Source: Isoptericola sp. BMS4 (GTDB lineage: Bacteria > Actinomycetota > Actinomycetes > Actinomycetales > Cellulomonadaceae). Taken from it: a DNA stretch of 64,000 nucleotides. The position numbers and the translations under genes were made by a program. The stretch is taken from the NCBI RefSeq assembly GCF_011634835.1, contig NZ_SIRP01000001.1:3901748-3965747 (forward strand), given 5' to 3'. Below the pieces are notes generated by a model. The model was not told where the DNA came from. It saw only the letters and a program-made list of their open reading frames with translations, and searched no databases. Shown piece after piece: positions 1 to 64,000 of this stretch. Each line of letters begins with the position of its first letter. Position 1 is the stretch's first letter.

Positions 1-1080
1 GAGGGCCCGGACGCCGTCGGCTGCTGGAGCGGCGTCGCGACGGTGGACGACGGGGTGCCGACACTGGTCTACACGGCGATCCGCGAGACCCCGACCGGCT
101 CGGCGGTCGTGCTCGCGCCCGCCGACGATCCGGCCGACCCGCACCTGGCCTCCTGGACGGCGGAGCCCGCGCCCGTCGAGGAGATGCCGCCCGTGGACGG
201 CATCGACCAGGTGCGCGACCCCTTCCTGTTCCGCGCCGGCGGGCACCGCTGGGCGGTCCAGGGCGCCGGCCTGACGGACGGCACCCCGCTCGTGCTCGTC
301 TACCTCGCCGACGACCTGCACGCGTGGGAGTACCGCGGTGTGCTGGTCGAGGGGCGCCCCGGCTCGACCGCCGCACGGGTCGCCGAGGCCGACGTCTGGG
401 AGTGCCCGCAGCTGGTGGAGACGGGCGACGCCTGGACGCTGGTGGTCTCGCAGTGGCACCGGGACGGGCCACAGCAGCTGTGCGGGGTCGCCGCGCTCGT
501 CGGCGACCTCGACCTGTCCGCCGTCGCCGACGGCGGTGGCCCGCGGTTCGTGCCGGCGTCGGGCGGTCCCGTCGACACGGGCCCCGACTTCTACGCCCCG
601 CAGGTGCTCGCCGAGCCCGGCCGCGGGCTGCTGCTCGGCTGGACGTGGGAGGGCCGCGGCCAGGACGAGGTGGATGCCGCCGGGTGGGCCGGCGCGCTGA
701 CCTTCCCCCGGGAGGTGTCGCTCGACGGCGGCCGCCTCGCGAGCCGTCCCGCGCGAGAGCTGACCGGCCTGCGCCGCGACGTGCTGCACGACGGCACCGT
801 GGCCGGCGGGCTGGACGTCGACACGCCCGCGTTCGAGGTCGAGGCCGCCACGGCCGGCCGGGTCTCGGTGTCGCTGTCGGGGCCGGACGGCGTGCGGCCG
901 GTGTGGTCCGGCGACGTGGCGGCCGGCGGGCGGACACTCGTCGACGGCAGCGTCGTCGAGGTGTTCGCCGGGCCCGTGCCGCACACGCTGCGCGCCTACC
1001 CCGCACGGGGAGAACGCTGGCTCGTCGAGGCGGACGTGCCCGTGGCCGCCTGGCGGCTCGGGCTCCCGGACGCTCGCTGA
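1..1080 (+). CDS. Glycoside hydrolase family 32 (beta-fructosidase/sucrose-6-P hydrolase type), 5' truncated
   Basis: The reading frame is open from base 1 and stops at 1078-1080, so only the last 359 codons are in the window. GH32 enzymes release fructose from sucrose or fructans through a five-bladed propeller followed by a beta-sandwich. Visible landmarks are GCWSG (about nt 19-33), the RDP transition-state motif (nt 214-222), the EC motif with the acid/base Glu (WEC, nt 397-405), and a C-terminal sandwich segment DGSVVEVF. The nucleophile motif (NDPN) must lie before the window. No export signal can be judged. A LacI regulator faces it across a terminator and may control it; that is inference. 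Substrate specificity cannot be settled. Confidence 0.9.
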   Translation, partial: EGPDAVGCWSGVATVDDGVPTLVYTAIRETPTGSAVVLAPADDPADPHLASWTAEPAPVEEMPPVDGIDQVRDPFLFRAGGHRWAVQGAGLTDGTPLVLVYLADDLHAWEYRGVLVEGRPGSTAARVAEADVWECPQLVETGDAWTLVVSQWHRDGPQQLCGVAALVGDLDLSAVADGGGPRFVPASGGPVDTGPDFYAPQVLAEPGRGLLLGWTWEGRGQDEVDAAGWAGALTFPREVSLDGGRLASRPARELTGLRRDVLHDGTVAGGLDVDTPAFEVEAATAGRVSVSLSGPDGVRPVWSGDVAAGGRTLVDGSVVEVFAGPVPHTLRAYPARGERWLVEADVPVAAWRLGLPDAR

Positions 1081-1085
1081 GCACT

Positions 1086-1117
1086 GCGCCCGTCACCCCC
1101 GCGGGGGTGACGGGCGC
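1086..1117. terminator. Bidirectional terminator hairpin
   Basis: Perfect 15-bp stem (GCGCCCGTCACCCCC and its complement) with a 2-nt spacer, placed between the convergent GH32 and lacI-type genes. Symmetry suggests it serves both. Confidence 0.75.
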
Positions 1118-1142
1118 GTCGGCGCTCACGGGCGTGCGGCGG

Positions 1143-2201
1143 TCAGCAGGGCGGCGGCGCGACCGACTCCCGTTCCACGAGGTCGCAGGGCACGAGCACC
1201 CGTTCGCGCAGAGGCGTCTCGTCCCCGGTGGCGACGGCGTCGAGCACCATCTCCGCCGCGACGGCGCCGATGCGGGCGTGCGGCAGCGCGACCGTCGTCA
1301 GCGGCGGCACCGCGCGCGACGCGATCCGCTCCTCGTCGTCGTAGCCCACCAGGGTGAGGTCCTGCGGGACGCGCAGCCCGAGCCGCGTCGCGGCGAGCGC
1401 CACCCCCAGGGCGAGGCGGTCGTTCGCGCACAGGATCGCCGTCGGACGGTCGGGGCGCTCCAGCAGGCGGGACGCCACGTGGTAGCCGGTGTCGATGTCC
1501 CACCCGACGCGCTGGACGCGCGACTCCCCCGCGACACGGGTCGACCCCGCCCCGTCGCCGAGCACCTCGGCCAGGGCGCGCTCGAAGCCCTCGACGCGCC
1601 GCGCCACGGCCGGCACCGGCGGGCGCCCGGGCGGCTCCGACCCGGCGAGGTACGTCACGTCCCGGTGCCCGGCGTCGAGGACCGCGCGGGTCGCCGCGTG
1701 CTGGCCGCCGACCTCGTCGGGCACGATGCCGGCACCGCGCTCGTCGAAGCAGTTGGCCAGCACGGTCGGCAGCTCGGCCATGGCGCCGGGGACCGTCGTG
1801 GGTCGCATCGACATCGCCGCGTACACGAAGGCGTCCACCTGCCGCGCCCGGAGCAGCCGCACCGCCTCGTCCTCGCGCTCGAGGTCCGAGCCCGTGTCCA
1901 TGAGGAAGAGCAGGTAGCCGCGCTCGAGGGCCGCGTCGCGGGCGCCCTGGACGAGCCGCCCCCCGAACGGCGAGGTCGCGATCTCGTCGGCGACCAGCCC
2001 GACGGTCGCGGTGCGCTGCCGGCGCAGGCTCACCGCGGACGCGTTCGGCCGGTAGCCCAGCTCGGCGGCCGCGGCGCGGACCCGCCGCTGGTTCTCCTCC
2101 GAGATGTTGCCGCCTGCTCGGCCGTTGAGCACCAGGGACACGGCGCTGCGGGAGACCCCCGCGTGCCGCGCCACGTCGGCCGACGTCACCTGCCGCTGCA
2201 T
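1143..2201 (-). CDS. LacI-family transcriptional regulator
   Basis: 352 aa, the usual LacI-family length. An N-terminal helix-turn-helix (VTSADVARHAGVSRSAVSL, from residue 5) is followed by the hinge region NISEENQRRVRAAA and a periplasmic-binding-protein-like sensor domain. The ATG is preceded by a strong Shine-Dalgarno (GAAGGAGGG). It is convergent with the GH32 gene, so sucrose or fructan control is a reasonable guess, but the effector cannot be read from sequence. A TGACACGTGTGA near-palindrome with a central CG, the hallmark of LacI-type operators, lies 25-36 nt upstream of its start and suggests autoregulation. Confidence 0.9.
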   Translation of the reverse strand: MQRQVTSADVARHAGVSRSAVSLVLNGRAGGNISEENQRRVRAAAAELGYRPNASAVSLRRQRTATVGLVADEIATSPFGGRLVQGARDAALERGYLLFLMDTGSDLEREDEAVRLLRARQVDAFVYAAMSMRPTTVPGAMAELPTVLANCFDERGAGIVPDEVGGQHAATRAVLDAGHRDVTYLAGSEPPGRPPVPAVARRVEGFERALAEVLGDGAGSTRVAGESRVQRVGWDIDTGYHVASRLLERPDRPTAILCANDRLALGVALAATRLGLRVPQDLTLVGYDDEERIASRAVPPLTTVALPHARIGAVAAEMVLDAVATGDETPLRERVLVPCDLVERESVAPPPC

Positions 2202-2225
2202 CGCCCTCCTTCACCCGTCCTCACA

Positions 2226-2254
2226 TCACACGTGTCACCCTGGCCGCAGCCTAT
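2226..2254 (-). promoter_or_regulatory. Promoter and candidate autoregulatory operator of the lacI-type gene
   Basis: On the minus strand a -10-like TAGGCT (2249-2254) is followed about 12 nt later by TGACACGTGTGA (2226-2237), a 12-nt near-palindrome (10 of 12 positions) centred on CG. A LacI-type protein bound there would sit just after the predicted start of transcription. No convincing -35 was seen. Confidence 0.45.
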
Positions 2255-2275
2255 CCACCGCCACCCGCCCGGAGC

Positions 2276-2337
2276 GCTGTGGGTACGAAGATGGCGTGGT
2301 CTCGGGGCCGAGACCACGCCATCTTCGTACCCACAGC
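2276..2337. repeat. Palindromic element family A, copy 1
   Basis: Perfect palindrome with 30-bp arms (2276-2305 and 2308-2337) and a 2-nt spacer. The outer arm begins GCTGTGGGTAC. It lies between the groEL terminator and the lacI-type promoter, where a terminator for groEL is already present. A second copy at 16901-16964 shares the outer sequence and an inner TGGCGTGG block but differs elsewhere, while each copy remains self-complementary. Confidence 0.85.
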
Positions 2338-2346
2338 ACGGGGGGG

Positions 2347-2394
2347 TGACGACGGCGGCCCGCCGCTCCCCGAGGGAGCGACGGGCCGTCGTCA
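2347..2394 (-). terminator. groEL terminator
   Basis: Inverted repeat with 24-nt (2347-2370) and 21-nt (2374-2394) arms, pairing except for a 3-nt bulge and one mismatch, and a 3-nt loop. It lies 30 nt beyond the groEL stop codon. Confidence 0.7.
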
Positions 2395-2423
2395 GCGCTG
2401 GCGCGCGGGTCCTGATCCGTGGA

Positions 2424-4130
<1,707 letters not shown>

Positions 4131-4208
4131 TCACGCACGCGCGGGGGGCCTCACCTGTCGACCCGAGTACTTCCACGCCCGACCGTCGCGCCCGCCGCCC
4201 GAGGGCGA

Positions 4209-4235
4209 CTGTCACTCGACGGTCGAGAGTGCTAA
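4209..4235 (-). promoter_or_regulatory. CIRCE operator 2 of groEL
   Basis: On the minus strand TTAGCACTC, a 9-nt spacer, then GAGTGACAG. The left arm matches the HrcA operator (TTAGCACTC-N9-GAGTGCTAA) exactly and the right arm is degenerate. It lies downstream of the predicted -10, where bound HrcA would block early elongation. Confidence 0.85.
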
Positions 4236-4238
4236 GCC

Positions 4239-4268
4239 ATTATTGGCACTCTCGGCATGAGAGTGCAA
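4239..4268 (-). promoter_or_regulatory. groEL promoter between two CIRCE sites
   Basis: On the minus strand TTGCAC (4263-4268) is separated by 18 nt from AATAAT (4239-4244). The -35 lies inside CIRCE 1 and the -10 just before CIRCE 2. The 370 bases from 4053 to 4422 hold only this control region, a groEL leader and the cspA terminator; no further gene was seen there. Confidence 0.6.
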
Positions 4269-4269
4269 G
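4243..4269 (-). promoter_or_regulatory. CIRCE operator 1 of groEL
   Basis: On the minus strand CTTGCACTC, a 9-nt spacer, then GAGTGCCAA, a good match to the HrcA consensus TTAGCACTC-N9-GAGTGCTAA. It overlaps the predicted -35. Confidence 0.85.
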
Positions 4270-4368
4270 ACGTTCGCCCACGGCGTGACCGCGCCCCGGG
4301 CGGCCCGGGGCGGGGGCGGGCGATGAGGGCCCCACGACACGAGGGCGGGCCGGTCCGGGGACGACGAA

Positions 4369-4410
4369 GGCCGGTGCCGCGACGCGTCCGCGCGTCACCG
4401 GCACCGGCCT
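4369..4410 (-). terminator. cspA terminator
   Basis: Nested inverted repeat: outer 11-bp stem AGGCCGGTGCC (4369-4379 with 4400-4410) and inner 6-bp stem GACGCG around a TCCG loop. It lies 12 nt past the cold-shock gene stop. Confidence 0.7.
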
Positions 4411-4422
4411 CCCACCGGACCC

Positions 4423-4626
4423 TCAGAGGGGACGGACCTGCTCCGCCTGCGGCCCCTTCTGCCCCTGCCCGACCTCGAACTCGACCTGCTGACCCTCGTC
4501 GAGGGTGCGGTACCCGTCGGACTGGATGGCGCTGTAGTGGACGAACAGGTCCTGGCCGCCCGCGACCGGGGTGATGAACCCGTACCCCTTCTCCGCGTTG
4601 AACCACTTGACGGTGCCCTGGGCCAT
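4423..4626 (-). CDS. cspA: Cold-shock protein (CspA family)
   Basis: 67 aa, a single cold-shock domain. It binds single-stranded nucleic acid and acts as an RNA chaperone. RNP1-like KGYGFI and RNP2-like LFVHYSAI are both present, after the typical start [11 protein letters not shown] longer in-frame reading exists, but the ATG at 4626 has an AAGGAGAGG ribosome site and gives the standard family length. It is a single-gene unit with its own terminator. Confidence 0.95.
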
Positions 4627-4772
4627 GTACCTCTCCTTGTGCATCTTCGCCCGCAGGGCCGGCGCCCTACGGTGCCGCGAGCCTAGTGGCGCGCGTCGCA
4701 CCGAGGGAAGGACTTGTGTCCGGAGTGTCGGATATGACCGTTCCGTTGCTCATTCCTCGGGACGGCCGGGAA

Positions 4773-5468
4773 TCACTCGGCGACGGCAAGCTCTTCGTTG
4801 ACGACGACGATCACGTCGCCGTCCCCGAGCGCCTGCTCGGAGGTCTCCTCGGCCGGGACGCCCAGGATCGCCGCCACCGCCGCCGCCGTGTCCTCGCGGC
4901 CCGCCACGTACCAGACGACGTTCGCCGTCTGGCCCGAGTCGTCCGGGTAGTTGTCGGCCTGCACCGTCGTGAAGCCCTGCGCCTCGAGAGCCTCGGCGCC
5001 GCGGCCGGCCTCGCCGCTGGGCCCGCCGTCGTTCAGCACGCGCACGTACGCGCTGGTGTCGGCGGCGTCCACGAGCGCGGCGACGTCCTGGGACGGCTCC
5101 TCGCTCGCGTCGTCGGACGGCTCCTCGCTCGACTCCTCGGACGGTTCGTCCGCGGGCTCCTCGGAGGTCTCGTCGGACGCGCCCTCGTCGGTCGCCCCGT
5201 CGGTGGCCTCGTCACCCGAGCCGGAGCCCTCGTCGCCGGCCGCCGCGCCGCCGCTCTGCTCCGCGGCGGGGGGCGTGGAAGGCTCTCCGTCCCGCGACAG
5301 GAAGGTCACCGCTCCGACGGCGACACCACCGCAGATCACGATCACCAGGAGGAACGGCCACACCGAGCTCCACCCGCTGCGCGGCTCGCGATGCACGCCG
5401 ACCGGCGTGCCCTCGGGCCCGCGGACGTCGAACTCGTCTGGCGGGTAGGAGTAATGGCTCTTGCTCAC
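4773..5468 (-). CDS. Membrane-anchored LytR C-terminal-domain protein
   Basis: 231 aa. A short cytoplasmic N-terminus is followed by one membrane helix (about residues 37-57, WPFLLVIVICGGVAVGAV), an acidic Ser/Glu/Asp-rich linker of about 80 residues, and a C-terminal LytR_C-type domain (VRVLNDGG onward). Such domains accompany LytR-CpsA-Psr cell-wall ligases, but no ligase domain is present, so its role is unknown beyond being cell-envelope associated. The GTG start lies 7 nt after a TACCCT hexamer (minus strand, 5476-5481), which suggests a leaderless transcript. Confidence 0.75.
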   Translation of the reverse strand: MSKSHYSYPPDEFDVRGPEGTPVGVHREPRSGWSSVWPFLLVIVICGGVAVGAVTFLSRDGEPSTPPAAEQSGGAAAGDEGSGSGDEATDGATDEGASDETSEEPADEPSEESSEEPSDDASEEPSQDVAALVDAADTSAYVRVLNDGGPSGEAGRGAEALEAQGFTTVQADNYPDDSGQTANVVWYVAGREDTAAAVAAILGVPAEETSEQALGDGDVIVVVNEELAVAE

Positions 5469-5531
5469 GGCGGACAGGGTAGCCGCTCTGCCTGCCGCGA
5501 AGTCCAGGCCCTCTCCAACCGGGGCCGGAAA

Positions 5532-5888
5532 TCAGCCCTGTCCGGACGCCCTGTCGTCGGACAGGCGCCGCGCCGACCGGGCGCGCTGACGGCTCGACCG
5601 CATCCGTCGCAGCCGCTTGACCAGCATCGGGTCGTGCTCGAGCGCCGCCGGGGAGTCGAGCAGCGCGTTGAGCACCTGGTAGTAACGCGTCGCGGACATG
5701 TCGAACAGCTCACGGACCGCCTGCTCCTTGGCGCCCGCGTACTTCCACCACTGGCGCTCGAAGGCGAGGATCTCGCGGTCCCTGTCCGAGAGCTCGCCCG
5801 CCCCGTCGCCCGCGGCAGGCGCGTCCGTCGTCGTGCCGGACGCCGACTCGGGGTCCGGCTGGACCTCCTGGACCAGCATCTCGCTCAT
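5532..5888 (-). CDS. DUF3263 domain protein
   Basis: 118 aa from the ATG at 5888. The core LSDRDREILAFERQWWK... through the RLRRMR segment matches the actinobacterial DUF3263 family: a small, basic, helix-rich protein whose pattern suggests a DNA-binding helix-turn-helix. A 24-residue in-frame upstream extension exists but is arginine-rich and lacks a ribosome site. It is divergent from ung, 92 nt away. Function unknown. Confidence 0.75.
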   Translation of the reverse strand: MSEMLVQEVQPDPESASGTTTDAPAAGDGAGELSDRDREILAFERQWWKYAGAKEQAVRELFDMSATRYYQVLNALLDSPAALEHDPMLVKRLRRMRSSRQRARSARRLSDDRASGQG

Positions 5889-5980
5889 GACGTCCCAGTA
5901 TGCGCGACCCACCGCCCAGGACCGACGACGCCGCCGGGCGTGCCGCAAGTCCGGCGGGTCGGTGCGCTAGCGTCGCGGAC

Positions 5981-6682
5981 GTGGACACGACGACGGCCGG
6001 CCCGAGCACCCGCCCACCCCTCGAGACGGTGATGGCGCCCGACTGGGCGGCCGCGCTGTCCCACGTCGAGCCGCAGATCCACGCGATGGGCGACTTCCTG
6101 CGCGCGGAGGTCGCCGCCGGCCGCACCTACCTGCCCGACGGGCAGAACGTCTTCGCCGCCTTCCGCCGGCCGCTCGCGGACGTCCGGGTGCTCGTCGTCG
6201 GCCAGGACCCGTACCCCACCCCGGGCCACCCCATGGGTATGTCCTTCTCCGTGCAGCCGCAGGTGCGGCCGCTGCCGAAGTCGCTCGTCAACATCTTCAC
6301 CGAGCTCGCCGAGGACGTCGGCGCCCCGCCGCCGACCACCGGGGACCTGTCCCCGTGGGCCGACCAGGGCGTCATGCTGCTCAACCGGGTCCTCACGGTC
6401 CGCCCCGGCGCGCCCGCCTCGCACCGGGGCAAGGGCTGGGAGCAGGTCACCGAGGCCGCCATCAAGGCGCTGGTGGCGCGCGGCGGCCCGCTGGTCGCGA
6501 TCCTATGGGGCCGCGACGCGTCGTCGCTCAAGCCGTGGCTCGGCGACGTGCCCTGCGTGGAGAGCCCCCACCCCAGTCCGCTGTCCGCGTACCGCGGCTT
6601 CTTCGGCTCGCGCCCGTTCTCCCGGGTGAACGCGCTGCTCGAGCAACAGGGCGCGGCCCCGGTCGACTGGCACCTGCCCTGA
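5981..6682 (+). CDS. ung: Uracil-DNA glycosylase, family 1
   Basis: 233 aa from GTG 5981. It excises uracil from DNA as the first step of base-excision repair. The water-activating loop [10 protein letters not shown] (catalytic Asp), the [11 protein letters not shown] segment and the leucine-loop [14 protein letters not shown] are intact. The GTG start lies exactly 7 nt after a TAGCGT hexamer (5968-5973) with no Shine-Dalgarno, so the mRNA is probably leaderless. An ATG 17 codons further in (6032) is the main alternative start. Confidence 0.95.
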
Positions 6683-6732
6683 CCTCTCGTCGCCCCGAGC
6701 AACCCCCGCCGCGGCGGGGGCACAATGACGAG

Positions 6733-7611
6733 GTGACCACGCAGGCACCCGCAGAGCACCCCGACGGCACCACTCCCACGGCCCCGCGCTGGACGCGGTA
6801 CGTCGCCATCGGCGACTCCTTCACCGAGGGCCTCTGGGACCCTTACCCGCTCGACGACGGGACCCCCGCGCCCGCCGGCACCGAGTCCACCGCGACGCAG
6901 CGCGGGTGGGCCGACCGCCTCGCCGACGCCCTGTCCGCCCGACGCACCGCCGCCGGCGCGGCGCCGCTGCAATACGCGAACCTCGCCATCCGCGGCCGCC
7001 TGCTGCACCACATCCTCGACGAGCAGGTCGACGTCGCCCTGGCGGCGAAGCCCGACCTGATCTCCCTCGTCGGCGGCGGCAACGACATCCTGCGGCCGCA
7101 GGCCGACATCGACGTGCTCTCCGCCGAGCTCGAAGGGGCCGTGGCGACGATCCGAGCCGCGGGCACCGACGTGCTGATGGGCACGGGATTCAAGGCCGAC
7201 GGGGCGCTGAGCTGGACGCGCGGCCGCGTCGGCCAGTACAACGCGAACATCTGGACGATCGCCCGGCGCCACGGGGCCCACGTGCTCGACCTGTGGGGCC
7301 TGGATCCGCTGTTCGACCTGCGCATGTGGTCGGACGACCGGATCCACCTGACGCCGGAGGGACACCGCCGCGTGGCCGACGCCGCCCTGGTCGGCCTGGG
7401 CCTCGCGCCCGAGGACGACACGTACGGCACCCCCCTCGACCCGACGCCGCCGCTGGCGCTCGTCGAGCGCGCGAAGGCGAACACCAAGTGGGCCCGCACG
7501 CACGTGGTGCCGTGGGTCCAGCGCCGGATCAGGCACGTCTCCAGCGGGGACGGGCTCTCCCCCAAATGGCCGACGCCGATCGCCTGGCCGCCGTCGGACC
7601 GCACGGACTGA
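6733..7611 (+). CDS. SGNH/GDSL-type hydrolase
   Basis: 292 aa from GTG 6733. SGNH hydrolases are serine esterases or lipases. Block I GDSFTEG, the block III GGGND and the C-terminal DRIHLTPEGH (Asp and His of the triad) are present. There is no signal peptide, so it is probably cytosolic; the substrate is unknown. A CACAAT hexamer ends 6 nt before the start, suggesting leaderless transcription. It follows ung on the same strand with a 50-nt gap. tRNA-Thr lies immediately downstream on the other strand. Confidence 0.85.
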   Translation: MTTQAPAEHPDGTTPTAPRWTRYVAIGDSFTEGLWDPYPLDDGTPAPAGTESTATQRGWADRLADALSARRTAAGAAPLQYANLAIRGRLLHHILDEQVDVALAAKPDLISLVGGGNDILRPQADIDVLSAELEGAVATIRAAGTDVLMGTGFKADGALSWTRGRVGQYNANIWTIARRHGAHVLDLWGLDPLFDLRMWSDDRIHLTPEGHRRVADAALVGLGLAPEDDTYGTPLDPTPPLALVERAKANTKWARTHVVPWVQRRIRHVSSGDGLSPKWPTPIAWPPSDRTD

Positions 7612-7625
7612 GCCGTCGGTCGGGA

Positions 7626-7701
7626 TGGAGCCGCCTGCCGGATTCGAACCGGCGACCGTTCGCTTACAAGGCGAGTGCTCTACCAGCTGAGCTAAGGCGG
7701 C
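7626..7701 (-). tRNA. tRNA-Thr (anticodon UGU), CCA encoded
   Basis: The minus-strand cloverleaf is complete: acceptor GCCGCCT/AGGCGGC, D-arm with AGCTGGTA, anticodon loop CTTGTAA (anticodon TGT, reading ACA), T-loop TTCGAAT, discriminator T and an encoded CCA. It marks the left side of a lower-G+C patch, but that patch lies on its 5' side. Confidence 0.97.
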
Positions 7702-7820
7702 GGAAGCGCGGCCCAGCCTACCCGGTCACCTGCGGTGCCGGGCGGCCGGGCCGCGCTCCGGTGCGGGAGGGCGGGCTCAGCCCTCGGATCCGCCGGTGAC
7801 GGCGTCCAGTGCGCTACGTG

Positions 7821-7878
7821 TTGCACATCACGAGGTGGCTTGTAGTGTAACGATTCACAGGGGGCAACCACCTCGTGA
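7821..7878 (+). promoter_or_regulatory. Promoter flanked by an 11-bp inverted repeat
   Basis: TTGCAC (7821-7826), 16 nt, TAGTGT (7843-7848) form a plausible promoter for the small secreted genes. A perfect inverted repeat, TCACGAGGTGG (7828-7838) and its complement (7868-7878), brackets the -10. The left copy sits in the promoter spacer and the right copy touches the GAAGGAG ribosome site before the ATG at 7890. It could be a repressor operator pair or, if transcription starts further upstream, a hairpin that hides the ribosome site. Confidence 0.55.
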
Positions 7879-7889
7879 AGGAGTAGTAA

Positions 7890-8219
7890 ATGGTGCACGC
7901 ACGACAGCGGATCGCAATACTCACCGCCGTATTCATACTGTCCCTCGGGTTTATCGCCATCGCACCGACCGCAACGGCCCCTTCTGCCGAGGCCAAGAAC
8001 GTCTGTGGCCAAGCAGATTTCCAGCGCGACGGGCTATACAACGGGTACATCACCCACTCGTGCGATGGCGGCACTACTGTCACATACAAGATCAGCTGCG
8101 TAGGACCAGACGTACAGTACACGCACTACTTTGGACCTGCTGGCGAGTCCACGCGTTTTCGAGTCTCATGCGGGCAAGCAAATCCGATCATCGGCCTGAG
8201 CACCTACGTGTTTGTGTGA
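7890..8219 (+). CDS. Small secreted four-cysteine protein, unknown family (paralogue 1)
   Basis: 109 aa. A Sec signal peptide (basic MVHARQR, hydrophobic core ILTAVFILSLGFIAIA, cleavage near AEA-KN) precedes a mature domain of about 74 residues with four cysteines in the pattern NVCG...THSC...ISC...VSCG. The next gene encodes a clear paralogue with matching cysteines and a shared ending of the form G(L/V)S(T)Y.V. The ATG has GAAGGAG 6 nt upstream. G+C is visibly lower than the surroundings (about 57-62% in two counted 60-base lines). No known function is recognised; a disulfide-bonded beta-rich extracellular protein is likely. Confidence 0.7.
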   Translation: MVHARQRIAILTAVFILSLGFIAIAPTATAPSAEAKNVCGQADFQRDGLYNGYITHSCDGGTTVTYKISCVGPDVQYTHYFGPAGESTRFRVSCGQANPIIGLSTYVFV

Positions 8220-8230
8220 CTGGAGAAGAT

Positions 8231-8533
8231 ATGAAGACGATCAGAATCGCACTGGCCGGACTCTTCGCATTGGGGACCCTGGCTGTAGCCCAACCAGCAA
8301 ATGCGGCATCTCTATCGTGCGGCCCCGCGGCACTTGACAACTTCAACGGGCAGGATTACGTGGTCCACTCGTGCTCCGGAAGCGGCACGGTGCGCTACAC
8401 AGTCAAGTGCACTCCTGGAACTGACGCCATATTCTCCAAGAAGTGGACGGCGCCTGGCGGCAGCCAACTCTTTCCGTTCAGTTGCGGATGGGGAGCAATC
8501 ATTGGACCTGTTTCCTACGAGGTCATCGGCTAG
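8231..8533 (+). CDS. Small secreted four-cysteine protein, unknown family (paralogue 2)
   Basis: 100 aa, starting 11 nt after paralogue 1, so co-transcribed. The signal peptide MKTIRIALAGLFALGTLAVA ends near NA-ASLSCG. The mature part aligns with paralogue 1: SCG, then VHSCSGSGTVRY, then TVKC, a proline/glycine loop, FSCG, then IIGPVSYEVIG. All four cysteines correspond. The ribosome site is GGAGAAG. Function unknown. The pairing of two diverged copies in a patch of atypical composition suggests horizontal acquisition and perhaps secretion of a toxin-like or surface-active protein; that is inference. Confidence 0.7.
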   Translation: MKTIRIALAGLFALGTLAVAQPANAASLSCGPAALDNFNGQDYVVHSCSGSGTVRYTVKCTPGTDAIFSKKWTAPGGSQLFPFSCGWGAIIGPVSYEVIG

Positions 8534-8544
8534 CTGCTGAAGCG

Positions 8545-8609
8545 AATCAGGGCACGGGACCCTTCGGCCTCCCACTTTGGGAGCTTACCGAAGCGTTCCG
8601 TGCCCTGAT
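8545..8609. terminator. Compound hairpin between convergent genes
   Basis: Three stacked stems: ATCAGGGCACGG with its complement, CTTCGG with CCGAAG, and CTCCC with GGGAG. It follows the second small secreted gene and faces the end of the DsbA-like gene, so it probably terminates both. Confidence 0.6.
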
Positions 8610-8643
8610 CTGCGACCCACGGCATTCAAGAGTCTTCTCTAAC

Positions 8644-9471
8644 CTAACCCTCTGAAGATGCTGCTGCTACGGTATCTGCGAGCGCCCCGGGTTCACTCCA
8701 CGTCTGGATGCCGATCACTTCTCCGTCGACCAACACGTAGGGCGTCCCGAACCGATCAACCGAGTCGGATATTTCCTTCGTTGCGGAGTACACATACTGG
8801 CCGAACGTCGTTCGGGCAGTGCCGTCAGCGATGGCGTCGGCGATGCTCGAGTCCGCGCCGGCCTCCTCCGCGTACGACGCGAGCTGCTCGTCCGTCAGGC
8901 CCTCGGAGTTCTCCGCCGGCTGGTTCGCGAAGAGCAAGGCGTTGTACTCGGCGAAGGCCTCCGGCGCCTGGTCCGCGACGTACGCCGACGCCGCGGCCGA
9001 GCGCGTGGAGTACTCCGTGCCCTGGGACAGGCGGTCCAGGATCGTCACCGGGTGGTAGACGACCGTGGCGTCGCCGTCGTCGATCATCGTGTCGATGTCG
9101 GCGGCGTTGATCTGCTCGAACTGTCCGCAGACGGGGCACATGTAGTCGAGGTAGACGTCGACCACGGGGGCGCCCTCGTTCGTGGAGCCCGCCACCCGGT
9201 CGGCGCCGACGGGGATGCCGCCGTCGTCCTGCGCGGTCGCCGGCATCGAGACCTCGGACAGCGGGACCTCGTCGACGGTCTTCTTCTCGCCCTCGCGCAG
9301 GATGAACCAGACGACGACGGCGAGCGCCACCAGCGCGGCCGCGAGGACGCTCAGCGTGATGATCCGGTTGCGCTTGTCGCGCTGCTGCTCCTTCTCGCGC
9401 AGGGCGAGGGCCTCGGCGCGCGCGGCCTCACGGCGCTGCGCCTTGGTCATGTTCGGGTTCTTCGTCGACAT
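8644..9471 (-). CDS. DsbA-family thiol-disulfide oxidoreductase, membrane-anchored
   Basis: 275 aa. A charged N-terminus (TKAQRREAARAEAL) is followed by one membrane helix (about residues 38-57) and an extracytoplasmic thioredoxin-fold domain with the CPVC active site and the cis-proline motif FGTPYVLVDG. It likely oxidises or isomerises disulfides in exported proteins, which is suggestive next to two secreted four-cysteine proteins. The last roughly 55 codons (8644 to about 8820) have lower G+C than the rest of the gene although the fold motifs persist, as if the 3' end had been exchanged together with the neighbouring patch. Confidence 0.88.
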   Translation of the reverse strand: MSTKNPNMTKAQRREAARAEALALREKEQQRDKRNRIITLSVLAAALVALAVVVWFILREGEKKTVDEVPLSEVSMPATAQDDGGIPVGADRVAGSTNEGAPVVDVYLDYMCPVCGQFEQINAADIDTMIDDGDATVVYHPVTILDRLSQGTEYSTRSAAASAYVADQAPEAFAEYNALLFANQPAENSEGLTDEQLASYAEEAGADSSIADAIADGTARTTFGQYVYSATKEISDSVDRFGTPYVLVDGEVIGIQTWSEPGALADTVAAASSEG

Positions 9472-9561
9472 CGTGTCCTCGGGGATCCCTTCGGGCAGGT
9501 GCGTGACGGCGGCCCGCGGGCCGCGTCGAGCAGGAGCAGGGCGGTCCCCAGCGTACCCGCG

Positions 9562-11412
9562 CTACAGCACCTCGGGTGGCCCCTCGAGCGGCCACCAGGT
9601 GATCGTCGGGGCGGCGTCCAGGAGCGGCGCAGCCAGCGCCCCGGTGACGACCAGGCACACCACCACGAACGCCAGGGCGCCCCACCTGCCGGGCGCCACG
9701 CGGGCGAGGAGCGCCCGGCCGCCCTCGCGCGCCGTGCGTCCGGCCGGGCCGAACCAGGTGGCGGCCAGGGCGATGACCATCGCCAGGGCGAGGAGCGCGT
9801 TGAAGACGATGTCCTCGTTCATCCCGCCGACGGACCTGGCCTCGATGTCCGTGCGCGGCACGACGATGAGGTGCCCCGCGCCGAACAGCCACCAGCTCGC
9901 GAGCACGGCCAGCCCGGCGGCGCACGCGCCCACCAGGGCGGCCGGGATGACGCCGAGCGCCCCCACGAGCGCGTGCCACGGGAAGAGCAGGGTGGCGACG
10001 ACGCCGTCCGACCCGCGCACCCCGCGGCGCTCACGCCGGCGGTGCAGCGCGTCGCCCGACGTGGCGACCATGCGGCACACGACGACGATCACCAGGAGCA
10101 CACCGAACGCGATGAGCGGCCGCGTCGCCGCGAGCGCGACGAGGGGCAGGGCGAGGGCGAACGCGGAGCCGGGGCGCCGCGGGTGCTCCGGCCGCACGTA
10201 CGGCTCGGGGGCCCGGGGCTCGGCGGGCAGCTCCTGGACGAGCTCCTCGTACCCCTTGTAGCGCACGTCGCCGACGGGGAGCGCGCGGGTGCCCCCGTCC
10301 TGCGCCGCGAGGCGGTCCCGCTCGAGCGCGGTCATGGTCTGGGTCGGGTCGCCGGGGTCGCCGGGGTCGACGGCGGGGGTCGCGCCGGTGGCCGGCGCGT
10401 AGCTCGCCGGGGGCGGCGGGGGCGGGGGCGGGACGGCCGCCGCGCCGGCCGCGGCCGCGCCGCCGACCGCCTGCGTCGGCAGCCCCACCCGCTGCGTCTC
10501 GTCGCCCTGGACGATCCGCTGGGTCGCGTCCGCGTCCGCCGGCGGGCCCTCGGCCGACGCGGCGAGCGCGTCGTCGAGGTCGCGGCGCATCGCCCGGACC
10601 ACGTCCGTGGGCCCCCAGCGCACGCCCGGGTCCGCCTGCAGCGCGCCCGCGAGCGCCCGCGCGGTGCGCGACGGGAGGCCGACGAGGTCCGCCCTCCCCT
10701 CGCGGGAACGGCGCAGGACGAGCTCGGTGGGCCGCACGCCGAACGGTGAGCGGCCGGTGGCCGCGAACGCGAGCAGCGCGGCCCAGCTCCACCAGTCGGT
10801 GTGCTCGGCGGGGTCGCCACCGTCGAGCAGGTCGGGCGCGATGTAGCCGGGGGTCCCCATGACGAACCCGGTCGAGGTGGTGCGGGCGTCCCCCGGGCCC
10901 TGGGCGATGCCGAAGTCGATGAGGACGGGGCCGGCCGCCGTGACCATGACGTTGGAGGGCTTGAGGTCGCGGTGCACGACGCCGGCGGCGTGCACGGCCT
11001 CGAGCGCGTCGGCGAGCTGGTCGGCCAGGGAGAACAGGTCGGCGGCGTCGAGCGGGCCGCGCGCGTCGACCTCGTCCTCGAGCGTCACGCCGTCGACGAG
11101 CTCGGTGACGACGAAGGCATAGGGGCCGTCGAGCTCGGCGTCGAGGACCTGGGCGACCGCCGGGTGGCGCAGCCGCTGCAGGGCGGCGGCCTCGCGCCGC
11201 AGCCGTTCCCGGCCCGCCGGGTCCGCGTCCACGTGCGCGTGCAGCACCTTGAGCGCGACGGCGTGCCCGCCGCCGTCGACGGCCTCGTAGACCGCTCCCA
11301 TGGCGCCGCGACCCAGGGCGCGCACCACGGTGTACCCACCGACCTCGGCGCCTGCCGGAAGGCCGGCGTCCTGCCCCGAGCCCGGGACCCGCACCGTGTC
11401 GACCTCTCCCAT
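9562..11412 (-). CDS. Ser/Thr protein kinase with polytopic membrane C-terminus
   Basis: 616 aa from ATG 11412. An N-terminal Hanks-type kinase (residues about 25-290) carries the glycine loop [16 protein letters not shown] lysine, HRDLKPSN catalytic loop, DFG and [10 protein letters not shown] Pro/Ala/Thr-rich linker with repeated TQ motifs (DATQRIV, DETQRVG, PTQAVGG, PTQTM) follows, then several membrane helices to the end. PknB-type kinases usually have one helix and PASTA repeats; this one instead has a multi-pass domain and no obvious sensor. The TQ motifs resemble phospho-acceptor sites read by FHA domains (inference). A TACGGT hexamer ends 6 nt before the ATG, suggesting a leaderless mRNA. 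Confidence 0.9.
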
Positions 11413-11539
11413 GGGCTCACCGTAGCGGCCGTAGCACGGTGCGGCGCGCCGTGCGAGCGCGGGTGCCGACACGCGTCGCTACAGTGGCGCCAAGAGCGAC
11501 CTCGCTACCCTGTCCAGGGAAGACGTTGTTCAAAGACTC

Positions 11540-13018
11540 GTGGAGAGGGCTCCGTTGTCTGGTCAAGGATCGTCAAAGAAATCTGACAGTTCGCCCGGCT
11601 ACGACCTCGTCGTGGTCGCGAACAGGTTGCCCGTCGATGTCACGGTCGACGCCTCGGGAGGGGTGTCGTGGCAGCGGTCGCCCGGTGGCCTCGTCACCGC
11701 CCTCGAGCCCGTGATGCGCGAGGCCGACGGCGCGTGGGTCGGGTGGTCCGGTGCACCCGACCTCGAGCACGAGCCGTTCGAGGCGGACGAGATGCTCCTC
11801 GTGCCGGTCACGCTCAGCCGCGCCGAGATCGAGGGCTACTACGAGGGGTTCGCCAACGACACGCTGTGGCCGCTCTACCACGACGTGATCTCCCCGCCCG
11901 CGTACCACCGGCAGTGGTGGGACGCCTACCGCCGGGTCAACCAGCGGTTCGCCGAGGCCGCCGCGGCACAGGCGGCCGAGGGCGCGGTCGTGTGGGTGCA
12001 CGACTACCAGCTCCAGCTGGTGCCGCGGATGCTGCGCGACCTGCGGCCCGACCTGCGCATCGGCTTCTTCGAGCACATCCCGTTCCCCGCGGTGGAGCTG
12101 TTCCAGCAGCTGCCGTGGCGGCACCAGATCGTCGAGGGCCTGCTCGGGGCCGACCTCATCGGGTTCCAGCGCGGCGGCGACGCGTCCAACTTCGTGCGGT
12201 CGGTGCGCCGGCTGACGAAGCACACGACGCGCGGCCCGATCATCACGGTCAACGACGAGGACGGCCGCCCGGGCCGGCACGTGCGCGCGGCGGCGTTCCC
12301 GATCTCCATCGACTCGGCGCACTTCGACCGGCTCGCCCGGTCCCCGGAGGTGCAGGCCCGCGCGAAGGAGATCCGTGCGGACCTCGGCGACCCCGAGGTG
12401 ATGATGCTCGGCGTCGACCGGCTCGACTACACCAAGGGGATCCGGCACCGCATCAAGGCGTACGGCGAGCTGCTGCAGGACGGCCGGCTCGACGTCGGCC
12501 ACTGCACGCTCGTGCAGGTCGCCAGCCCCAGCCGCGAGAACGTGGAGGCGTACCAGGAGCTGCGCGAGCACGTCGAGGTGCTCGTCGGGCGGATCAACGG
12601 CGAGTTCGGGGAGCTCGGCCACTCGGCCATCCACTACCTGCACCACTCGTACCCGCCCGCGGAGATGGCGGCCCTGTACCTCGCGGCCGACGTCATGCTG
12701 GTCACCTCGCTGCGCGACGGCATGAACCTCGTGGCCAAGGAGTACGTCGCCGCCCGGTCGGACGAGCGGGGGGTGCTCGTGCTCTCCGAGTTCACCGGCG
12801 CCGCCGACGAGCTCGCCCCGGGGCCGCTGCTGTGCAACCCGCACGACATCGACGGGATGAAGGACATCATCGTGGCGGCCGCCCACATGGACCCCAAGGA
12901 GCAGCGCCGGCGCATGCGGCGGCTGCGGCGCAAGGTCGTGGCGGACGACGTCGCGAAGTGGTCGCAGAGCTTCCTCGGCGTCCTGACGGCGATGCCGCCG
13001 CGGACGAGCCACGTGTGA
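11540..13018 (+). CDS. otsA: Trehalose-6-phosphate synthase
   Basis: 492 aa. A GT20 enzyme joining UDP-glucose (or another NDP-glucose) and glucose-6-phosphate to make trehalose-6-phosphate. Motifs include VVVANRLPV, GWSG, VWVHDYQLQLVP, EHIPFP, VDRLDYTKGI and SLRDGMNLVAKEYV. The GTG at 11540 gives a short serine-rich lead before the conserved core; TTG 11555 is an alternative. A TACCCT hexamer at 11506-11511 is a likely -10. otsB follows after 154 nt on the same strand, so both steps of the OtsAB route are present. Confidence 0.96.
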   Translation: MERAPLSGQGSSKKSDSSPGYDLVVVANRLPVDVTVDASGGVSWQRSPGGLVTALEPVMREADGAWVGWSGAPDLEHEPFEADEMLLVPVTLSRAEIEGYYEGFANDTLWPLYHDVISPPAYHRQWWDAYRRVNQRFAEAAAAQAAEGAVVWVHDYQLQLVPRMLRDLRPDLRIGFFEHIPFPAVELFQQLPWRHQIVEGLLGADLIGFQRGGDASNFVRSVRRLTKHTTRGPIITVNDEDGRPGRHVRAAAFPISIDSAHFDRLARSPEVQARAKEIRADLGDPEVMMLGVDRLDYTKGIRHRIKAYGELLQDGRLDVGHCTLVQVASPSRENVEAYQELREHVEVLVGRINGEFGELGHSAIHYLHHSYPPAEMAALYLAADVMLVTSLRDGMNLVAKEYVAARSDERGVLVLSEFTGAADELAPGPLLCNPHDIDGMKDIIVAAAHMDPKEQRRRMRRLRRKVVADDVAKWSQSFLGVLTAMPPRTSHV

Positions 13019-13172
13019 CCGGGCGGCCCTCGACGGGACCGGCCTCCGGCGGCCACCATGTCCGGGGCCGCGCCGTCCCCGGCCGCGTGCCCGAGCGGCG
13101 CCGGCCGGGCGCTGAGCCGGGTGGCCCGCCGCGCGCCGGCGCGACGGTGCCCGGCGCCCCGAACGACGACCT

Positions 13173-14090
13173 GTGAACGAGGAGCCAGTGAACGACCGAC
13201 CCACAACCCGCCGCGGTCCCACCGCGGCACCGCCGACGACGTCCGACGCGCTGCGCGCCTTCGCCGGCCCCGCCGCACCGCGCGCACCGCGGTGCGCGCG
13301 GCTCGTCGCGCTCGACTACGACGGCACCCTCGCACCCCTCGTCGACGACCCGCTCGCCGCGGTCATGACCCCGGCGGCGCGCGCCGCCGTGGACCGCCTG
13401 GCCGCCCTGACCTCCCGGGCGGGCGGCGACGTGCTGCGCCTCGCCCTCGTGTCGGGACGGAACCTCACCGACCTCGCCGGCCGCGCCGGCGTGCCGCCGG
13501 GGACCTACCTGGTCGGCAGCCATGGTGCCGAGACCGGCCGGATGACGGCGGACGGCGTGGACGCGGTCCCGCTGCACCTCACCCCGGAGCAGGCGCAGAC
13601 GCTCGAGCGGCTGCGCGAGGGCATGCAGGACGCCGTCGACGGACGCCGGGGGACGTGGGTGCAGGACAAGCCGAGCGCCGCCGTCCTGCACACCCGGCTG
13701 GCCGGCGCCGACGACGCGCGCGCCGCGGCCGCGGACGTCGACGACCTGGCGCACCGTCTGGGGCTGCACGCCATGCACGGCAAGGACGTCGTGGAGGTCG
13801 CCGTCGTGCCCACGTCCAAGGGCCTCGCCGTCGAGGCGCTGCGCGACGCGCTGACGGACCGCTCCGACGTGCCCGCGCTCGTGCTCTACGCCGGGGACGA
13901 CACCACCGACGAGGCGGCGTTCGGCGTGCTCGGCCCCGACGACCTGGGGATCAAGGTGGGGCCCGGCCCCACGGTCGCCGCGCACCGGGTCGAGGACGCC
14001 GACGCCCTGGCCGAGGCGCTCGAGCGGCTCGCCGACGCCCTGGAACGGCAGGTCCCGCCCGGCCCGCCGACGCCCGGGTCGGCGCCGTGA
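13173..14090 (+). CDS. otsB: Trehalose-6-phosphate phosphatase
   Basis: 305 aa from GTG 13173. A HAD-superfamily phosphatase that removes phosphate from trehalose-6-phosphate. Visible are the nucleophile motif LDYDGTLAPL, the SGR motif, the GSHGAE loop, a catalytic lysine region (PTSKGLAVEAL) and the terminal GDDTTDEAAF. The second GTG at 13188 follows GAGGAG with only 3 nt of spacing and is the alternative start. The 154-nt gap after otsA contains no gene. Confidence 0.93.
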   Translation: MNEEPVNDRPTTRRGPTAAPPTTSDALRAFAGPAAPRAPRCARLVALDYDGTLAPLVDDPLAAVMTPAARAAVDRLAALTSRAGGDVLRLALVSGRNLTDLAGRAGVPPGTYLVGSHGAETGRMTADGVDAVPLHLTPEQAQTLERLREGMQDAVDGRRGTWVQDKPSAAVLHTRLAGADDARAAAADVDDLAHRLGLHAMHGKDVVEVAVVPTSKGLAVEALRDALTDRSDVPALVLYAGDDTTDEAAFGVLGPDDLGIKVGPGPTVAAHRVEDADALAEALERLADALERQVPPGPPTPGSAP

Positions 14091-14318
14091 CGCCGGCCTG
14101 ACCGCGCTCTGACCGTGCCCTGACCAGCGCGATGACATGACCCACGTCACAGGCATGTACGATCGACCCGCACGCTCCGGCGAGGCTCACGGCGACGTGA
14201 GGCGCACCGGACGCGCACGACAACAGAATGTGTCACCGCCGACACGCCAGTCGTGGAAGCAACGGCACCCGTCTACAACGGATCGTCCGGCACGTACCTG
14301 CCGGTGGAGGGAACCAAC

Positions 14319-15443
<1,125 letters not shown>

Positions 15444-15587
15444 CCAGCAGGCTGTCGCGCGAACGACGGGCGGGTCCGGCGAGCAGCCGGGCCCGCCCGT
15501 CGTCTACGCTGACCTGCGATCCGCCGTCCCGACGACGGCGGGGACCGCGACGGGCGACGCCCGCCGCGCACGACGGACGGAGGCCAC

Positions 15588-16889
15588 GTGGAACAGCTGC
15601 AGATCACGTCGGCCACCCCCGACTCCGCGCTGCTGGACCTGCCCTGGCGCGTCCCGCTGGCGGACTGGCCCGCGGACGTCCTCGCCGCCCTGCCGCGCGG
15701 CATCTCGCGCCACGTGGTGCGCTTCGTGCGCCTGCACGGGCGCGTGCTCGCCATCAAGGAGATCAGCGAGCAGGTCGCGTTCCGCGAGTACGGGCTGCTG
15801 CGCCAGCTGCACAAGCTGGAGATCCCGAGCGTCATGCCCCTCGGCGTCGTCACCGGGCGGGTCGACGACGACGGCGAACCGCTGGAGGCCGCGCTCGTCA
15901 CCGAGCACCTGGCGTTCTCGCTGCCGTACCGGGCCGTGTTCAGCCAGGCGCTGCGGCCCGACACCGCCGCCCGGCTCATCGACGCGCTCGCCGTGCTCCT
16001 CGTGCGCCTGCACCTCGCGGGCTTCTACTGGGGCGACGTCTCCCTGTCCAACACCCTGTTCCGGCGGGACGCCCACCAGTTCGCCGCCTACCTCGTGGAC
16101 GCCGAGACCGGTGACCTGCACCGCGAGCTCAGTAGCGGCCAGCGCACGTACGACGTCGACCTGGCCCGCACGAACATCATCGGCGAGCTCATGGACCTCG
16201 CCGCCGGCGAGCTGCTGGACGACGACGTCGACGAGCTCGCGATCGGGGACGCCCTGGTGTCCCGATACACCGAGCTGTGGGAGGCGCTGACCGGCGTCGA
16301 GTCGTTCGCCTCGGACGAGCGCTGGCGCGTCGCGGCCCGCATCGAGCGGCTCAACAACCTGGGGTTCGACGTCGGTGAGCTGTCGATCACCACGGACATC
16401 GACGGCACCACGGTGCGCATCCAGCCGCAGGTGGTCGACGCCGGCCACCACTCGCGCCGCCTGTTCCGCCTCACCGGCCTCGACGTGCAGGACAACCAGG
16501 CCCGGCGGCTGCTCAACGACCTCGACTCCTACCAGGCCGCGACGGACCGGCAGGAGGACGACCCGCAGCTCGTCGCGCACGACTGGCTGCAGAACGTCTA
16601 CCACCCGACCATCCGCGCGGTCCCGCGCGAGCTGCGCCGCAAGCTCGAGCCGGCCCAGCTGTTCCACGAGATCCTGGACCACCGGTGGTTCATCTCGGAG
16701 CGGGCCGGCCGCGACGTGCCGATGGACGAGACGACGACGTCGTACGTCGAGAACGTGCTGCGGCACCGGCCCGACGAGAAGGCGATCCTCGGCCTCGCCC
16801 CCGGCGAGGAGGACCCGGAGCTCGACGACGACCTCGGCTCGGGCCCCGACGCCGCCCCCGAGGACGACCACTTCCACCTCTCGACCTGA
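15588..16889 (+). CDS. DUF4032 kinase-like protein
   Basis: 433 aa. The N-terminal half resembles a lipopolysaccharide/RIO-type kinase fold: an IKEIS lysine region, a GDVSLSNTLF segment resembling the catalytic DxxxxN loop, and LVDAETG in the place of DFG. The C-terminal half is the DUF4032 region. Genes of this family often sit beside ugpC-type ATPases, as here. The substrate is unknown; kinase activity is inferred from the motif pattern only. The GTG start has a GGAGG region upstream (ACGGAGGCCAC). The acidic tail is low-complexity. Confidence 0.8.
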   Translation: MEQLQITSATPDSALLDLPWRVPLADWPADVLAALPRGISRHVVRFVRLHGRVLAIKEISEQVAFREYGLLRQLHKLEIPSVMPLGVVTGRVDDDGEPLEAALVTEHLAFSLPYRAVFSQALRPDTAARLIDALAVLLVRLHLAGFYWGDVSLSNTLFRRDAHQFAAYLVDAETGDLHRELSSGQRTYDVDLARTNIIGELMDLAAGELLDDDVDELAIGDALVSRYTELWEALTGVESFASDERWRVAARIERLNNLGFDVGELSITTDIDGTTVRIQPQVVDAGHHSRRLFRLTGLDVQDNQARRLLNDLDSYQAATDRQEDDPQLVAHDWLQNVYHPTIRAVPRELRRKLEPAQLFHEILDHRWFISERAGRDVPMDETTTSYVENVLRHRPDEKAILGLAPGEEDPELDDDLGSGPDAAPEDDHFHLST

Positions 16890-16900
16890 CCCCGCCCCGG

Positions 16901-16964
16901 CGCTGTGGGTACACAGTTGGCGTGGATTCCCCGGGGAATCCACGCCAAGTGTGTACCCACAGCG
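16901..16964. repeat. Palindromic element family A, copy 2
   Basis: 64-bp palindrome with 32-nt arms, no loop and one mismatched pair, centred on CCCCGGGG. The outer arm begins CGCTGTGGGTAC, matching copy 1 at 2276-2337. It lies between convergent genes, 11 nt past the DUF4032 stop and 10 nt past the rlmB stop, so it may also act as a terminator. Confidence 0.85.
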
Positions 16965-16974
16965 AGCGGCCGGG

Positions 16975-17955
16975 TCAGCGGCGGGCCTGGGCGACCTCGT
17001 ACAGGGTGATGCCGGCGGCGACGCCGGCGTTCAGCGACTCGACGTCCGACGAGATCGGGATCGACGCGACGGCGTCGCAGGTCTCCCGCACCAGGCGGGA
17101 CAGCCCCTTGCCCTCGGACCCGACGACGAGCGTCAGCGGGTCGGTGGCGAACCCCAGGTCCCGCACCTCGCTGTCCCCGCCGGCGTCGAGCCCGACGACG
17201 AACACACCCGACTTCTTCAGCTCGGCCAGGGTGCGCGACAGGTTCTTCACCTTGGCCACGGGAACGCGCGCTGCGGCACCGGCCGAGACCTTCCACGCCG
17301 AGGCCGTCACGCTCGCGGAGCGACGCTCCGGCACGATCACCCCGTGCGCGCCGAACGCGCCCGCGGAGCGCAGCACGGCGCCGAGGTTGCGCGGGTCGGT
17401 CACGCCGTCGAGCGCCACGAACAGGGGCGCCACACCAGCCTGCGCCGCGGCGTCGAGCAGGTCGTCGACGTCGGCGTAGTCGTAGGGGGGCACCTGCGCC
17501 GCGACGCCCTGGTGGACCGACCCCTCGGTGAGGTGGTCCAGCTCGGTGCGGGTCGACTCGTGCAGGGTCGCGCCCTTGACCGACGCCAGCTCCAGGATCT
17601 CGCGGGTCCGGTCGTCGTGGTCGATGCGGGCCGCGAGGTGCACCGCCGTCACCGGCATGTCGGTGCGCAGCGCCTCCAGCACCGCGTTGCGCCCCGCCAC
17701 GACCTCGGCGCCACCGGTGGGACGCCGCGTGCCGCGCACCACGCCCTTCGCCGCGCCCTTGCCCGCCTGGGTCTCCTTGCGCTTCTCCGCGGCCACCTTG
17801 CGCTTGTGCGCCGGGTGGTAGGTGCGGTCCTCGGCCTTCGGGGTCGGCCCCTTGCCGGCCAGCGCCTTGCGGCCGTGGCCGCCGGTGCCGACCTGCGCGC
17901 CCTTCTTGCTGCCGGGCTTGCGCATGGCGCCCTGGCGCCTGGAGTTACCTGCCAT
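16975..17955 (-). CDS. rlmB: 23S rRNA 2'-O-methyltransferase, SpoU/TrmH family
   Basis: 326 aa. A SPOUT enzyme predicted to methylate a ribose in 23S rRNA (G2251-type). Motif 1 VTDPRNLGAVLRSA, motif 2 VVGSEGKGLSRLV and motif 3 ESLNAGVAAGITLYE, which form the SAM-binding knot, are present. The first roughly 90 residues are a Lys/Arg/Gly-rich extension before the substrate-binding domain, common in actinobacterial RlmB and probably RNA-binding. AAGGGGG precedes the ATG. cysS lies immediately upstream on the same strand, a frequent pairing. Confidence 0.92.
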   Translation of the reverse strand: MAGNSRRQGAMRKPGSKKGAQVGTGGHGRKALAGKGPTPKAEDRTYHPAHKRKVAAEKRKETQAGKGAAKGVVRGTRRPTGGAEVVAGRNAVLEALRTDMPVTAVHLAARIDHDDRTREILELASVKGATLHESTRTELDHLTEGSVHQGVAAQVPPYDYADVDDLLDAAAQAGVAPLFVALDGVTDPRNLGAVLRSAGAFGAHGVIVPERRSASVTASAWKVSAGAAARVPVAKVKNLSRTLAELKKSGVFVVGLDAGGDSEVRDLGFATDPLTLVVGSEGKGLSRLVRETCDAVASIPISSDVESLNAGVAAGITLYEVAQARR

Positions 17956-18023
17956 GGGGTGGTCCCCCTTCGATCAGTCGTGTCAATGTCGCCCGAGGCT
18001 GCGGTTCCGCCCGAGAGCGCGGC

Positions 18024-19454
18024 TCAGTCGTTCTCGAGCGTCCAGCGGGCGCCGTCGGCGGAGTCCTGCACGACGACGCCGGCCGCGGCCAGCCGGTCGC
18101 GGATCGCGTCGCCGGTGGCCCAGTCCTTCGCCGCGCGGGCCGCGGCCCGCGCCTCGAGCTCGGCGGACACGAGGGCGTCGAGCGCCGCGCGCGCCCGCGA
18201 GTCGCCCGCCCCCGCGGCCCACTGCGGGTCGGCCGGGTCGAGCCCGAGCACGTCCAGCATCGCACGGAGCGCGACCAGCTCGGTCCTCGCGGTGGTGTCG
18301 TCCCGTTCCGCCAGCGCCGAGTTGCCGGCGCGCAGGTGCTCGTGGACCACGGCGAGCGCCGCGGGCACGTTGAGGTCGTCGTCCATCGCGGCGACGAACG
18401 CCGGCGGGAGCTCCGCCTTGCGCACCTCCTCGGCGGCGACCGCGCCCACCCGCTCCGTGGCGCGCTCGACGAACCCGGAAAGCCGCTCCCACGTGCTGCG
18501 TGCCTCGTCCAGGGTGTCGGGCGACCACTCGAGCATCGACCGGTACTGCACCGCCGCGAGCGCGTAGCGCACGACCGGGGCGGGGACCTGGGCGAGCAGC
18601 TCCGAGACGAGCAGCCCGTTGCCGAGCGACTTGCTCATCTTCACGCCCGACTGGGTGACCCAGGCGGAGTGCATCCACCGCTGCGCGAACCCGAACCCGG
18701 CGGCGCGGGACTGCGCCTGCTCGTTCTCGTGGTGCGGGAACCGCAGGTCGAGGCCGCCGCCGTGGATGTCGAACGTGTCGCCGAGGTAGCGCTGGGCCAT
18801 CGCGGAGCACTCGAGGTGCCACCCGGGCCGGCCCCGCCCGAACGGCGTGTCCCAGGCCGCCGTCGCCGGCTCGCCCGGCTTGGGCGCCTTCCACAGCGCG
18901 AAGTCGTGCGGGTCCCGCTTGGCGCCGGCGGACTGGCCGTCGTCGTCGGACGGCTCCGGGTTGAGGTCCTCCAGCCGCTGACGCGTCAGCTCGCCGTACG
19001 CCGGCCAGGAGCGGACGTCGAACCACACGTCCCCGGGGCCGGTGGTGTAGGCGTGGCCTCGCTCGACGAGGCGCTCCATGAGCGCCGTCATGTCCGGCAC
19101 GTGGCCCGTGGCCCGCGGCTCGTAGGTGGGCGGCAGCACCCCCAGCGCGTCGTAGGCCCGGGCGAACTCCCGCTCGTACGTGGCGGCGTGCGCCCACCAC
19201 TCGACGCCGGCCGCGGCGGCCTTGGCGAGGATCTTGTCCTCGATGTCCGTGACGTTGCGCACCAGCGTCACCCGCAGGTCGCTGCGCTCGAGCCAGCGGC
19301 GCAGCACGTCGAACGCGACGGCGGGCCGCAGGTGCCCGACGTGGGGTGACGCCTGGACGGTCGCGCCGCACAGGTAGATGCCGACCTCGCCGGGGGTCCG
19401 GGGGACGAAGTCGCGCACGTCGCGCGTCGCGGTGTCGTACAGGCGCAGGCTCAC
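18024..19454 (-). CDS. cysS: Cysteinyl-tRNA synthetase
   Basis: 476 aa, full length. It charges tRNA-Cys. The class I signatures HVGH (HIGH variant) and KMSKSLGN are present, with zinc-ligand candidates in YLCGATV, HLECSAM and PHHENE. The GTG start lies 6 nt after TAGGCT (minus strand, 19461-19466) and has no Shine-Dalgarno, so a leaderless transcript is likely. A separate mshC paralogue for mycothiol would be expected elsewhere; this protein has the full C-terminal anticodon region and so is the synthetase. Confidence 0.96.
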
Positions 19455-19463
19455 CGGTCCAGC

Positions 19464-20765
19464 CTACCGGCCACCCTCCGGCCCGGGCCCACCCACCAGG
19501 GCGGCGACGTGCCGGTGGCCGCGCGCCTCGTACCCCACGACGCTCACCGCGGGCGCGAGCATGAGGACCACCAGGCCGAGCGACGTCGGCGCCCCGGCCT
19601 CCACCAGCGCGACGGCGAGGACGACGGTCGCCACTCCCCCGCCCAGGAGGGCCAGGTGCAACCGGTGGACGCGCCGGGCGAGCGACCAGAACAGCAGGTA
19701 GTCGACCAGCAGGAACGCGGCCACGGGCACGGCGACGGAGAGCATCACCGCTCCGGGGCCGAGCTCGGTGTGCCCCTCGAGCCCGTACGCCACGACGTGC
19801 AGGCCGGCACCCACGGCGGCCAGGGAGGCGTAGAGGGCGATGTGCCCGTACCCCCAGCCGAACGACCGCTCGGGGTGGCGGGCGAGGAGGTCTCCCGCCG
19901 GGGTGATGAAGTAGGTCCACCACAGCCCGAAGGTCAGCCCGGTGCCGGCGAGCGCCACGACGGCCGCGTCGAGGCTCCACCCCTGGCCCTCCACGACGGC
20001 GGTCAACGACGCCACCGTGCCGATGACGCCCTCGCCGAGGGTGATGATCGCGAGCAGGCCGTACCGCTCGGCGATGTGGTGCGGGTGCCACGGTGTCCCC
20101 CGCCGTCCGTCGTCGCCCGAGGGCAGCCGCTCCGCCACCACGGGGCCGGCCGTCTCCACCACGACCAGCAGGGCGCCGAGCGCGAAGAAGGTCCCCACGG
20201 ACACGGGCGCGACCGCCAGCGCGACCCACCCCACCTGGGCGATCACCAGCGCGCGGGCGTAGGTGAGGCAGACGCGGCGGCACCGCGGCGACTGCCGGGC
20301 CGCGCGCAGCCACTGCACGAGCATCGCGAGCCGCATGACTACGTACCCGGCGACCATGACCTCGTTGTGGACCTGATCGCCCTCGTCGATCGAGTGGAAC
20401 ATCTCCGGCAGCCCGAGGGAGAGCACGATGACGCCCGTCATCTGGACCATCGTCGTGACGCGGTACACCCAGTCGTCGGTGTCGAACGCGGACGCGAACC
20501 AGGAGAAGTTGATCCACGCCCAGCAGACGGCGAACATCGCGAAGCAGAACCCGACGACGCCGGAGGCGGCGTGCCCCTCGGCGACGAGGTGCGCGGCCTG
20601 CTCGCCCGCGACGCCGAACGCCACGACGAACGCGAGGTCGAACAGCAGCTCGAGCGGGGTGGCGGGGCGGTGCGAGTCGCCCGGGTCGCGGCCGGACATG
20701 CGGCGCACCCGGGGCAGCGGCGCCGCCGGACGGCTGGACGGGTGGCCCTGGCGGGGGTCGGTCAT
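19464..20765 (-). CDS. Low-temperature-requirement protein A (LtrA) family membrane protein
   Basis: 433 aa from ATG 20765. A multi-pass membrane protein; the opening PLELLFDLAFVVAFG and later GLLAIITLGEGVIGT segments are typical of the LtrA family, first noted in Listeria. About ten or more hydrophobic segments are spread along the sequence. Function unknown. A GATCAT hexamer 6 nt before the start may be a -10. A longer in-frame start (20810) lacks support. Confidence 0.8.
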   Translation of the reverse strand: MTDPRQGHPSSRPAAPLPRVRRMSGRDPGDSHRPATPLELLFDLAFVVAFGVAGEQAAHLVAEGHAASGVVGFCFAMFAVCWAWINFSWFASAFDTDDWVYRVTTMVQMTGVIVLSLGLPEMFHSIDEGDQVHNEVMVAGYVVMRLAMLVQWLRAARQSPRCRRVCLTYARALVIAQVGWVALAVAPVSVGTFFALGALLVVVETAGPVVAERLPSGDDGRRGTPWHPHHIAERYGLLAIITLGEGVIGTVASLTAVVEGQGWSLDAAVVALAGTGLTFGLWWTYFITPAGDLLARHPERSFGWGYGHIALYASLAAVGAGLHVVAYGLEGHTELGPGAVMLSVAVPVAAFLLVDYLLFWSLARRVHRLHLALLGGGVATVVLAVALVEAGAPTSLGLVVLMLAPAVSVVGYEARGHRHVAALVGGPGPEGGR

Positions 20766-20826
20766 GGGCTCATGATCGCGGCGGCACACCTCGCGGGCAC
20801 GCGGCGGCACGCCGGGAGGGGGTGCC

Positions 20827-22014
20827 TCAGCCGAAGACCCGGCCCTCGCCGCGGTAGGTCGGCACGATGTCGACCACCTCGTCGCCGCGCACGAGGTGCA
20901 CCTCGGCGAACCGTTCCATGAGCTCGCCGGCCTTCGCGTGGCGCATCCACACCCGGTCCCCGACGCGCAGCGGCCGCGCGCCGGACGACCGGCGCCGCAG
21001 CGGCGTCATCACCTCGCCCGCGCCCTCGGGACCGGTGAGCGCCCAGCCGTCCGTCACGACGCGGGGCAGCCGGGAGCGGCCCGCGGGGCCCGAGGCCACG
21101 TAGCCGCCGCCGAACGCCGTCGCCCACCCGGTGGCCGGCACGCGGACGACGTCGAGCCCGAAGAAGGCGGCGGGCCGCGGCCGGAACGACCGGTAGCCGT
21201 CGAACAGGCCGGGGGTGAACAGGCCGGACCCCGCCGTCACCTCGGTGACGTGCGGGCCCGCGGCAGAGGTCTCGAGCGACCCGGTGCCGCCGGAGTTGAC
21301 CAGGTCGAGGCCGTGCCCGGCGGCGTCCGCCGCGGCGGCGAGGAGCGCGCCGCGGCGCGAGTCGACGTCGGCGACCGACCACCGCTTCACGACGCGGACC
21401 GCCGGGCTGGTGTCGGGCAGGCCCGCCACCTGGGCCTCGTAGAGCATGAGGCCGCGCAGGCGGGCGCCGGGCACGGCCCCGACGCGGGCCGCGAGCGTCG
21501 CGACGTCGCCGGGCGTGCGCAGCGGCGAGCGACGGGTCCCGAGGTGCGCCCGCCACCGCCCGAGGCCGACCCGCAGCGACGCGTCGACGTCGAGGCAGAC
21601 CCGCACCGGCGGTGCCTCGCCGTCACCGGCCGCGAGCGCGTCCCGCAGCGGCACGAGCTGGGCGACGTCGTCGACCATGAGGGTGATCTCGCGCCGTGCC
21701 GTGACGTCCTGGGCGAGCCGCGCCAGGGCGTGGCGGTCGACGCTCGGGTAGCCGACGAGCACGTCCCGCACCCCGGTGCCCACCAGCCACAGGGCCTCGG
21801 CCACCGAGTACGCCATGACGCCCGTGAACCCCGACGCCAGCGCCCGGTCGAGCAGGGCGCGCACCCGGACGGACTTGCTCGCCAGGCGGACGGGGGCCCC
21901 GCCCGCGCGGCGGCGCAGGTCGGCGGCGTTGGCGTCGAAGGCGTCCAGGTCGACGACGGCGACCGGTGCCGGGAGGTGCGCCGTCGCACGTCCCAGCCGC
22001 GCGGTGAGGCTCAT
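20827..22014 (-). CDS. PLP enzyme with alanine-racemase N-terminal fold (D-threonine aldolase-like)
   Basis: 395 aa from ATG 22014. VVDLDAFDANAADLRRR followed by RLASKSVR (Schiff-base lysine) is the fold type III PLP signature shared by alanine racemases and D-threonine aldolase/D-serine dehydratase-like enzymes. Later GGTGS and GSGLFTPGLFD segments fit phosphate binding. The His-x-Cys zinc motif of D-serine dehydratase is not obvious at the C-terminus, so the exact reaction is open. A TAGCGT hexamer ends 7 nt before the ATG (leaderless). It is divergent from the FAD oxidoreductase, 90 nt away; the pair may share a pathway. Confidence 0.82.
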   Translation of the reverse strand: MSLTARLGRATAHLPAPVAVVDLDAFDANAADLRRRAGGAPVRLASKSVRVRALLDRALASGFTGVMAYSVAEALWLVGTGVRDVLVGYPSVDRHALARLAQDVTARREITLMVDDVAQLVPLRDALAAGDGEAPPVRVCLDVDASLRVGLGRWRAHLGTRRSPLRTPGDVATLAARVGAVPGARLRGLMLYEAQVAGLPDTSPAVRVVKRWSVADVDSRRGALLAAAADAAGHGLDLVNSGGTGSLETSAAGPHVTEVTAGSGLFTPGLFDGYRSFRPRPAAFFGLDVVRVPATGWATAFGGGYVASGPAGRSRLPRVVTDGWALTGPEGAGEVMTPLRRRSSGARPLRVGDRVWMRHAKAGELMERFAEVHLVRGDEVVDIVPTYRGEGRVFG

Positions 22015-22104
22015 GGGTCGCACGCTACACCTCGCCCGGGCGGCCCCCACCAGCGCCGACGCCCCTCTCCCGCACGGCACCGGGGGCGTGGCAGAGTGTG
22101 CACG

Positions 22105-23529
22105 GTGAGCCAGAGCACCGTCGCCAGCACACCGCCCTCGTCCGCCGCGGCGCCCGCCGCGCCGCCGGTGCGCACCTGGGGACGCACGGCCTCGTGGCGG
22201 CCAGCCCGCCGCGCCGCCCCGCACGACGAGGCGGAGCTCGCCGCCGTCGTCGGGGGCGCCGCCGACGACGGCGTGCGGGTGCGCGCGATCGGCGCCGGCC
22301 ACTCCTTCACCCCGGCCGCGCAGACCGACGGGCTGCACCTGGACCTGGACGCCCTGGCCGGGATCGAGGCGGTCGTGCCGCAGCCGGACGGCACCTCGCA
22401 CGTCACCGTGCGCGCCGGGACGCGCCTGCACGTGCTCAACCGCCTCCTGTGGTCCCTGGGGCTGGCGATGCGCAACCTCGGCGACATCGACCGCCAGTCG
22501 GTGGCGGGCGCGATCTCCACGGGCACGCACGGCACCGGCGCGCGGCTGGGCGGGCTGGCGACGCAGGTGCGCGGCGTCCGCGTCGTCGGCGCCGACGGGA
22601 GCGTGCGCACCGTCGGCGAGGCGGACCCGGCCGGGGCCGCGGAGCGCGAGCTGTTCGAGGTGGCCCGGCTCGGGCTCGGCACCGTCGGGGTGCTGTCGGC
22701 GGTGACGCTCGAGGTGGTGCCCGCCTTCTGGCTGCACGCCCGCGAGGAGCCGTGGCCGCTCGAGGCGGTCCTGGAAGACCTGGACGGGTTCGCCGACGAC
22801 CACGACCACGCGGAGTTCTACTGGTTCCCGGGCACGCGCCGCGCCCTGACGCTGCGCAACGACCGCGCGTCGGCCGACGACGTGGCCGCGCTCCGGGCTC
22901 GCCGCTCCGGCGTGCTGGGCACGGTGCGGGGCGCGGCGGCGCGGGCCCGCACCCTGGTGGACGAGGAGGTGCTGTCCAACGGCGCGTTCGGGATGGTCAA
23001 CCGGCTGGCGGTCGCCGCACCCAGCCTCGTGCCGCGGCTCAACGCGGTGAGCGCGCGGGCCCTGGGCGCGCGCTCGTACGTCGCGCCGTCGCACGAGGTG
23101 TTCGTCCATCCGCGACGCGTGCGCTTCGCCGAGATGGAGTACGCGCTGCCGCGCGCCGCGCTGCGCGACGCCCTCGGCGAGCTCGACGGCTGGCTCACCG
23201 CCTCCGGCGAGCCCGTCCCCTTCCCCGTCGAGGTGCGCTTCGCCGCCGCGGACGACGTCTGGCTGTCGACCGCGCGCGGGCGCGAGACCGCGTACGTCGC
23301 GGTCCACCAGTACGCGGCCATGGCGCGCCACCGCTGGTTCGACGCGGCCGAGCAGATCTTCACGGCGGCCGGCGGCCGCCCCCACTGGGGCAAGCTGCAC
23401 ACCCGCACCGCCGACGACCTCGCCGCCCACTACCCGCTGGCCGACGTCGCCCGCGTCCGCGCCGCCGCCGACCCCGACGGCATCTTCCGCAACGACTACA
23501 CCGACGCCGTCCTCGGCGTCGCGCACTGA
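22105..23529 (+). CDS. FAD-linked oxidoreductase, D-arabinono-1,4-lactone oxidase family
   Basis: 474 aa from GTG 22105. A VAO/PCMH-type FAD domain (GAGHSFTPAAQTDG, GTHGTG) is followed by an ALO-type C-terminal domain ending in PHWGKLH and a DPDGIFRNDY motif. Such enzymes oxidise sugar lactones or polyols using O2. The substrate is not predictable here. CAGAGT ends 7 nt before the start, suggesting leaderless transcription; GTG 22096 is an alternative. An unusual inverted repeat follows the stop. Confidence 0.87.
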   Translation: MSQSTVASTPPSSAAAPAAPPVRTWGRTASWRPARRAAPHDEAELAAVVGGAADDGVRVRAIGAGHSFTPAAQTDGLHLDLDALAGIEAVVPQPDGTSHVTVRAGTRLHVLNRLLWSLGLAMRNLGDIDRQSVAGAISTGTHGTGARLGGLATQVRGVRVVGADGSVRTVGEADPAGAAERELFEVARLGLGTVGVLSAVTLEVVPAFWLHAREEPWPLEAVLEDLDGFADDHDHAEFYWFPGTRRALTLRNDRASADDVAALRARRSGVLGTVRGAAARARTLVDEEVLSNGAFGMVNRLAVAAPSLVPRLNAVSARALGARSYVAPSHEVFVHPRRVRFAEMEYALPRAALRDALGELDGWLTASGEPVPFPVEVRFAAADDVWLSTARGRETAYVAVHQYAAMARHRWFDAAEQIFTAAGGRPHWGKLHTRTADDLAAHYPLADVARVRAAADPDGIFRNDYTDAVLGVAH

Positions 23530-23549
23530 CGCGGACGGCGCCCGGTCGC

Positions 23550-23682
23550 GAGGCCGGCTGGGCCTGGGTGGCGCCGGGACAGCGGTCGGGAGGTCGTGTC
23601 GCGAGGCACGCCGCTCGGCCGCTCGTTCCTCGCGCCCTCCTGCCAGACCCAGCCAGCCTCTCGACACGACCTCCCGACCGCT
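23550..23682. repeat. Interleaved inverted repeat between convergent genes
   Basis: Two inverted repeats interlock in the order A-B-A'-B'. B is a perfect 21-nt arm (23581-23601 with 23662-23682) beginning AGCGGTCGGGAGG. A is an 18-nt arm (23550-23567 with 23643-23660) with two mismatches. The only way to pair all arms is pseudoknot-like, or as alternating structures. B' includes two bases of the ispF stop codon. Confidence 0.75.
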
Positions 23683-24181
23683 ATCCCCTGGGTTGCGGTT
23701 GCGGCACGACGAGAGCCGTCGCGATCGCCGCCACGCCCTCGCCGCGGCCGGTGAGGCCGAGCCCGTCGGTGGTGGTGGCGCTGAGGGACACGGGCGCCCC
23801 GGCGGCGTCGGACAGCACGGCCTCGGCCTCGGCGCGCCGGGGACCGAGCTTGGGGCGGTTCCCGATCACCTGGACGGCGACGTTGCCGACGTCGAAGCCG
23901 GCGTCGCGGACCCGGCGGGCGGCCTCGGCGAGGAGCACCGTGCCGCTCGCGCCGGCCCAGCGCGGCTCGCTCGTGCCGAAGTGGCTGCCGAGGTCGCCGA
24001 TGCCGGCGGCGGAGAAGAGGGCGTCGGCGGCGGCGTGCGCTGCGACGTCGGCGTCCGAGTGCCCGGCGAGGCCGCGCTCGCCCGGCCAGTGCAGCCCGCC
24101 GAGCCAGAGGTCGCGGTCGGTGTCGGCGGCGAACGCGTGCACGTCGACGCCGACGCCGGTGCGGGGCATGCCGGTGGTCAC
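23681..24181 (-). CDS. ispF: 2-C-methyl-D-erythritol 2,4-cyclodiphosphate synthase
   Basis: 166 aa from GTG 24181. Fifth step of the MEP route to isoprenoids: cyclises CDP-ME-2-phosphate with loss of CMP. GVDVHAF (metal-binding Asp and His), [16 protein letters not shown] and GDLGSHF are intact. The GTG overlaps the ispD stop codon (GTGA) and has GGAGGAG upstream. ispD-ispF are therefore translationally coupled. The stop codon is shared with the edge of an inverted repeat. Confidence 0.95.
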
Positions 24182-24921
24182 GACTCCTCCTCGACGAGGA
24201 GGCCGGCGACGACCAGGTCGCGCTCGGTGGTGATCTTCATGGCGTGCTCGTCGCCGGCGACGACGTGCACGGGCAGGCCGAGGGCCTCGACGAGGCCGGC
24301 GTCGTCGGACGCGGCGAGGTGCTCGGCGGCGGCGCGGCCGGCGCCGGCGGCGTGGGCGCGGACCAGCACGTCCCGGTCGAAGCCCTGCGGGGTCTGCACC
24401 ACGCGGAGCAGGGCGCGGTCCGGTGTCTCGACGACCCGTTCGACGCGAGGCCCGTCGGCGGGCGACGGGTCGCCGTCCGCGTCGGGCGCGACCCGCTTGA
24501 CCGTGTCGACCATGGGCAGGCCCGGGACGACGGCGGGATGGCCGGTGCGGACCGCGTCGGCGACGCGGCGCACCAGCGCGGGCGGGGCGAGGGGCCGGGC
24601 GGCGTCGTGCACGAGGACGACGGTGGTGTCGGCGGGCACGTGGCGCAGCCCGGCGGCCACGGACGCCTGCCGGGTGGTCCCGCCGTCCACGACGCGCACG
24701 GGCAGGTCGACGAGGTCGTCGCGGCCGACGACGTCCTGCACGGCGTCCGTGAGGCCGGGCGGGCAGGTGACGACGAGGGCGTCGACCGTGCCGGAGGCGG
24801 CGAGCCGGCGTGCGGCGTGCAGCACCAGGGGGAGCCCGCCGAGGTCGACCAGGGCCTTGGGCAGGTCGCGGCCGAGCCGCGTGCCGGAGCCGGCGGCGGT
24901 GAGGATCGCGAGCGTCGTCAT
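24178..24921 (-). CDS. ispD: 2-C-methyl-D-erythritol 4-phosphate cytidylyltransferase
   Basis: 247 aa. Third step of the MEP pathway: couples CTP to MEP. The N-terminal [21 protein letters not shown] nucleotidyltransferase loop and [10 protein letters not shown] are diagnostic. It overlaps ispF by 4 nt. carD lies upstream on the same strand, a common actinobacterial order, but a perfect 16-bp hairpin separates them, so ispDF probably has its own promoter or depends on readthrough. Confidence 0.95.
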
Positions 24922-24979
24922 CGAGGGTGCTCTCCGCGGGGTGCTGGTGCGGGCGGGGCGACCGAGGTCCCGTCAGACG

Positions 24980-25017
24980 AGTGTCGCCGCGCACCGGTGA
25001 TGGTGCGCGGCGACACT
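24980..25017 (-). terminator. carD terminator
   Basis: Perfect 16-bp stem (AGTGTCGCCGCGCACC) with a 6-nt loop, 23 nt beyond the carD stop and about 60 nt before ispD. Confidence 0.75.
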
Positions 25018-25039
25018 GGACGGTCCGTCTCGGGCCGGG

Positions 25040-25522
25040 TCAGGAGGCGAGGACCTCGTCGATGATCGCGGCGGCGCGCTCCTCGTCGACGCCCTCCGCG
25101 AGCGCGACCTCCGACTCGAGGATCTGCCGCGCCTTGGCCAGCATGCGCTTCTCCCCCGCGGAGAGGCCGCGGTCGGCGTCGCGGCGCGAGAGGTCGCGCA
25201 CGACCTCGCCCACCTTGATGACGTCGCCGGAGGCCAGCTTCTCGAGGTTCGCCTTGTACCGGCGCGACCAGTTGGTCGGCTCCTCGGTGTACGGCGCACG
25301 CAGCACGTCGAAGACCTTGTCGAGGCCTTCCTGGTCGACCACGTCGCGCACGCCGACGAGGTCGACGTTCTCCGCCGGGACCTCGATCGTCAGGTCGCCC
25401 TGGGCGACCTTGAGCTTGAGGTACATCTTCTCTTCGCCACGGATCTTGCGCGTCTTGACCTCTTCGATCAGCGCGGCGCCGTGATGCGGGTAGACAACCG
25501 TCTCGCCTACTGTGAACGTCAT
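25040..25522 (-). CDS. carD: CarD-family RNA polymerase-binding regulator
   Basis: 160 aa from ATG 25522. CarD binds the RNA polymerase beta subunit and stabilises open complexes, notably at rRNA promoters. The N-terminal RNAP-interacting domain starts [20 protein letters not shown]; the C-terminal helical DNA-binding region includes [25 protein letters not shown] precedes the start, and the longer reading upstream is not supported. It is divergent from a lipoprotein gene across 251 nt that must hold both promoters; no clear hexamer pair was singled out there. Confidence 0.95.
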
Positions 25523-25773
25523 CTGTAGATGTCCCCTTTCCCAGTGGACGATCCTACCACGCGGCGGTGTCACCCCCGAGGCCTCCGCCGACGCGCCGAC
25601 CCCGCAGAACGGTACGTCTTCGCAGGTCAGAGAGCTGCCAGCGGGTGGGATCGAAACCTGCGTCACGTCGTCGTTAAGATGGCCCGGGGCCCCCTGCGGG
25701 CTCCGACCCCGACTGTCCCGTGCACGCGGCGTGAAGGCACGCCCGCGCCGGCCACGCCCGTGAAGGAGAGCAC

Positions 25774-26268
25774 GTGTCCCGCTCCGCCCGTCCCGCACGT
25801 ACCGCCGTCGTCGCCACCGGCGCGGTGGCCGCGGCCGCCCTGCTGGCCGCCTGCTCCCCCACGACCACCGTGCTGCCGTACGCGCCGTCGGACGGCGCGC
25901 GCGTCAACCTGACCGACTCCGTCCGCGGCATCAACCTCATGGTCGTGTCCGAGGGCGACGGCGCCCCGGGCGCCCTCCTCGGCGCCCTCGCGAACGACTC
26001 GGGCGAGGACGTGTCGTTCGAGCTCGCCACCGCGGGCAACGACACGGTCTCCCTCGTCGTGCCCGCCGGGGAGACCGTCTACCTGAGCGCCCCGGACCAG
26101 CCCGAGCAGTCCGTCGACGCCCGGCTCGGCGCGATCGACACCTACCCCGGCGGCGAGCTGGACGCGACGCTGTCGGGCGCCGGCGTGGACGAGGAGTTCG
26201 GGCTGCCCGTCTTCGACGGCACCCTGCCGGAGTACGCCCCGTACGTGCCGGACGCCCTCGTGTCCTGA
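25774..26268 (+). CDS. Putative lipoprotein, unknown function
   Basis: 164 aa from GTG 25774 (AAGGAG upstream). A signal peptide with lipobox LLAAC (Cys about residue 28) predicts lipid anchoring outside the membrane. The rest is a single small beta-rich domain with [18 protein letters not shown] and [18 protein letters not shown], the pattern of actinobacterial lipoproteins found next to carD. This general pattern resembles the DUF461/copper-chaperone-like immunoglobulin fold, but the metal-binding Met/His set is not evident. Confidence 0.7.
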
Positions 26269-26317
26269 CCCGCGGCACCGGGCCGCCGGCGCGACCCGGA
26301 CGCACGATCCCGAACGC

Positions 26318-26357
26318 ACGAGAGGGGCGGACCGCCGACGTGGTCCGCCCCTCTCGT
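26318..26357. terminator. Bidirectional terminator
   Basis: Perfect 16-bp stem (ACGAGAGGGGCGGACC) with an 8-nt loop between the plus-strand lipoprotein gene and the minus-strand pst operon. Confidence 0.8.
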
Positions 26358-26365
26358 CGTCCCGG

Positions 26366-26429
26366 CCCGCAGCGGGACCGCAGGCCTCAGCCGTCCTGTC
26401 GCGGCCGAGGTCTGCGGTTCCGCTGCGGG
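26366..26429. repeat. Second hairpin between lipoprotein gene and pstB
   Basis: 23-nt arms (26366-26388 and 26407-26429, starting CCCGCAGCGG) with two mismatches and an 18-nt loop. It directly follows a perfect terminator and is closer to pstB, so it may be the pst terminator or a separate palindromic element. Confidence 0.6.
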
Positions 26430-26475
26430 CGGGTGCCTCGTCCCTCGGCCCCCACCCTGCGCTGCACCTCCGCCC

Positions 26476-27255
26476 TCAGCCGAAGCGGCCGGAGACGTAG
26501 TCCTCCGTGGCCTTCTCGGCCGGCGAGGAGAAGATCGTCGAGGTGTCGTCCATCTCGATCAGGCGGCCCGGCTTGCCGGTGCCCGCGATGTTGAAGAAGG
26601 CGGTGCGGTCGCTGACGCGGGCCGCCTGCTGCATGTTGTGGGTGACGATGACGATCGTGTAGCTCTGCTTGAGCTCGCCGATGAGGTCCTCGATCGCGAT
26701 CGTGGAGATCGGGTCCAGGGCCGAGCACGGCTCGTCCATCAGCAGCACCTGCGGCTTGACCGCGATCGCCCGCGCGATGCACAGCCGCTGCTGCTGGCCG
26801 CCCGACAGGCCCGACCCGGGCCGGTCGAGCCGGTCCTTCACCTCGTTCCACAGGTTCGCCCCACGCAGCGACGACTCGACGAGGTCGTCGGCGTCCGACC
26901 GGCTCATCCGGCGGTTGTTGAGGCGGACGCCGGCGAGCACGTTCTCCTTGATCGACATCGTCGGGAACGGGTTCGGCCGCTGGAACACCATGCCCACGGT
27001 GCGGCGCACGGCCACCGGGTCCACGTCGGCCCCGTACAGGTCGACGCCCTCGAGCGCGACCGTGCCCTCGACGTGGGCGCCGTCGATCACCTCGTGCATG
27101 CGGTTGAGGGTCCGCAGGAACGTCGACTTGCCGCAGCCGGACGGGCCGATGAACGCCGTCACCGACTTCGGCTCGATCGTCATCGTGACGTCCTGCACGG
27201 CGAGGAAGTCGCCGTAGTAGATGTTGAGGTCCTTCACGTCGATGCGCTGTGCCAT
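26476..27255 (-). CDS. pstB: Phosphate ABC transporter ATP-binding protein
   Basis: 259 aa. It powers high-affinity phosphate import. Walker [11 protein letters not shown], signature LSGGQQQRL, Walker [14 protein letters not shown] and the H-loop THNMQQ are all present, along with the PstB-specific start [14 protein letters not shown]. Last gene of pstSCAB, 61 nt after pstA. Confidence 0.97.
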
Positions 27256-27316
27256 CGTTGCTTCCTTCGGGTCAGCTGCGGTTCTGCGCAGGGTCCGGGG
27301 GCGGGGTCCTGCGCGG

Positions 27317-28279
27317 TCAGCGCAGCGTGGGGGCGAACCAGCGGTTCACGAGACGGCCGACGAGGTTCAGCGCCAGCACCATGACGATGAGCACGAGCGC
27401 CGCGCCCCACGCGCTCTGCATCGCGATGTCGGGCACGCACGTGGCCGACTCCCCGCCCGGGCAGGTGGCCGTGCCCTGCATGTACTGCCGGTAGATGAAC
27501 ACCGGCAGCGTCATCATGCGCCCGTCCGTCGGGTTGACGTTGATCGAGTCGGTGACGCCGACGGTGACCAGGAGCGGCGCCGTCTCGCCGATCACGCGGG
27601 CGACAGCGAGCAGGACACCGGTCGTCAGGCCCGCCACGGACGTGCGCAGCACGACCTTGACGATCGTCAGCCACTTCGGCACGCCGAGGGCGTACGAGGC
27701 CTCGCGGAGATCGTTCGGCACGAGCTTGAGCATCTCCTCGCAGGAGCGCACGACGACCGGGATCATGAGCACCGACAGCGCGACCGCGCCGATGATGCCC
27801 ATACGGACCGCCGGCCCGAGGATCAGCGTGAACAGCGAGATCGCGAACAGGCCGGCGACGATCGACGGGATGCCCGTCATCACGTCGATGAAGAACGTCA
27901 CGGCGCGGGCGAGCGCCCCCTTGCCGTACTCCACGAGGTAGATCGCCGTGAGGATGCCGACCGGCACGGAGATCAGGGCGGCGACACCCGTGATGACGAG
28001 CGTGCCCATGATGGCGTGGTAGATGCCGCCGCTCGGGTCCCCGCCGAAGATGTTGCGCATCGACAGGGTGAGGAAGTCCATGCTCATCCGGGCGGCGCCG
28101 TTGCTCAGCACCGTCCAGACGAGGGAGACGAGCGGGGTCATCGCCAGGACGAAGGCGGCCCAGATGAGCACCTGCATGGTGCGGTCGGTCCGCCGGCGGC
28201 GGGTGTCGGGGGTGGTCAGCAGCGCCCGGGTGCGGGCGGTGGACTCGGCCGTGTCGGTGGCGGGTGCGGTCGCGCTCAT
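27317..28279 (-). CDS. pstA: Phosphate ABC transporter permease PstA
   Basis: 320 aa, about six membrane helices with the permease EAA-type loop ([20 protein letters not shown]). Forms the channel with PstC. Its ATG overlaps the pstC stop by one base (TGATG). Confidence 0.95.
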
Positions 28280-29271
28280 CAGTTGGCCCCCGAGAAGTCC
28301 TTGCGGCGCGCGACGATGCCGCGCGCGAGCATGTTGACGGCCAGCGTGATGACGAACAGCACGAGGCCGGTGGCGATCAGCATGTTCACCGCGAGGCCGC
28401 TCGCCTCGGGGAAGTCCGCCGCGATGTACGCCGCGATCGTCTGCTGCTGCGCGCCCGCGAGGATCTTGAACGAGTACAGGAACCCGGGCGACAGGATCAT
28501 CAGCACGGCCATCGTCTCGCCGAGCGCCCGCCCGAGGCCGAGCATCGCTGCCGAGATCACGCCCGAGCGGCCGAAGGGCAGCACCGCGGTGCGCACGACC
28601 TCCCAGCGGGTGGCGCCGAGGGCGAGGGCGGCCTCCTCGTGCAGCTTCGGCGTCTGCAGGAACACCTCGCGCGAGACGGCGGTGATGATCGGCAGGATCA
28701 TCACCGCGAGCACCACCGCCACGGTCGCCATCGCGCGCGACGCCGACGAGACGTCACCCGCGAAGAGCGGGAACCAGCCGAGGTAGCGGTTCAGCCACTC
28801 CCACAGCGGCAGGGCCGCCGGCCCCAGCACCGAGATGCCCCACAGGCCGTAGATCACCGACGGGACGGCGGCCAGCAGGTCGACGAGGTAGCCGAGCACC
28901 TGCGCGAGCCGGCGCGGGGCGTAGTGCGAGATGAACAGCGCGATCCCCATCGCGACGGGCGTCGCCAGGCCCAGCGCCAGCGCGGCGGCGAGGAGCGTGC
29001 CGAACACCAGCGGGCCGACGAACCCGAGGAACGACGTGCCCTCCGGGAACCGCGGCACGGCCGCGGCCAGCTCGTCGGACCCCGCGGTCAGCGCCGGCCA
29101 CGCCTGCTGCAGCAGGAACAGGGCGACGGCGGCCAGGACGGCCAGGATCAGGACGCCCGCCCCGACGGCGATCCACCGGAACACCCGGTTGAAACCTCGG
29201 TCGGTCGTCCGACGACGTGTCTTGCGTCGCCCCGCCGCCGACGGCGACGGTGGGCTGACGGTGGTGGTCAC
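28279..29271 (-). CDS. pstC: Phosphate ABC transporter permease PstC
   Basis: 330 aa from GTG 29271, chosen for its GGAG site 7 nt upstream; a 30-residue longer reading is unsupported. An arginine-rich cytosolic lead (RRKTRRRTTDRG) precedes about six membrane helices; the EAALALGATRWEVVRTAVLPFG loop contacts PstB. Translationally coupled to pstA. 120 nt separate it from pstS. Confidence 0.94.
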   Translation of the reverse strand: MTTTVSPPSPSAAGRRKTRRRTTDRGFNRVFRWIAVGAGVLILAVLAAVALFLLQQAWPALTAGSDELAAAVPRFPEGTSFLGFVGPLVFGTLLAAALALGLATPVAMGIALFISHYAPRRLAQVLGYLVDLLAAVPSVIYGLWGISVLGPAALPLWEWLNRYLGWFPLFAGDVSSASRAMATVAVVLAVMILPIITAVSREVFLQTPKLHEEAALALGATRWEVVRTAVLPFGRSGVISAAMLGLGRALGETMAVLMILSPGFLYSFKILAGAQQQTIAAYIAADFPEASGLAVNMLIATGLVLFVITLAVNMLARGIVARRKDFSGAN

Positions 29272-29391
29272 TCGTACTCCTCGATGCGCTGGGGGTCTTC
29301 CGACGCCGGAGCCGGTGGCCGGTCCGTCCGCGCCCCGGAGGGCGTCGTCACGGCCGGCCACCGGCGTCGGTGTCCGGGCTCGTCCGGGTGG

Positions 29392-30513
29392 TCAGCCGGC
29401 CGAGATCGCCTCGATCGACGGCAGAACCGCCTCGCGGATGTCGGCGGACAGCGGGGCGGAGCCCGCCGTGTCCGCGGCGGCCTGCTGGCCCTCCTCGCTG
29501 ACGAGGTAGGTCATGAAGCCCTTGACGAGCTCCGCGGTGCTCTCGTCGGCGTAGGTGCCGCAGGCCAGCGAGTAGGAGACCAGCACGATCGGGTAGGTGC
29601 CCGGCAGGTCACGCTTCAGGTCGATCGAGTACACGCTGTCGGCGGTGCCCTCCGTGCGCGGCGACTGGGCCACGACCTCGGCGGCGGCCTCCGCGCTGTA
29701 CGGGACGAACTCGTCGCCGACGCCGACCGCGACGGTGCCGAGCTGCCCGACCTGCGACGCGTCCGCGTAGGTGATGGAGCCCTCGCCCGCTTCGACGGCG
29801 GAGACGACGCCCGAGGTGCCCTGCGCGGACTCGAAGCCCTTGACCGGCCAGACGCCGGAGACGTCGTACGTCCACGCGTCGGGCGCCGCGGCGGCCAGGT
29901 ACTCCTGGAAGTTCTCCGTGGTGCCCGACTCGTCGGAGCGGTGCACGACGGTGATGTCGGTGCTCGGGAGGTCGGCGTCGGGGTTGTCCGCCGCGATCGC
30001 CTCGTCGTCCCAGGCGGTGATCTCGCCGGTGAAGATGCCGGCGATGACGTCGGGCTTCATGTTCAGGGTGTCGATGCCGGGCAGGTTGAACGCCACGGCC
30101 ACCGGGCTGACGTACCCGGGGAACTCGATGACGCCGCCCTCGCCGCACTGGGCCTCGGCGGCGGCCATCTCGTCGTCCTCGAGCGCGGCGTCGGAGCCGG
30201 CGAAGGCGTACGAGCCGTCGCCGAAGCCGGTGCGGCCACCGCCCGAGCCGACGGGGTCGTAGTTGACGGTGGCGTCGGGGTTCGCCGTCTGGAAGCCGGC
30301 ACGCCAGGCCTCCATGGCAGCCTCCTGCGACGACGCGCCGCCACCGCTGAGCTCGCCGGACAGCGACGACGTCTCGCCCGAGTCGGTGGAGCCGCCGCTG
30401 CCGGTGTCGGCCTCGGGGTCGGAGCCGCACGCGGCGAGGGTGAGCGCGAGGGCGCCGACCGCGACGACGGATCCAGCACGGGGGAATCGGCTGAGCTTCA
30501 CGTGTCGTTCCAT
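29392..30513 (-). CDS. pstS: Phosphate-binding lipoprotein PstS
   Basis: 373 aa. Extracytoplasmic phosphate receptor. The lipobox LTLAACGS predicts lipid anchoring; a Gly/Ser-rich linker follows, then the binding domain with GSGGGRTGF and HRSDESGTTENF phosphate-contact segments. The ATG at 30513 (MERHVKLSRF) is used; GTG 30501 is an alternative. A PHO box lies about 85 nt upstream, so the operon is induced under phosphate limitation by RegX3. Confidence 0.96.
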   Translation of the reverse strand: MERHVKLSRFPRAGSVVAVGALALTLAACGSDPEADTGSGGSTDSGETSSLSGELSGGGASSQEAAMEAWRAGFQTANPDATVNYDPVGSGGGRTGFGDGSYAFAGSDAALEDDEMAAAEAQCGEGGVIEFPGYVSPVAVAFNLPGIDTLNMKPDVIAGIFTGEITAWDDEAIAADNPDADLPSTDITVVHRSDESGTTENFQEYLAAAAPDAWTYDVSGVWPVKGFESAQGTSGVVSAVEAGEGSITYADASQVGQLGTVAVGVGDEFVPYSAEAAAEVVAQSPRTEGTADSVYSIDLKRDLPGTYPIVLVSYSLACGTYADESTAELVKGFMTYLVSEEGQQAAADTAGSAPLSADIREAVLPSIEAISAG

Positions 30514-30596
30514 CCTGTTCACGCGTTGGTTGCGCCGGCGGCCGCCGGCCTCGCTCGGCACGCTAGGGAGCCAAGGTGGCCCGGGGCCCAGGAGCA

Positions 30597-30614
30597 GGTG
30601 AACCGAAGGTGAAC
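30597..30614 (-). promoter_or_regulatory. PHO box of the pst operon
   Basis: On the minus strand GTTCACC-TTCG-GTTCACC: two perfect heptamers at 11-nt pitch, the actinobacterial PhoP/RegX3 direct-repeat operator. It lies 84 nt before the pstS start. Confidence 0.88.
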
Positions 30615-30657
30615 AGTGCGGGACGCCGTCCCCGGCGGGCCCGGGACGACGCACGAG

Positions 30658-30686
30658 GCCCCGCCGACACGACCGGTCGGCGGGGC
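30658..30686 (-). terminator. senX3-regX3 terminator
   Basis: 11-bp stem GCCCCGCCGAC with a 7-nt loop, 18 nt beyond the regX3 stop and upstream of the pst PHO box. Confidence 0.65.
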
Positions 30687-30703
30687 TCCGCGTGTGCTCC
30701 GGG

Positions 30704-31420
30704 TCAGGCCTCGTCGTCGGCCAGCTTGTAGCCCAGCCCCCGCACGGTGAGCAGGAGCTGCGGCGTCCCCGGGTCCGTCTCGATCTTGGACCGGATCCGC
30801 TTGACGTGGACGTCGAGGGTCTTCGTGTCCCCGACGTAGTCGGCGCCCCACACCCGGTCGATGAGCTGCCCGCGGGTGAGCACCCGCCCGGCGTTGCGCA
30901 GCAGCAGCTCGAGCAGGTCGAACTCCTTCAGCGGGAGCGAGACCGTCTCGTCGGCGACGGTGACGGTGTGCCGCTCGACGTCCATGCGCACCGGCCCCAC
31001 CTCCAGGACCGACTCGCCGTCCTCCTCGTGCCCGTTCGTCGGGGCGTCGGCCGCCCCCGGGCCGCGGCGCCGCATGACCGCCCGCATCCGCGCGAGCAGC
31101 TCGCGGAACGAGTAGGGCTTGGTGACGTAGTCGTCAGCGCCCAGCTCCAGGCCCACGACCTTGTCGATCTCGGAGTCCTTCGCGGTGAGCATGATGACGG
31201 GCACGTCGCCGCGCTGCCGCAGCTCGCGGCACACCTCCGTCCCGCTCAGGCCGGGGAGCATGAGGTCGAGCAGCACCAGGTCCGCCCCGCCGTCGTCGAA
31301 CGCCGCGAGCGCGTCGACACCGTTCGACGCCTCGACCACCTCGTACCCCTCGCGGGTGAGCTGGTACGTCAACGGGTCCCGGTACGAATCCTCGTCCTCG
31401 ACCACCAGGATGCGCGTCAC
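30704..31420 (-). CDS. regX3: Response regulator RegX3 (phosphate starvation)
   Basis: 238 aa. OmpR/PhoB-type regulator: receiver domain (RILVVEDEDSY acidic cluster, LLDLMLPG phospho-acceptor Asp, MLTAKD, KPYSFREL lysine) and a C-terminal winged helix (GRVLTRGQLIDRVWG, VHVKRIRSKIE). Its ATG overlaps the senX3 stop (ATGA). Together with the PHO boxes and pst/phoU neighbours this is the SenX3-RegX3 phosphate system. Confidence 0.96.
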   Translation of the reverse strand: MTRILVVEDEDSYRDPLTYQLTREGYEVVEASNGVDALAAFDDGGADLVLLDLMLPGLSGTEVCRELRQRGDVPVIMLTAKDSEIDKVVGLELGADDYVTKPYSFRELLARMRAVMRRRGPGAADAPTNGHEEDGESVLEVGPVRMDVERHTVTVADETVSLPLKEFDLLELLLRNAGRVLTRGQLIDRVWGADYVGDTKTLDVHVKRIRSKIETDPGTPQLLLTVRGLGYKLADDEA

Positions 31421-32697
31421 GCGCCTACCTCCTCGTCAGAGCTGCCTGTACTGCCGGATGCCGTGCCGGCGGGCCCGCCCTCGGACGGGGGCCCGGCGGC
31501 GCCGGAGGGAGCCCTGCCGCCGGCGCCCCCGAGGGCGCGCGGCGGGTCGGGCAGGTCGTCGTGCGGCAGGTCCGCCGCCGGGATGCGCAGGGTGAACGTC
31601 GACCCCTTGCCGGGCTGGGACCACATCTGCACGTCGCCGCCGTGGTCCGCCGCGACGTGCTTGACGATGCTCAGGCCGAGGCCGGTGCCGCCCGTGTCCC
31701 GCGACCGGGCGGGGTCCACCCGGTAGAACCGCTCGAAGACGCGGTCCTGCTCGTCGGCGGCGATGCCGATGCCCTGGTCCACCACGTCGATCTCGACGAG
31801 ACCGTCGCGCTCGCGCACGCCCACCCCCACGCGGGTGTTCTCCGGGGAGTAGGACACGGCGTTGTCGAGCAGGTTGCGCACGGCGGTGACGAGGAGGTTG
31901 TGGTCGCCGTAGACGACGGCGTCGGTGTCCCCGCCCGCGGTGATCGTGATGTTCTTGCCCTGCGCCGTGGTGCGGGCGCGGTCGACGGCCTCGTCGACGA
32001 CCTCGCGCACCCCGATCGCGGAGACCTCCTGCAGCGCGCCCGCGACCTGCAGGCGGGAGAGCTCGATGATCTCCTGCACGAGCGCGGACAGCCGGGTGGC
32101 CTCGGCCTGCATGCGCTCGGTGAACCGCCGCACGGCCACGGGGTCGTCCGCGGCGTCCTGCACCGTCTCCGCGAGCAGGGCCAGCGCCCCGACTGGCGTC
32201 TTGAGCTCGTGGGAGACGTTGACGACGAAGTCCCTGCGGATCGCCTCGACGCGGCGTGCCTCCGTGCGGTCCTCCGCCAGCACGAGCAGCAGCTCGGGGC
32301 CGACGGTGGCCACGCGGACCTGCAGCAGCACCGTGCCGGAGCCGATCGGCCCGCGCGGGAGCTCGAGCTCCTCCTCGCGGATCACCCCGTCGCGGCGCAC
32401 CTGCCGGACGAGGTCGACGATGGCAGGATGGGCGAGCGCGTCGTCGCGCACCACCCCCAGGGCGTAGGCGGGCGGCGACGCCCGCACGACCTCGTCCTCG
32501 GCGTCGAGCACGACGGCGGCCGAGCGCAGCACGGCGAGCACGCGGACCAGGCCCTCGTCGAGCTCGGCGGGCGGCACCTCGGGCTGGCGTCGCTGCACCC
32601 GTTCCGAGATGCGGAAGGCGAGGGTCGCGACCACGCCCACCACGACGCCGAGGACGCCGGCGACGACCGCCGTGACGCCCGGGATGAAATCGTCCAC
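31417..32697 (-). CDS. senX3: Sensor histidine kinase SenX3
   Basis: 426 aa. N-terminal membrane helices (about residues 5-27), a PAS-like region, then the HisKA H-box VSHELKTPVG, N-box NLLDNAVSYS and G-boxes DQGIGIA and GGTGLGLSIVKH. The C-terminus is Gly/Pro-rich. It phosphorylates RegX3; PhoU and the Pst complex are thought to keep it inactive when phosphate is plentiful. Divergent from phoU. Confidence 0.95.
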   Translation of the reverse strand: MDDFIPGVTAVVAGVLGVVVGVVATLAFRISERVQRRQPEVPPAELDEGLVRVLAVLRSAAVVLDAEDEVVRASPPAYALGVVRDDALAHPAIVDLVRQVRRDGVIREEELELPRGPIGSGTVLLQVRVATVGPELLLVLAEDRTEARRVEAIRRDFVVNVSHELKTPVGALALLAETVQDAADDPVAVRRFTERMQAEATRLSALVQEIIELSRLQVAGALQEVSAIGVREVVDEAVDRARTTAQGKNITITAGGDTDAVVYGDHNLLVTAVRNLLDNAVSYSPENTRVGVGVRERDGLVEIDVVDQGIGIAADEQDRVFERFYRVDPARSRDTGGTGLGLSIVKHVAADHGGDVQMWSQPGKGSTFTLRIPAADLPHDDLPDPPRALGGAGGRAPSGAAGPPSEGGPAGTASGSTGSSDEEVGA

Positions 32698-32769
32698 CGT
32701 CTCAGCCTAGGCGGGCGCGGTCGGCCGAGCGGTCGGGAATCCGAACTGCTCAGCGACCCGTCGTCGACT

Positions 32770-32802
32770 GTTCACCTTCGAGGTGCCCCGCGTTCACCTT
32801 GT
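32770..32802 (+). promoter_or_regulatory. PHO box between senX3 and phoU
   Basis: Three 11-nt units: GTTCACCTTCG, a degenerate middle unit AGGTGCCCCGC, and GTTCACCTTGT. Orientation and distance (about 70 nt before the phoU start) suggest RegX3 activation of phoU, and possibly control of the divergent senX3. Confidence 0.75.
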
Positions 32803-32870
32803 GGTCCTCGCCTCGTCCCCGGGGCGTGGCAGCCTCGGAGGGAGCCCCTTCCTGATCGAGAGGAACATCC

Positions 32871-33539
32871 ATGCGTGAGATCTTCGAGGCCGAGCTGCGG
32901 CAGGTCGGTGACGACCTGATCGAGATGAGCCGGCTCGTGGAGTCCGCGGTCACCCGTGCGGGCACCGCGCTCCTGGACGCAGACCACCTGCTCGCCCAGG
33001 AGGTCATCGCGGCCGACCATGCCATCGACCGGCTCGAGAGCACCCTGGACGAGCGGTGCGTGCACCTGCTCGCGCAGCAGGCCCCCGTCGCGACGGACCT
33101 GCGCGTCGTGATCAGCGCGCTGCGCATCAGCGCCTCCCTCGAGCGGATGGGCGACCTGGCGCGCCACGTGGCCGAGGTCGCGCGCGGCCGGTTCCCGGGC
33201 CAGGCGGTGCCCGCGTCGACGCGGGAGACGTTCGCCAGGATGCAGGACGCGGCGGTGCACGTCGCCCAGCGCACGACGTCGCTGCTGGAGACGCGCGACG
33301 TCGCGCTCGCCGCCGAGATCGAGCAGGACGACGACCTGCTCGACGCCCTGCACCAGGACACGTTCGCGGCGCTGCTGGCTCCCGGGTGGGCGGGCGGCCC
33401 GCAGGAGACCATCGACGTCACCCTGCTCGGCCGGTACTACGAGCGGTTCGGCGACCACGCGGTGTCCGTCGCGCGCCGCGTCACCTTCCTCGTCACGGGC
33501 GACTTCGAGCCGGAGCCCGAGCCCGCCACGGAGGCCTGA
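32871..33539 (+). CDS. phoU: Phosphate signalling protein PhoU
   Basis: 222 aa. Two three-helix PhoU repeats; the metal-binding E/DxxxD motifs are seen in the first (SASLERMGDLARHVAEVA) and second (YYERFGDHAVSVARRV). It links Pst transport to SenX3 and restrains the Pho response. An ATG with GAGAGGAAC upstream. The acidic tail is short. Confidence 0.95.
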   Translation: MREIFEAELRQVGDDLIEMSRLVESAVTRAGTALLDADHLLAQEVIAADHAIDRLESTLDERCVHLLAQQAPVATDLRVVISALRISASLERMGDLARHVAEVARGRFPGQAVPASTRETFARMQDAAVHVAQRTTSLLETRDVALAAEIEQDDDLLDALHQDTFAALLAPGWAGGPQETIDVTLLGRYYERFGDHAVSVARRVTFLVTGDFEPEPEPATEA

Positions 33540-33562
33540 GCCTCCACCGCGGCACCGGCACA

Positions 33563-33604
33563 CCGTCCTCGGGTCGGCACACTTTCGTGCCGACCCGAGG
33601 ACGG
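33563..33604. terminator. Bidirectional terminator phoU / PL8
   Basis: Perfect 18-bp stem starting CCGTCCTCGGGTCGG with a 6-nt loop (ACTTTC), between convergent genes. Confidence 0.8.
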
Positions 33605-33631
33605 AGTGCCGACCCGGCCGCGTCAGGCCGG

Positions 33632-36073
33632 TCAGCCGGCCAGGGACGCCTCGAACGACGCACCGGACGCGTGGGCGAAGGTCGCGTCGACCCGGACCGT
33701 GCGACCACCGGTGACGTCGAGCCGGTCGTGCGCGGCGGTGACGCGGTGCAGCGGCCGGTCGAGGTCGATCTCGATCGTGGCGTGCTCGATCGACTTCGAC
33801 GGCGAGGACACCGCGAGGTCGGCGGTACGCGCCGTCCCGGAGACCAGCACCGCGCACGGACCGGTCGCACGGACCGGCCCCTCGTCGGTCGCCCCGAACA
33901 GGTGGGCGAACAGGAACCACCGGCCCCGGCGCACCACTCGTACCACGTGCGCGGTCGCGTCCTGCCGCAGCACCTCGACGCCGAGCTCCTCGCGGTGGTC
34001 GGCGGCGACCTCGGCGGTGCGCTCGGCGCTCGCGCCCGGGAGGATCACGTAGCCGTACCGGCCGCCCTCCGTCCCTGTCGGGTGGGTGACGCACAGCGTC
34101 GCGTAGTGCCGGCTGCGCTCGACGTCGGATCCGCCGGTGTCGGCGCCGGAGTTCACGTCGCGCCACGTCCCGGAGCGGGGGGCCGAGTTGGCGCTGACCG
34201 CCTGATCCCCGAGGAACACGTAGCCGCCCACGCCCGCCACGTGGGCCCACGACGGCGCGGCGCTCTCGACCGGCCCGGTGACGGCGGCCCCGTCCAGCAG
34301 GAACGTCGGCGGGGAGCCGACGGCGGACCCGCGGTTCTCCACGACGGTGACCGCGTCGGACTCGGTGACGTCCACGCCCGAGCCGAGCGCGACCACGGCG
34401 TCGTCGACGAGGAACCACGACTTGCGGGCCCGCAGGTTCTCCAGGCTGTTGGTGAGGTCCATCCCGGCGGTGCCCCACCGGCCGGCGAGGCCGACACCGC
34501 CCGCCCAGGAGTTGCGCGCCCGCGGGATGCCGGTGCCCGCGCCCGACTCGCCGGAGCCGCGCACGGCGAGCGACGCCGTCGTGCCGGGCAGACGGTACGG
34601 GTCGACGGTGGGCCAGTAGTCGTCGGCGAACTGCCCCTGGTCTCCGTCCACGGACAGGTAGGCGGCGCCGTCGCCCTGGTGCCAGCCCAGGTTGTTCTCG
34701 TTGTTGCCCCACTCGTAGCGTCCGATCCGCGACGAGGACGTCGCGACGGTGTACGCCCAGCCCTCGCCGCGGTGGACCATCCGCTCCTGCGTGCCGAACT
34801 GCTGGTGGCCGACGGGCTCGGGCGCCGCCGCGACGCCGTCGTCGGCGAGCAGCGGGAGCGCGCGGGACAGGTCGGTGATCGAGGCCGAGGCCGTGTAGTC
34901 CTCCGTGCATCGGGTGAGCCAGCCCTTGGCCAGCTCCCGGTACCTGGTGCGGTACGGGTCGCCCAGGCCGGCGGCCAGCAGGAGCAGCGAGCTCGCGGTG
35001 GCGAACCCGTCGGTGAAGTCGCGTTCGTGCTCGCGGGACACGGCCCGGCCGCGGACCGTCTCCATCATGCGGCCGTGCCGGACGAACGGCGCGAACGAGC
35101 GCTCGGGGGCGTCGAGGATCACGGAGACGTCCGGGTCGGTGACGTCCCAGGGGCTGCCGGCGACCAGCATGAGCGAGCGCGCGATGCCGGCGAGCGCGAC
35201 GTTGCCGTAGGTGCCGACGTACGGCAGGTACGAGTGGTCGATGTACGAGCCGTCGGCGTAGAAGCCGTTGCCGGACGTGACGTACCGGAAGAGGCTGCGC
35301 CGGCCGCCGCCGACGACGTCGCTCAGGGCGTCGCGCGCGAGGACCATGTCGGCCTCGTCGCGGGCAGTGATACCGCGCAGCAGGCACGCGAGCGCCTTGT
35401 CGGCGCGGTTGCCGCCGGTCTCGGCGAAGGTCCCGGTGCCGCGGAAGTTCGGGTTCGGGGTGAAGCGCCGGATCGCGGCGACGGCGGCGTCGCGATCGGC
35501 CTGCTCGAGCTCGCCGTCGACGAGGACCGACAGGTCGCCGAGGGTGCGCGGGATGCCGATCTCCCAGAACCACCAGTTGCCGGCCTTGCGGATCGTGAGG
35601 TTGTACCAGTGCTCGCTCATGTGCCGGTACCAGGCGACGATGCGCTCCGCCGTGGCGGGATCGCCGTGCTGGTCGGTGCCGCGCGTGGCCCAGGCGGTCG
35701 CGACGAGCAGGATCCGGGAGTACGTGAGGGAGATGTTGCCCTCCGTCGGGCCGCTCATCGGCAGGTCGGGCCAGAGATCGCCGCCCGCGGACGGCGAGGG
35801 CACCGCGCCGGCGAGCGCCTCGCGGGCGCGGGACGACAGGTCGGCGAGCTGCGCGGCGATCTGCGGGTGGTCCACGTCCAGGTCGGGCCCGCCGGTGAGG
35901 TAGTCGGCCCACCGCGTCCGCAGGGCGGCGAAACCGTCCGCGGCGTGCGCGGCGGGCAGGCCACGCCAGGCGCCGAGCAGGCCGGCGGCCGCGGGGACGG
36001 CCGCACCGGCCAGGAGGACGTGCCGGCGGGTGAGGCCGGGCCTGGCGGCGGTCGGGGGGTGCTGGTCTCGCAT
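33632..36073 (-). CDS. Polysaccharide lyase family 8 (hyaluronate/chondroitin/xanthan lyase type), Tat-exported
   Basis: 813 aa from ATG 36073. PL8 enzymes cleave uronic-acid polysaccharides by beta-elimination. A Tat signal (TRRHVLLAGAAVPAAAG, ending AHA-AD) is followed by the alpha/alpha-toroid with NWWFWEIGIPRTLG (catalytic Asn, about residue 165), GSYIDHSYLPYVGTYGN (catalytic His and Tyr) and NNENNLGWHQGDG, then the beta-sandwich domains. Whether the substrate is hyaluronate, chondroitin or xanthan cannot be told. GTG 36145, 24 codons upstream in frame, has a stronger ribosome site (GAGGAGG) than the ATG (AAGGGA), so the start is ambiguous. It stands alone without uptake genes. Confidence 0.9.
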   Translation of the reverse strand: MRDQHPPTAARPGLTRRHVLLAGAAVPAAAGLLGAWRGLPAAHAADGFAALRTRWADYLTGGPDLDVDHPQIAAQLADLSSRAREALAGAVPSPSAGGDLWPDLPMSGPTEGNISLTYSRILLVATAWATRGTDQHGDPATAERIVAWYRHMSEHWYNLTIRKAGNWWFWEIGIPRTLGDLSVLVDGELEQADRDAAVAAIRRFTPNPNFRGTGTFAETGGNRADKALACLLRGITARDEADMVLARDALSDVVGGGRRSLFRYVTSGNGFYADGSYIDHSYLPYVGTYGNVALAGIARSLMLVAGSPWDVTDPDVSVILDAPERSFAPFVRHGRMMETVRGRAVSREHERDFTDGFATASSLLLLAAGLGDPYRTRYRELAKGWLTRCTEDYTASASITDLSRALPLLADDGVAAAPEPVGHQQFGTQERMVHRGEGWAYTVATSSSRIGRYEWGNNENNLGWHQGDGAAYLSVDGDQGQFADDYWPTVDPYRLPGTTASLAVRGSGESGAGTGIPRARNSWAGGVGLAGRWGTAGMDLTNSLENLRARKSWFLVDDAVVALGSGVDVTESDAVTVVENRGSAVGSPPTFLLDGAAVTGPVESAAPSWAHVAGVGGYVFLGDQAVSANSAPRSGTWRDVNSGADTGGSDVERSRHYATLCVTHPTGTEGGRYGYVILPGASAERTAEVAADHREELGVEVLRQDATAHVVRVVRRGRWFLFAHLFGATDEGPVRATGPCAVLVSGTARTADLAVSSPSKSIEHATIEIDLDRPLHRVTAAHDRLDVTGGRTVRVDATFAHASGASFEASLAG

Positions 36074-36251
36074 GGGGCGTCCCTTCGTCGTCGAACCGGA
36101 AACGCCTGGCCGGGCACGACGGCGTGCACGGCAGACGCTCGCCACAATGCCTCCTCACGATTTGTTTGGCAAGGTTCCGATCAACAACGCTCACACGCGA
36201 GGCCGCGGTGGACGTCCGCGTCACCCGCGGACCGGCCCGGGAGCGGGACGC

Positions 36252-36287
36252 ACGACGGCCCCGCACCGTGCGGTGCGGGGCCGTCGT
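36252..36287 (-). terminator. gpmA terminator
   Basis: Perfect 16-bp stem ACGACGGCCCCGCACC with a 4-nt loop, 35 nt beyond the gpmA stop. Confidence 0.78.
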
Positions 36288-36321
36288 GATGCGCCGGGCG
36301 ACGAGGATCAGCGGCCGCCCG

Positions 36322-37062
36322 TCACTTGCCCTGCGAGGCCACCGCGGCGATGGCCTCCTTGGCGGCCTCCGGGTCGAGGTACGTGCCGCCCGGGTTCGTG
36401 GGCTTCAGCGTGTCCTCGTCGAGCTCGTAGACCAGCGGGATGCCGGTCGGGATGTTCAGCCCGGCGATCGTCTCGTCGTCGATGCCGTCCAGGTGCTTGA
36501 CCAGCGCGCGCAGCGAGTTGCCGTGCGCCGCCACGAGCACCGTCTTGCCTGCCTGCAGGTCGGGCACGATCGCGGACTCCCAGTACGGCAGCGCCCGCTC
36601 GAGCACGTCCTTGAGGCACTCGGTGCGCACCACGGGCGCGTCGGCGTAGCGCGGGTCGGCGTCCTGGGAGAACTCCGAGCCCAGCTCGATCTCGGGCGGC
36701 GGCGTGTCGTAGGACCGGCGCCAGAGCATGAACTGCTCTTCGCCGTACTGGTCGCGCACCTGCTTCTTGTCCTTGCCCTGCAGGTCGCCGTAGTGGCGCT
36801 CGTTGAGGCGCCAGCTGCGCTTGACCGGGATCCAGTGCCGGTCGGCGGTGTCGAGGGCGAGGTTGGCCGTCATGATCGCGCGGCGCAGCAGCGAGGTGTG
36901 CACGACGTCGGGCGCGACGCCGGCCTCGGACAGCAGGTCGCCGCCGCGCGTCGCCTCGGCCGTGCCCTTCTCCGACAGGGCCACGTCGACCCAACCGGTG
37001 AAGAGGTTCTTCGCGTTCCACTCGCTCTCGCCGTGGCGGAGCAGCACGAGGGTGTACGTCAT
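36322..37062 (-). CDS. gpmA: 2,3-bisphosphoglycerate-dependent phosphoglycerate mutase
   Basis: 246 aa from [16 protein letters not shown]. Interconverts 3- and 2-phosphoglycerate in glycolysis. The phospho-histidine RHG motif, the substrate loop [14 protein letters not shown] and [12 protein letters not shown] with the second His are intact. An ATG three codons upstream (37071) lies 4 nt after AGGAGG and may be the actual start. Confidence 0.96.
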
Positions 37063-37136
37063 GGGCCCCATCCTGCCTCCTCCGCCACGGCGCCTGCACC
37101 GCGGGCCGGATCCCGGACGCCCGCCACCCCGCCTGC

Positions 37137-37193
37137 CGAACATGTGGTTAGTCCGGGATTCGAGCCGTCAGTCCCGGTGCGACCACATGTTCG
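37137..37193. repeat. Palindromic element family B, copy 1
   Basis: 22-nt arms (37137-37158, 37172-37193) and a 13-nt loop. The left arm begins CGAACATGTGGT and ends CCGGGA; 12 outer and 6 inner pairs match, 4 middle ones do not. It lies between gpmA and the Ddn-like gene. Confidence 0.88.
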
Positions 37194-37212
37194 ACGGCGA
37201 GGAACCGCATGG

Positions 37213-37653
37213 TCAGGCGTCCGCGCGCTCCAGCACGAAGACGGGGATCTCGCGGTCGGTCTTCTTCTGGTACTCGGCGTAGTCCGGGTAGGCGGCCACC
37301 GACCGCTCCCACCACAGCGCCTTCTCGTCGCCCGTGACCTCCCGGGCGACGTACTCGTGCTTCTCGGGGCCGTCCTGCAGCTCGACCCGCGGGTGCGCCA
37401 GGACGTTGTAGTACCAGACGGGGTGCTTCGGCGCACCGCCCAGGGAGGCGACGACGGCGTACGCGCCGTCGTGCTCCACCCGCATCAGCGGCGTCTTGCG
37501 GACCTTGCCCGTCCTCGCCCCGACGGTGGTGAGGACGACGACGGGCATCCCGCGGAGCGTGGTGCCCGTCGTCCCTCCGGACTCCTCGTACTTCGCGACC
37601 TGGTCGGCCGCCCACTGCGACGGGCTGGGGACATACTCTCCGGTGATCGGCAT
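37213..37653 (-). CDS. Deazaflavin (F420)-dependent nitroreductase family protein (Ddn/DUF385)
   Basis: 146 aa. A split-barrel flavin-fold protein of the Ddn family, which use F420H2 to reduce quinones or nitro compounds in actinobacteria. [18 protein letters not shown] (cofactor phosphate contacts), [19 protein letters not shown] and HPRVELQDG are family motifs. The natural substrate is unknown; defence against oxidative stress is one possibility. It is flanked on each side by a family B palindrome (copies 1 and 2). Confidence 0.87.
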
Positions 37654-37696
37654 ACCTCGTGCAATCGTGTGCCCGGGCCCAGCATTCCCGTCCCGC

Positions 37697-37753
37697 CGAA
37701 CATGGGGTTCGTCCGGGACTTACGGACTCGTTCCCGGATCCAGACCATGTTCG
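37697..37753. repeat. Palindromic element family B, copy 2
   Basis: 22-nt arms (37697-37718, 37732-37753) around a 13-nt loop. Left arm starts CGAACATGG and ends TCCGGGA. It lies between the divergent Ddn-like and AbiEi/DUF559-like genes, 44 nt upstream of the former start. Confidence 0.88.
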
Positions 37754-37889
37754 GCCGCGAGAATAGACATGGTCGACGGTGGCGGCGTGAGCGCTCGACG
37801 CTGCCCACAGCCACCGTCCCGACCGGCGTCGTCCCCACGGGCCGCAAGATCGCCACGACACACGCCACGGACTCGGCAGGGTCCCCGGC

Positions 37890-38876
37890 ATGCGCCGCAC
37901 CGTCGTCCCCGACTCCCTCGCACGACTCGCCCGCCACCAGGCAGGGCTCGTCACGACCGTGCAGGCTCGCACGCACGGCATCAACGCCGACTCCCTGACC
38001 GCCCTGGTCCGGCACCGTCGCTGGACCAGGGTGTGCCGGGGCGTCTACGACGTCCGTCTCCCGGACGGCGACGCGTGGACCGGCCCCGGCACGCCCTCGA
38101 CGGCGACCGCGCTCGGTTCCCCGACCTGGGTCGCCTCCCGCCGCCGACTGCGGGCGGTGTGGACCGCGCTCCTCGCGTACGGGCCCGGCGCGGTCGCCGT
38201 CGGCCGGTGCGCCCTGGTGCTGCACGGGGTGGCGGGCCTCCCGGCGACGATCCCCTCGGAGGCGGCGCTGCCGCGGGCGAGCAACCGGCGCGACATGGAG
38301 GGCGTCTCGCTCCGGCAGTTCGACGACGGGATGCGGACCGTCACGGTCGGCGGCCGGCGGACAGCAGCACTGGACTGGGCGCTCGCCCAGGCCGTCCCGG
38401 AGCTTCCCCGCAGGAACGGGCTCGCGGTCCTCGACTCGGTCCTGCACCAGGGCACGCTCTCCCGGCGCGAGGTCGAGGCGACTCACGACCTGGCCAGAGG
38501 GCGTCGTGGCATCGCGTCACGACACGACCTCTTCGAGCTGGCCGACGGTCGTGCCGAGTCACCGCTGGAGTCCTTCGCGCGGCTCGAGTGTGTCGACGGC
38601 GGGGTGGAGCCGGACACGCTCCAGCTGCCGCTCGCGGACCACCGGGGAGGTCGTCGAGCCAGGGGTGACCTGGCCTGGCGGCTGCCGCGTGGTCGCCATC
38701 TGGTGGTCGAGATGGACGGCTCGGAGTTCCACTCGGCGCCGGAGGCGGTGCGTGCGGACCGCCTGCGACAGAACCGGATCGTCAGCACGGGTCGGGTCGA
38801 CGTCCTCCGGTACGGGTACGAGGTTCTCGACGTCCTCGCCCAGGAGGTCCGGTCGTTCCTGAACCGTGCCCGTTGA
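37890..38876 (+). CDS. AbiEi-like winged-helix plus DUF559/Vsr-like nuclease-fold protein
   Basis: 328 aa. The N-terminus (LARLARHQAGLVTTVQART...TRVCRGVYDV) resembles the winged-helix region of AbiEi-type antitoxins. The C-terminus (HLVVEMDGSEFH, then RADRLRQNRI and DVLRYGYEVL) resembles the DUF559/Vsr branch of the PD-(D/E)XK nuclease fold. Such fusions are frequent orphans in actinobacteria and no AbiEii toxin gene adjoins. DNA binding or cleavage is inferred from motifs only. It is bracketed by family B palindromes (copy 2 about 137 nt before, copy 3 26 nt after). Function unknown. Confidence 0.7.
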   Translation: MRRTVVPDSLARLARHQAGLVTTVQARTHGINADSLTALVRHRRWTRVCRGVYDVRLPDGDAWTGPGTPSTATALGSPTWVASRRRLRAVWTALLAYGPGAVAVGRCALVLHGVAGLPATIPSEAALPRASNRRDMEGVSLRQFDDGMRTVTVGGRRTAALDWALAQAVPELPRRNGLAVLDSVLHQGTLSRREVEATHDLARGRRGIASRHDLFELADGRAESPLESFARLECVDGGVEPDTLQLPLADHRGGRRARGDLAWRLPRGRHLVVEMDGSEFHSAPEAVRADRLRQNRIVSTGRVDVLRYGYEVLDVLAQEVRSFLNRAR

Positions 38877-38901
38877 GGCCGACCATGCGGTTCCGGGGTG
38901 T

Positions 38902-38958
38902 CGAACATGTGATTGGTCCGGGACTGGAGGAGTCGATCCCGGACCAACCACATGTTCG
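38902..38958. repeat. Palindromic element family B, copy 3
   Basis: 22-nt arms (38902-38923, 38937-38958) with a single mismatch, and a 13-nt loop. The best-paired copy. It lies between the convergent AbiEi/DUF559-like gene and mshA, 21 nt from the mshA stop, so it may also terminate transcription. Confidence 0.9.
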
Positions 38959-38978
38959 GCACCCGTGGGGGTGGGGGG

Positions 38979-40343
38979 TCAGCCGGGACGGCGGGTGCGG
39001 TGGACCTTCGCCGCCTGGGCGTAGACGTCCAGCGTGGCCACGGCCGCGCGGTCCCAGCTGAACCTCTCGCTGGCGCGGCGCGCCCCGCCCGCCAGGCGGG
39101 AGAGGCGCGCGTCGTCGCCCAGCAGGTCACCGAGCACCCGCGCCCACGTCCACGGGCTGTGGTCGGGCACGAGGACGCCCGACACGTCGTCCTGCACCAC
39201 CGTCCGCAGCCCGCCGACCGCCGCCGCGACCACCGGGACGCCGGCCGCCTGCGCCTCGGCCGCGACCAGCCCGAAAGACTCGCTGTGGCTCGGCACCGCG
39301 ACCACGTCGGCCGCCCGGAAGTACTCCACGAGCGTCTCGCGCGGGGCGGCCGGACGGACGACCAGGTGGTCGCTCACCCCGACCTGGTGGGCCAGGGCCT
39401 CCAGCTCGCGCACCGCCGTCGGGCGCCCGCTCGCGCCGCCCACGACCACCAGGGCCGGGACGTGCGGGCCGCCGCCGTCGCGCCAGGCCTCGGCCGCGTC
39501 GCGCGGCCCGGCGCCCGCCGGCACCGACTCCGCCGCGTGGTCGGCCAGCACGCCGAGCGCCCGCACGAGCACGTCCGGGCCTTTGAGCAGCTGGACCCGC
39601 CCCGCGAACAGCACCACCGGACGGTCCGTCGGCAGCCCGAGCCGCTCGCGCGCCGCCCGCCGGCCGTCGGTGCCCTCCGGGGGCGGGGCGAAGGCGGCGA
39701 GGTCGACCCCCGGCGCCACGACGTGCACGCGGTCCGGGTCCGCCCCGTACCCGGCGACCAGGTCGTCGGCCTCCTCGCGGGTGGAGGCGACGAGCCCGTC
39801 CGCGGCCGCGACGACCTGCTCCTCCCCCACGACCCGCCCCAGCGGCTCCGGCGTGTCGCCGGGCGCGAGCGCGGCATTCTTCACCTTCGCCATCGTGTGC
39901 ATCGTGTGCACCAGCGGCACGTCCCACCGCTCCGCGGCGAGCCACCCCACCTGCCCGGACAGCCAGTAGTGGCTGTGCACGACGTCGTACCATCGCGGCG
40001 GGCGGTGCGCCTCGGCCCGCAGCACCCCGGCCGTGAAGGCGCACAGCTGGCCGGGCAGGTCGTTCTTGTCCAGCCCCTCGTACGGCCCCGCCTGGACGTG
40101 CACCACGCGGATGCCCGGCTCGGCGTCGACCACCCGGGGCTGGGACGACGACGTGGCCCGCGTGTAGATCTCGACCTCGGCGCCCCGCCGCGCCAGGCCC
40201 CGGGCGAGCTCGAGCTCGTAGACGTTCATCCCGCCGGCGTCCCCCGTGCCCGGCTGATCGAGCGGCGACGTGTGCACGGACAGCATCGCGACGCGGGGGC
40301 CCCGCCCCGGCGCCGTGGCGTGCTCCTCGCCCGGGCCGCCCAT
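38979..40343 (-). CDS. mshA: D-inositol-3-phosphate glycosyltransferase
   Basis: 454 aa. First step of mycothiol synthesis: transfers GlcNAc from UDP-GlcNAc to inositol-3-phosphate. A GT4 GT-B enzyme with [45 protein letters not shown] and the E-rich [18 protein letters not shown]. Mycothiol is the main thiol of most actinobacteria. Its ATG overlaps the lactonase stop (TGATG), so the two are co-transcribed. About 50 residues longer than a minimal GT-B because of an Ala/Gly-rich insert ([14 protein letters not shown]). Confidence 0.94.
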
Positions 40344-41425
40344 CACGCCTCCAGCACGCAGGCGGGTGGCGTCGGCATCGCGTACCGCGAGGTGACCTCG
40401 CCGGTACCGGTCACCGGGTCGAGCGCGACCGTCGCGAGCTCGCGGGTGCCCTGCAGCGCCACGACGACCAGCTCGGCGTCCTGCCCGTCGTCCGGCGACG
40501 CCACGACGGCGTGGTGCCGGGGCCACCCGCCGTCGCCGAGCGGCACGTCGGCCAGGTGCTCCAGCACCGGCGGCGCCCCACCGTCCGGTCGGCGCACCCG
40601 GTGCACCGCCAGCACGTCCGACCCGCGCACCGTCACGTGCAGCCGGGTCCCGTCGGCGCTCAGCGTGACGTGCGCGGCGAAATGCGTGCCCGCCTCGGCG
40701 CCGGGGTGCAGCGGCACGGCGGACGCCGGCGACCAGCCGTCGCCGTCGCGCACCAGCACGTGGGCGCGGGCGTCGAGCTCGCCGACGACGACGAGCGAGC
40801 CGTCGGGGAGGCGGACCAGGTGGCGCGGCCCCGTGCCCGGCGGGAGGGTCGCGGCGACGCCGGCGTCGCCGCCGTCCGCGTAGCGCCTCAGCACGTCCGC
40901 GCCCAGGTCGCTGACCAGCACCTGCCCGTCGACGTCGGCCACGAAGTGCGCGTGCGGGCCGCCCTGCCGCGCCGCGACCGGGCCGCTGCCGGACCCGGCG
41001 AAGGTACGCGGCGCCCCGGCGGCGAGCCGGCCCGAGCCGGCGTCCACCGACGCCGCGGCCGCGACGCCGTCGCCGTAGTTCGCCACCCACACCTCCGCGC
41101 CGCCCGCCAGGACGTGGCAGGGGGCGTCGCCGCCGCTCGGGACGGCCCCCGCCGGCACGAGCTTCGCGTCCGTCCCCGGCTCCCCCTCGACGTCGAAGGC
41201 GAGGAGGGAGCCCGCGGGCGTCTCGCTCACCGCGTACAGGGTGCGGCCGCCGGGGTGCAGCGCCAGGAACGACGGCGCGGCCGCCGCGGCGGCGAGCCGC
41301 CCGCCCCGCACGCGGCCGTCGGCGCGGTCGACGTCCACGGACCAGATGCCCTCGCCGCTCCCGGCCGCGGCACCCGGTGCCGGGTAGGTGCCGATCCACA
41401 GGGCGCGCGAGGTCGATTCCGTCAT
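40343..41425 (-). CDS. Lactonase-family seven-bladed beta-propeller protein
   Basis: 360 aa. Similar to YbhE-type 6-phosphogluconolactonases (blade repeats such as [37 protein letters not shown] and [17 protein letters not shown]). Whether it acts in the pentose phosphate pathway or on another lactone is uncertain, since actinobacteria also have the unrelated DevB. A TAGTCT hexamer ends 6 nt before the ATG (minus strand, 41432-41437), suggesting a leaderless mRNA that reads into mshA. Confidence 0.82.
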
Positions 41426-41438
41426 GCCCCCAGACTAT

Positions 41439-41598
41439 GAGGTCGCGCGGACAGGCAACGCCGGCCGAGCGTCGCCCCGGCACGCACCTCGCAGCGTTGT
41501 CCTCGCTCGAATGGGCTCCGCCCGTCCTTCGCTCGTCCGCCTCGCGAGGCACGCACCGGGACACCGCTCGCCTCGACGCTGCCTGTTCGCGCGACCTC
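41439..41598. repeat. 160-bp imperfect inverted repeat
   Basis: Arms of roughly 55-60 nt with mismatches and small gaps; the outermost 11 nt (GAGGTCGCGCG) are perfect. The central part contains alternating GTCCTCGCTCG and CGTCCTTCGCTCG motifs. It starts 14 nt before the lactonase start, overlapping little of its promoter, and ends before the lsr2 terminator. No coding content. Confidence 0.75.
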
Positions 41599-41628
41599 TA
41601 TGACCGCGCACGCGACCGCCCGCACGGA

Positions 41629-41668
41629 CGACGACGCCCCGCCCGGTGTCCCGGGCGGGGCGTCGTCG
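41629..41668 (-). terminator. lsr2 terminator
   Basis: Perfect 18-bp stem CGACGACGCCCCGCCCGG with a TGTC loop, 34 nt past the lsr2 stop. Confidence 0.8.
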
Positions 41669-41701
41669 GGGCCGCCGGTCGGCGGCCGTGCGGGGCCGCG
41701 G

Positions 41702-42034
41702 TCAGTGCGCGGCCTCGTAGGCGGACAGGACCGCCGCCGGGATGCGGCCGCGGTCGCTCACCTTGTGGCCGTTCTCGCGGGCCCACTCGCGGATCTTGGC
41801 GAGCTGCGCCCGGTCGGTCTGCGTGCGGCGGGCCGGGGTGCGCGCGCCGGCGGCGCGACCGGCCTGCTTGCGGCCGTGGCCGATCCACGTGGCGAGGGCG
41901 TCGCGCAGCTCCGCCGCGTGCTTCGAGGTGAGGTCGATCTCGTAGGAGACACCGTCGAGAGCAAAGGTCACGGTCTCGTCCGCGTCGCTGCCGTCGATAT
42001 CGTCGATCAGGACGATCTGCTGCTTCTGCACCAC
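41702..42034 (-). CDS. lsr2: Lsr2-family nucleoid-associated protein
   Basis: 110 aa. Actinobacterial H-NS analogue: bridges A+T-rich DNA and silences acquired genes. The N-terminal dimerisation strands ([21 protein letters not shown]) and the C-terminal DNA-binding domain with [19 protein letters not shown], containing the RGR minor-groove motif, are present. It starts at GTG 42034. A good sigma-70-type promoter lies 44 nt upstream. Confidence 0.96.
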
Positions 42035-42077
42035 GGGTGGGCACCTTTCCGGCGATTCGAAGAATACTTTCCCGCAA

Positions 42078-42107
42078 AGAATGCCTTTGTCACTGCCGCG
42101 ATGTCAA
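42078..42107 (-). promoter_or_regulatory. lsr2 promoter
   Basis: Minus strand TTGACA (42102-42107), an 18-nt spacer, CATTCT (42078-42083), in an A+T-rich interval. A perfect -35. Confidence 0.7.
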
Positions 42108-42128
42108 TCTTCACACCCGGAAATCAGC

Positions 42129-42293
42129 TCACTTGGCGTCGATCATGCCGGGGCGCGCGGACTCGTCCAAGCGGTCGAGCGCCTCACGCTCGTTGCGGTC
42201 GGCGTGCATGATCTTGCGCATGGCGAGCCAGAACAGCAGCCCGACACCGATCGACGGGACGAGTCCCGCGATGATGGCCCAGAACGTGCTCAT
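42129..42293 (-). CDS. Small single-pass membrane protein, conserved position after lysS
   Basis: 54 aa, too short for routine gene calling. ATG 42293 to TGA 42129-42131. One N-terminal membrane helix (FWAIIAGLVPSIGVGLLFW, residues 4-22) is followed by a charged cytosolic tail (RKIMHADRNEREALDRLDE). It begins 15 nt after the lysS stop on the same strand. Similar short proteins recur beside lysS in actinobacteria as far as I recall; function unknown. Confidence 0.7.
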   Translation of the reverse strand: MSTFWAIIAGLVPSIGVGLLFWLAMRKIMHADRNEREALDRLDESARPGMIDAK

Positions 42294-42308
42294 GTGGATC
42301 TCGATTCG

Positions 42309-43844
42309 TCAGGTGGTCGGCTTCACGAGGGGGAACAGGATCGTCTCGCGAATTCCCAGCCCGGTCAGGGCCATGAGCAGCCGGTCGATCCCCATGCCCA
42401 TGCCGCCCATCGGAGGCATCGCGTACTCCATCGCCTCCAGGAAGTCCTCGTCGAGGCGCATCGCCTCGTCGTCGCCCGCGGCGGCGAGACGCGCCTGCTC
42501 GGCGAACCGTTCCCGCTGGACCACCGGGTCCACGAGCTCGGAGTAGCCGGTGGCGAGCTCGAACCCGCGCACGTACAGGTCCCACTTCTCCACGACGCCC
42601 TCGACGTCGCGGTGGGCACGGACCAGCGGGGAGGTCTCGATCGGGAAGTCGCGCACGAACGTGGGCGCGTGCAGCGTGTCGCCGACGTGGTGCTCCCACA
42701 GCTCCTCGACGAGCTTGCCGCGGTTCGTCCGCGCCACGTCGACGGAGATCTCCGCCTTCTCCGCGAGCGCGAGCAGCTCCGCCGTCGGCGTGGCCGGCGT
42801 GATCTCCTGACCAAGCGCCTCCGACAACGAGCCGTACATCGTGATCTGCGCCCATTCGCCGCCCAAGTCGTACTCCTCGCCGTCGGGCAGCGTCACCACG
42901 GTGGTGCCGAGCACCTCCCGCGCGGCGGTCTGCACGAGGTCCTGGGTGAGCGCCCCGATCGTGTCGTAGTCCCCGTAGGCCTCGTACGCCTCCAGCATCG
43001 CGAACTCCGGCGAGTGCGTGGAGTCGGCGCCCTCGTTGCGGAAGTTGCGATTGATCTCGAAGACCTTTTCCACCCCGCCCACGACGGCGCGCTTGAGGAA
43101 GAGCTCGGGAGCGATTCGCATGAACAGCTCGATGTCATAGGCGTTCATGTGCGTGGAGAATGGCCGGGCCGCCGCGCCCGAGGCGATCGTCTGCAGCATC
43201 GGCGTCTCGACCTCGAGGAATTCACGCCGGTGGAAGTTCTCGCGCAGGGACCGCATGACGCCGGCCCGGGTGCGCACCATCTCGCGGGCCGCCGGGCGCG
43301 CGATGAGGTCGACGTAGCGCTGGCGGACCCGCGCCTCCTCCGAGAGATCCTTGTGGAGGACGGGCAGCGGGCGCAGCGCCTTGGCGGCGAGCTGCCAGGA
43401 GTCCGCGAAGATGCTCAGCTCGCCGCGGCGGGACGCGCCGACGCGGCCGTGGGCGAACAGGTGGTCGCCCAGGTCGACGTCGGTCTTGAACGCGGCCAGC
43501 GACTCCTCGCCGACCACCTTCTGGCTCAGCATCGCCTGCAGGCGGTTCCCCTCGCCGTCCTGCAGGGTGACGAAGCAGAGCTTGCCCGTGTTGCGCAGGA
43601 AGACGACGCGACCGGCGACGCCGACGACGTCGTCCGTCTCCTGCCCCGCCTCGAGGTGGCCGTAGGCCGACCGGACCGCGGCGATCGAGTGCGTGACCGG
43701 CACACCGACCGGGTACGGGTCGACGCCGGACGCCAGGAGGCGCTCCCGCTTCTCGCGACGGACGCGGAGCTGCTCCGGCAGGTCGTCGACGGCGGGCGTG
43801 TCGGCGGGGGGCGCGCCGGCGGGCGCGGTCTGCGGGGAAGTCAC
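42309..43844 (-). CDS. lysS: Lysyl-tRNA synthetase, class II
   Basis: 511 aa. Charges tRNA-Lys. An OB-fold anticodon domain ([24 protein letters not shown]) precedes the class II core: motif 1 region [10 protein letters not shown], motif 2 [26 protein letters not shown], motif 3 [15 protein letters not shown]. The GTG start lies 6 nt after TAGAAT (minus strand, 43851-43856), so it likely has its own leaderless promoter despite following nadC by only 67 nt. Confidence 0.96.
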
Positions 43845-43911
43845 CCCACGATTCTACGGGCGACCCGGCTCACACCCGCCCGGCCCCGAGCCAGGGCAGG
43901 GACACCACAGG

Positions 43912-44895
43912 TCAGGACGGCTCCGCGCCGGTCGGGTGCCCGCGCGAGGGCGCGGGACGCAGGTCGAGCGCGAGGTCCAGGATCGGCGCGGAGTGCGTGA
44001 GCGCCCCCACGGACAGGAAGTCGACGCCCGTCGCCGCCACCTCGGCCGCGCGGTCGAGGGTGAGGTTGCCCGTCGCCTCCAGCTCGACGTGCGCGGGGAC
44101 GCCGTCACGCCCCTCGCGCTCCCGCACGGCCGCGACCGTGGCGGCCAGGACCGGCGTCGGCATGTTGTCCAGCAGCAGGAAGTCGGCGCCCGCGTCGAGC
44201 GCCTCCAGCGCCTGGGCGGTCGTGTCCGCCTCGACCTGCACGGCGACGTCGGGGAACGTCGAGCGGACGGCGCGCACGGCACCCGCCACCGACCCGGCCG
44301 CCACGACGTGGTTGTCCTTGACCATCGCCACGTCGTACAGGCCCATGCGCTTGTTGGTGCCGCCGCCGGCGCGCACGGCGTACTTCTCCAGCGCGCGCAG
44401 CCCGGGCGTCGTCTTGCGGGTGTCGAGCACCTGGGCGCCCGTGCCGGCCAGCGCGCGCTTCCACGCCGCCGCGGCCGTCGCGACGCCGGACGCCCGCGAG
44501 GCGAGGTTGAGCAGGGTGCGCTCGGCCACGAGCAGCACCTGGACGGGCCCCTCGAGGCGGGCGAGCACCCGGCCACCGGCGACGGCCTCGCCGTCCCGGG
44601 CGTGGAAAGTCACCGACGGCGCGGGCAGGCCGAGCCGCGCGGCGACCTGGCGCACCACCTCCGGGACCACGACGAGCCCCGCGACGGTGCCGTCCTCGCG
44701 CGCCACGACGTCCGCCGTCCCGGTGGCGGACGCCGGGACCGTGGCCTGCGTGGTGACGTCGCGGCCGGGGGCGGGCCCGAGGTCCTCGTCGAGGGCCAGC
44801 TCGACGGTGCGGGCGGCCCAGCCCGGGTCGAGGCCGGGCTCGACGGCGGACGCGCGGTCGGACACGGGCAGGTCGTGCGGGTCGCTCGGGTTCAC
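43912..44895 (-). CDS. nadC: Nicotinate-nucleotide pyrophosphorylase (quinolinate PRTase)
   Basis: 327 aa from GTG 44895. Converts quinolinate and PRPP to nicotinate mononucleotide in NAD synthesis. LDTRKTTPGLRALEKYAVRAGGGTNKRMGLYD and MVKDNH are diagnostic active-site segments. The GTG overlaps the nadB stop (GTGA). nadA is not in the window. Confidence 0.96.
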   Translation of the reverse strand: MNPSDPHDLPVSDRASAVEPGLDPGWAARTVELALDEDLGPAPGRDVTTQATVPASATGTADVVAREDGTVAGLVVVPEVVRQVAARLGLPAPSVTFHARDGEAVAGGRVLARLEGPVQVLLVAERTLLNLASRASGVATAAAAWKRALAGTGAQVLDTRKTTPGLRALEKYAVRAGGGTNKRMGLYDVAMVKDNHVVAAGSVAGAVRAVRSTFPDVAVQVEADTTAQALEALDAGADFLLLDNMPTPVLAATVAAVREREGRDGVPAHVELEATGNLTLDRAAEVAATGVDFLSVGALTHSAPILDLALDLRPAPSRGHPTGAEPS

Positions 44896-46616
44896 GACGG
44901 GAACGGTACCCGGCCGGACACGTCCGACGGCGCGGCGAGCGCGCCCGACTCGTCGAGGGCGAGGGTGACGCGACGCTCCCAGGCGGGGTCGCGCCGCGGG
45001 TGGTCGCTGCGGAAGTGCCCGCCGCGGGACTCGGTGCGCACGGCCGCCGCGTGCACGAGCGCGGTGGCGACCTGGTGCACGTTCGTCGTCTCCCACTCGG
45101 CGATCTGCGGCCCCGCGACGACCTCGCTGGCGCGGTGGGCGTCGGTGCGCACGCCCGCCAGCTCGGCCGCGGCCCGCGCGAGCGAGGACGCCGACCGGAC
45201 CGGGCCCGCCCCCGCCGACGTGGCCCGCTGCACGCGCGAGCGCGCCGCGGCCGCCACGAGCGCCGTCGGGCCGGGCCGGTCCACCGGCGCGGGGGCCGCG
45301 CCCAGCTCGCCGGCCGCGAACCGGTCGACGACGTCGCGGGCCGCCCGGTGCGCGAAGACCAGACCCTCCAGCAGCGAGTTCGACGCCAGGCGGTTCGCGC
45401 CGTGCACCCCGGTGCACGCCACCTCGCCGACCGCGTACAGGCCCGGCACCGAGGTGCGCCCGCGCACGTCCGTCACCACCCCGCCCGAGTGGTAGTGCTG
45501 CGCCGGCGCCACCGGCACCGGCTCCTCCGTCCAGTCGATGCCGTGCGCGGCCAGGCGCGCGGTGATGCTCGGGAACCGCTCGCGCAGGAATCCCGCCCCG
45601 AGGTGCCGGGCGTCCAGCAGCACGTGGTCGGCGGACGTGGCGTCCATGCGGCGCACGATGGCGTGCGCCACGACGTCGCGCGGGGCCAGCTCCGCCAGCT
45701 CGTGCTCGGCCGGCATGAACCGGTGCCCGTCGACGTCGAGCAGCAGCGCGCCCTCGCCCCGCACGGCCTCGCTGATGAGCGGCTGCTGCCCCTTGGCCGC
45801 CGACCCCAGCCACAGCACGGTGGGGTGGAACTGCACGAACTCGAGGTCGCCGACGGCGGCGCCGGCGCGGAGCGCGGCCGCGATCCCGTCGCCCGTCGCG
45901 CCGGGAGGGTTGGTCGAGGAGCGGAACACCTGCCCGACGCCGCCCGTGGCCAGCACGACGGCGGGGGCGAGCACCGCGCCGACGCCGTCGCGGGTGCCCG
46001 CGCCGCGCACGTGCAGGGTGACCCCGGCCACGGGGCGCGCGCCCCCCTCGTCGGGGGCACCGGTGAGGACGTCGATCACGAGCGCGTTCTCGATCACCTC
46101 GATGCCGGGGTCGTCGCGCACGGCGGTGATCTGGGCGACCAGGGCGCGGGAGATCTCCGCCCCCGTGGCGTCCCCGCCGGCGTGCGCGATGCGGTCCGCG
46201 CGGTGCCCGCCCTCGCGGGTGAGCGCGATGCCGCCGTCGGGCGCGACGTCGAACGCCGCCCCGCGGGCCACGAGCTCGCGCACGCGGCGCGGCCCCTCGG
46301 TGACGAGCACCTGCACCGCGTCGGGGTCGCCGACCCCGGCGCCCGCCACGAGCGTGTCGTGGTGGTGGGCCTCGGGGGTGTCGTCCGGGTGCAGCGCCGC
46401 GGCGATCCCGCCCTGGGCCCACACCGTCGAGCCGGACGCCAGCTCGCCCTTGGTCACGAGGAGGACGCGCGGCACGCGAGTACGCAGCTCGAGGGCGGCC
46501 GTGAGCCCGGCGATGCCGGAGCCGACGACCACGGCGTCGGCCTCGGTGGTCCAGCCCGCGGGCGGCGCGGCGAGGGCGCGGGCGAGCCGGGGCGTCGGGC
46601 CGCCTGCGGCGGTCAC
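44892..46616 (-). CDS. nadB: L-aspartate oxidase
   Basis: 574 aa from a GTG overlapping the panD stop. An FAD enzyme oxidising aspartate to iminoaspartate for quinolinate synthesis. The FAD loop [15 protein letters not shown], the [21 protein letters not shown] segment and the active-site [31 protein letters not shown] motifs are intact. It couples aspartate use for NAD with the neighbouring aspartate decarboxylase. Confidence 0.96.
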
Positions 46617-47122
46617 CGCACGGAGGCGAACGGCAGGCCGCTCGCGGACAGGCCGTGCCCGTCCGGCACCTGGCCGGGGTCGTCGTGCACCTCGACGATG
46701 CGGTTCGACCCGTCGACGAAGACGACGTGCGGCAGGAACGTGCGGGCGTCGGCGTCCGACAGCATGCCGTAGGCGATGATGATGACGACGTCGCCCGGGT
46801 GCACCAGGTGCGCGGCGGCGCCGTTGATGCTGATCTGGCCGCTCCCCGGCTCGCCGGGGATGACGTACGTGGTCAGGCGGGCGCCGTTCGTGACGTCGAC
46901 GACGTCGACCTGCTGGCCGGGGATCAGGTCCGCGGCCTCGAGGAGGTCGGTGTCGACCGTGACGGATCCCACGTAGTGCAGGTCCGCCTGGGTGACCGTG
47001 GCCCGGTGGATCTTGCCGATCATCATCGGGCGCTGCAACGACGCCGGGCGGCGCGCGGGGGCGCGACCCGCGGCGCGCGCGGCGTCCTGCCCGGGCTCCG
47101 GGGTCGTGGGCTGGTCAGTCAC
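46613..47122 (-). CDS. panD: Aspartate 1-decarboxylase
   Basis: 169 aa from GTG 47122, supported by AGGAGG 6 nt upstream. Makes beta-alanine for pantothenate. The self-cleavage site YVGSVTVD (Gly-Ser, giving the pyruvoyl group) and the NGAAAHLV and IIAYG segments are present. It carries a 32-residue Pro/Arg/Ala-rich extension before the usual start [18 protein letters not shown]. The reading frame overlaps the end of panC by 8 nt. Confidence 0.95.
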
Positions 47123-48092
47123 GATGTGCCTCCTGGCCTGCGGTGTCGTCCTCGCGTCCCGCCGGTTCCCCGGGGGCCGCGACCTCCACGGCCTGGTTGT
47201 CGATCAGTCGGGTGGTGCCCACGCGCGCCGCGACGAGCAGGAGCGCCGGGCCGCGGTGGTCCGCGGGCACCGGGCCCACGGTAGCCGGGTCGACGAGGGC
47301 GAGGTAATCCACGTCAACACCGGCGGCACCCTCCAGGATTCCCGACGCCGCCGCGCGGACGTCGTCCGCCCCGTGCCCGGCGTCCGCCGCGTCCGCCCCC
47401 GCGCGCAGCGCCCGCGACAGGGCGAGCGCGAGACGCCGCTCGTCGTCCGAGAGGTACGCGTTGCGCGACGACATCGCCAGCCCGTCCGGCTCGCGCACGG
47501 TCGGCACGCCCACCACCTCGACGTCCAGGTCCAGGTCGCGCACCATGCGGCGCACCGCGAGGAGCTGCTGGGCGTCCTTCTCGCCGAACAGCGCCACGTC
47601 GGGGCGGGTGAGGTGCAGCAGCTTGAGCACCACGGTGAGCACGCCGTCCATGTGCCCCGGGCGGTGCTCCCCCTCGAGCACCTCCCCGAACCGGCCCGCG
47701 GACACGCGCACGACGGGGTCGCCGTCCGGGTACACGACGTCGGGGGTGGGGGCGAACACCAGGTCGGCCCCGACGCTCGCCAGCTTGTCGACGTCGCCGT
47801 CCAGGTCGCGCGGGTACGCCTCCAGGTCCTCCCCGGCGCCGAACTGCAGCGGGTTGACGAAGATCGTCACCACGACCTGCCCGGTCTCCCCCGCCTCCTC
47901 GCGCGCGCGGCGCACGAGCCGCAGGTGCCCGTCGTGCAGCGCGCCCATGGTCATGACGACGGCGCGCCGGTCGGTGGCGTCCGGCCCGGTGAGCGCCCAC
48001 GACGTCAGGGCGTCGCGCAGCTCGCCCCGCGTGCGGACGACGGCGGGGCGCGGGCGGCCGGTCGCGCCGGGCGTCGTGGTGGTGCCGGTCAT
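47115..48092 (-). CDS. panC: Pantothenate synthetase
   Basis: 325 aa from ATG 48092. Joins pantoate and beta-alanine using [19 protein letters not shown] (HIGH-like), [37 protein letters not shown] and MSSRNAYLS are hallmark motifs. ATGA overlap with the upstream DUF2520 gene; panB is not in the window. Confidence 0.96.
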
Positions 48093-49108
48093 TCCTGCTC
48101 CTCCGAGGGGTCGTCGGCGCCCGGGTCGCGGGGCGCCGCGGTGGGGGCCGCGAGCACGTCGAGCAGCCGGCGCGCCGCGGCGTCGTCGATGCGGTGCGAC
48201 GCCAGCGCCCGCACCGTGGCGCCGCGCGCCAGCTCCGTGTACGAGGCCACGACGTCCGTGGCCCCCGTCGCCGTCGCCAGCGCGTCCAGCGCGCCCAGGT
48301 GCGTCCGGACGGTCCCGACGTCGCCGCGGGCGACCGGGCCCGTCAGGGCCGCGATCGCGCCCGGCCCGACGCCGTCGCGCACGTCCGCCGCCCGCGTGGC
48401 GCCGTCGAGCGCCGCCGAGAGCAAGGGGGCGAGCAGCCGGCCCGGTCGGTCGACGCCGGACGCCTCGAGCGCCTGCGCCGCCTGGGCGACCAGCGTCACC
48501 AGGTGGTTCGCGCCGTGCGCGAGGGCCGCGTGGTACAGCGCCCGGGCCCCCTCGTCGACGACGACCGGCTCGCCGCCGACCTCGACGACGAGCGCCTGCC
48601 CGATGGGCTGGACGGCGGCCGGCGCGGTGACGGCGAACGTGCAGCCGGTGAGCCGCTGCAGGTCCAGCGACGTGCCCGTGAACGTCATCGCCGGGTGCAC
48701 GGCGAGCGGGATCGCGCCGGCCTGGCGCGCGGGCTCCAGGACGTCCGTGCCGTAGCGGCCGGAGGTGTGCACCACCAGCTGGCCGGGCTGCCAGGCCCCC
48801 AGCGAGGCCAGGCCGCCGACGACCTCGGCCAGCGCGTCGTCGGGCACCGACAGCAGCACCAGCTCGGACCGCTCGACGATCTGCGGCACCTCCAGGTGGG
48901 GCACGCCGGGCAGCAGCGTGGCGATGCGCTCGCGGGACTCCTCGCTCACGCCGCTCGCCCCGACGACCGCGTGGCCCGTGGAGCGCAACGCGCTGCCGAG
49001 CACGGCGCCCACGCGGCCCGCCCCGACGATGCCGACGCCGAGGCGGCCGGGGCGGCGGGCGCCGTCGTCCCCCTCGCTCCCGGGCGCGGTGGGCGGCGCA
49101 GGGGTCAT
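48089..49108 (-). CDS. Rossmann-like/DUF2520 oxidoreductase
   Basis: 339 aa from ATG 49108. An NAD(P)-binding Rossmann domain ([17 protein letters not shown]) is followed by the DUF2520 helical domain ([31 protein letters not shown]). Similar genes sit immediately before panC in many bacteria, and a role as a ketopantoate-reductase-like step in pantoate supply has been proposed; that assignment is inference here. Four-nt overlaps on both sides place it in the pan operon. Confidence 0.82.
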
Positions 49109-50712
49109 CGAGGGTCCTCCATCCAGCGTTCGGGGGTGGCGTGGGCCCGCGCGGCGCGGGCGCGCACCGACTGCTCCGCCAGCAGCCGGGCCGCCTCGTC
49201 GGCGTCCATGTGCTGCACGGTGGGCATGACGGGGCCGGGGGTCGAGTGCAGCGTGACGGACGCGAGGCCGCGCCTGCGCTGCCAGGGCCCCTGCTCCAGG
49301 CCGAGGGACTGCGTGCGCTCGTGGGGCACCACCTCGAGGCGGCGCACGAACCGGCCCCCGCGGGCGAGCAGCGCGCGGCCGGTGACGGCGTACCCGTTGC
49401 GCCGCCAGCTCCACGGGTCGAGCAGCCGGGCGCGCCGGGGGCTCGTGAGGAACCAGCGGTCGGTGCGCGCGTCGCCCACGAGGGCCTCGTCCAGCAGCGC
49501 GAGCGTGGTGTCGAGGTCACCGGCGTCCAGGTCGGGCAGCACCAGCCCGACCGCCGTGAGCGCCTCCGAACGCGGCCCCACCGGCAGCAGCACGTTCTGC
49601 GACTCGCCGTTGCCGCCCTCGCCGCCGCCGTAGCCGGCGACGTTGACCCGCACGCGCCACCAGTCCGGGCCCCGCCACCACGGCCCCTGGGTGAGGGAGA
49701 CGGCCTGCACGCGGCCCGGCGGGATCGTCTGGGCGCGGGTCTCGAGCAGCCCGTGCCGCAGGCGGATGCCGTCCGGGGACAGCGCCGCACGGAAGCCGAA
49801 CTCCCCGGCGAACCGCTGGAACAGGTAACCGCCCACGCCGAGGACGGCGGGCAGCGCCGACATGAGGATCCCCACGTTGCGCGTCACCGTGACGACGACG
49901 CCGAGGCCCGCGAGGAGCAGCACCGCGAGCCACAGCCCGGGCAGCCGCACCAGCGACGCCAGCAGCCGGGACGGCGGCACCTCGTACACCGTGCGCTCCG
50001 GGGCCTCGGGAGCCTCCGACGGCTCGGTCCCGGGCGCCGTGCCCGGGGGCGCCGCGCCCTCGGCCGCCGAGCCCTCCGGCGTCGCGGCCGCGTCCCCGGC
50101 CGGTGGCGCCGGTGCGGGGCCGGTGCCCGGCGTCGCCGCGCGGGCCGCCTTGATCCCCGCCGCGCGGGCGAGCAGGTCGGCGCGCAGGTGCCCGGCGTCG
50201 GCGTCGGTGAGGAACCCGATCGCGACGGCGGAGTCGGTGCCGCCGGCGACCTCCAGCCGCAGCTCCGCCAGCCCGAAGAGCCGGGCCAGCAGGGGCTGGC
50301 GGACGTCCACGGCCTGGAGCCGGTCCAGGCGGGCGTGCCGTTGCTGACGGAACAGGACGCCCTTGCGAAGGTGGACCGCGTCGTCGTCGACGGCGAACGC
50401 CGTCATCCGCCAGGCGAGGGCGGCGTAGCCGAAGGCGATCCCCACGATCAGGAGCAGGACGAGGACGACCTTCCACCACAGGCCGTCGATACGCCCGGCC
50501 AGGTCGGCGGCGCTCTGCACGTCGTCCGCGACCTGGCTGCCCACGACGACCAGGGCACCGACGACGACGGCCCAGCCGCGCACCAGCGGCGTCACCGGGT
50601 GCACGCGCCGCCACCGCAGGTCGTCACGCGCCGCGCCGCCCGCCGCGGCGTCGGCCGCGCCGTCGTGCCGGGTGGCCGGACGTCCGGACGGCGGGGTCGT
50701 GGGCATGCTCAC
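49105..50712 (-). CDS. Bacterial PH (bPH2) domain membrane protein, YdbT-like
   Basis: 535 aa from a GTG overlapping the preceding gene's stop. Membrane helices near residues 45-60 and 75-95 and again mid-protein separate bPH2 domains ([56 protein letters not shown]; and the last around [33 protein letters not shown]). A Pro/Ala/Glu-rich insert lies between domains one and two. YdbS/YdbT pairs act at the membrane in Bacillus; here function is unknown. Confidence 0.82.
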
Positions 50713-51227
50713 AGGCCCGCCAGCCGCGCCTCGCCGCGCGACGAGAGCCGGTCACGCAGGCGCTCGGCCTCGTCGGGGACGAGGCCCGGGATGTCGGCGT
50801 CCGTGCTCGCCGACGCCGTGTGGAGCTGGACGGACGCGATGCCGAGGTTCCGGTCGAGCGGTCCGGCCTCGACGTCGACGTACTGCATCCGCCCGTAGGG
50901 CACGACGACCAGCGACCGGAACAGGATGCCCTTGCGGATCAGCAGGTCGTCGTCACGCTCGGCGTACCCGATCGCGCGCACCTGCCGGGGCACGAGCACC
51001 ACGGTCCACAGCAGCAGGGCGGCGGGGACCCCGACCAGCAGCCAGAACCACGGCGAGACGAGCGCCGTCAGCACGGCGCCGGCGACGACGGGGACGCCGA
51101 GGACGACGGACGCGGGGATGAGACGGGCCCGGACGAGGCGGGGCGAGACGCCCTGCCACTCGACTCCGGGCGGGTCGAACGGTCCGGTCGCCCGCGCCGT
51201 CGGCGGGCCGGCGGGGGTGCTGGTCAT
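50709..51227 (-). CDS. Bacterial PH (bPH2) domain membrane protein, YdbS-like
   Basis: 172 aa from ATG 51227. Two membrane helices (about residues 35-78) are followed by one bPH2 domain (LLIRKGILFRSLVVVPYGRMQYVDVEAGPLDRNLGIASVQL). The next gene starts within its stop codon, so the pair forms a unit resembling Bacillus ydbS-ydbT. A 114-nt gap separates it from the DUF3180 gene upstream. Confidence 0.82.
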   Translation of the reverse strand: MTSTPAGPPTARATGPFDPPGVEWQGVSPRLVRARLIPASVVLGVPVVAGAVLTALVSPWFWLLVGVPAALLLWTVVLVPRQVRAIGYAERDDDLLIRKGILFRSLVVVPYGRMQYVDVEAGPLDRNLGIASVQLHTASASTDADIPGLVPDEAERLRDRLSSRGEARLAGL

Positions 51228-51341
51228 GGCCCCATCTTCCCATCCGTGCGCGCGTCGCGACATCGGCCGGACGGCGGGGACCGCCACCGGCCGGGTCCGC
51301 CGGAAGGATGAGGACGGCCCTCGGCACGGCGTGTCCGCGCC

Positions 51342-51833
51342 TCAGGACGGGAGCGGGTCCGCGCGCTCCTCGCCGCGGCCGTCGCCGTCGCCGTCGTCCG
51401 GAGGCGGCAGCTCGCAGAACCTCTCCACGACGAGCCCGACGACCGTGAGCACGACGGCGCACGCCACGCCGATGCCGGCGGCGACGCCCTGGTCCCGCCG
51501 GGCCTCGATGTCGAGCTGGCCGGCGACCACCAGGACGGTGGCGACGTAGCGGCCCGCGAGCAGCGCACCTGTCAGCGCGGCGGCCTTGGCGAGCACGAAG
51601 GTGCGCGCCGCACGCAGCGGGTCGAGGTCGGGACGGTCGCCCCGCTGGTAGGCGCGCACGGCCCAGCCGGCCCAGAAGATGCCGCCCGCGAGGCCGAGGA
51701 TCGCGACGTACTCCACCCACGCGACGGTCGGCAGGTAGATGCCCCGCGACTCCAGCAGCCGCAGCACGACCGTCCCGACGACGGCGACCGCGGCCGCGAC
51801 GAGGACGAGCGTGCGGACGGAGGTGCGGCGCAT
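51342..51833 (-). CDS. DUF3180 membrane protein
   Basis: 163 aa with four membrane helices (VRTLVLVAAAVAVVGTVVL; VEYVAILGLAGGIFWAGW; ARTFVLAKAAALTGALLAG; GVAAGIGVACAVVLTVVGL) and an acidic tail. DUF3180 genes follow the folate genes in actinobacteria, as here: its ATG begins 1 nt after the folBK stop. Function unknown. Confidence 0.85.
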   Translation of the reverse strand: MRRTSVRTLVLVAAAVAVVGTVVLRLLESRGIYLPTVAWVEYVAILGLAGGIFWAGWAVRAYQRGDRPDLDPLRAARTFVLAKAAALTGALLAGRYVATVLVVAGQLDIEARRDQGVAAGIGVACAVVLTVVGLVVERFCELPPPDDGDGDGRGEERADPLPS

Positions 51834-51834
51834 G

Positions 51835-54042
51835 TCAGCGTTCGCGCTCGTCGCCCGCGTCGTGCCCCGGCTCCTCGGGCCGCGCCGGGGGCTCCGGGTC
51901 CGGCTCCCCGAACGGTGCGAACGGGTTCAGCTGCGCCGGCTCACCGCCGAACGGCGGGTACGTCTCCGGAGGCGCGGGCGGCACGGGCGGGTGCGGCTCC
52001 ACGGGCGTGGCCGGGCGGGGCTCCGCCGGGACCGGGCGATGGGCGTCGCCGAGCGGGGCCGACGGCTCCGCGGGGGCGACCGGGCGCCGCTGCTCGGTCG
52101 GCGCCGCGTACGGCCGCAGCGCCTCCGGCTCCTCCGGCGCGGCCGGTGGCTGGTCCGGGGCCGGCGGCACCGGGGCGTGCGGCGCGGGCGTCGTCCGCGG
52201 GACGGAGTCGATGATCCCCGGCGGCGGGGTGGGCTGCGCCGGGTCCGTGCGAGGCTCCGGGCCGGTGGGGACGTCGAAGGCCGGGCCCGGGACGGGCGGC
52301 AGCGCGGCCGGGTCCGGCACGTCGTCCCGCGGGTCCGGCACGTCGGGCAGGTCCGGCAACGAGGGGGCCGCGGGGTGCGGCTCCACGGGCTCGGACGGCA
52401 CTGCGGGCGCTCCGCCGGGCTCGAGCCCGGCGGCCTCAGCGGCCTGCGGGCCGGGCTGCTGCGGTGCCGGCCACGGGTCCGGCGCGAACCCCGGCTCGTC
52501 CGCGGCCTGCGGCGCCGGGGCGGGGTACGCCTCCGGCGCCGGGTGCGGGGCGGGCGGCTCCGCGGCGGACGGGTACGCGGGCTCCGGAGCCGGCGAGGGA
52601 GCCGGTTCCGGGGTCGGCTCAGGCGCGAGCTGCGCCTCCGGGCCCGCCCACGGTGCCGCCGACGAGTCCTCCGGGGCCGACCACGGCGCCGACCGGGAGT
52701 CCTCCGGCGGCGCCCAGGGCACCTCCGGGGAGTCCTCCGGGACCGCGGGCGCGGGAGGCCGGGCCACCGGCTGCGCGGCGGAGTCCGGCCGGGGCGCGTC
52801 CGGCTCGACCGCGTCGGGTGCCTGCGGCACGGGAGCCGACGGCGCCGGGGACGCGGCGCTCGACGCGACCTGGCCCGTGCTCTGCGTCGGCCCCGTCAGC
52901 CAGTCGAGGGCGAGCCACCGGATGCCGGCGCGGTCGGGCGCCGTCGCGGCGAGCTGGCCCACGATCCCGCCACCGAGGCCGCCGAGCACCGCGTCGGGCG
53001 CGATCTCCGCCCAGGGGACGAGCACGAACGCCCGCTCGTGCGCCCGGGGGTGGGGCAGCTCGAGGTCCGGGTCGGTGGACGTGAGCGTGCCGTACTGCAC
53101 GATGTCGATGTCGAGCGTCCGCGGCCCCCACCGCTTCTCGCGCACCCGGCCGTGGTGCTCCTCGACGTCCTGCAGCGCGTCCAGCAGGCCGACGGGCGCG
53201 AGGGTGGTGCGCACGACGAGGACGGCGTTGAGGTAGTCGGGCTGGTCCGGGCCGCCGACGGCACCGGTCCGCGCGAGCGGCGACACGTCCGTGACCTGCA
53301 CCCCGGCGAGCCGGTCGATGTCGGTCACCGCCTCGCGCAGGGTCACCTGCGCGTCGCCGAGGTTGGCGCCGAGGGCCAGCACGGCCTCGACGGGGTGCTC
53401 GGGCACGACGTCGAGCGGGTCGACGGCCGGCTCCTCGGGCTCGACGGGCGCGGGCACGGGCGGCACCGGCGCCTGCTCGGGCGTCGCCCCCGGCTCCGGC
53501 GCCGGCTCCGGCGCCGGCTCCGCCGCGGCCGCCGTCACCGCGGCCGCGCCCAGGGCGGGCGCGACAGGGGCCTCGGCGGGCTCCGGGGCCGGTGGCGACG
53601 CGGCCTCGGCGGGCCGCGCGGGCGCGTCGACCGACGGGGCGTGGGTCCGGTCGCGCCGCACCACGACGGCGACGTCGTCGAACGGCACCTCGATGGGCGC
53701 CTGCGGCTTGTGCACGCGCACGTCGACCGTGTGCACGGCGTCGTGGGCCAGGACCGCGGCGGCGATCCGCTCCGCGACGGTCTCGACCAGGTCGGCCGGG
53801 GACCCCGCGAGCACGTCGTGCACGTCCCGGGCCACGTCGGCGTAGCTGACGGTGGCGCCCAGGTCGTCGGACGACGCCGCCGCCCGGGTGTCGAGGTGCA
53901 GCACGACGTCGGCGCTGAAGACCTGGCCCTCGGCCCGCTCGTGCGGGAGCACGCCGTGGTGTCCCGTGGCGGTCACGCCGTCGAGGCGGATCTGGTCGAG
54001 CTGTCGTCCCCGGGGATCCGGTACGGCTGCGGCGAACGTCAC
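51835..54042 (-). CDS. folBK: FolB-FolK fusion: dihydroneopterin aldolase / HPPK, with long disordered tail
   Basis: 735 aa from GTG 54042. Residues about 15-130 are dihydroneopterin aldolase (LDGVTATGHHGVLPHERAEGQ with its catalytic Glu; HKPQAPI Lys). A Pro/Ala/Glu linker of about 60 residues leads to HPPK (ALGANLGDAQVTL; KRWGPRTLDIDIV; HPRAHERAFVLVPW) ending near residue 375. The remaining 350 or so residues are Pro/Ala/Glu/Asp-rich, apparently disordered, and far longer than usual for either enzyme. Both activities act in folate synthesis after FolE. GTGA overlap with folP. Confidence 0.93.
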   Translation of the reverse strand: MTFAAAVPDPRGRQLDQIRLDGVTATGHHGVLPHERAEGQVFSADVVLHLDTRAAASSDDLGATVSYADVARDVHDVLAGSPADLVETVAERIAAAVLAHDAVHTVDVRVHKPQAPIEVPFDDVAVVVRRDRTHAPSVDAPARPAEAASPPAPEPAEAPVAPALGAAAVTAAAAEPAPEPAPEPGATPEQAPVPPVPAPVEPEEPAVDPLDVVPEHPVEAVLALGANLGDAQVTLREAVTDIDRLAGVQVTDVSPLARTGAVGGPDQPDYLNAVLVVRTTLAPVGLLDALQDVEEHHGRVREKRWGPRTLDIDIVQYGTLTSTDPDLELPHPRAHERAFVLVPWAEIAPDAVLGGLGGGIVGQLAATAPDRAGIRWLALDWLTGPTQSTGQVASSAASPAPSAPVPQAPDAVEPDAPRPDSAAQPVARPPAPAVPEDSPEVPWAPPEDSRSAPWSAPEDSSAAPWAGPEAQLAPEPTPEPAPSPAPEPAYPSAAEPPAPHPAPEAYPAPAPQAADEPGFAPDPWPAPQQPGPQAAEAAGLEPGGAPAVPSEPVEPHPAAPSLPDLPDVPDPRDDVPDPAALPPVPGPAFDVPTGPEPRTDPAQPTPPPGIIDSVPRTTPAPHAPVPPAPDQPPAAPEEPEALRPYAAPTEQRRPVAPAEPSAPLGDAHRPVPAEPRPATPVEPHPPVPPAPPETYPPFGGEPAQLNPFAPFGEPDPEPPARPEEPGHDAGDERER

Positions 54043-55022
54043 GAGCTGCCCTTTCCGTCGGCGAGGGCGGAGCTGCCGCCCCTCGCACTCGTCGTGCTGG
54101 AGGTGCCCGGCGCACCGAGCTCGTCGGCATCTTCCCCGTCCGCCCCGGCCGTCGTCCAGGCGTCCGCGACCCGGACGGCGTCGGCGCTGGCGCGTGCGGC
54201 GTGCACGCGCACCCCCCAGGCCCCCGCGGCGGCCGAGAGGGCGGAGATCGCGGCCGTCGCGTCGTCCCGGGCGAGCGGCGGCACGGGCTCGCCCGCCGGC
54301 CCGCCGTGGGTCCCGGCGAGCAGGTGCCCCAGGAAGCGCTTGCGGGACGCGCCCACGAGCACCGGGCGCCCCAGCGTCTCCAGCGCGTCGAGGTGGGTGA
54401 GGAGCGGCCAGTTGAGGGTGCCGGCCTTCGCGAAGCCGAGCCCGGGGTCCAGGACGACCTGGCCCGGGTCGGCCCCGGCCGCCACGAGGGCATCCATGCG
54501 GGCGGCGAGCTCGTCGCGCACGTCCGTCACGACGTCGGCGTAGTCCTGGCGGGCGTCCATGACGTCGGCGTGCCCGCGCCAGTGCATCGCCACGTAGGCG
54601 ACACCCGTCTCCGCGACGACGTGCACCATGCGCGGGTCGGCCAGGCCGCCGGAGACGTCGTTGACGATCCGCGCGCCCGCCTCCACCGCACGCCGGGCGA
54701 CGTTCGCGCGCGTCGTGTCGACGGAGACCACGGCGCCGTGCGCGGCGAGGCGCGAGATGACCGGCAGCACCCGGCGCAGTTCCTCGTCCTCGTCCACGCG
54801 CGCGGCGCCGGGACGGGTCGACTCGCCGCCGACGTCGAGCAGGTCCGCGCCGTCGGCGAGCAGGTCGAGGCCGTGCCGCACGCCCGCGTCCGGCTCGAAC
54901 CACTCGCCGCCGTCGGAGAACGAGTCCGGGGTGATGTTGACCACGCCCATGACCAGGCAGCGTCCCACCCCGGACAGCTCGGGGAGTCCGGCGACCGCCG
55001 CGTCGCGCGGGTGGGGGCTCAC
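54039..55022 (-). CDS. folP: Dihydropteroate synthase
   Basis: 327 aa from GTG 55022. Condenses the pterin pyrophosphate with p-aminobenzoate; the sulfonamide target. LVMGVVNITPDSFSDGG, DVGGESTRPGA, INDVSGG, DPGLGFAKAGTLNW and VGASRKRF are intact. A Ser/Gly/Thr-rich tail of about 40 residues follows the usual end VHAARASADAVRVADAW. Eight nt after folE. Confidence 0.96.
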   Translation of the reverse strand: MSPHPRDAAVAGLPELSGVGRCLVMGVVNITPDSFSDGGEWFEPDAGVRHGLDLLADGADLLDVGGESTRPGAARVDEDEELRRVLPVISRLAAHGAVVSVDTTRANVARRAVEAGARIVNDVSGGLADPRMVHVVAETGVAYVAMHWRGHADVMDARQDYADVVTDVRDELAARMDALVAAGADPGQVVLDPGLGFAKAGTLNWPLLTHLDALETLGRPVLVGASRKRFLGHLLAGTHGGPAGEPVPPLARDDATAAISALSAAAGAWGVRVHAARASADAVRVADAWTTAGADGEDADELGAPGTSSTTSARGGSSALADGKGSS

Positions 55023-55029
55023 CGGGTCG

Positions 55030-55640
55030 TCACCGCCTCGTGACGAGGCTCATGGCCTCGGCACGGGTCGCCGAGTTCAGCATGCTCCCGCGCACCGCCG
55101 ACGTCACCGTCCGCGAGCCGGGCTTGCGGACCCCGCGCATCGACATGCACAGGTGCTCGCACTCGACGACGACGAGCACGCCCCGCGGCTCCAGGATCCG
55201 CACCAGGGCGTCCGCGATCTGGCTCGTGAGACGTTCCTGCACCTGGGGGCGGCGCGCGAACACCTCCACGAGCCGGGCGATCTTGGACAGCCCAGTGATC
55301 TGCCCCTCGGTGTTGGGGATGTACCCGACGTGCGCGACGCCGTGGAACGGCACGAGGTGGTGCTCGCATGTCGAGTACAGCTCGATGTCGCGGACCAGGA
55401 CCATCTCCTCGTGGCCCAGGTCGAACGTCGTGGTGAGGACGTCCTCCGGCTCCTGCCGCAGGCCGGCGAAGATCTCGCGGTACGCGCGGGCCACCCGGGC
55501 GGGCGTGTCGCGGAGACCCTCGCGGTCCGGGTCCTCGCCGACGGCGAGCAGCAGCTCGCGCACGGCCTTCTCGGCCCGCGGCTCGTCGTACGGCGGGACC
55601 TCCGCGGCCGCGCGCATGCCGAGGTCCGTCACCGGGTCGG

Positions 55641-55644
<4 letters not shown>
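55030..55644 (-). CDS. folE: GTP cyclohydrolase I
   Basis: 204 aa from GTG 55644, overlapping the ftsH stop (GTGA). Commits GTP to folate synthesis. Zinc and catalytic motifs [30 protein letters not shown] and [18 protein letters not shown] are intact. Confidence 0.97.
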
Positions 55645-57716
<2,072 letters not shown>

Positions 57717-57867
57717 CGGCGACGGGGACGGTGCCCCGCTTCCCTTCCGTCGGGCAATCTGTGCCCACGACGCTACACGCTGGACGTGGACGAACGGTGA
57801 GTGTTCGCCCACGGCTGGACGCGGCCCACAGGGGGGGCCGGGCGCTCCGCCCGCGGGCGCCGGGGCG

Positions 57868-58419
57868 TCAGCTGTACACGTGCGGGGCGAGCGTGCCCAC
57901 GAACGGCAGGTTGCGGTACTTCTCCGCGTAGTCCAGCCCGTAGCCGACGACGAACTCGTTGGGGATGTCGAAGCCCACGTAGCGCACGTCGACCTCGACC
58001 TTCGCGGCGTCCGGCTTGCGGAGCATGGTCGCGATCTCCACCGACTCCGGCCCGCGCGAACGCAGGTTCGCCACGAGCCAGGACAGGGTGAGCCCGGAGT
58101 CGATGACGTCCTCGACGATCAGCACGTTGCGCCCGGTCAGGTCGGCGTCGAGGTCCTTGAGGATCCGCACCACGCCCGAGGACTTGGTGCCGGAGCCGTA
58201 GGACGACACGGCCATCCAGTCCATCTGCACGGGGTGGTGCAGCCGGCGGGCGAGGTCCGCCATGACCATGACCGCGCCCTTGAGGACGCCGACGAGCAGG
58301 AGGTCCTGGCCCGCGTAGTCCGCGTCGATCTTCGCCGCCATCTCGTCGAGCTTCTCCCCGAGCTGTTCCTCGGTGAGCAGGATGTCGGCGAGATCGCCGG
58401 AGACGTCCGACTGGTCCAC
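57868..58419 (-). CDS. hpt: Hypoxanthine phosphoribosyltransferase
   Basis: 183 aa from GTG 58419 with AGGAG upstream. Salvages hypoxanthine/guanine. [17 protein letters not shown] and the PRPP loop [14 protein letters not shown] are diagnostic. It starts 3 nt after tilS, in the conserved tilS-hpt-ftsH order. Confidence 0.96.
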
Positions 58420-58422
58420 GTG

Positions 58423-59586
58423 TTACTCCTCAGGGCGCGGGAAGTGCTGGGGCGTACCCGCGGCGGTGAGCGGCGGGTGCAGGAAAAGACTGCCACACGC
58501 TCGCCGGGCGCGGGCGTCGCCCGGCAGGTGGACGGGGCCCTGCCCACGCCACGAGACGACGAGGGCGTCCAGCGCGTCGACGTGCCGCGCCGTCGTCGCC
58601 CCGGCGGGGCACCCTGCCGCGAGGGCCGCCGCCCGCAGCGCGCGACGGCGCAGGGCCGGGTGGGCGGCGGCGAGCACGCCGGCGTCCAGCACGAGCTCCC
58701 CCCGGCTCGCGGCCGGGTCCTGCGCCGTCGCCGAGGCGAGCACCTCGGAGGCGAGCTCGTCGAGCAGGTCCGCGTCGTCGCGCAGCTGGTCGGCGCTGCG
58801 CGCCAGCGCCTCGACGACGCCCGGCCCCAGGCTCGCCTCCAGGACCGGCAGCACCGCACCGCGCACCCGGGTCCGCCCCGGCACGTGCCGAACATGTGGT
58901 TGATCCGGTTCTTCGGCCGTGAAACCGGGAGCAACCGCATGTTCGGCATCGGTGGCGGGCAGCAGGTTGGTGGGGTCGGTCCAGAACTCCAGGCCGAGGG
59001 CGGCGCAGACGGCCTCCGTCTGCGCCCGTCGCAGCCCCAGGAACGGCCGGCGCAGCGGCCCGCGCCGCCGCGGCATGCCCGCCAGGGAGCGCGCCCCGCT
59101 CCCCCGCGCCAGCCCCAGCAGCACGGACTCCGCCTGGTCGTCGAGGGTGTGGCCCAGCAGCACGGCCGCGGCGTCGCGGGCCGCGGCCTCCTCGGCGAGG
59201 GCCGCGTACCGGGCCTCGCGCGCGGCGGCCTCGAGCCCGCCCGCGCCCGGCCCGTCGTCGACCGCGACCGTCCGCACCACGACCGGGTCGAGCCCCAGGG
59301 TGCGGCACTGCCGCGCGGCCTCCGCCGCGACGTCGTCGGACCCCGGCTGAAGCCCGTGGTCCACGACGACGGCGCCGGCACGGACCGCGAACCCGCGCGA
59401 GCGCACCGACCGGCCCACGCGCCCCGCCTCGAGCGCCGTCGCGCCCGCGAGCGCCAGGCTGTCCGCGCCCCCGGAGCAGGCGACGAGCACCAGGCCGCCC
59501 GGCGCGAGACCGCCGTCGGCGAGGTCCGCCAGCTCCGCCCGGACCGCGCCGCGCGCGGCCGCGAGGGCGGGGTCCACCTGTGCCAT
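58423..59586 (-). CDS. tilS: tRNA(Ile)-lysidine synthetase carrying an in-frame palindromic insert
   Basis: 387 aa from ATG 59586 (GTG 59595 possible). It converts C34 of tRNA-Ile(CAU) to lysidine, needed to read AUA. The PP-loop [24 protein letters not shown] and [21 protein letters not shown] are intact. After [13 protein letters not shown] the usual short loop is replaced by about 19-20 residues (about 214-233, beginning EHAVAPGF and ending HVR) encoded by family B palindrome copy 4; the normal [20 protein letters not shown] then resumes. The frame stays open, so the enzyme is presumably active. Confidence 0.92.
58889..58945. repeat. Palindromic element family B, copy 4, inside tilS
   Basis: 22-nt arms (58889-58910, 58924-58945) with a 13-nt loop, the same geometry as copies 1-3. 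Outer arm CGAACATGTGG pairs with CCGCATGTTCG. Its 57 nt equal 19 codons and contain no stop in the tilS frame. Confidence 0.9.
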
Positions 59587-59632
59587 CCGGATCACGCCTC
59601 TCGACGGGTCGACGGGTCGCTCGTCGCGGCGG

Positions 59633-60730
59633 TCAGCCGTGCACGCGCCGCACCCAGGCGCGGGGGTCGTGGATCTCGCGGGAGGACGGCAGGTGCTCCG
59701 GCGACGACCAGACGGCGTTGAGGCCGTCGCGGCCGACGCGTCCCTCGACGCCGCGCACGAACGCGGCGCCGTCGCGGTACTGCGCGAGCTTGGCCTCCAT
59801 CCCGAGCACCCGGCGCAGCACCGCGTCGAGCGTCGGGGCGCCCTCCCCGGAGCGCCGCTTCTCGAACCGTGCCCGGATGGTGCGCACGGTGGGCACCACG
59901 CGGCGCCCGACGGCGTCCATCATCACGTCGGCGTGGCCCTCCAGGAGCGCCATGACGGCGGTGATCTCCGCCAGCTCCTGGCGCTGCGCCGCGGAGAGGA
60001 GCTCGTCGAGCGGGGTGACGAGCTCGCCCCGCACCGCACGCAGGACCGTGCGGCCGGCGACCGCGAGCTTGTCCCGCAGCGGCGCCTTCACCATCCGCAC
60101 CGAGCCGGTCGCGACGTCCTGCAGCAGGTCGCCCACCCGGGCGCCCAGGTGGTCGGCGAGCCAGGGCGCGGCGGCGAACTGCAGGGCGTGCGTCTGCTCG
60201 TGCAGGCACACCCAGAGCCGGAAGTCGCGCGGGCGCAGGTCCAGCGCCCGCTCGGTCGTGAGGATGTTCGGCGCCACGAGCAGCAGCCGCCCGCAGGCGG
60301 TGCCGTACGGGTCGAACTGGCCGAGGACGCGCCCGGAGAGCAGCGCGAGGAGCGCGCCCACCTCGGCGGCTCCGGCGAGGCGCGCGGCCGACGACGTGGT
60401 GACGGCCTCCGGCGCGAGCGACCGGGCGACCGGCTCGGTCATGGTCCGCATGGACGTCAGGTTCGCCCGCGCCCAGGTGGCCCGGTCGACGACGTGCACG
60501 TCGCCGAGGTCCTCCGGCGCCCGGCCGGCGCCGGGCGTCATGCGGGTGGTGGTGAGCACGTGCTCGACGGCGGTGCCGGCGGCAGAGCGCAGCCCGTCGA
60601 CGAGGTCGGCGAGCTCGGCGCGCGGGGCGGTGAGCCCGGGCCTGGCCAGGCGACCGGCGAGCTGGGCCGCGGCCGTCCAGTCCAGGAGCGGCTCGACGGC
60701 CCGGTCGGGGGCCGGGGTGGGTGTGGTCAC
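59633..60730 (-). CDS. DUF2342 zinc metalloprotease-like protein
   Basis: 365 aa from GTG 60730. Contains [14 protein letters not shown], an HExxH zinc motif, and [20 protein letters not shown], whose Glu and His may complete the site. This matches the actinobacterial DUF2342 family, described as associated with coenzyme F420 gene sets; a Ddn-like F420 enzyme occurs 22 kb away, but the link is weak. TACCGT ends 6 nt before the start, suggesting leaderless transcription. Likely cytosolic. Confidence 0.83.
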
Positions 60731-60773
60731 GGGACCACGGTAACCAGGGCGTCCGCGGGCCGGGCGCCCGGGG

Positions 60774-62189
60774 TCAGGGCGTGCAGCCGCACGCGGCGAG
60801 GCTCCCCGTGAACCGGTCGAAGATGATCCGCGCGCCGTACGTCTGGTCCTTCGGCACCGCGTCGGCCATCAGCGTGTAGACCAGTAGGCGGTCGTCGGCG
60901 GTGACGACCGTGCCCGCCAGCGCCGTCGTCCGCGGCAGGCTGCCCGTCTTGCCGGTGACGTACCCGCGCCCGGGGCTGCCCTGCGGGTACCGGTCCGCGA
61001 GCGTGCCGGACAGTCCGCCGACCGGCAGCCCGCGCGCGACGTCGCGCAGCTCCGGGTGGTCGGGGTCGACGGTGAGGGCGAGGACGTCGGCGACCTGGCG
61101 CGGCGTCATCCTCGAGCCCCTGCCCAGGCCGGAGAGGTCCGTGAGCTCGGCGCGCTCGAGGTCCACGCCGAGCCTCTCCACCTGCGCCCGCACCGCCTGG
61201 CGGGCGGCCTGCCCGCTGCCGGGCCGCCCGGCGTCGAGGGCGACGATCCGCCCGACCACCTCCGTGATCGTGTTGTCGGAGTGGTGCAGCAGGTAGGTGA
61301 CGACGTCGCGCAGCGGCGCCGACTCGACCCGCGCGACCTCCCGCGCCGAGGACGCCGCGGTCTGGTGCGTCACCCGTCCGCGCACGGTGAACCCGCGGTC
61401 GGTGAGCTCGTCGGCGAGCTGCCGTGCGGCGGCGAGCGCCGGGTCCTTGGCTCGCGGCCCGTACTCGGCGTCGGTGAGCCGCGCGACGTCGACCCCCACG
61501 CTGGCGACGGGCGCGACGTACCCGTCGCGCACGTCGTTGGCGGGCACGGAGGGGGCCACGGCGGGGCCGGTGAAGAGGGTGTCGTCGACGGCGAGCGTGA
61601 CGGAGTCCCGCCCGCTCAGGAGGAGCTTCGCGGCGACCTGGTCGGCGAGCCCGCCCAGGCCGGCGTGGCCGTTGACGGCCTCCTCGTCGCCGTCGCCCGC
61701 GGCGAGCATCATGTCCCCGCCGCCGACGAGCACCAGGTCGGAGTCGCCGCTGAGCACGACCGTGGTGGGCAGCGTCCGGTCGCCGCCGGGCCCGGCCAGC
61801 GCGGCGGTCGCGGTGAGCAGCTTCTGGACCGACGCCGGCGTCATCAGCCGGTCGGGGGCGGCCGTGCCGAGCAGGTCGCCCGAGCGCGCGTCGGCGACGA
61901 CCACGCCGACGCGCTTGCCGAGGCGGTCGTCCTTCGCGAGGTCGCCCACGAGGTTCCCCACCTGGCCGGCCGCCGGCACGGGGGCGTCCTCGGGCAGGCC
62001 GGGCAGGGAGCGTTCGACGTCCGGGCCCGTGGTCGCGCCGGGTGCGCTGGGGAAGGGCGCCGGCGCGGCCGGGGCGGGCGAGGTGGTGAGCATGCCCGGG
62101 ACGACGTCGTAGGCGTCGGCGACCAGGTATCCCCCGAGGAGCACGACGGCGGTCACGGCGGTGGCGGTGACGTTTCCCCGCCAGCCCAT
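60774..62189 (-). CDS. dacB: D-alanyl-D-alanine carboxypeptidase/endopeptidase, PBP4 (DacB) family
   Basis: 471 aa from ATG 62189 (GAGGAGG upstream). A class C penicillin-binding protein that trims or cuts peptidoglycan cross-links. A membrane signal anchor (residues 6-25) and Pro/Ala linker precede the catalytic domain: ASVQK (SxxK), HSDNTIT (SxN) and TGKTGSL (KTG). Two cysteines end the protein (CGC). The divergent ppa gene starts 245 nt away; the gap holds both promoters, not resolved. Confidence 0.94.
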
Positions 62190-62434
62190 GCGGCCTCCTC
62201 GTTCCCGTGTCCCCACGACGCTACCGCCGAGCGCGCGTCGAGCGCTTCGTGAGCATCGTCACAGCCCGGCGCCCGTGGCGTGCTCGTTGTGTATCTTCCC
62301 ACGTCCGCGGGGCGCCGCGCGCCACGTCGGAGGCCCGGTCCGCGCCGGCGCGCATGGCAGACTTTGACGGGGCGTCTGCACCGGGAATGCCCGCCACCAC
62401 GCACGTCCGAGGCACGTCCAAGCATGGAGGAACA

Positions 62435-62935
62435 GTGGAGTTCGACGTCACGATCGAGATCCCGAAGGGCCAGCGGAACAAGTACGAGGTCGACCACGAG
62501 ACGGGGCGCATCCGCCTCGACCGCATGCTGTTCACCTCGACCCGCTACCCCGACGACTACGGGTTCATCGAGGGCACGCTCGGCGAGGACGGCGACCCGC
62601 TGGACGCGATGGTCCTGCTGGAGGAGCCCACGTTCCCCGGCTGCCTCATCACGTGCCGCGCTCTCGGCATGTTCCGCATGCGCGACGAGGCGGGCGGCGA
62701 CGACAAGGTGCTGTGCGTCCCGACGGGCGACCAGCGCATGGCGTGGCGGCAGGACATCGACGACGTCTCCGACTTCCACCGCCTGGAGATCCAGCACTTC
62801 TTCGAGGTCTACAAGGACCTCGAGCCGGGCAAGTCCGTCGAGGGCGCGCACTGGGTGGGCAGGGCCGAGGCCGAGGCCGAGATCGAGCGCTCGCTCCAGC
62901 GCGCCAAGGAGACCGGCTACTACGACAAGCACTGA
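62435..62935 (+). CDS. ppa: Inorganic pyrophosphatase
   Basis: 166 aa from GTG 62435 with GGAGG 4 nt upstream. Family I enzyme hydrolysing pyrophosphate to drive biosynthesis. [38 protein letters not shown] (metal Asp residues) and the KDLEPGK segment are intact. Confidence 0.97.
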
Positions 62936-62973
62936 CGTGCGCCGGCCGGCCGCGCCGGTCGTACGGTAGGCGC

Positions 62974-64000
62974 ATGCTTGCCTCCGTCATCCACGACGCC
63001 CGAGACGTCCGCGCCGAGGAGCGCCCCGACCCGCGGATCCTGACGCCCGGGGACGCCGTCGTGCGCGTCGTCGCCGCTTGCGTGTGCGGCTCCGACCTGT
63101 GGCCCTACCGCGGGGTCACGCCGACGAAGCGACCCCGCCCCATCGGGCACGAGCTCGTGGGCGTCGTCGAGGAGCTGGGCGACGACGTCACCTCCGCGCG
63201 GGTCGGGGACTTCGTCGTCCTGCCCTTCACCATGAGCTGCGGCACCTGCCAGGCCTGCCGCGCCGGCGTGACCGCCGCGTGCGACCTGGTCACCGGCTTC
63301 GGCGGCACCGACCGCGAAGGCCACCCTGTGGACGGCGCGCAGGGCGAGCGCGTCCGCATCCCGCTCGCGCAGCACTCCCTGTTCCCCGTCGGCCGCACGG
63401 AGGCCGAGATCGAGGCGGCGGGCCTGGTCCCGCACCTGCTCGCGCTGGCCGACGTCATGTCGACCGGCTACCACGCCGCCGCCTCCGCGCGCGTCGCGGA
63501 GGGCGAGACCGTCGTCGTGGTCGGCGACGGCGCCGTCGGGCTGTGCGGCGTGATCGCCGCGCGGCTGCTCGGCGCCGGGCGCGTCGTCGCCATGAGCCGG
63601 CACCCGGACCGGGCCGCGCTGGCCCGCGACCTCGGCGCCACCGACGTCGTCGCGGAGCGGGGCGACGACGCGATCGCCGCGCTGCGCGAGCTCCTCGACG
63701 GCGACCTCGCCGACGCCGCCCTGGAGTGCGTCGGCACGAAGCAGTCGATGGACACCGCGCTCGACGCGGTGCGCGGCGGCGGCCGCATCGGCTTCGTGGG
63801 CGTGCCGCACGGGGGTCCCGAGCTGAGCGTGCGGCGCATGTTCGACCGCAACCTCACCGTCGGCGGCGGCATGGCGTCCGCCCGGCACTACATGGAGCAG
63901 CTGCTCCCCGCGGTCCTGTCCGGCGAGATCGAGCCCGGGAGGGTGTTCGACCGCGAGCTGCCGCTGGCCGACGTCGCCGAGGCCTACGCCGCGATGGACG
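62974..64000 (+). CDS. Zinc-dependent alcohol dehydrogenase (MDR superfamily), 3' truncated
   Basis: 342 codons to the window edge, with no stop reached. Catalytic-zinc motif ACVCGSDLWPYRG and GHELVGVVEELG; structural-zinc cysteines in SCGTCQACRAGVTAACDL; NAD(P)-binding VVVVGDGAVGLCG. Similar to glutathione-independent, mycothiol- or threonine-type dehydrogenases; substrate unknown. TACGGT ends 6 nt before the ATG (leaderless). Confidence 0.9.
   Translation, partial: MLASVIHDARDVRAEERPDPRILTPGDAVVRVVAACVCGSDLWPYRGVTPTKRPRPIGHELVGVVEELGDDVTSARVGDFVVLPFTMSCGTCQACRAGVTAACDLVTGFGGTDREGHPVDGAQGERVRIPLAQHSLFPVGRTEAEIEAAGLVPHLLALADVMSTGYHAAASARVAEGETVVVVGDGAVGLCGVIAARLLGAGRVVAMSRHPDRAALARDLGATDVVAERGDDAIAALRELLDGDLADAALECVGTKQSMDTALDAVRGGGRIGFVGVPHGGPELSVRRMFDRNLTVGGGMASARHYMEQLLPAVLSGEIEPGRVFDRELPLADVAEAYAAMD

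Follow-up and report, generated by a model that had tools for sequence, protein, structure and literature searches.

A dispersed palindromic repeat in frame within tilS, and TilS linkers as a possible recurrent landing place for protein-coding palindromes in an actinobacterial family

How does a repeat found mostly between genes come to be read as part of tRNA(Ile)-lysidine synthetase, and what would let the enzyme keep it? The question arises in the window, by which we mean the whole 64,000-nucleotide stretch of DNA analyzed here, where the original prediction placed a 57-nt palindrome at 58889..58945 within an otherwise normal tilS. This interpretation is supported. The reading frame is open end to end, the palindrome has its best match elsewhere in the same genome at an E-value of 2.8e-13, and codon shuffling of the loop yielded an equally good stem in 0/300 trials. 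The element is nevertheless longer than proposed, with a 61-nt core that reaches 63 nt with its end bases, and the added stretch, correctly described as free of stops, amounts to 21 rather than about 19 codons (Table 1). The host gene retains the PP-loop domain, the TilS substrate-binding domain and the TilS fold, the top fold matches of its product being the TilS structures 2e89, 3a2k, and 1ni5.

The two arms, at 58886-58906 and 58928-58948, are 90% complementary, and the element begins 6 residues past the end of the FWTDPTN motif; the distance of 13 residues given earlier holds when counted from the start of the motif but not from its end. Excising 63 nt preserves the frame and leaves LLPATDVPG ahead of RTRVR, a linker that resembles the LLPTGGTATVPA preceding RTRVR in a sister species (G011), while excision of the 61-nt core alone would disrupt the frame. 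In the Geobacillus enzyme (3a2k) the counterpart of this linker reads DPSN-EKDDYTRNR.

Table 1. Features of the window around tilS and the intergenic copies of the same repeat
Feature	Position	Strand	Remarks
tilS, tRNA(Ile)-lysidine synthetase, host gene	58423..59595	-	390 aa; domain and fold matches
63-nt palindromic element, family B, in frame in tilS, +21 codons	58886..58948	-	core 61 nt, 58887-58947
hpt, hypoxanthine phosphoribosyltransferase, 3 nt downstream of tilS	57868..58419	-	domain matches
zincin-like metallopeptidase gene, upstream of tilS	59633..60730	-	gene map and domain match
family B copy between convergent genes	38900..38960	.	61 nt, intergenic
family B copy, 17 nt from the 3′ end of minus-strand gene 37213-37653	37135..37195	.	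61 nt, intergenic
weaker family B copy (42.9 bits, weakest of the window's three intergenic copies) between divergent predicted genes	37695..37755	.	61 nt; outside the 45 places counted in the genome

The element belongs to a large dispersed family, here called family B. Used as a query against its own genome, the tilS stretch returned 76 two-strand matches and a covariance model of the repeat returned 96, which together with closer inspection gave at least 45 places; 46 were examined, and one, at 1539556, was removed after it proved to be another palindrome. The core measures exactly 61 nt in all 39 of the first-aligned copies and 60 nt in one further place, and the three intergenic copies in the window that had been recognized as similar in size are indeed real, each as long as the tilS core. 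Across 37 copies, changes on both sides are seen at 17 of 28 pairs and 93.1% of the cells pair, a level of covariation that 0/500 shuffles equaled on any of five measures.

By gene maps from our own codon-usage gene finder, 41 of the 45 places are intergenic (7 between convergent, 24 between tandem, and 10 between divergent genes), and 27 of the 31 copies that face a gene 3′ end lie within 35 nt of the stop codon. These intergenic copies, mostly just past stop codons, probably act as, or are tolerated as, transcript-end hairpins, but a role purely as terminators does not fit the 10 divergent copies. Two further copies nominally inside genes, at 776629 and 798748, lie at N-terminal ends and were judged start-site artifacts, leaving two that we judge truly intragenic, in tilS and in a gene for a CoA-transferase of family III, both read in one frame (AEH...HVR). 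The latter gene (L177:1500-2894; 4290499-4291893 in the genome of the window) carries its in-frame copy at L177:2079-2139, within a variable linker, and relatives whose linker is readable have a different sequence there. We discarded the idea of a repeat shaped to avoid stops: depending on the frame, 27-32 of the 37 copies have an open core, and among 61-nt stretches drawn at random from the window 85% are open as well. The family B model (R1) matches 12 of 18 genus genomes, the window's own included, but it rewards hairpins as such and scores the Myceligenerans insert too, so that some of what it matches in other genomes may be hairpins of other kinds. Sister species (L153-L170) have palindromes, about 60-70 nt long, whose ends are similar (mostly GCCGAACA or GCCGAGCA) and whose inner stems are different yet complementary.

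Is the site empty in relatives, as an insertion would have it? The tilS site was read in 16 genus relatives (a 17th, G006, gave a partial match and was left out), and family B is absent there from all 16. The linker that follows the WxDPTN motif is 30 aa long in the window and 7-18 aa in 14 of the 16, in line with the prediction of a clean absence; the other two, with linkers of 26 and 29 aa, carry a different palindrome. The comparison is one between species, the nearest TilS proteins being 78% identical. Neither close relatives of equal length free of palindromes, nor conservation at the protein level with changes that break the palindrome, was found. The loop described earlier as normally short is so in those 14 relatives, but spans roughly 7-50 aa across the wider family, which indicates that the site was already permissive before the insertion. 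The linker is variable in sequence too, with tandem repeats in G030 and G020. Members of genus g14 (L025, L233, L235) have, in this linker, tandem repeats made of the conserved WDDPTN motif itself or of its variants.

We consider it highly probable that a mobile palindromic repeat entered tilS at a linker that tolerates differences in length, and that it came in as a block of 63 nt, which left the frame intact and made the protein about 21 residues longer. Copies of the dispersed repeat would have spread by a mechanism that works without a Y1/RAYT transposase, and one of them would have entered the linker past the WxDPTN motif. Palindromes that land in genes would mostly be purged by selection, and TilS would retain them since its linkers tolerate extra residues; the near-absence of AUA codons perhaps also lets the enzyme keep such inserts.

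The case was put forward as a notable one for actinobacteria; it is not isolated, as other palindromes occupy the same and two further TilS linkers across the wider family. The first linker, that of the window's site, also holds strong palindromes in G004, G005, G027, and G222; when the loop was delimited in 140 of 145 tilS loci (a set that includes one genome twice and one outgroup), these four and the window gave stem scores of 15-20, and the other 135 loops 12 or less. The second linker, starting at about residues 264-290, has palindromes in G012, G193 (Myceligenerans indicum), G102, and G010, and the third has one in G023 and weaker ones in G221 and G214. At a score of at least 15, 138 tilS genes (154 kb) contain 11 stems, 9 of them in linkers, against none in 352 neighboring predicted genes (165 kb), a control in which loci were fetched only for tilS, tilS was assigned by homology, and genes were not matched for linker variability. 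The other two stems, in L232 and L032, fall in none of the three linkers; we took them for chance and left them uncounted. In a larger set of DNA from the family, a score of at least 17 was reached by 9 stems in tilS (155 kb), one of which, spanning 130 nt in the window's own tilS, was set aside as probably chance, and by 2 in other genes (590 kb). With the window and G194 included, the species whose TilS linkers carry palindromes come to eleven. A quick tree of 124 tilS rows, which left out 20 loci, requires at least 11 changes for 12 labeled species and does not join G004 and G005 in one clade.

In the named loci, 70 tilS genes, some from the same family, held four stems that score at least 15: those of M. 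indicum (the G193 gene), Phycicoccus sp. Soil802, L089, and L039, the last two wider or in conserved sequence. In the Phycicoccus gene, which lies outside the family studied, the second linker contains a compact palindrome in frame (L062:2214-2265). Genes other than tilS also serve as hosts. A CofC-like gene in the window's own genome (L175:2161-2874) harbors, in frame, a 56-nt palindrome of a different kind (L175:2553-2608), and a GDSL hydrolase gene in G216 (L343:991-2112) and a MobA-like gene in G194 (L373:1097-2014) carry in-frame palindromes of local repeat families; TilS is thus a frequent but not the sole host.

Are the other inserts mobile as well? The six that were searched, from G004, G027, G222, G005, G012, and G193, all have further copies in the genomes that carry them. 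For the G012 insert there are about ten, two of them 99% identical over the full 80 nt; the G222 insert gives 27 two-strand matches; the G004 and G027 inserts have a few other places each, and that of G005 has one. In M. indicum, the tilS copy has three exact counterparts over 68 nt and two more over 67 nt elsewhere in the genome, which suggests recent movement. A match in G194, obtained with only the 68-nt palindrome as query, turned out to fall in tilS, where linker and frame agree with those of G193; this may reflect common descent, conversion, or repeated insertion. Neither 80 nt (G012) nor 68 nt (G193) is a multiple of 3, so the net insertions there must include further bases.

As for what moves the repeat, the Y1/RAYT transposase (PF01797) can be set aside for this genus, as it is absent from all 18 genus genomes, with a control search that matches 5 of 14 well-known genomes. 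No target-site duplication was evident by eye in the flanks of three palindrome families, and no plasmid or phage record matched a family B copy with its flanks. Identity with a known structured RNA was likewise rejected: in 10 loci and positions 30000-64000 of the window, no Rfam match reached the gathering score, the 10 below that threshold including 9 to microRNA models.

The repeated use of TilS linkers, when neighboring genes have no comparable stems, would also be expected if tilS DNA were the preferred target of the mover, over and above any tolerance of the product. Copies elsewhere, however, sit in varied contexts, and the occupation of three different linkers by differing palindromes makes a single recognition site unlikely; we regard such a choice of site as unlikely. 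Selection might instead maintain the insert, with a strong mRNA hairpin or the added peptide tuning TilS or attenuating the downstream hpt and ftsH. The strong predicted fold of the loop RNA (-46.7 kcal/mol), the tight same-strand spacing of tilS and hpt (Table 1), the repeated gain of palindromes by TilS linkers, and the identical place and frame in two species of the Myceligenerans group are all consistent with this, but in the tilS copy decay is comparatively advanced, with 22 of 30 arm pairs intact (sixth lowest of 37 copies; median 28), the peptides at the site differ between palindromes, and 135 of 140 loops do without one. We hold a selected role to be decidedly improbable.

Two more trivial readings fare worse. 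The linker is variable and in places built of tandem repeats, as a chance palindrome or low-complexity stretch in fast-changing sequence would have it, but chance would not explain why 44 other places in the genome are specifically similar, and with the outcome of the codon shuffles this reading is scarcely tenable. For a decaying tilS or an assembly error, nothing speaks apart from the insert itself, whereas the frame is fully open, both domains are present, the gene lies on a 4.32-Mb contig as the single tilS match in the genome, and the predicted structure is confident; we hold either to be very improbable.

This predicted structure also bears on how the insertion of the mobile repeat could be borne. 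The window's TilS is modeled with a mean pLDDT of 91.7, and the insert forms a low-confidence stretch (pLDDT 56-67) ahead of a helix; helices at model residues 187-196 and 237-253 flank it, and a single short helix occupies 211-216. In the M. indicum model the insert is at pLDDT 35-55, and the cores of both models are confident. Judging from these models, the insert is probably an unstructured surface loop; that the enlarged TilS is active we infer.

Demand for the enzyme may matter as well. AUA codons number 1 in 18,736 in the predicted genes of the window and 5 in 47,451 in other stretches of the genome, and tolerance through low demand for TilS is plausible (cf. JBC 2025, PMC12514573), because in GC-rich genomes that use almost no AUA a reduced efficiency of TilS would cost little. 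More tentatively, with the balance of our judgment slightly against, TilS could be a recurrent landing place for several unrelated protein-coding palindromes in the Cellulomonas–Promicromonospora family, a near-abandoned codon having made the enzyme a safe harbor for mobile DNA. If so, bacteria that have lost more of their AUA codons should carry a heavier load of inserts in TilS linkers.

How does this compare with known systems? Protein-coding palindromes have been described chiefly from Rickettsia and other Gram-negatives, in the portions of the sources used here (PMC2229807, PMC3733652). Rickettsia palindromic elements (RPEs), for which the same portion of PMC2229807 names no known mover, lie between genes and in frame within conserved protein genes, and a guanylate kinase that bears one remains active with altered substrate affinity. 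The tilS element is likewise a dispersed palindromic repeat in frame in a conserved protein gene, a likeness by description across a different phylum and GC content; here the elements measure 61-80 nt rather than 105-146 nt, and one gene is hit over and over. Repetitive extragenic palindromes (REPs) of the GTAG and CGTC families are small palindromes often just past gene 3′ ends and sometimes within ORFs, including tRNA-modification genes, and two Xanthomonas species have them at approximately the same recB site; tilS goes unnamed in the main-text section on intragenic REPs (PMC3733652, in part). Ours differ in being longer, near-perfect palindromes of actinobacteria in whose genus no Y1/RAYT transposase was found. 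They work like RPEs and REPs but are not a RAYT–REP system. MITEs such as ERIC and Correia share the short, non-autonomous format with terminal inverted repeats, and in-frame gene fusions are known (PMC2229807, in part), but here nearly the whole element is palindromic and no target duplication was evident by eye. Behavior like that of RPEs or MITEs is most likely.

Among titles and abstract openings, none described palindromes from tilS or from this bacterial family, a query for tilS and palindromic being dominated by papers on tumor lymphocytes; what seems new is that such elements occur in actinobacteria and that palindromes of several kinds have used one enzyme repeatedly. Several kinds of palindrome in GC-rich actinobacteria, converging on one conserved translation enzyme, amount to natural replicate insertions in one protein, with which both the movement of palindromes without a known transposase and the question of whether a conserved enzyme turns insertion-tolerant as demand for its product falls become testable.

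The window holds other strong palindromes, at 2255-2358, 8546-8609, 16891-16974, 23576-23687, 26362-26433, and 33556-33611, five of the six between convergent predicted genes. Those at 2255-2358 and 16891-16974 have CTGTGGGTAC near their ends in common with the place at 1539556, and the three look like one further family.
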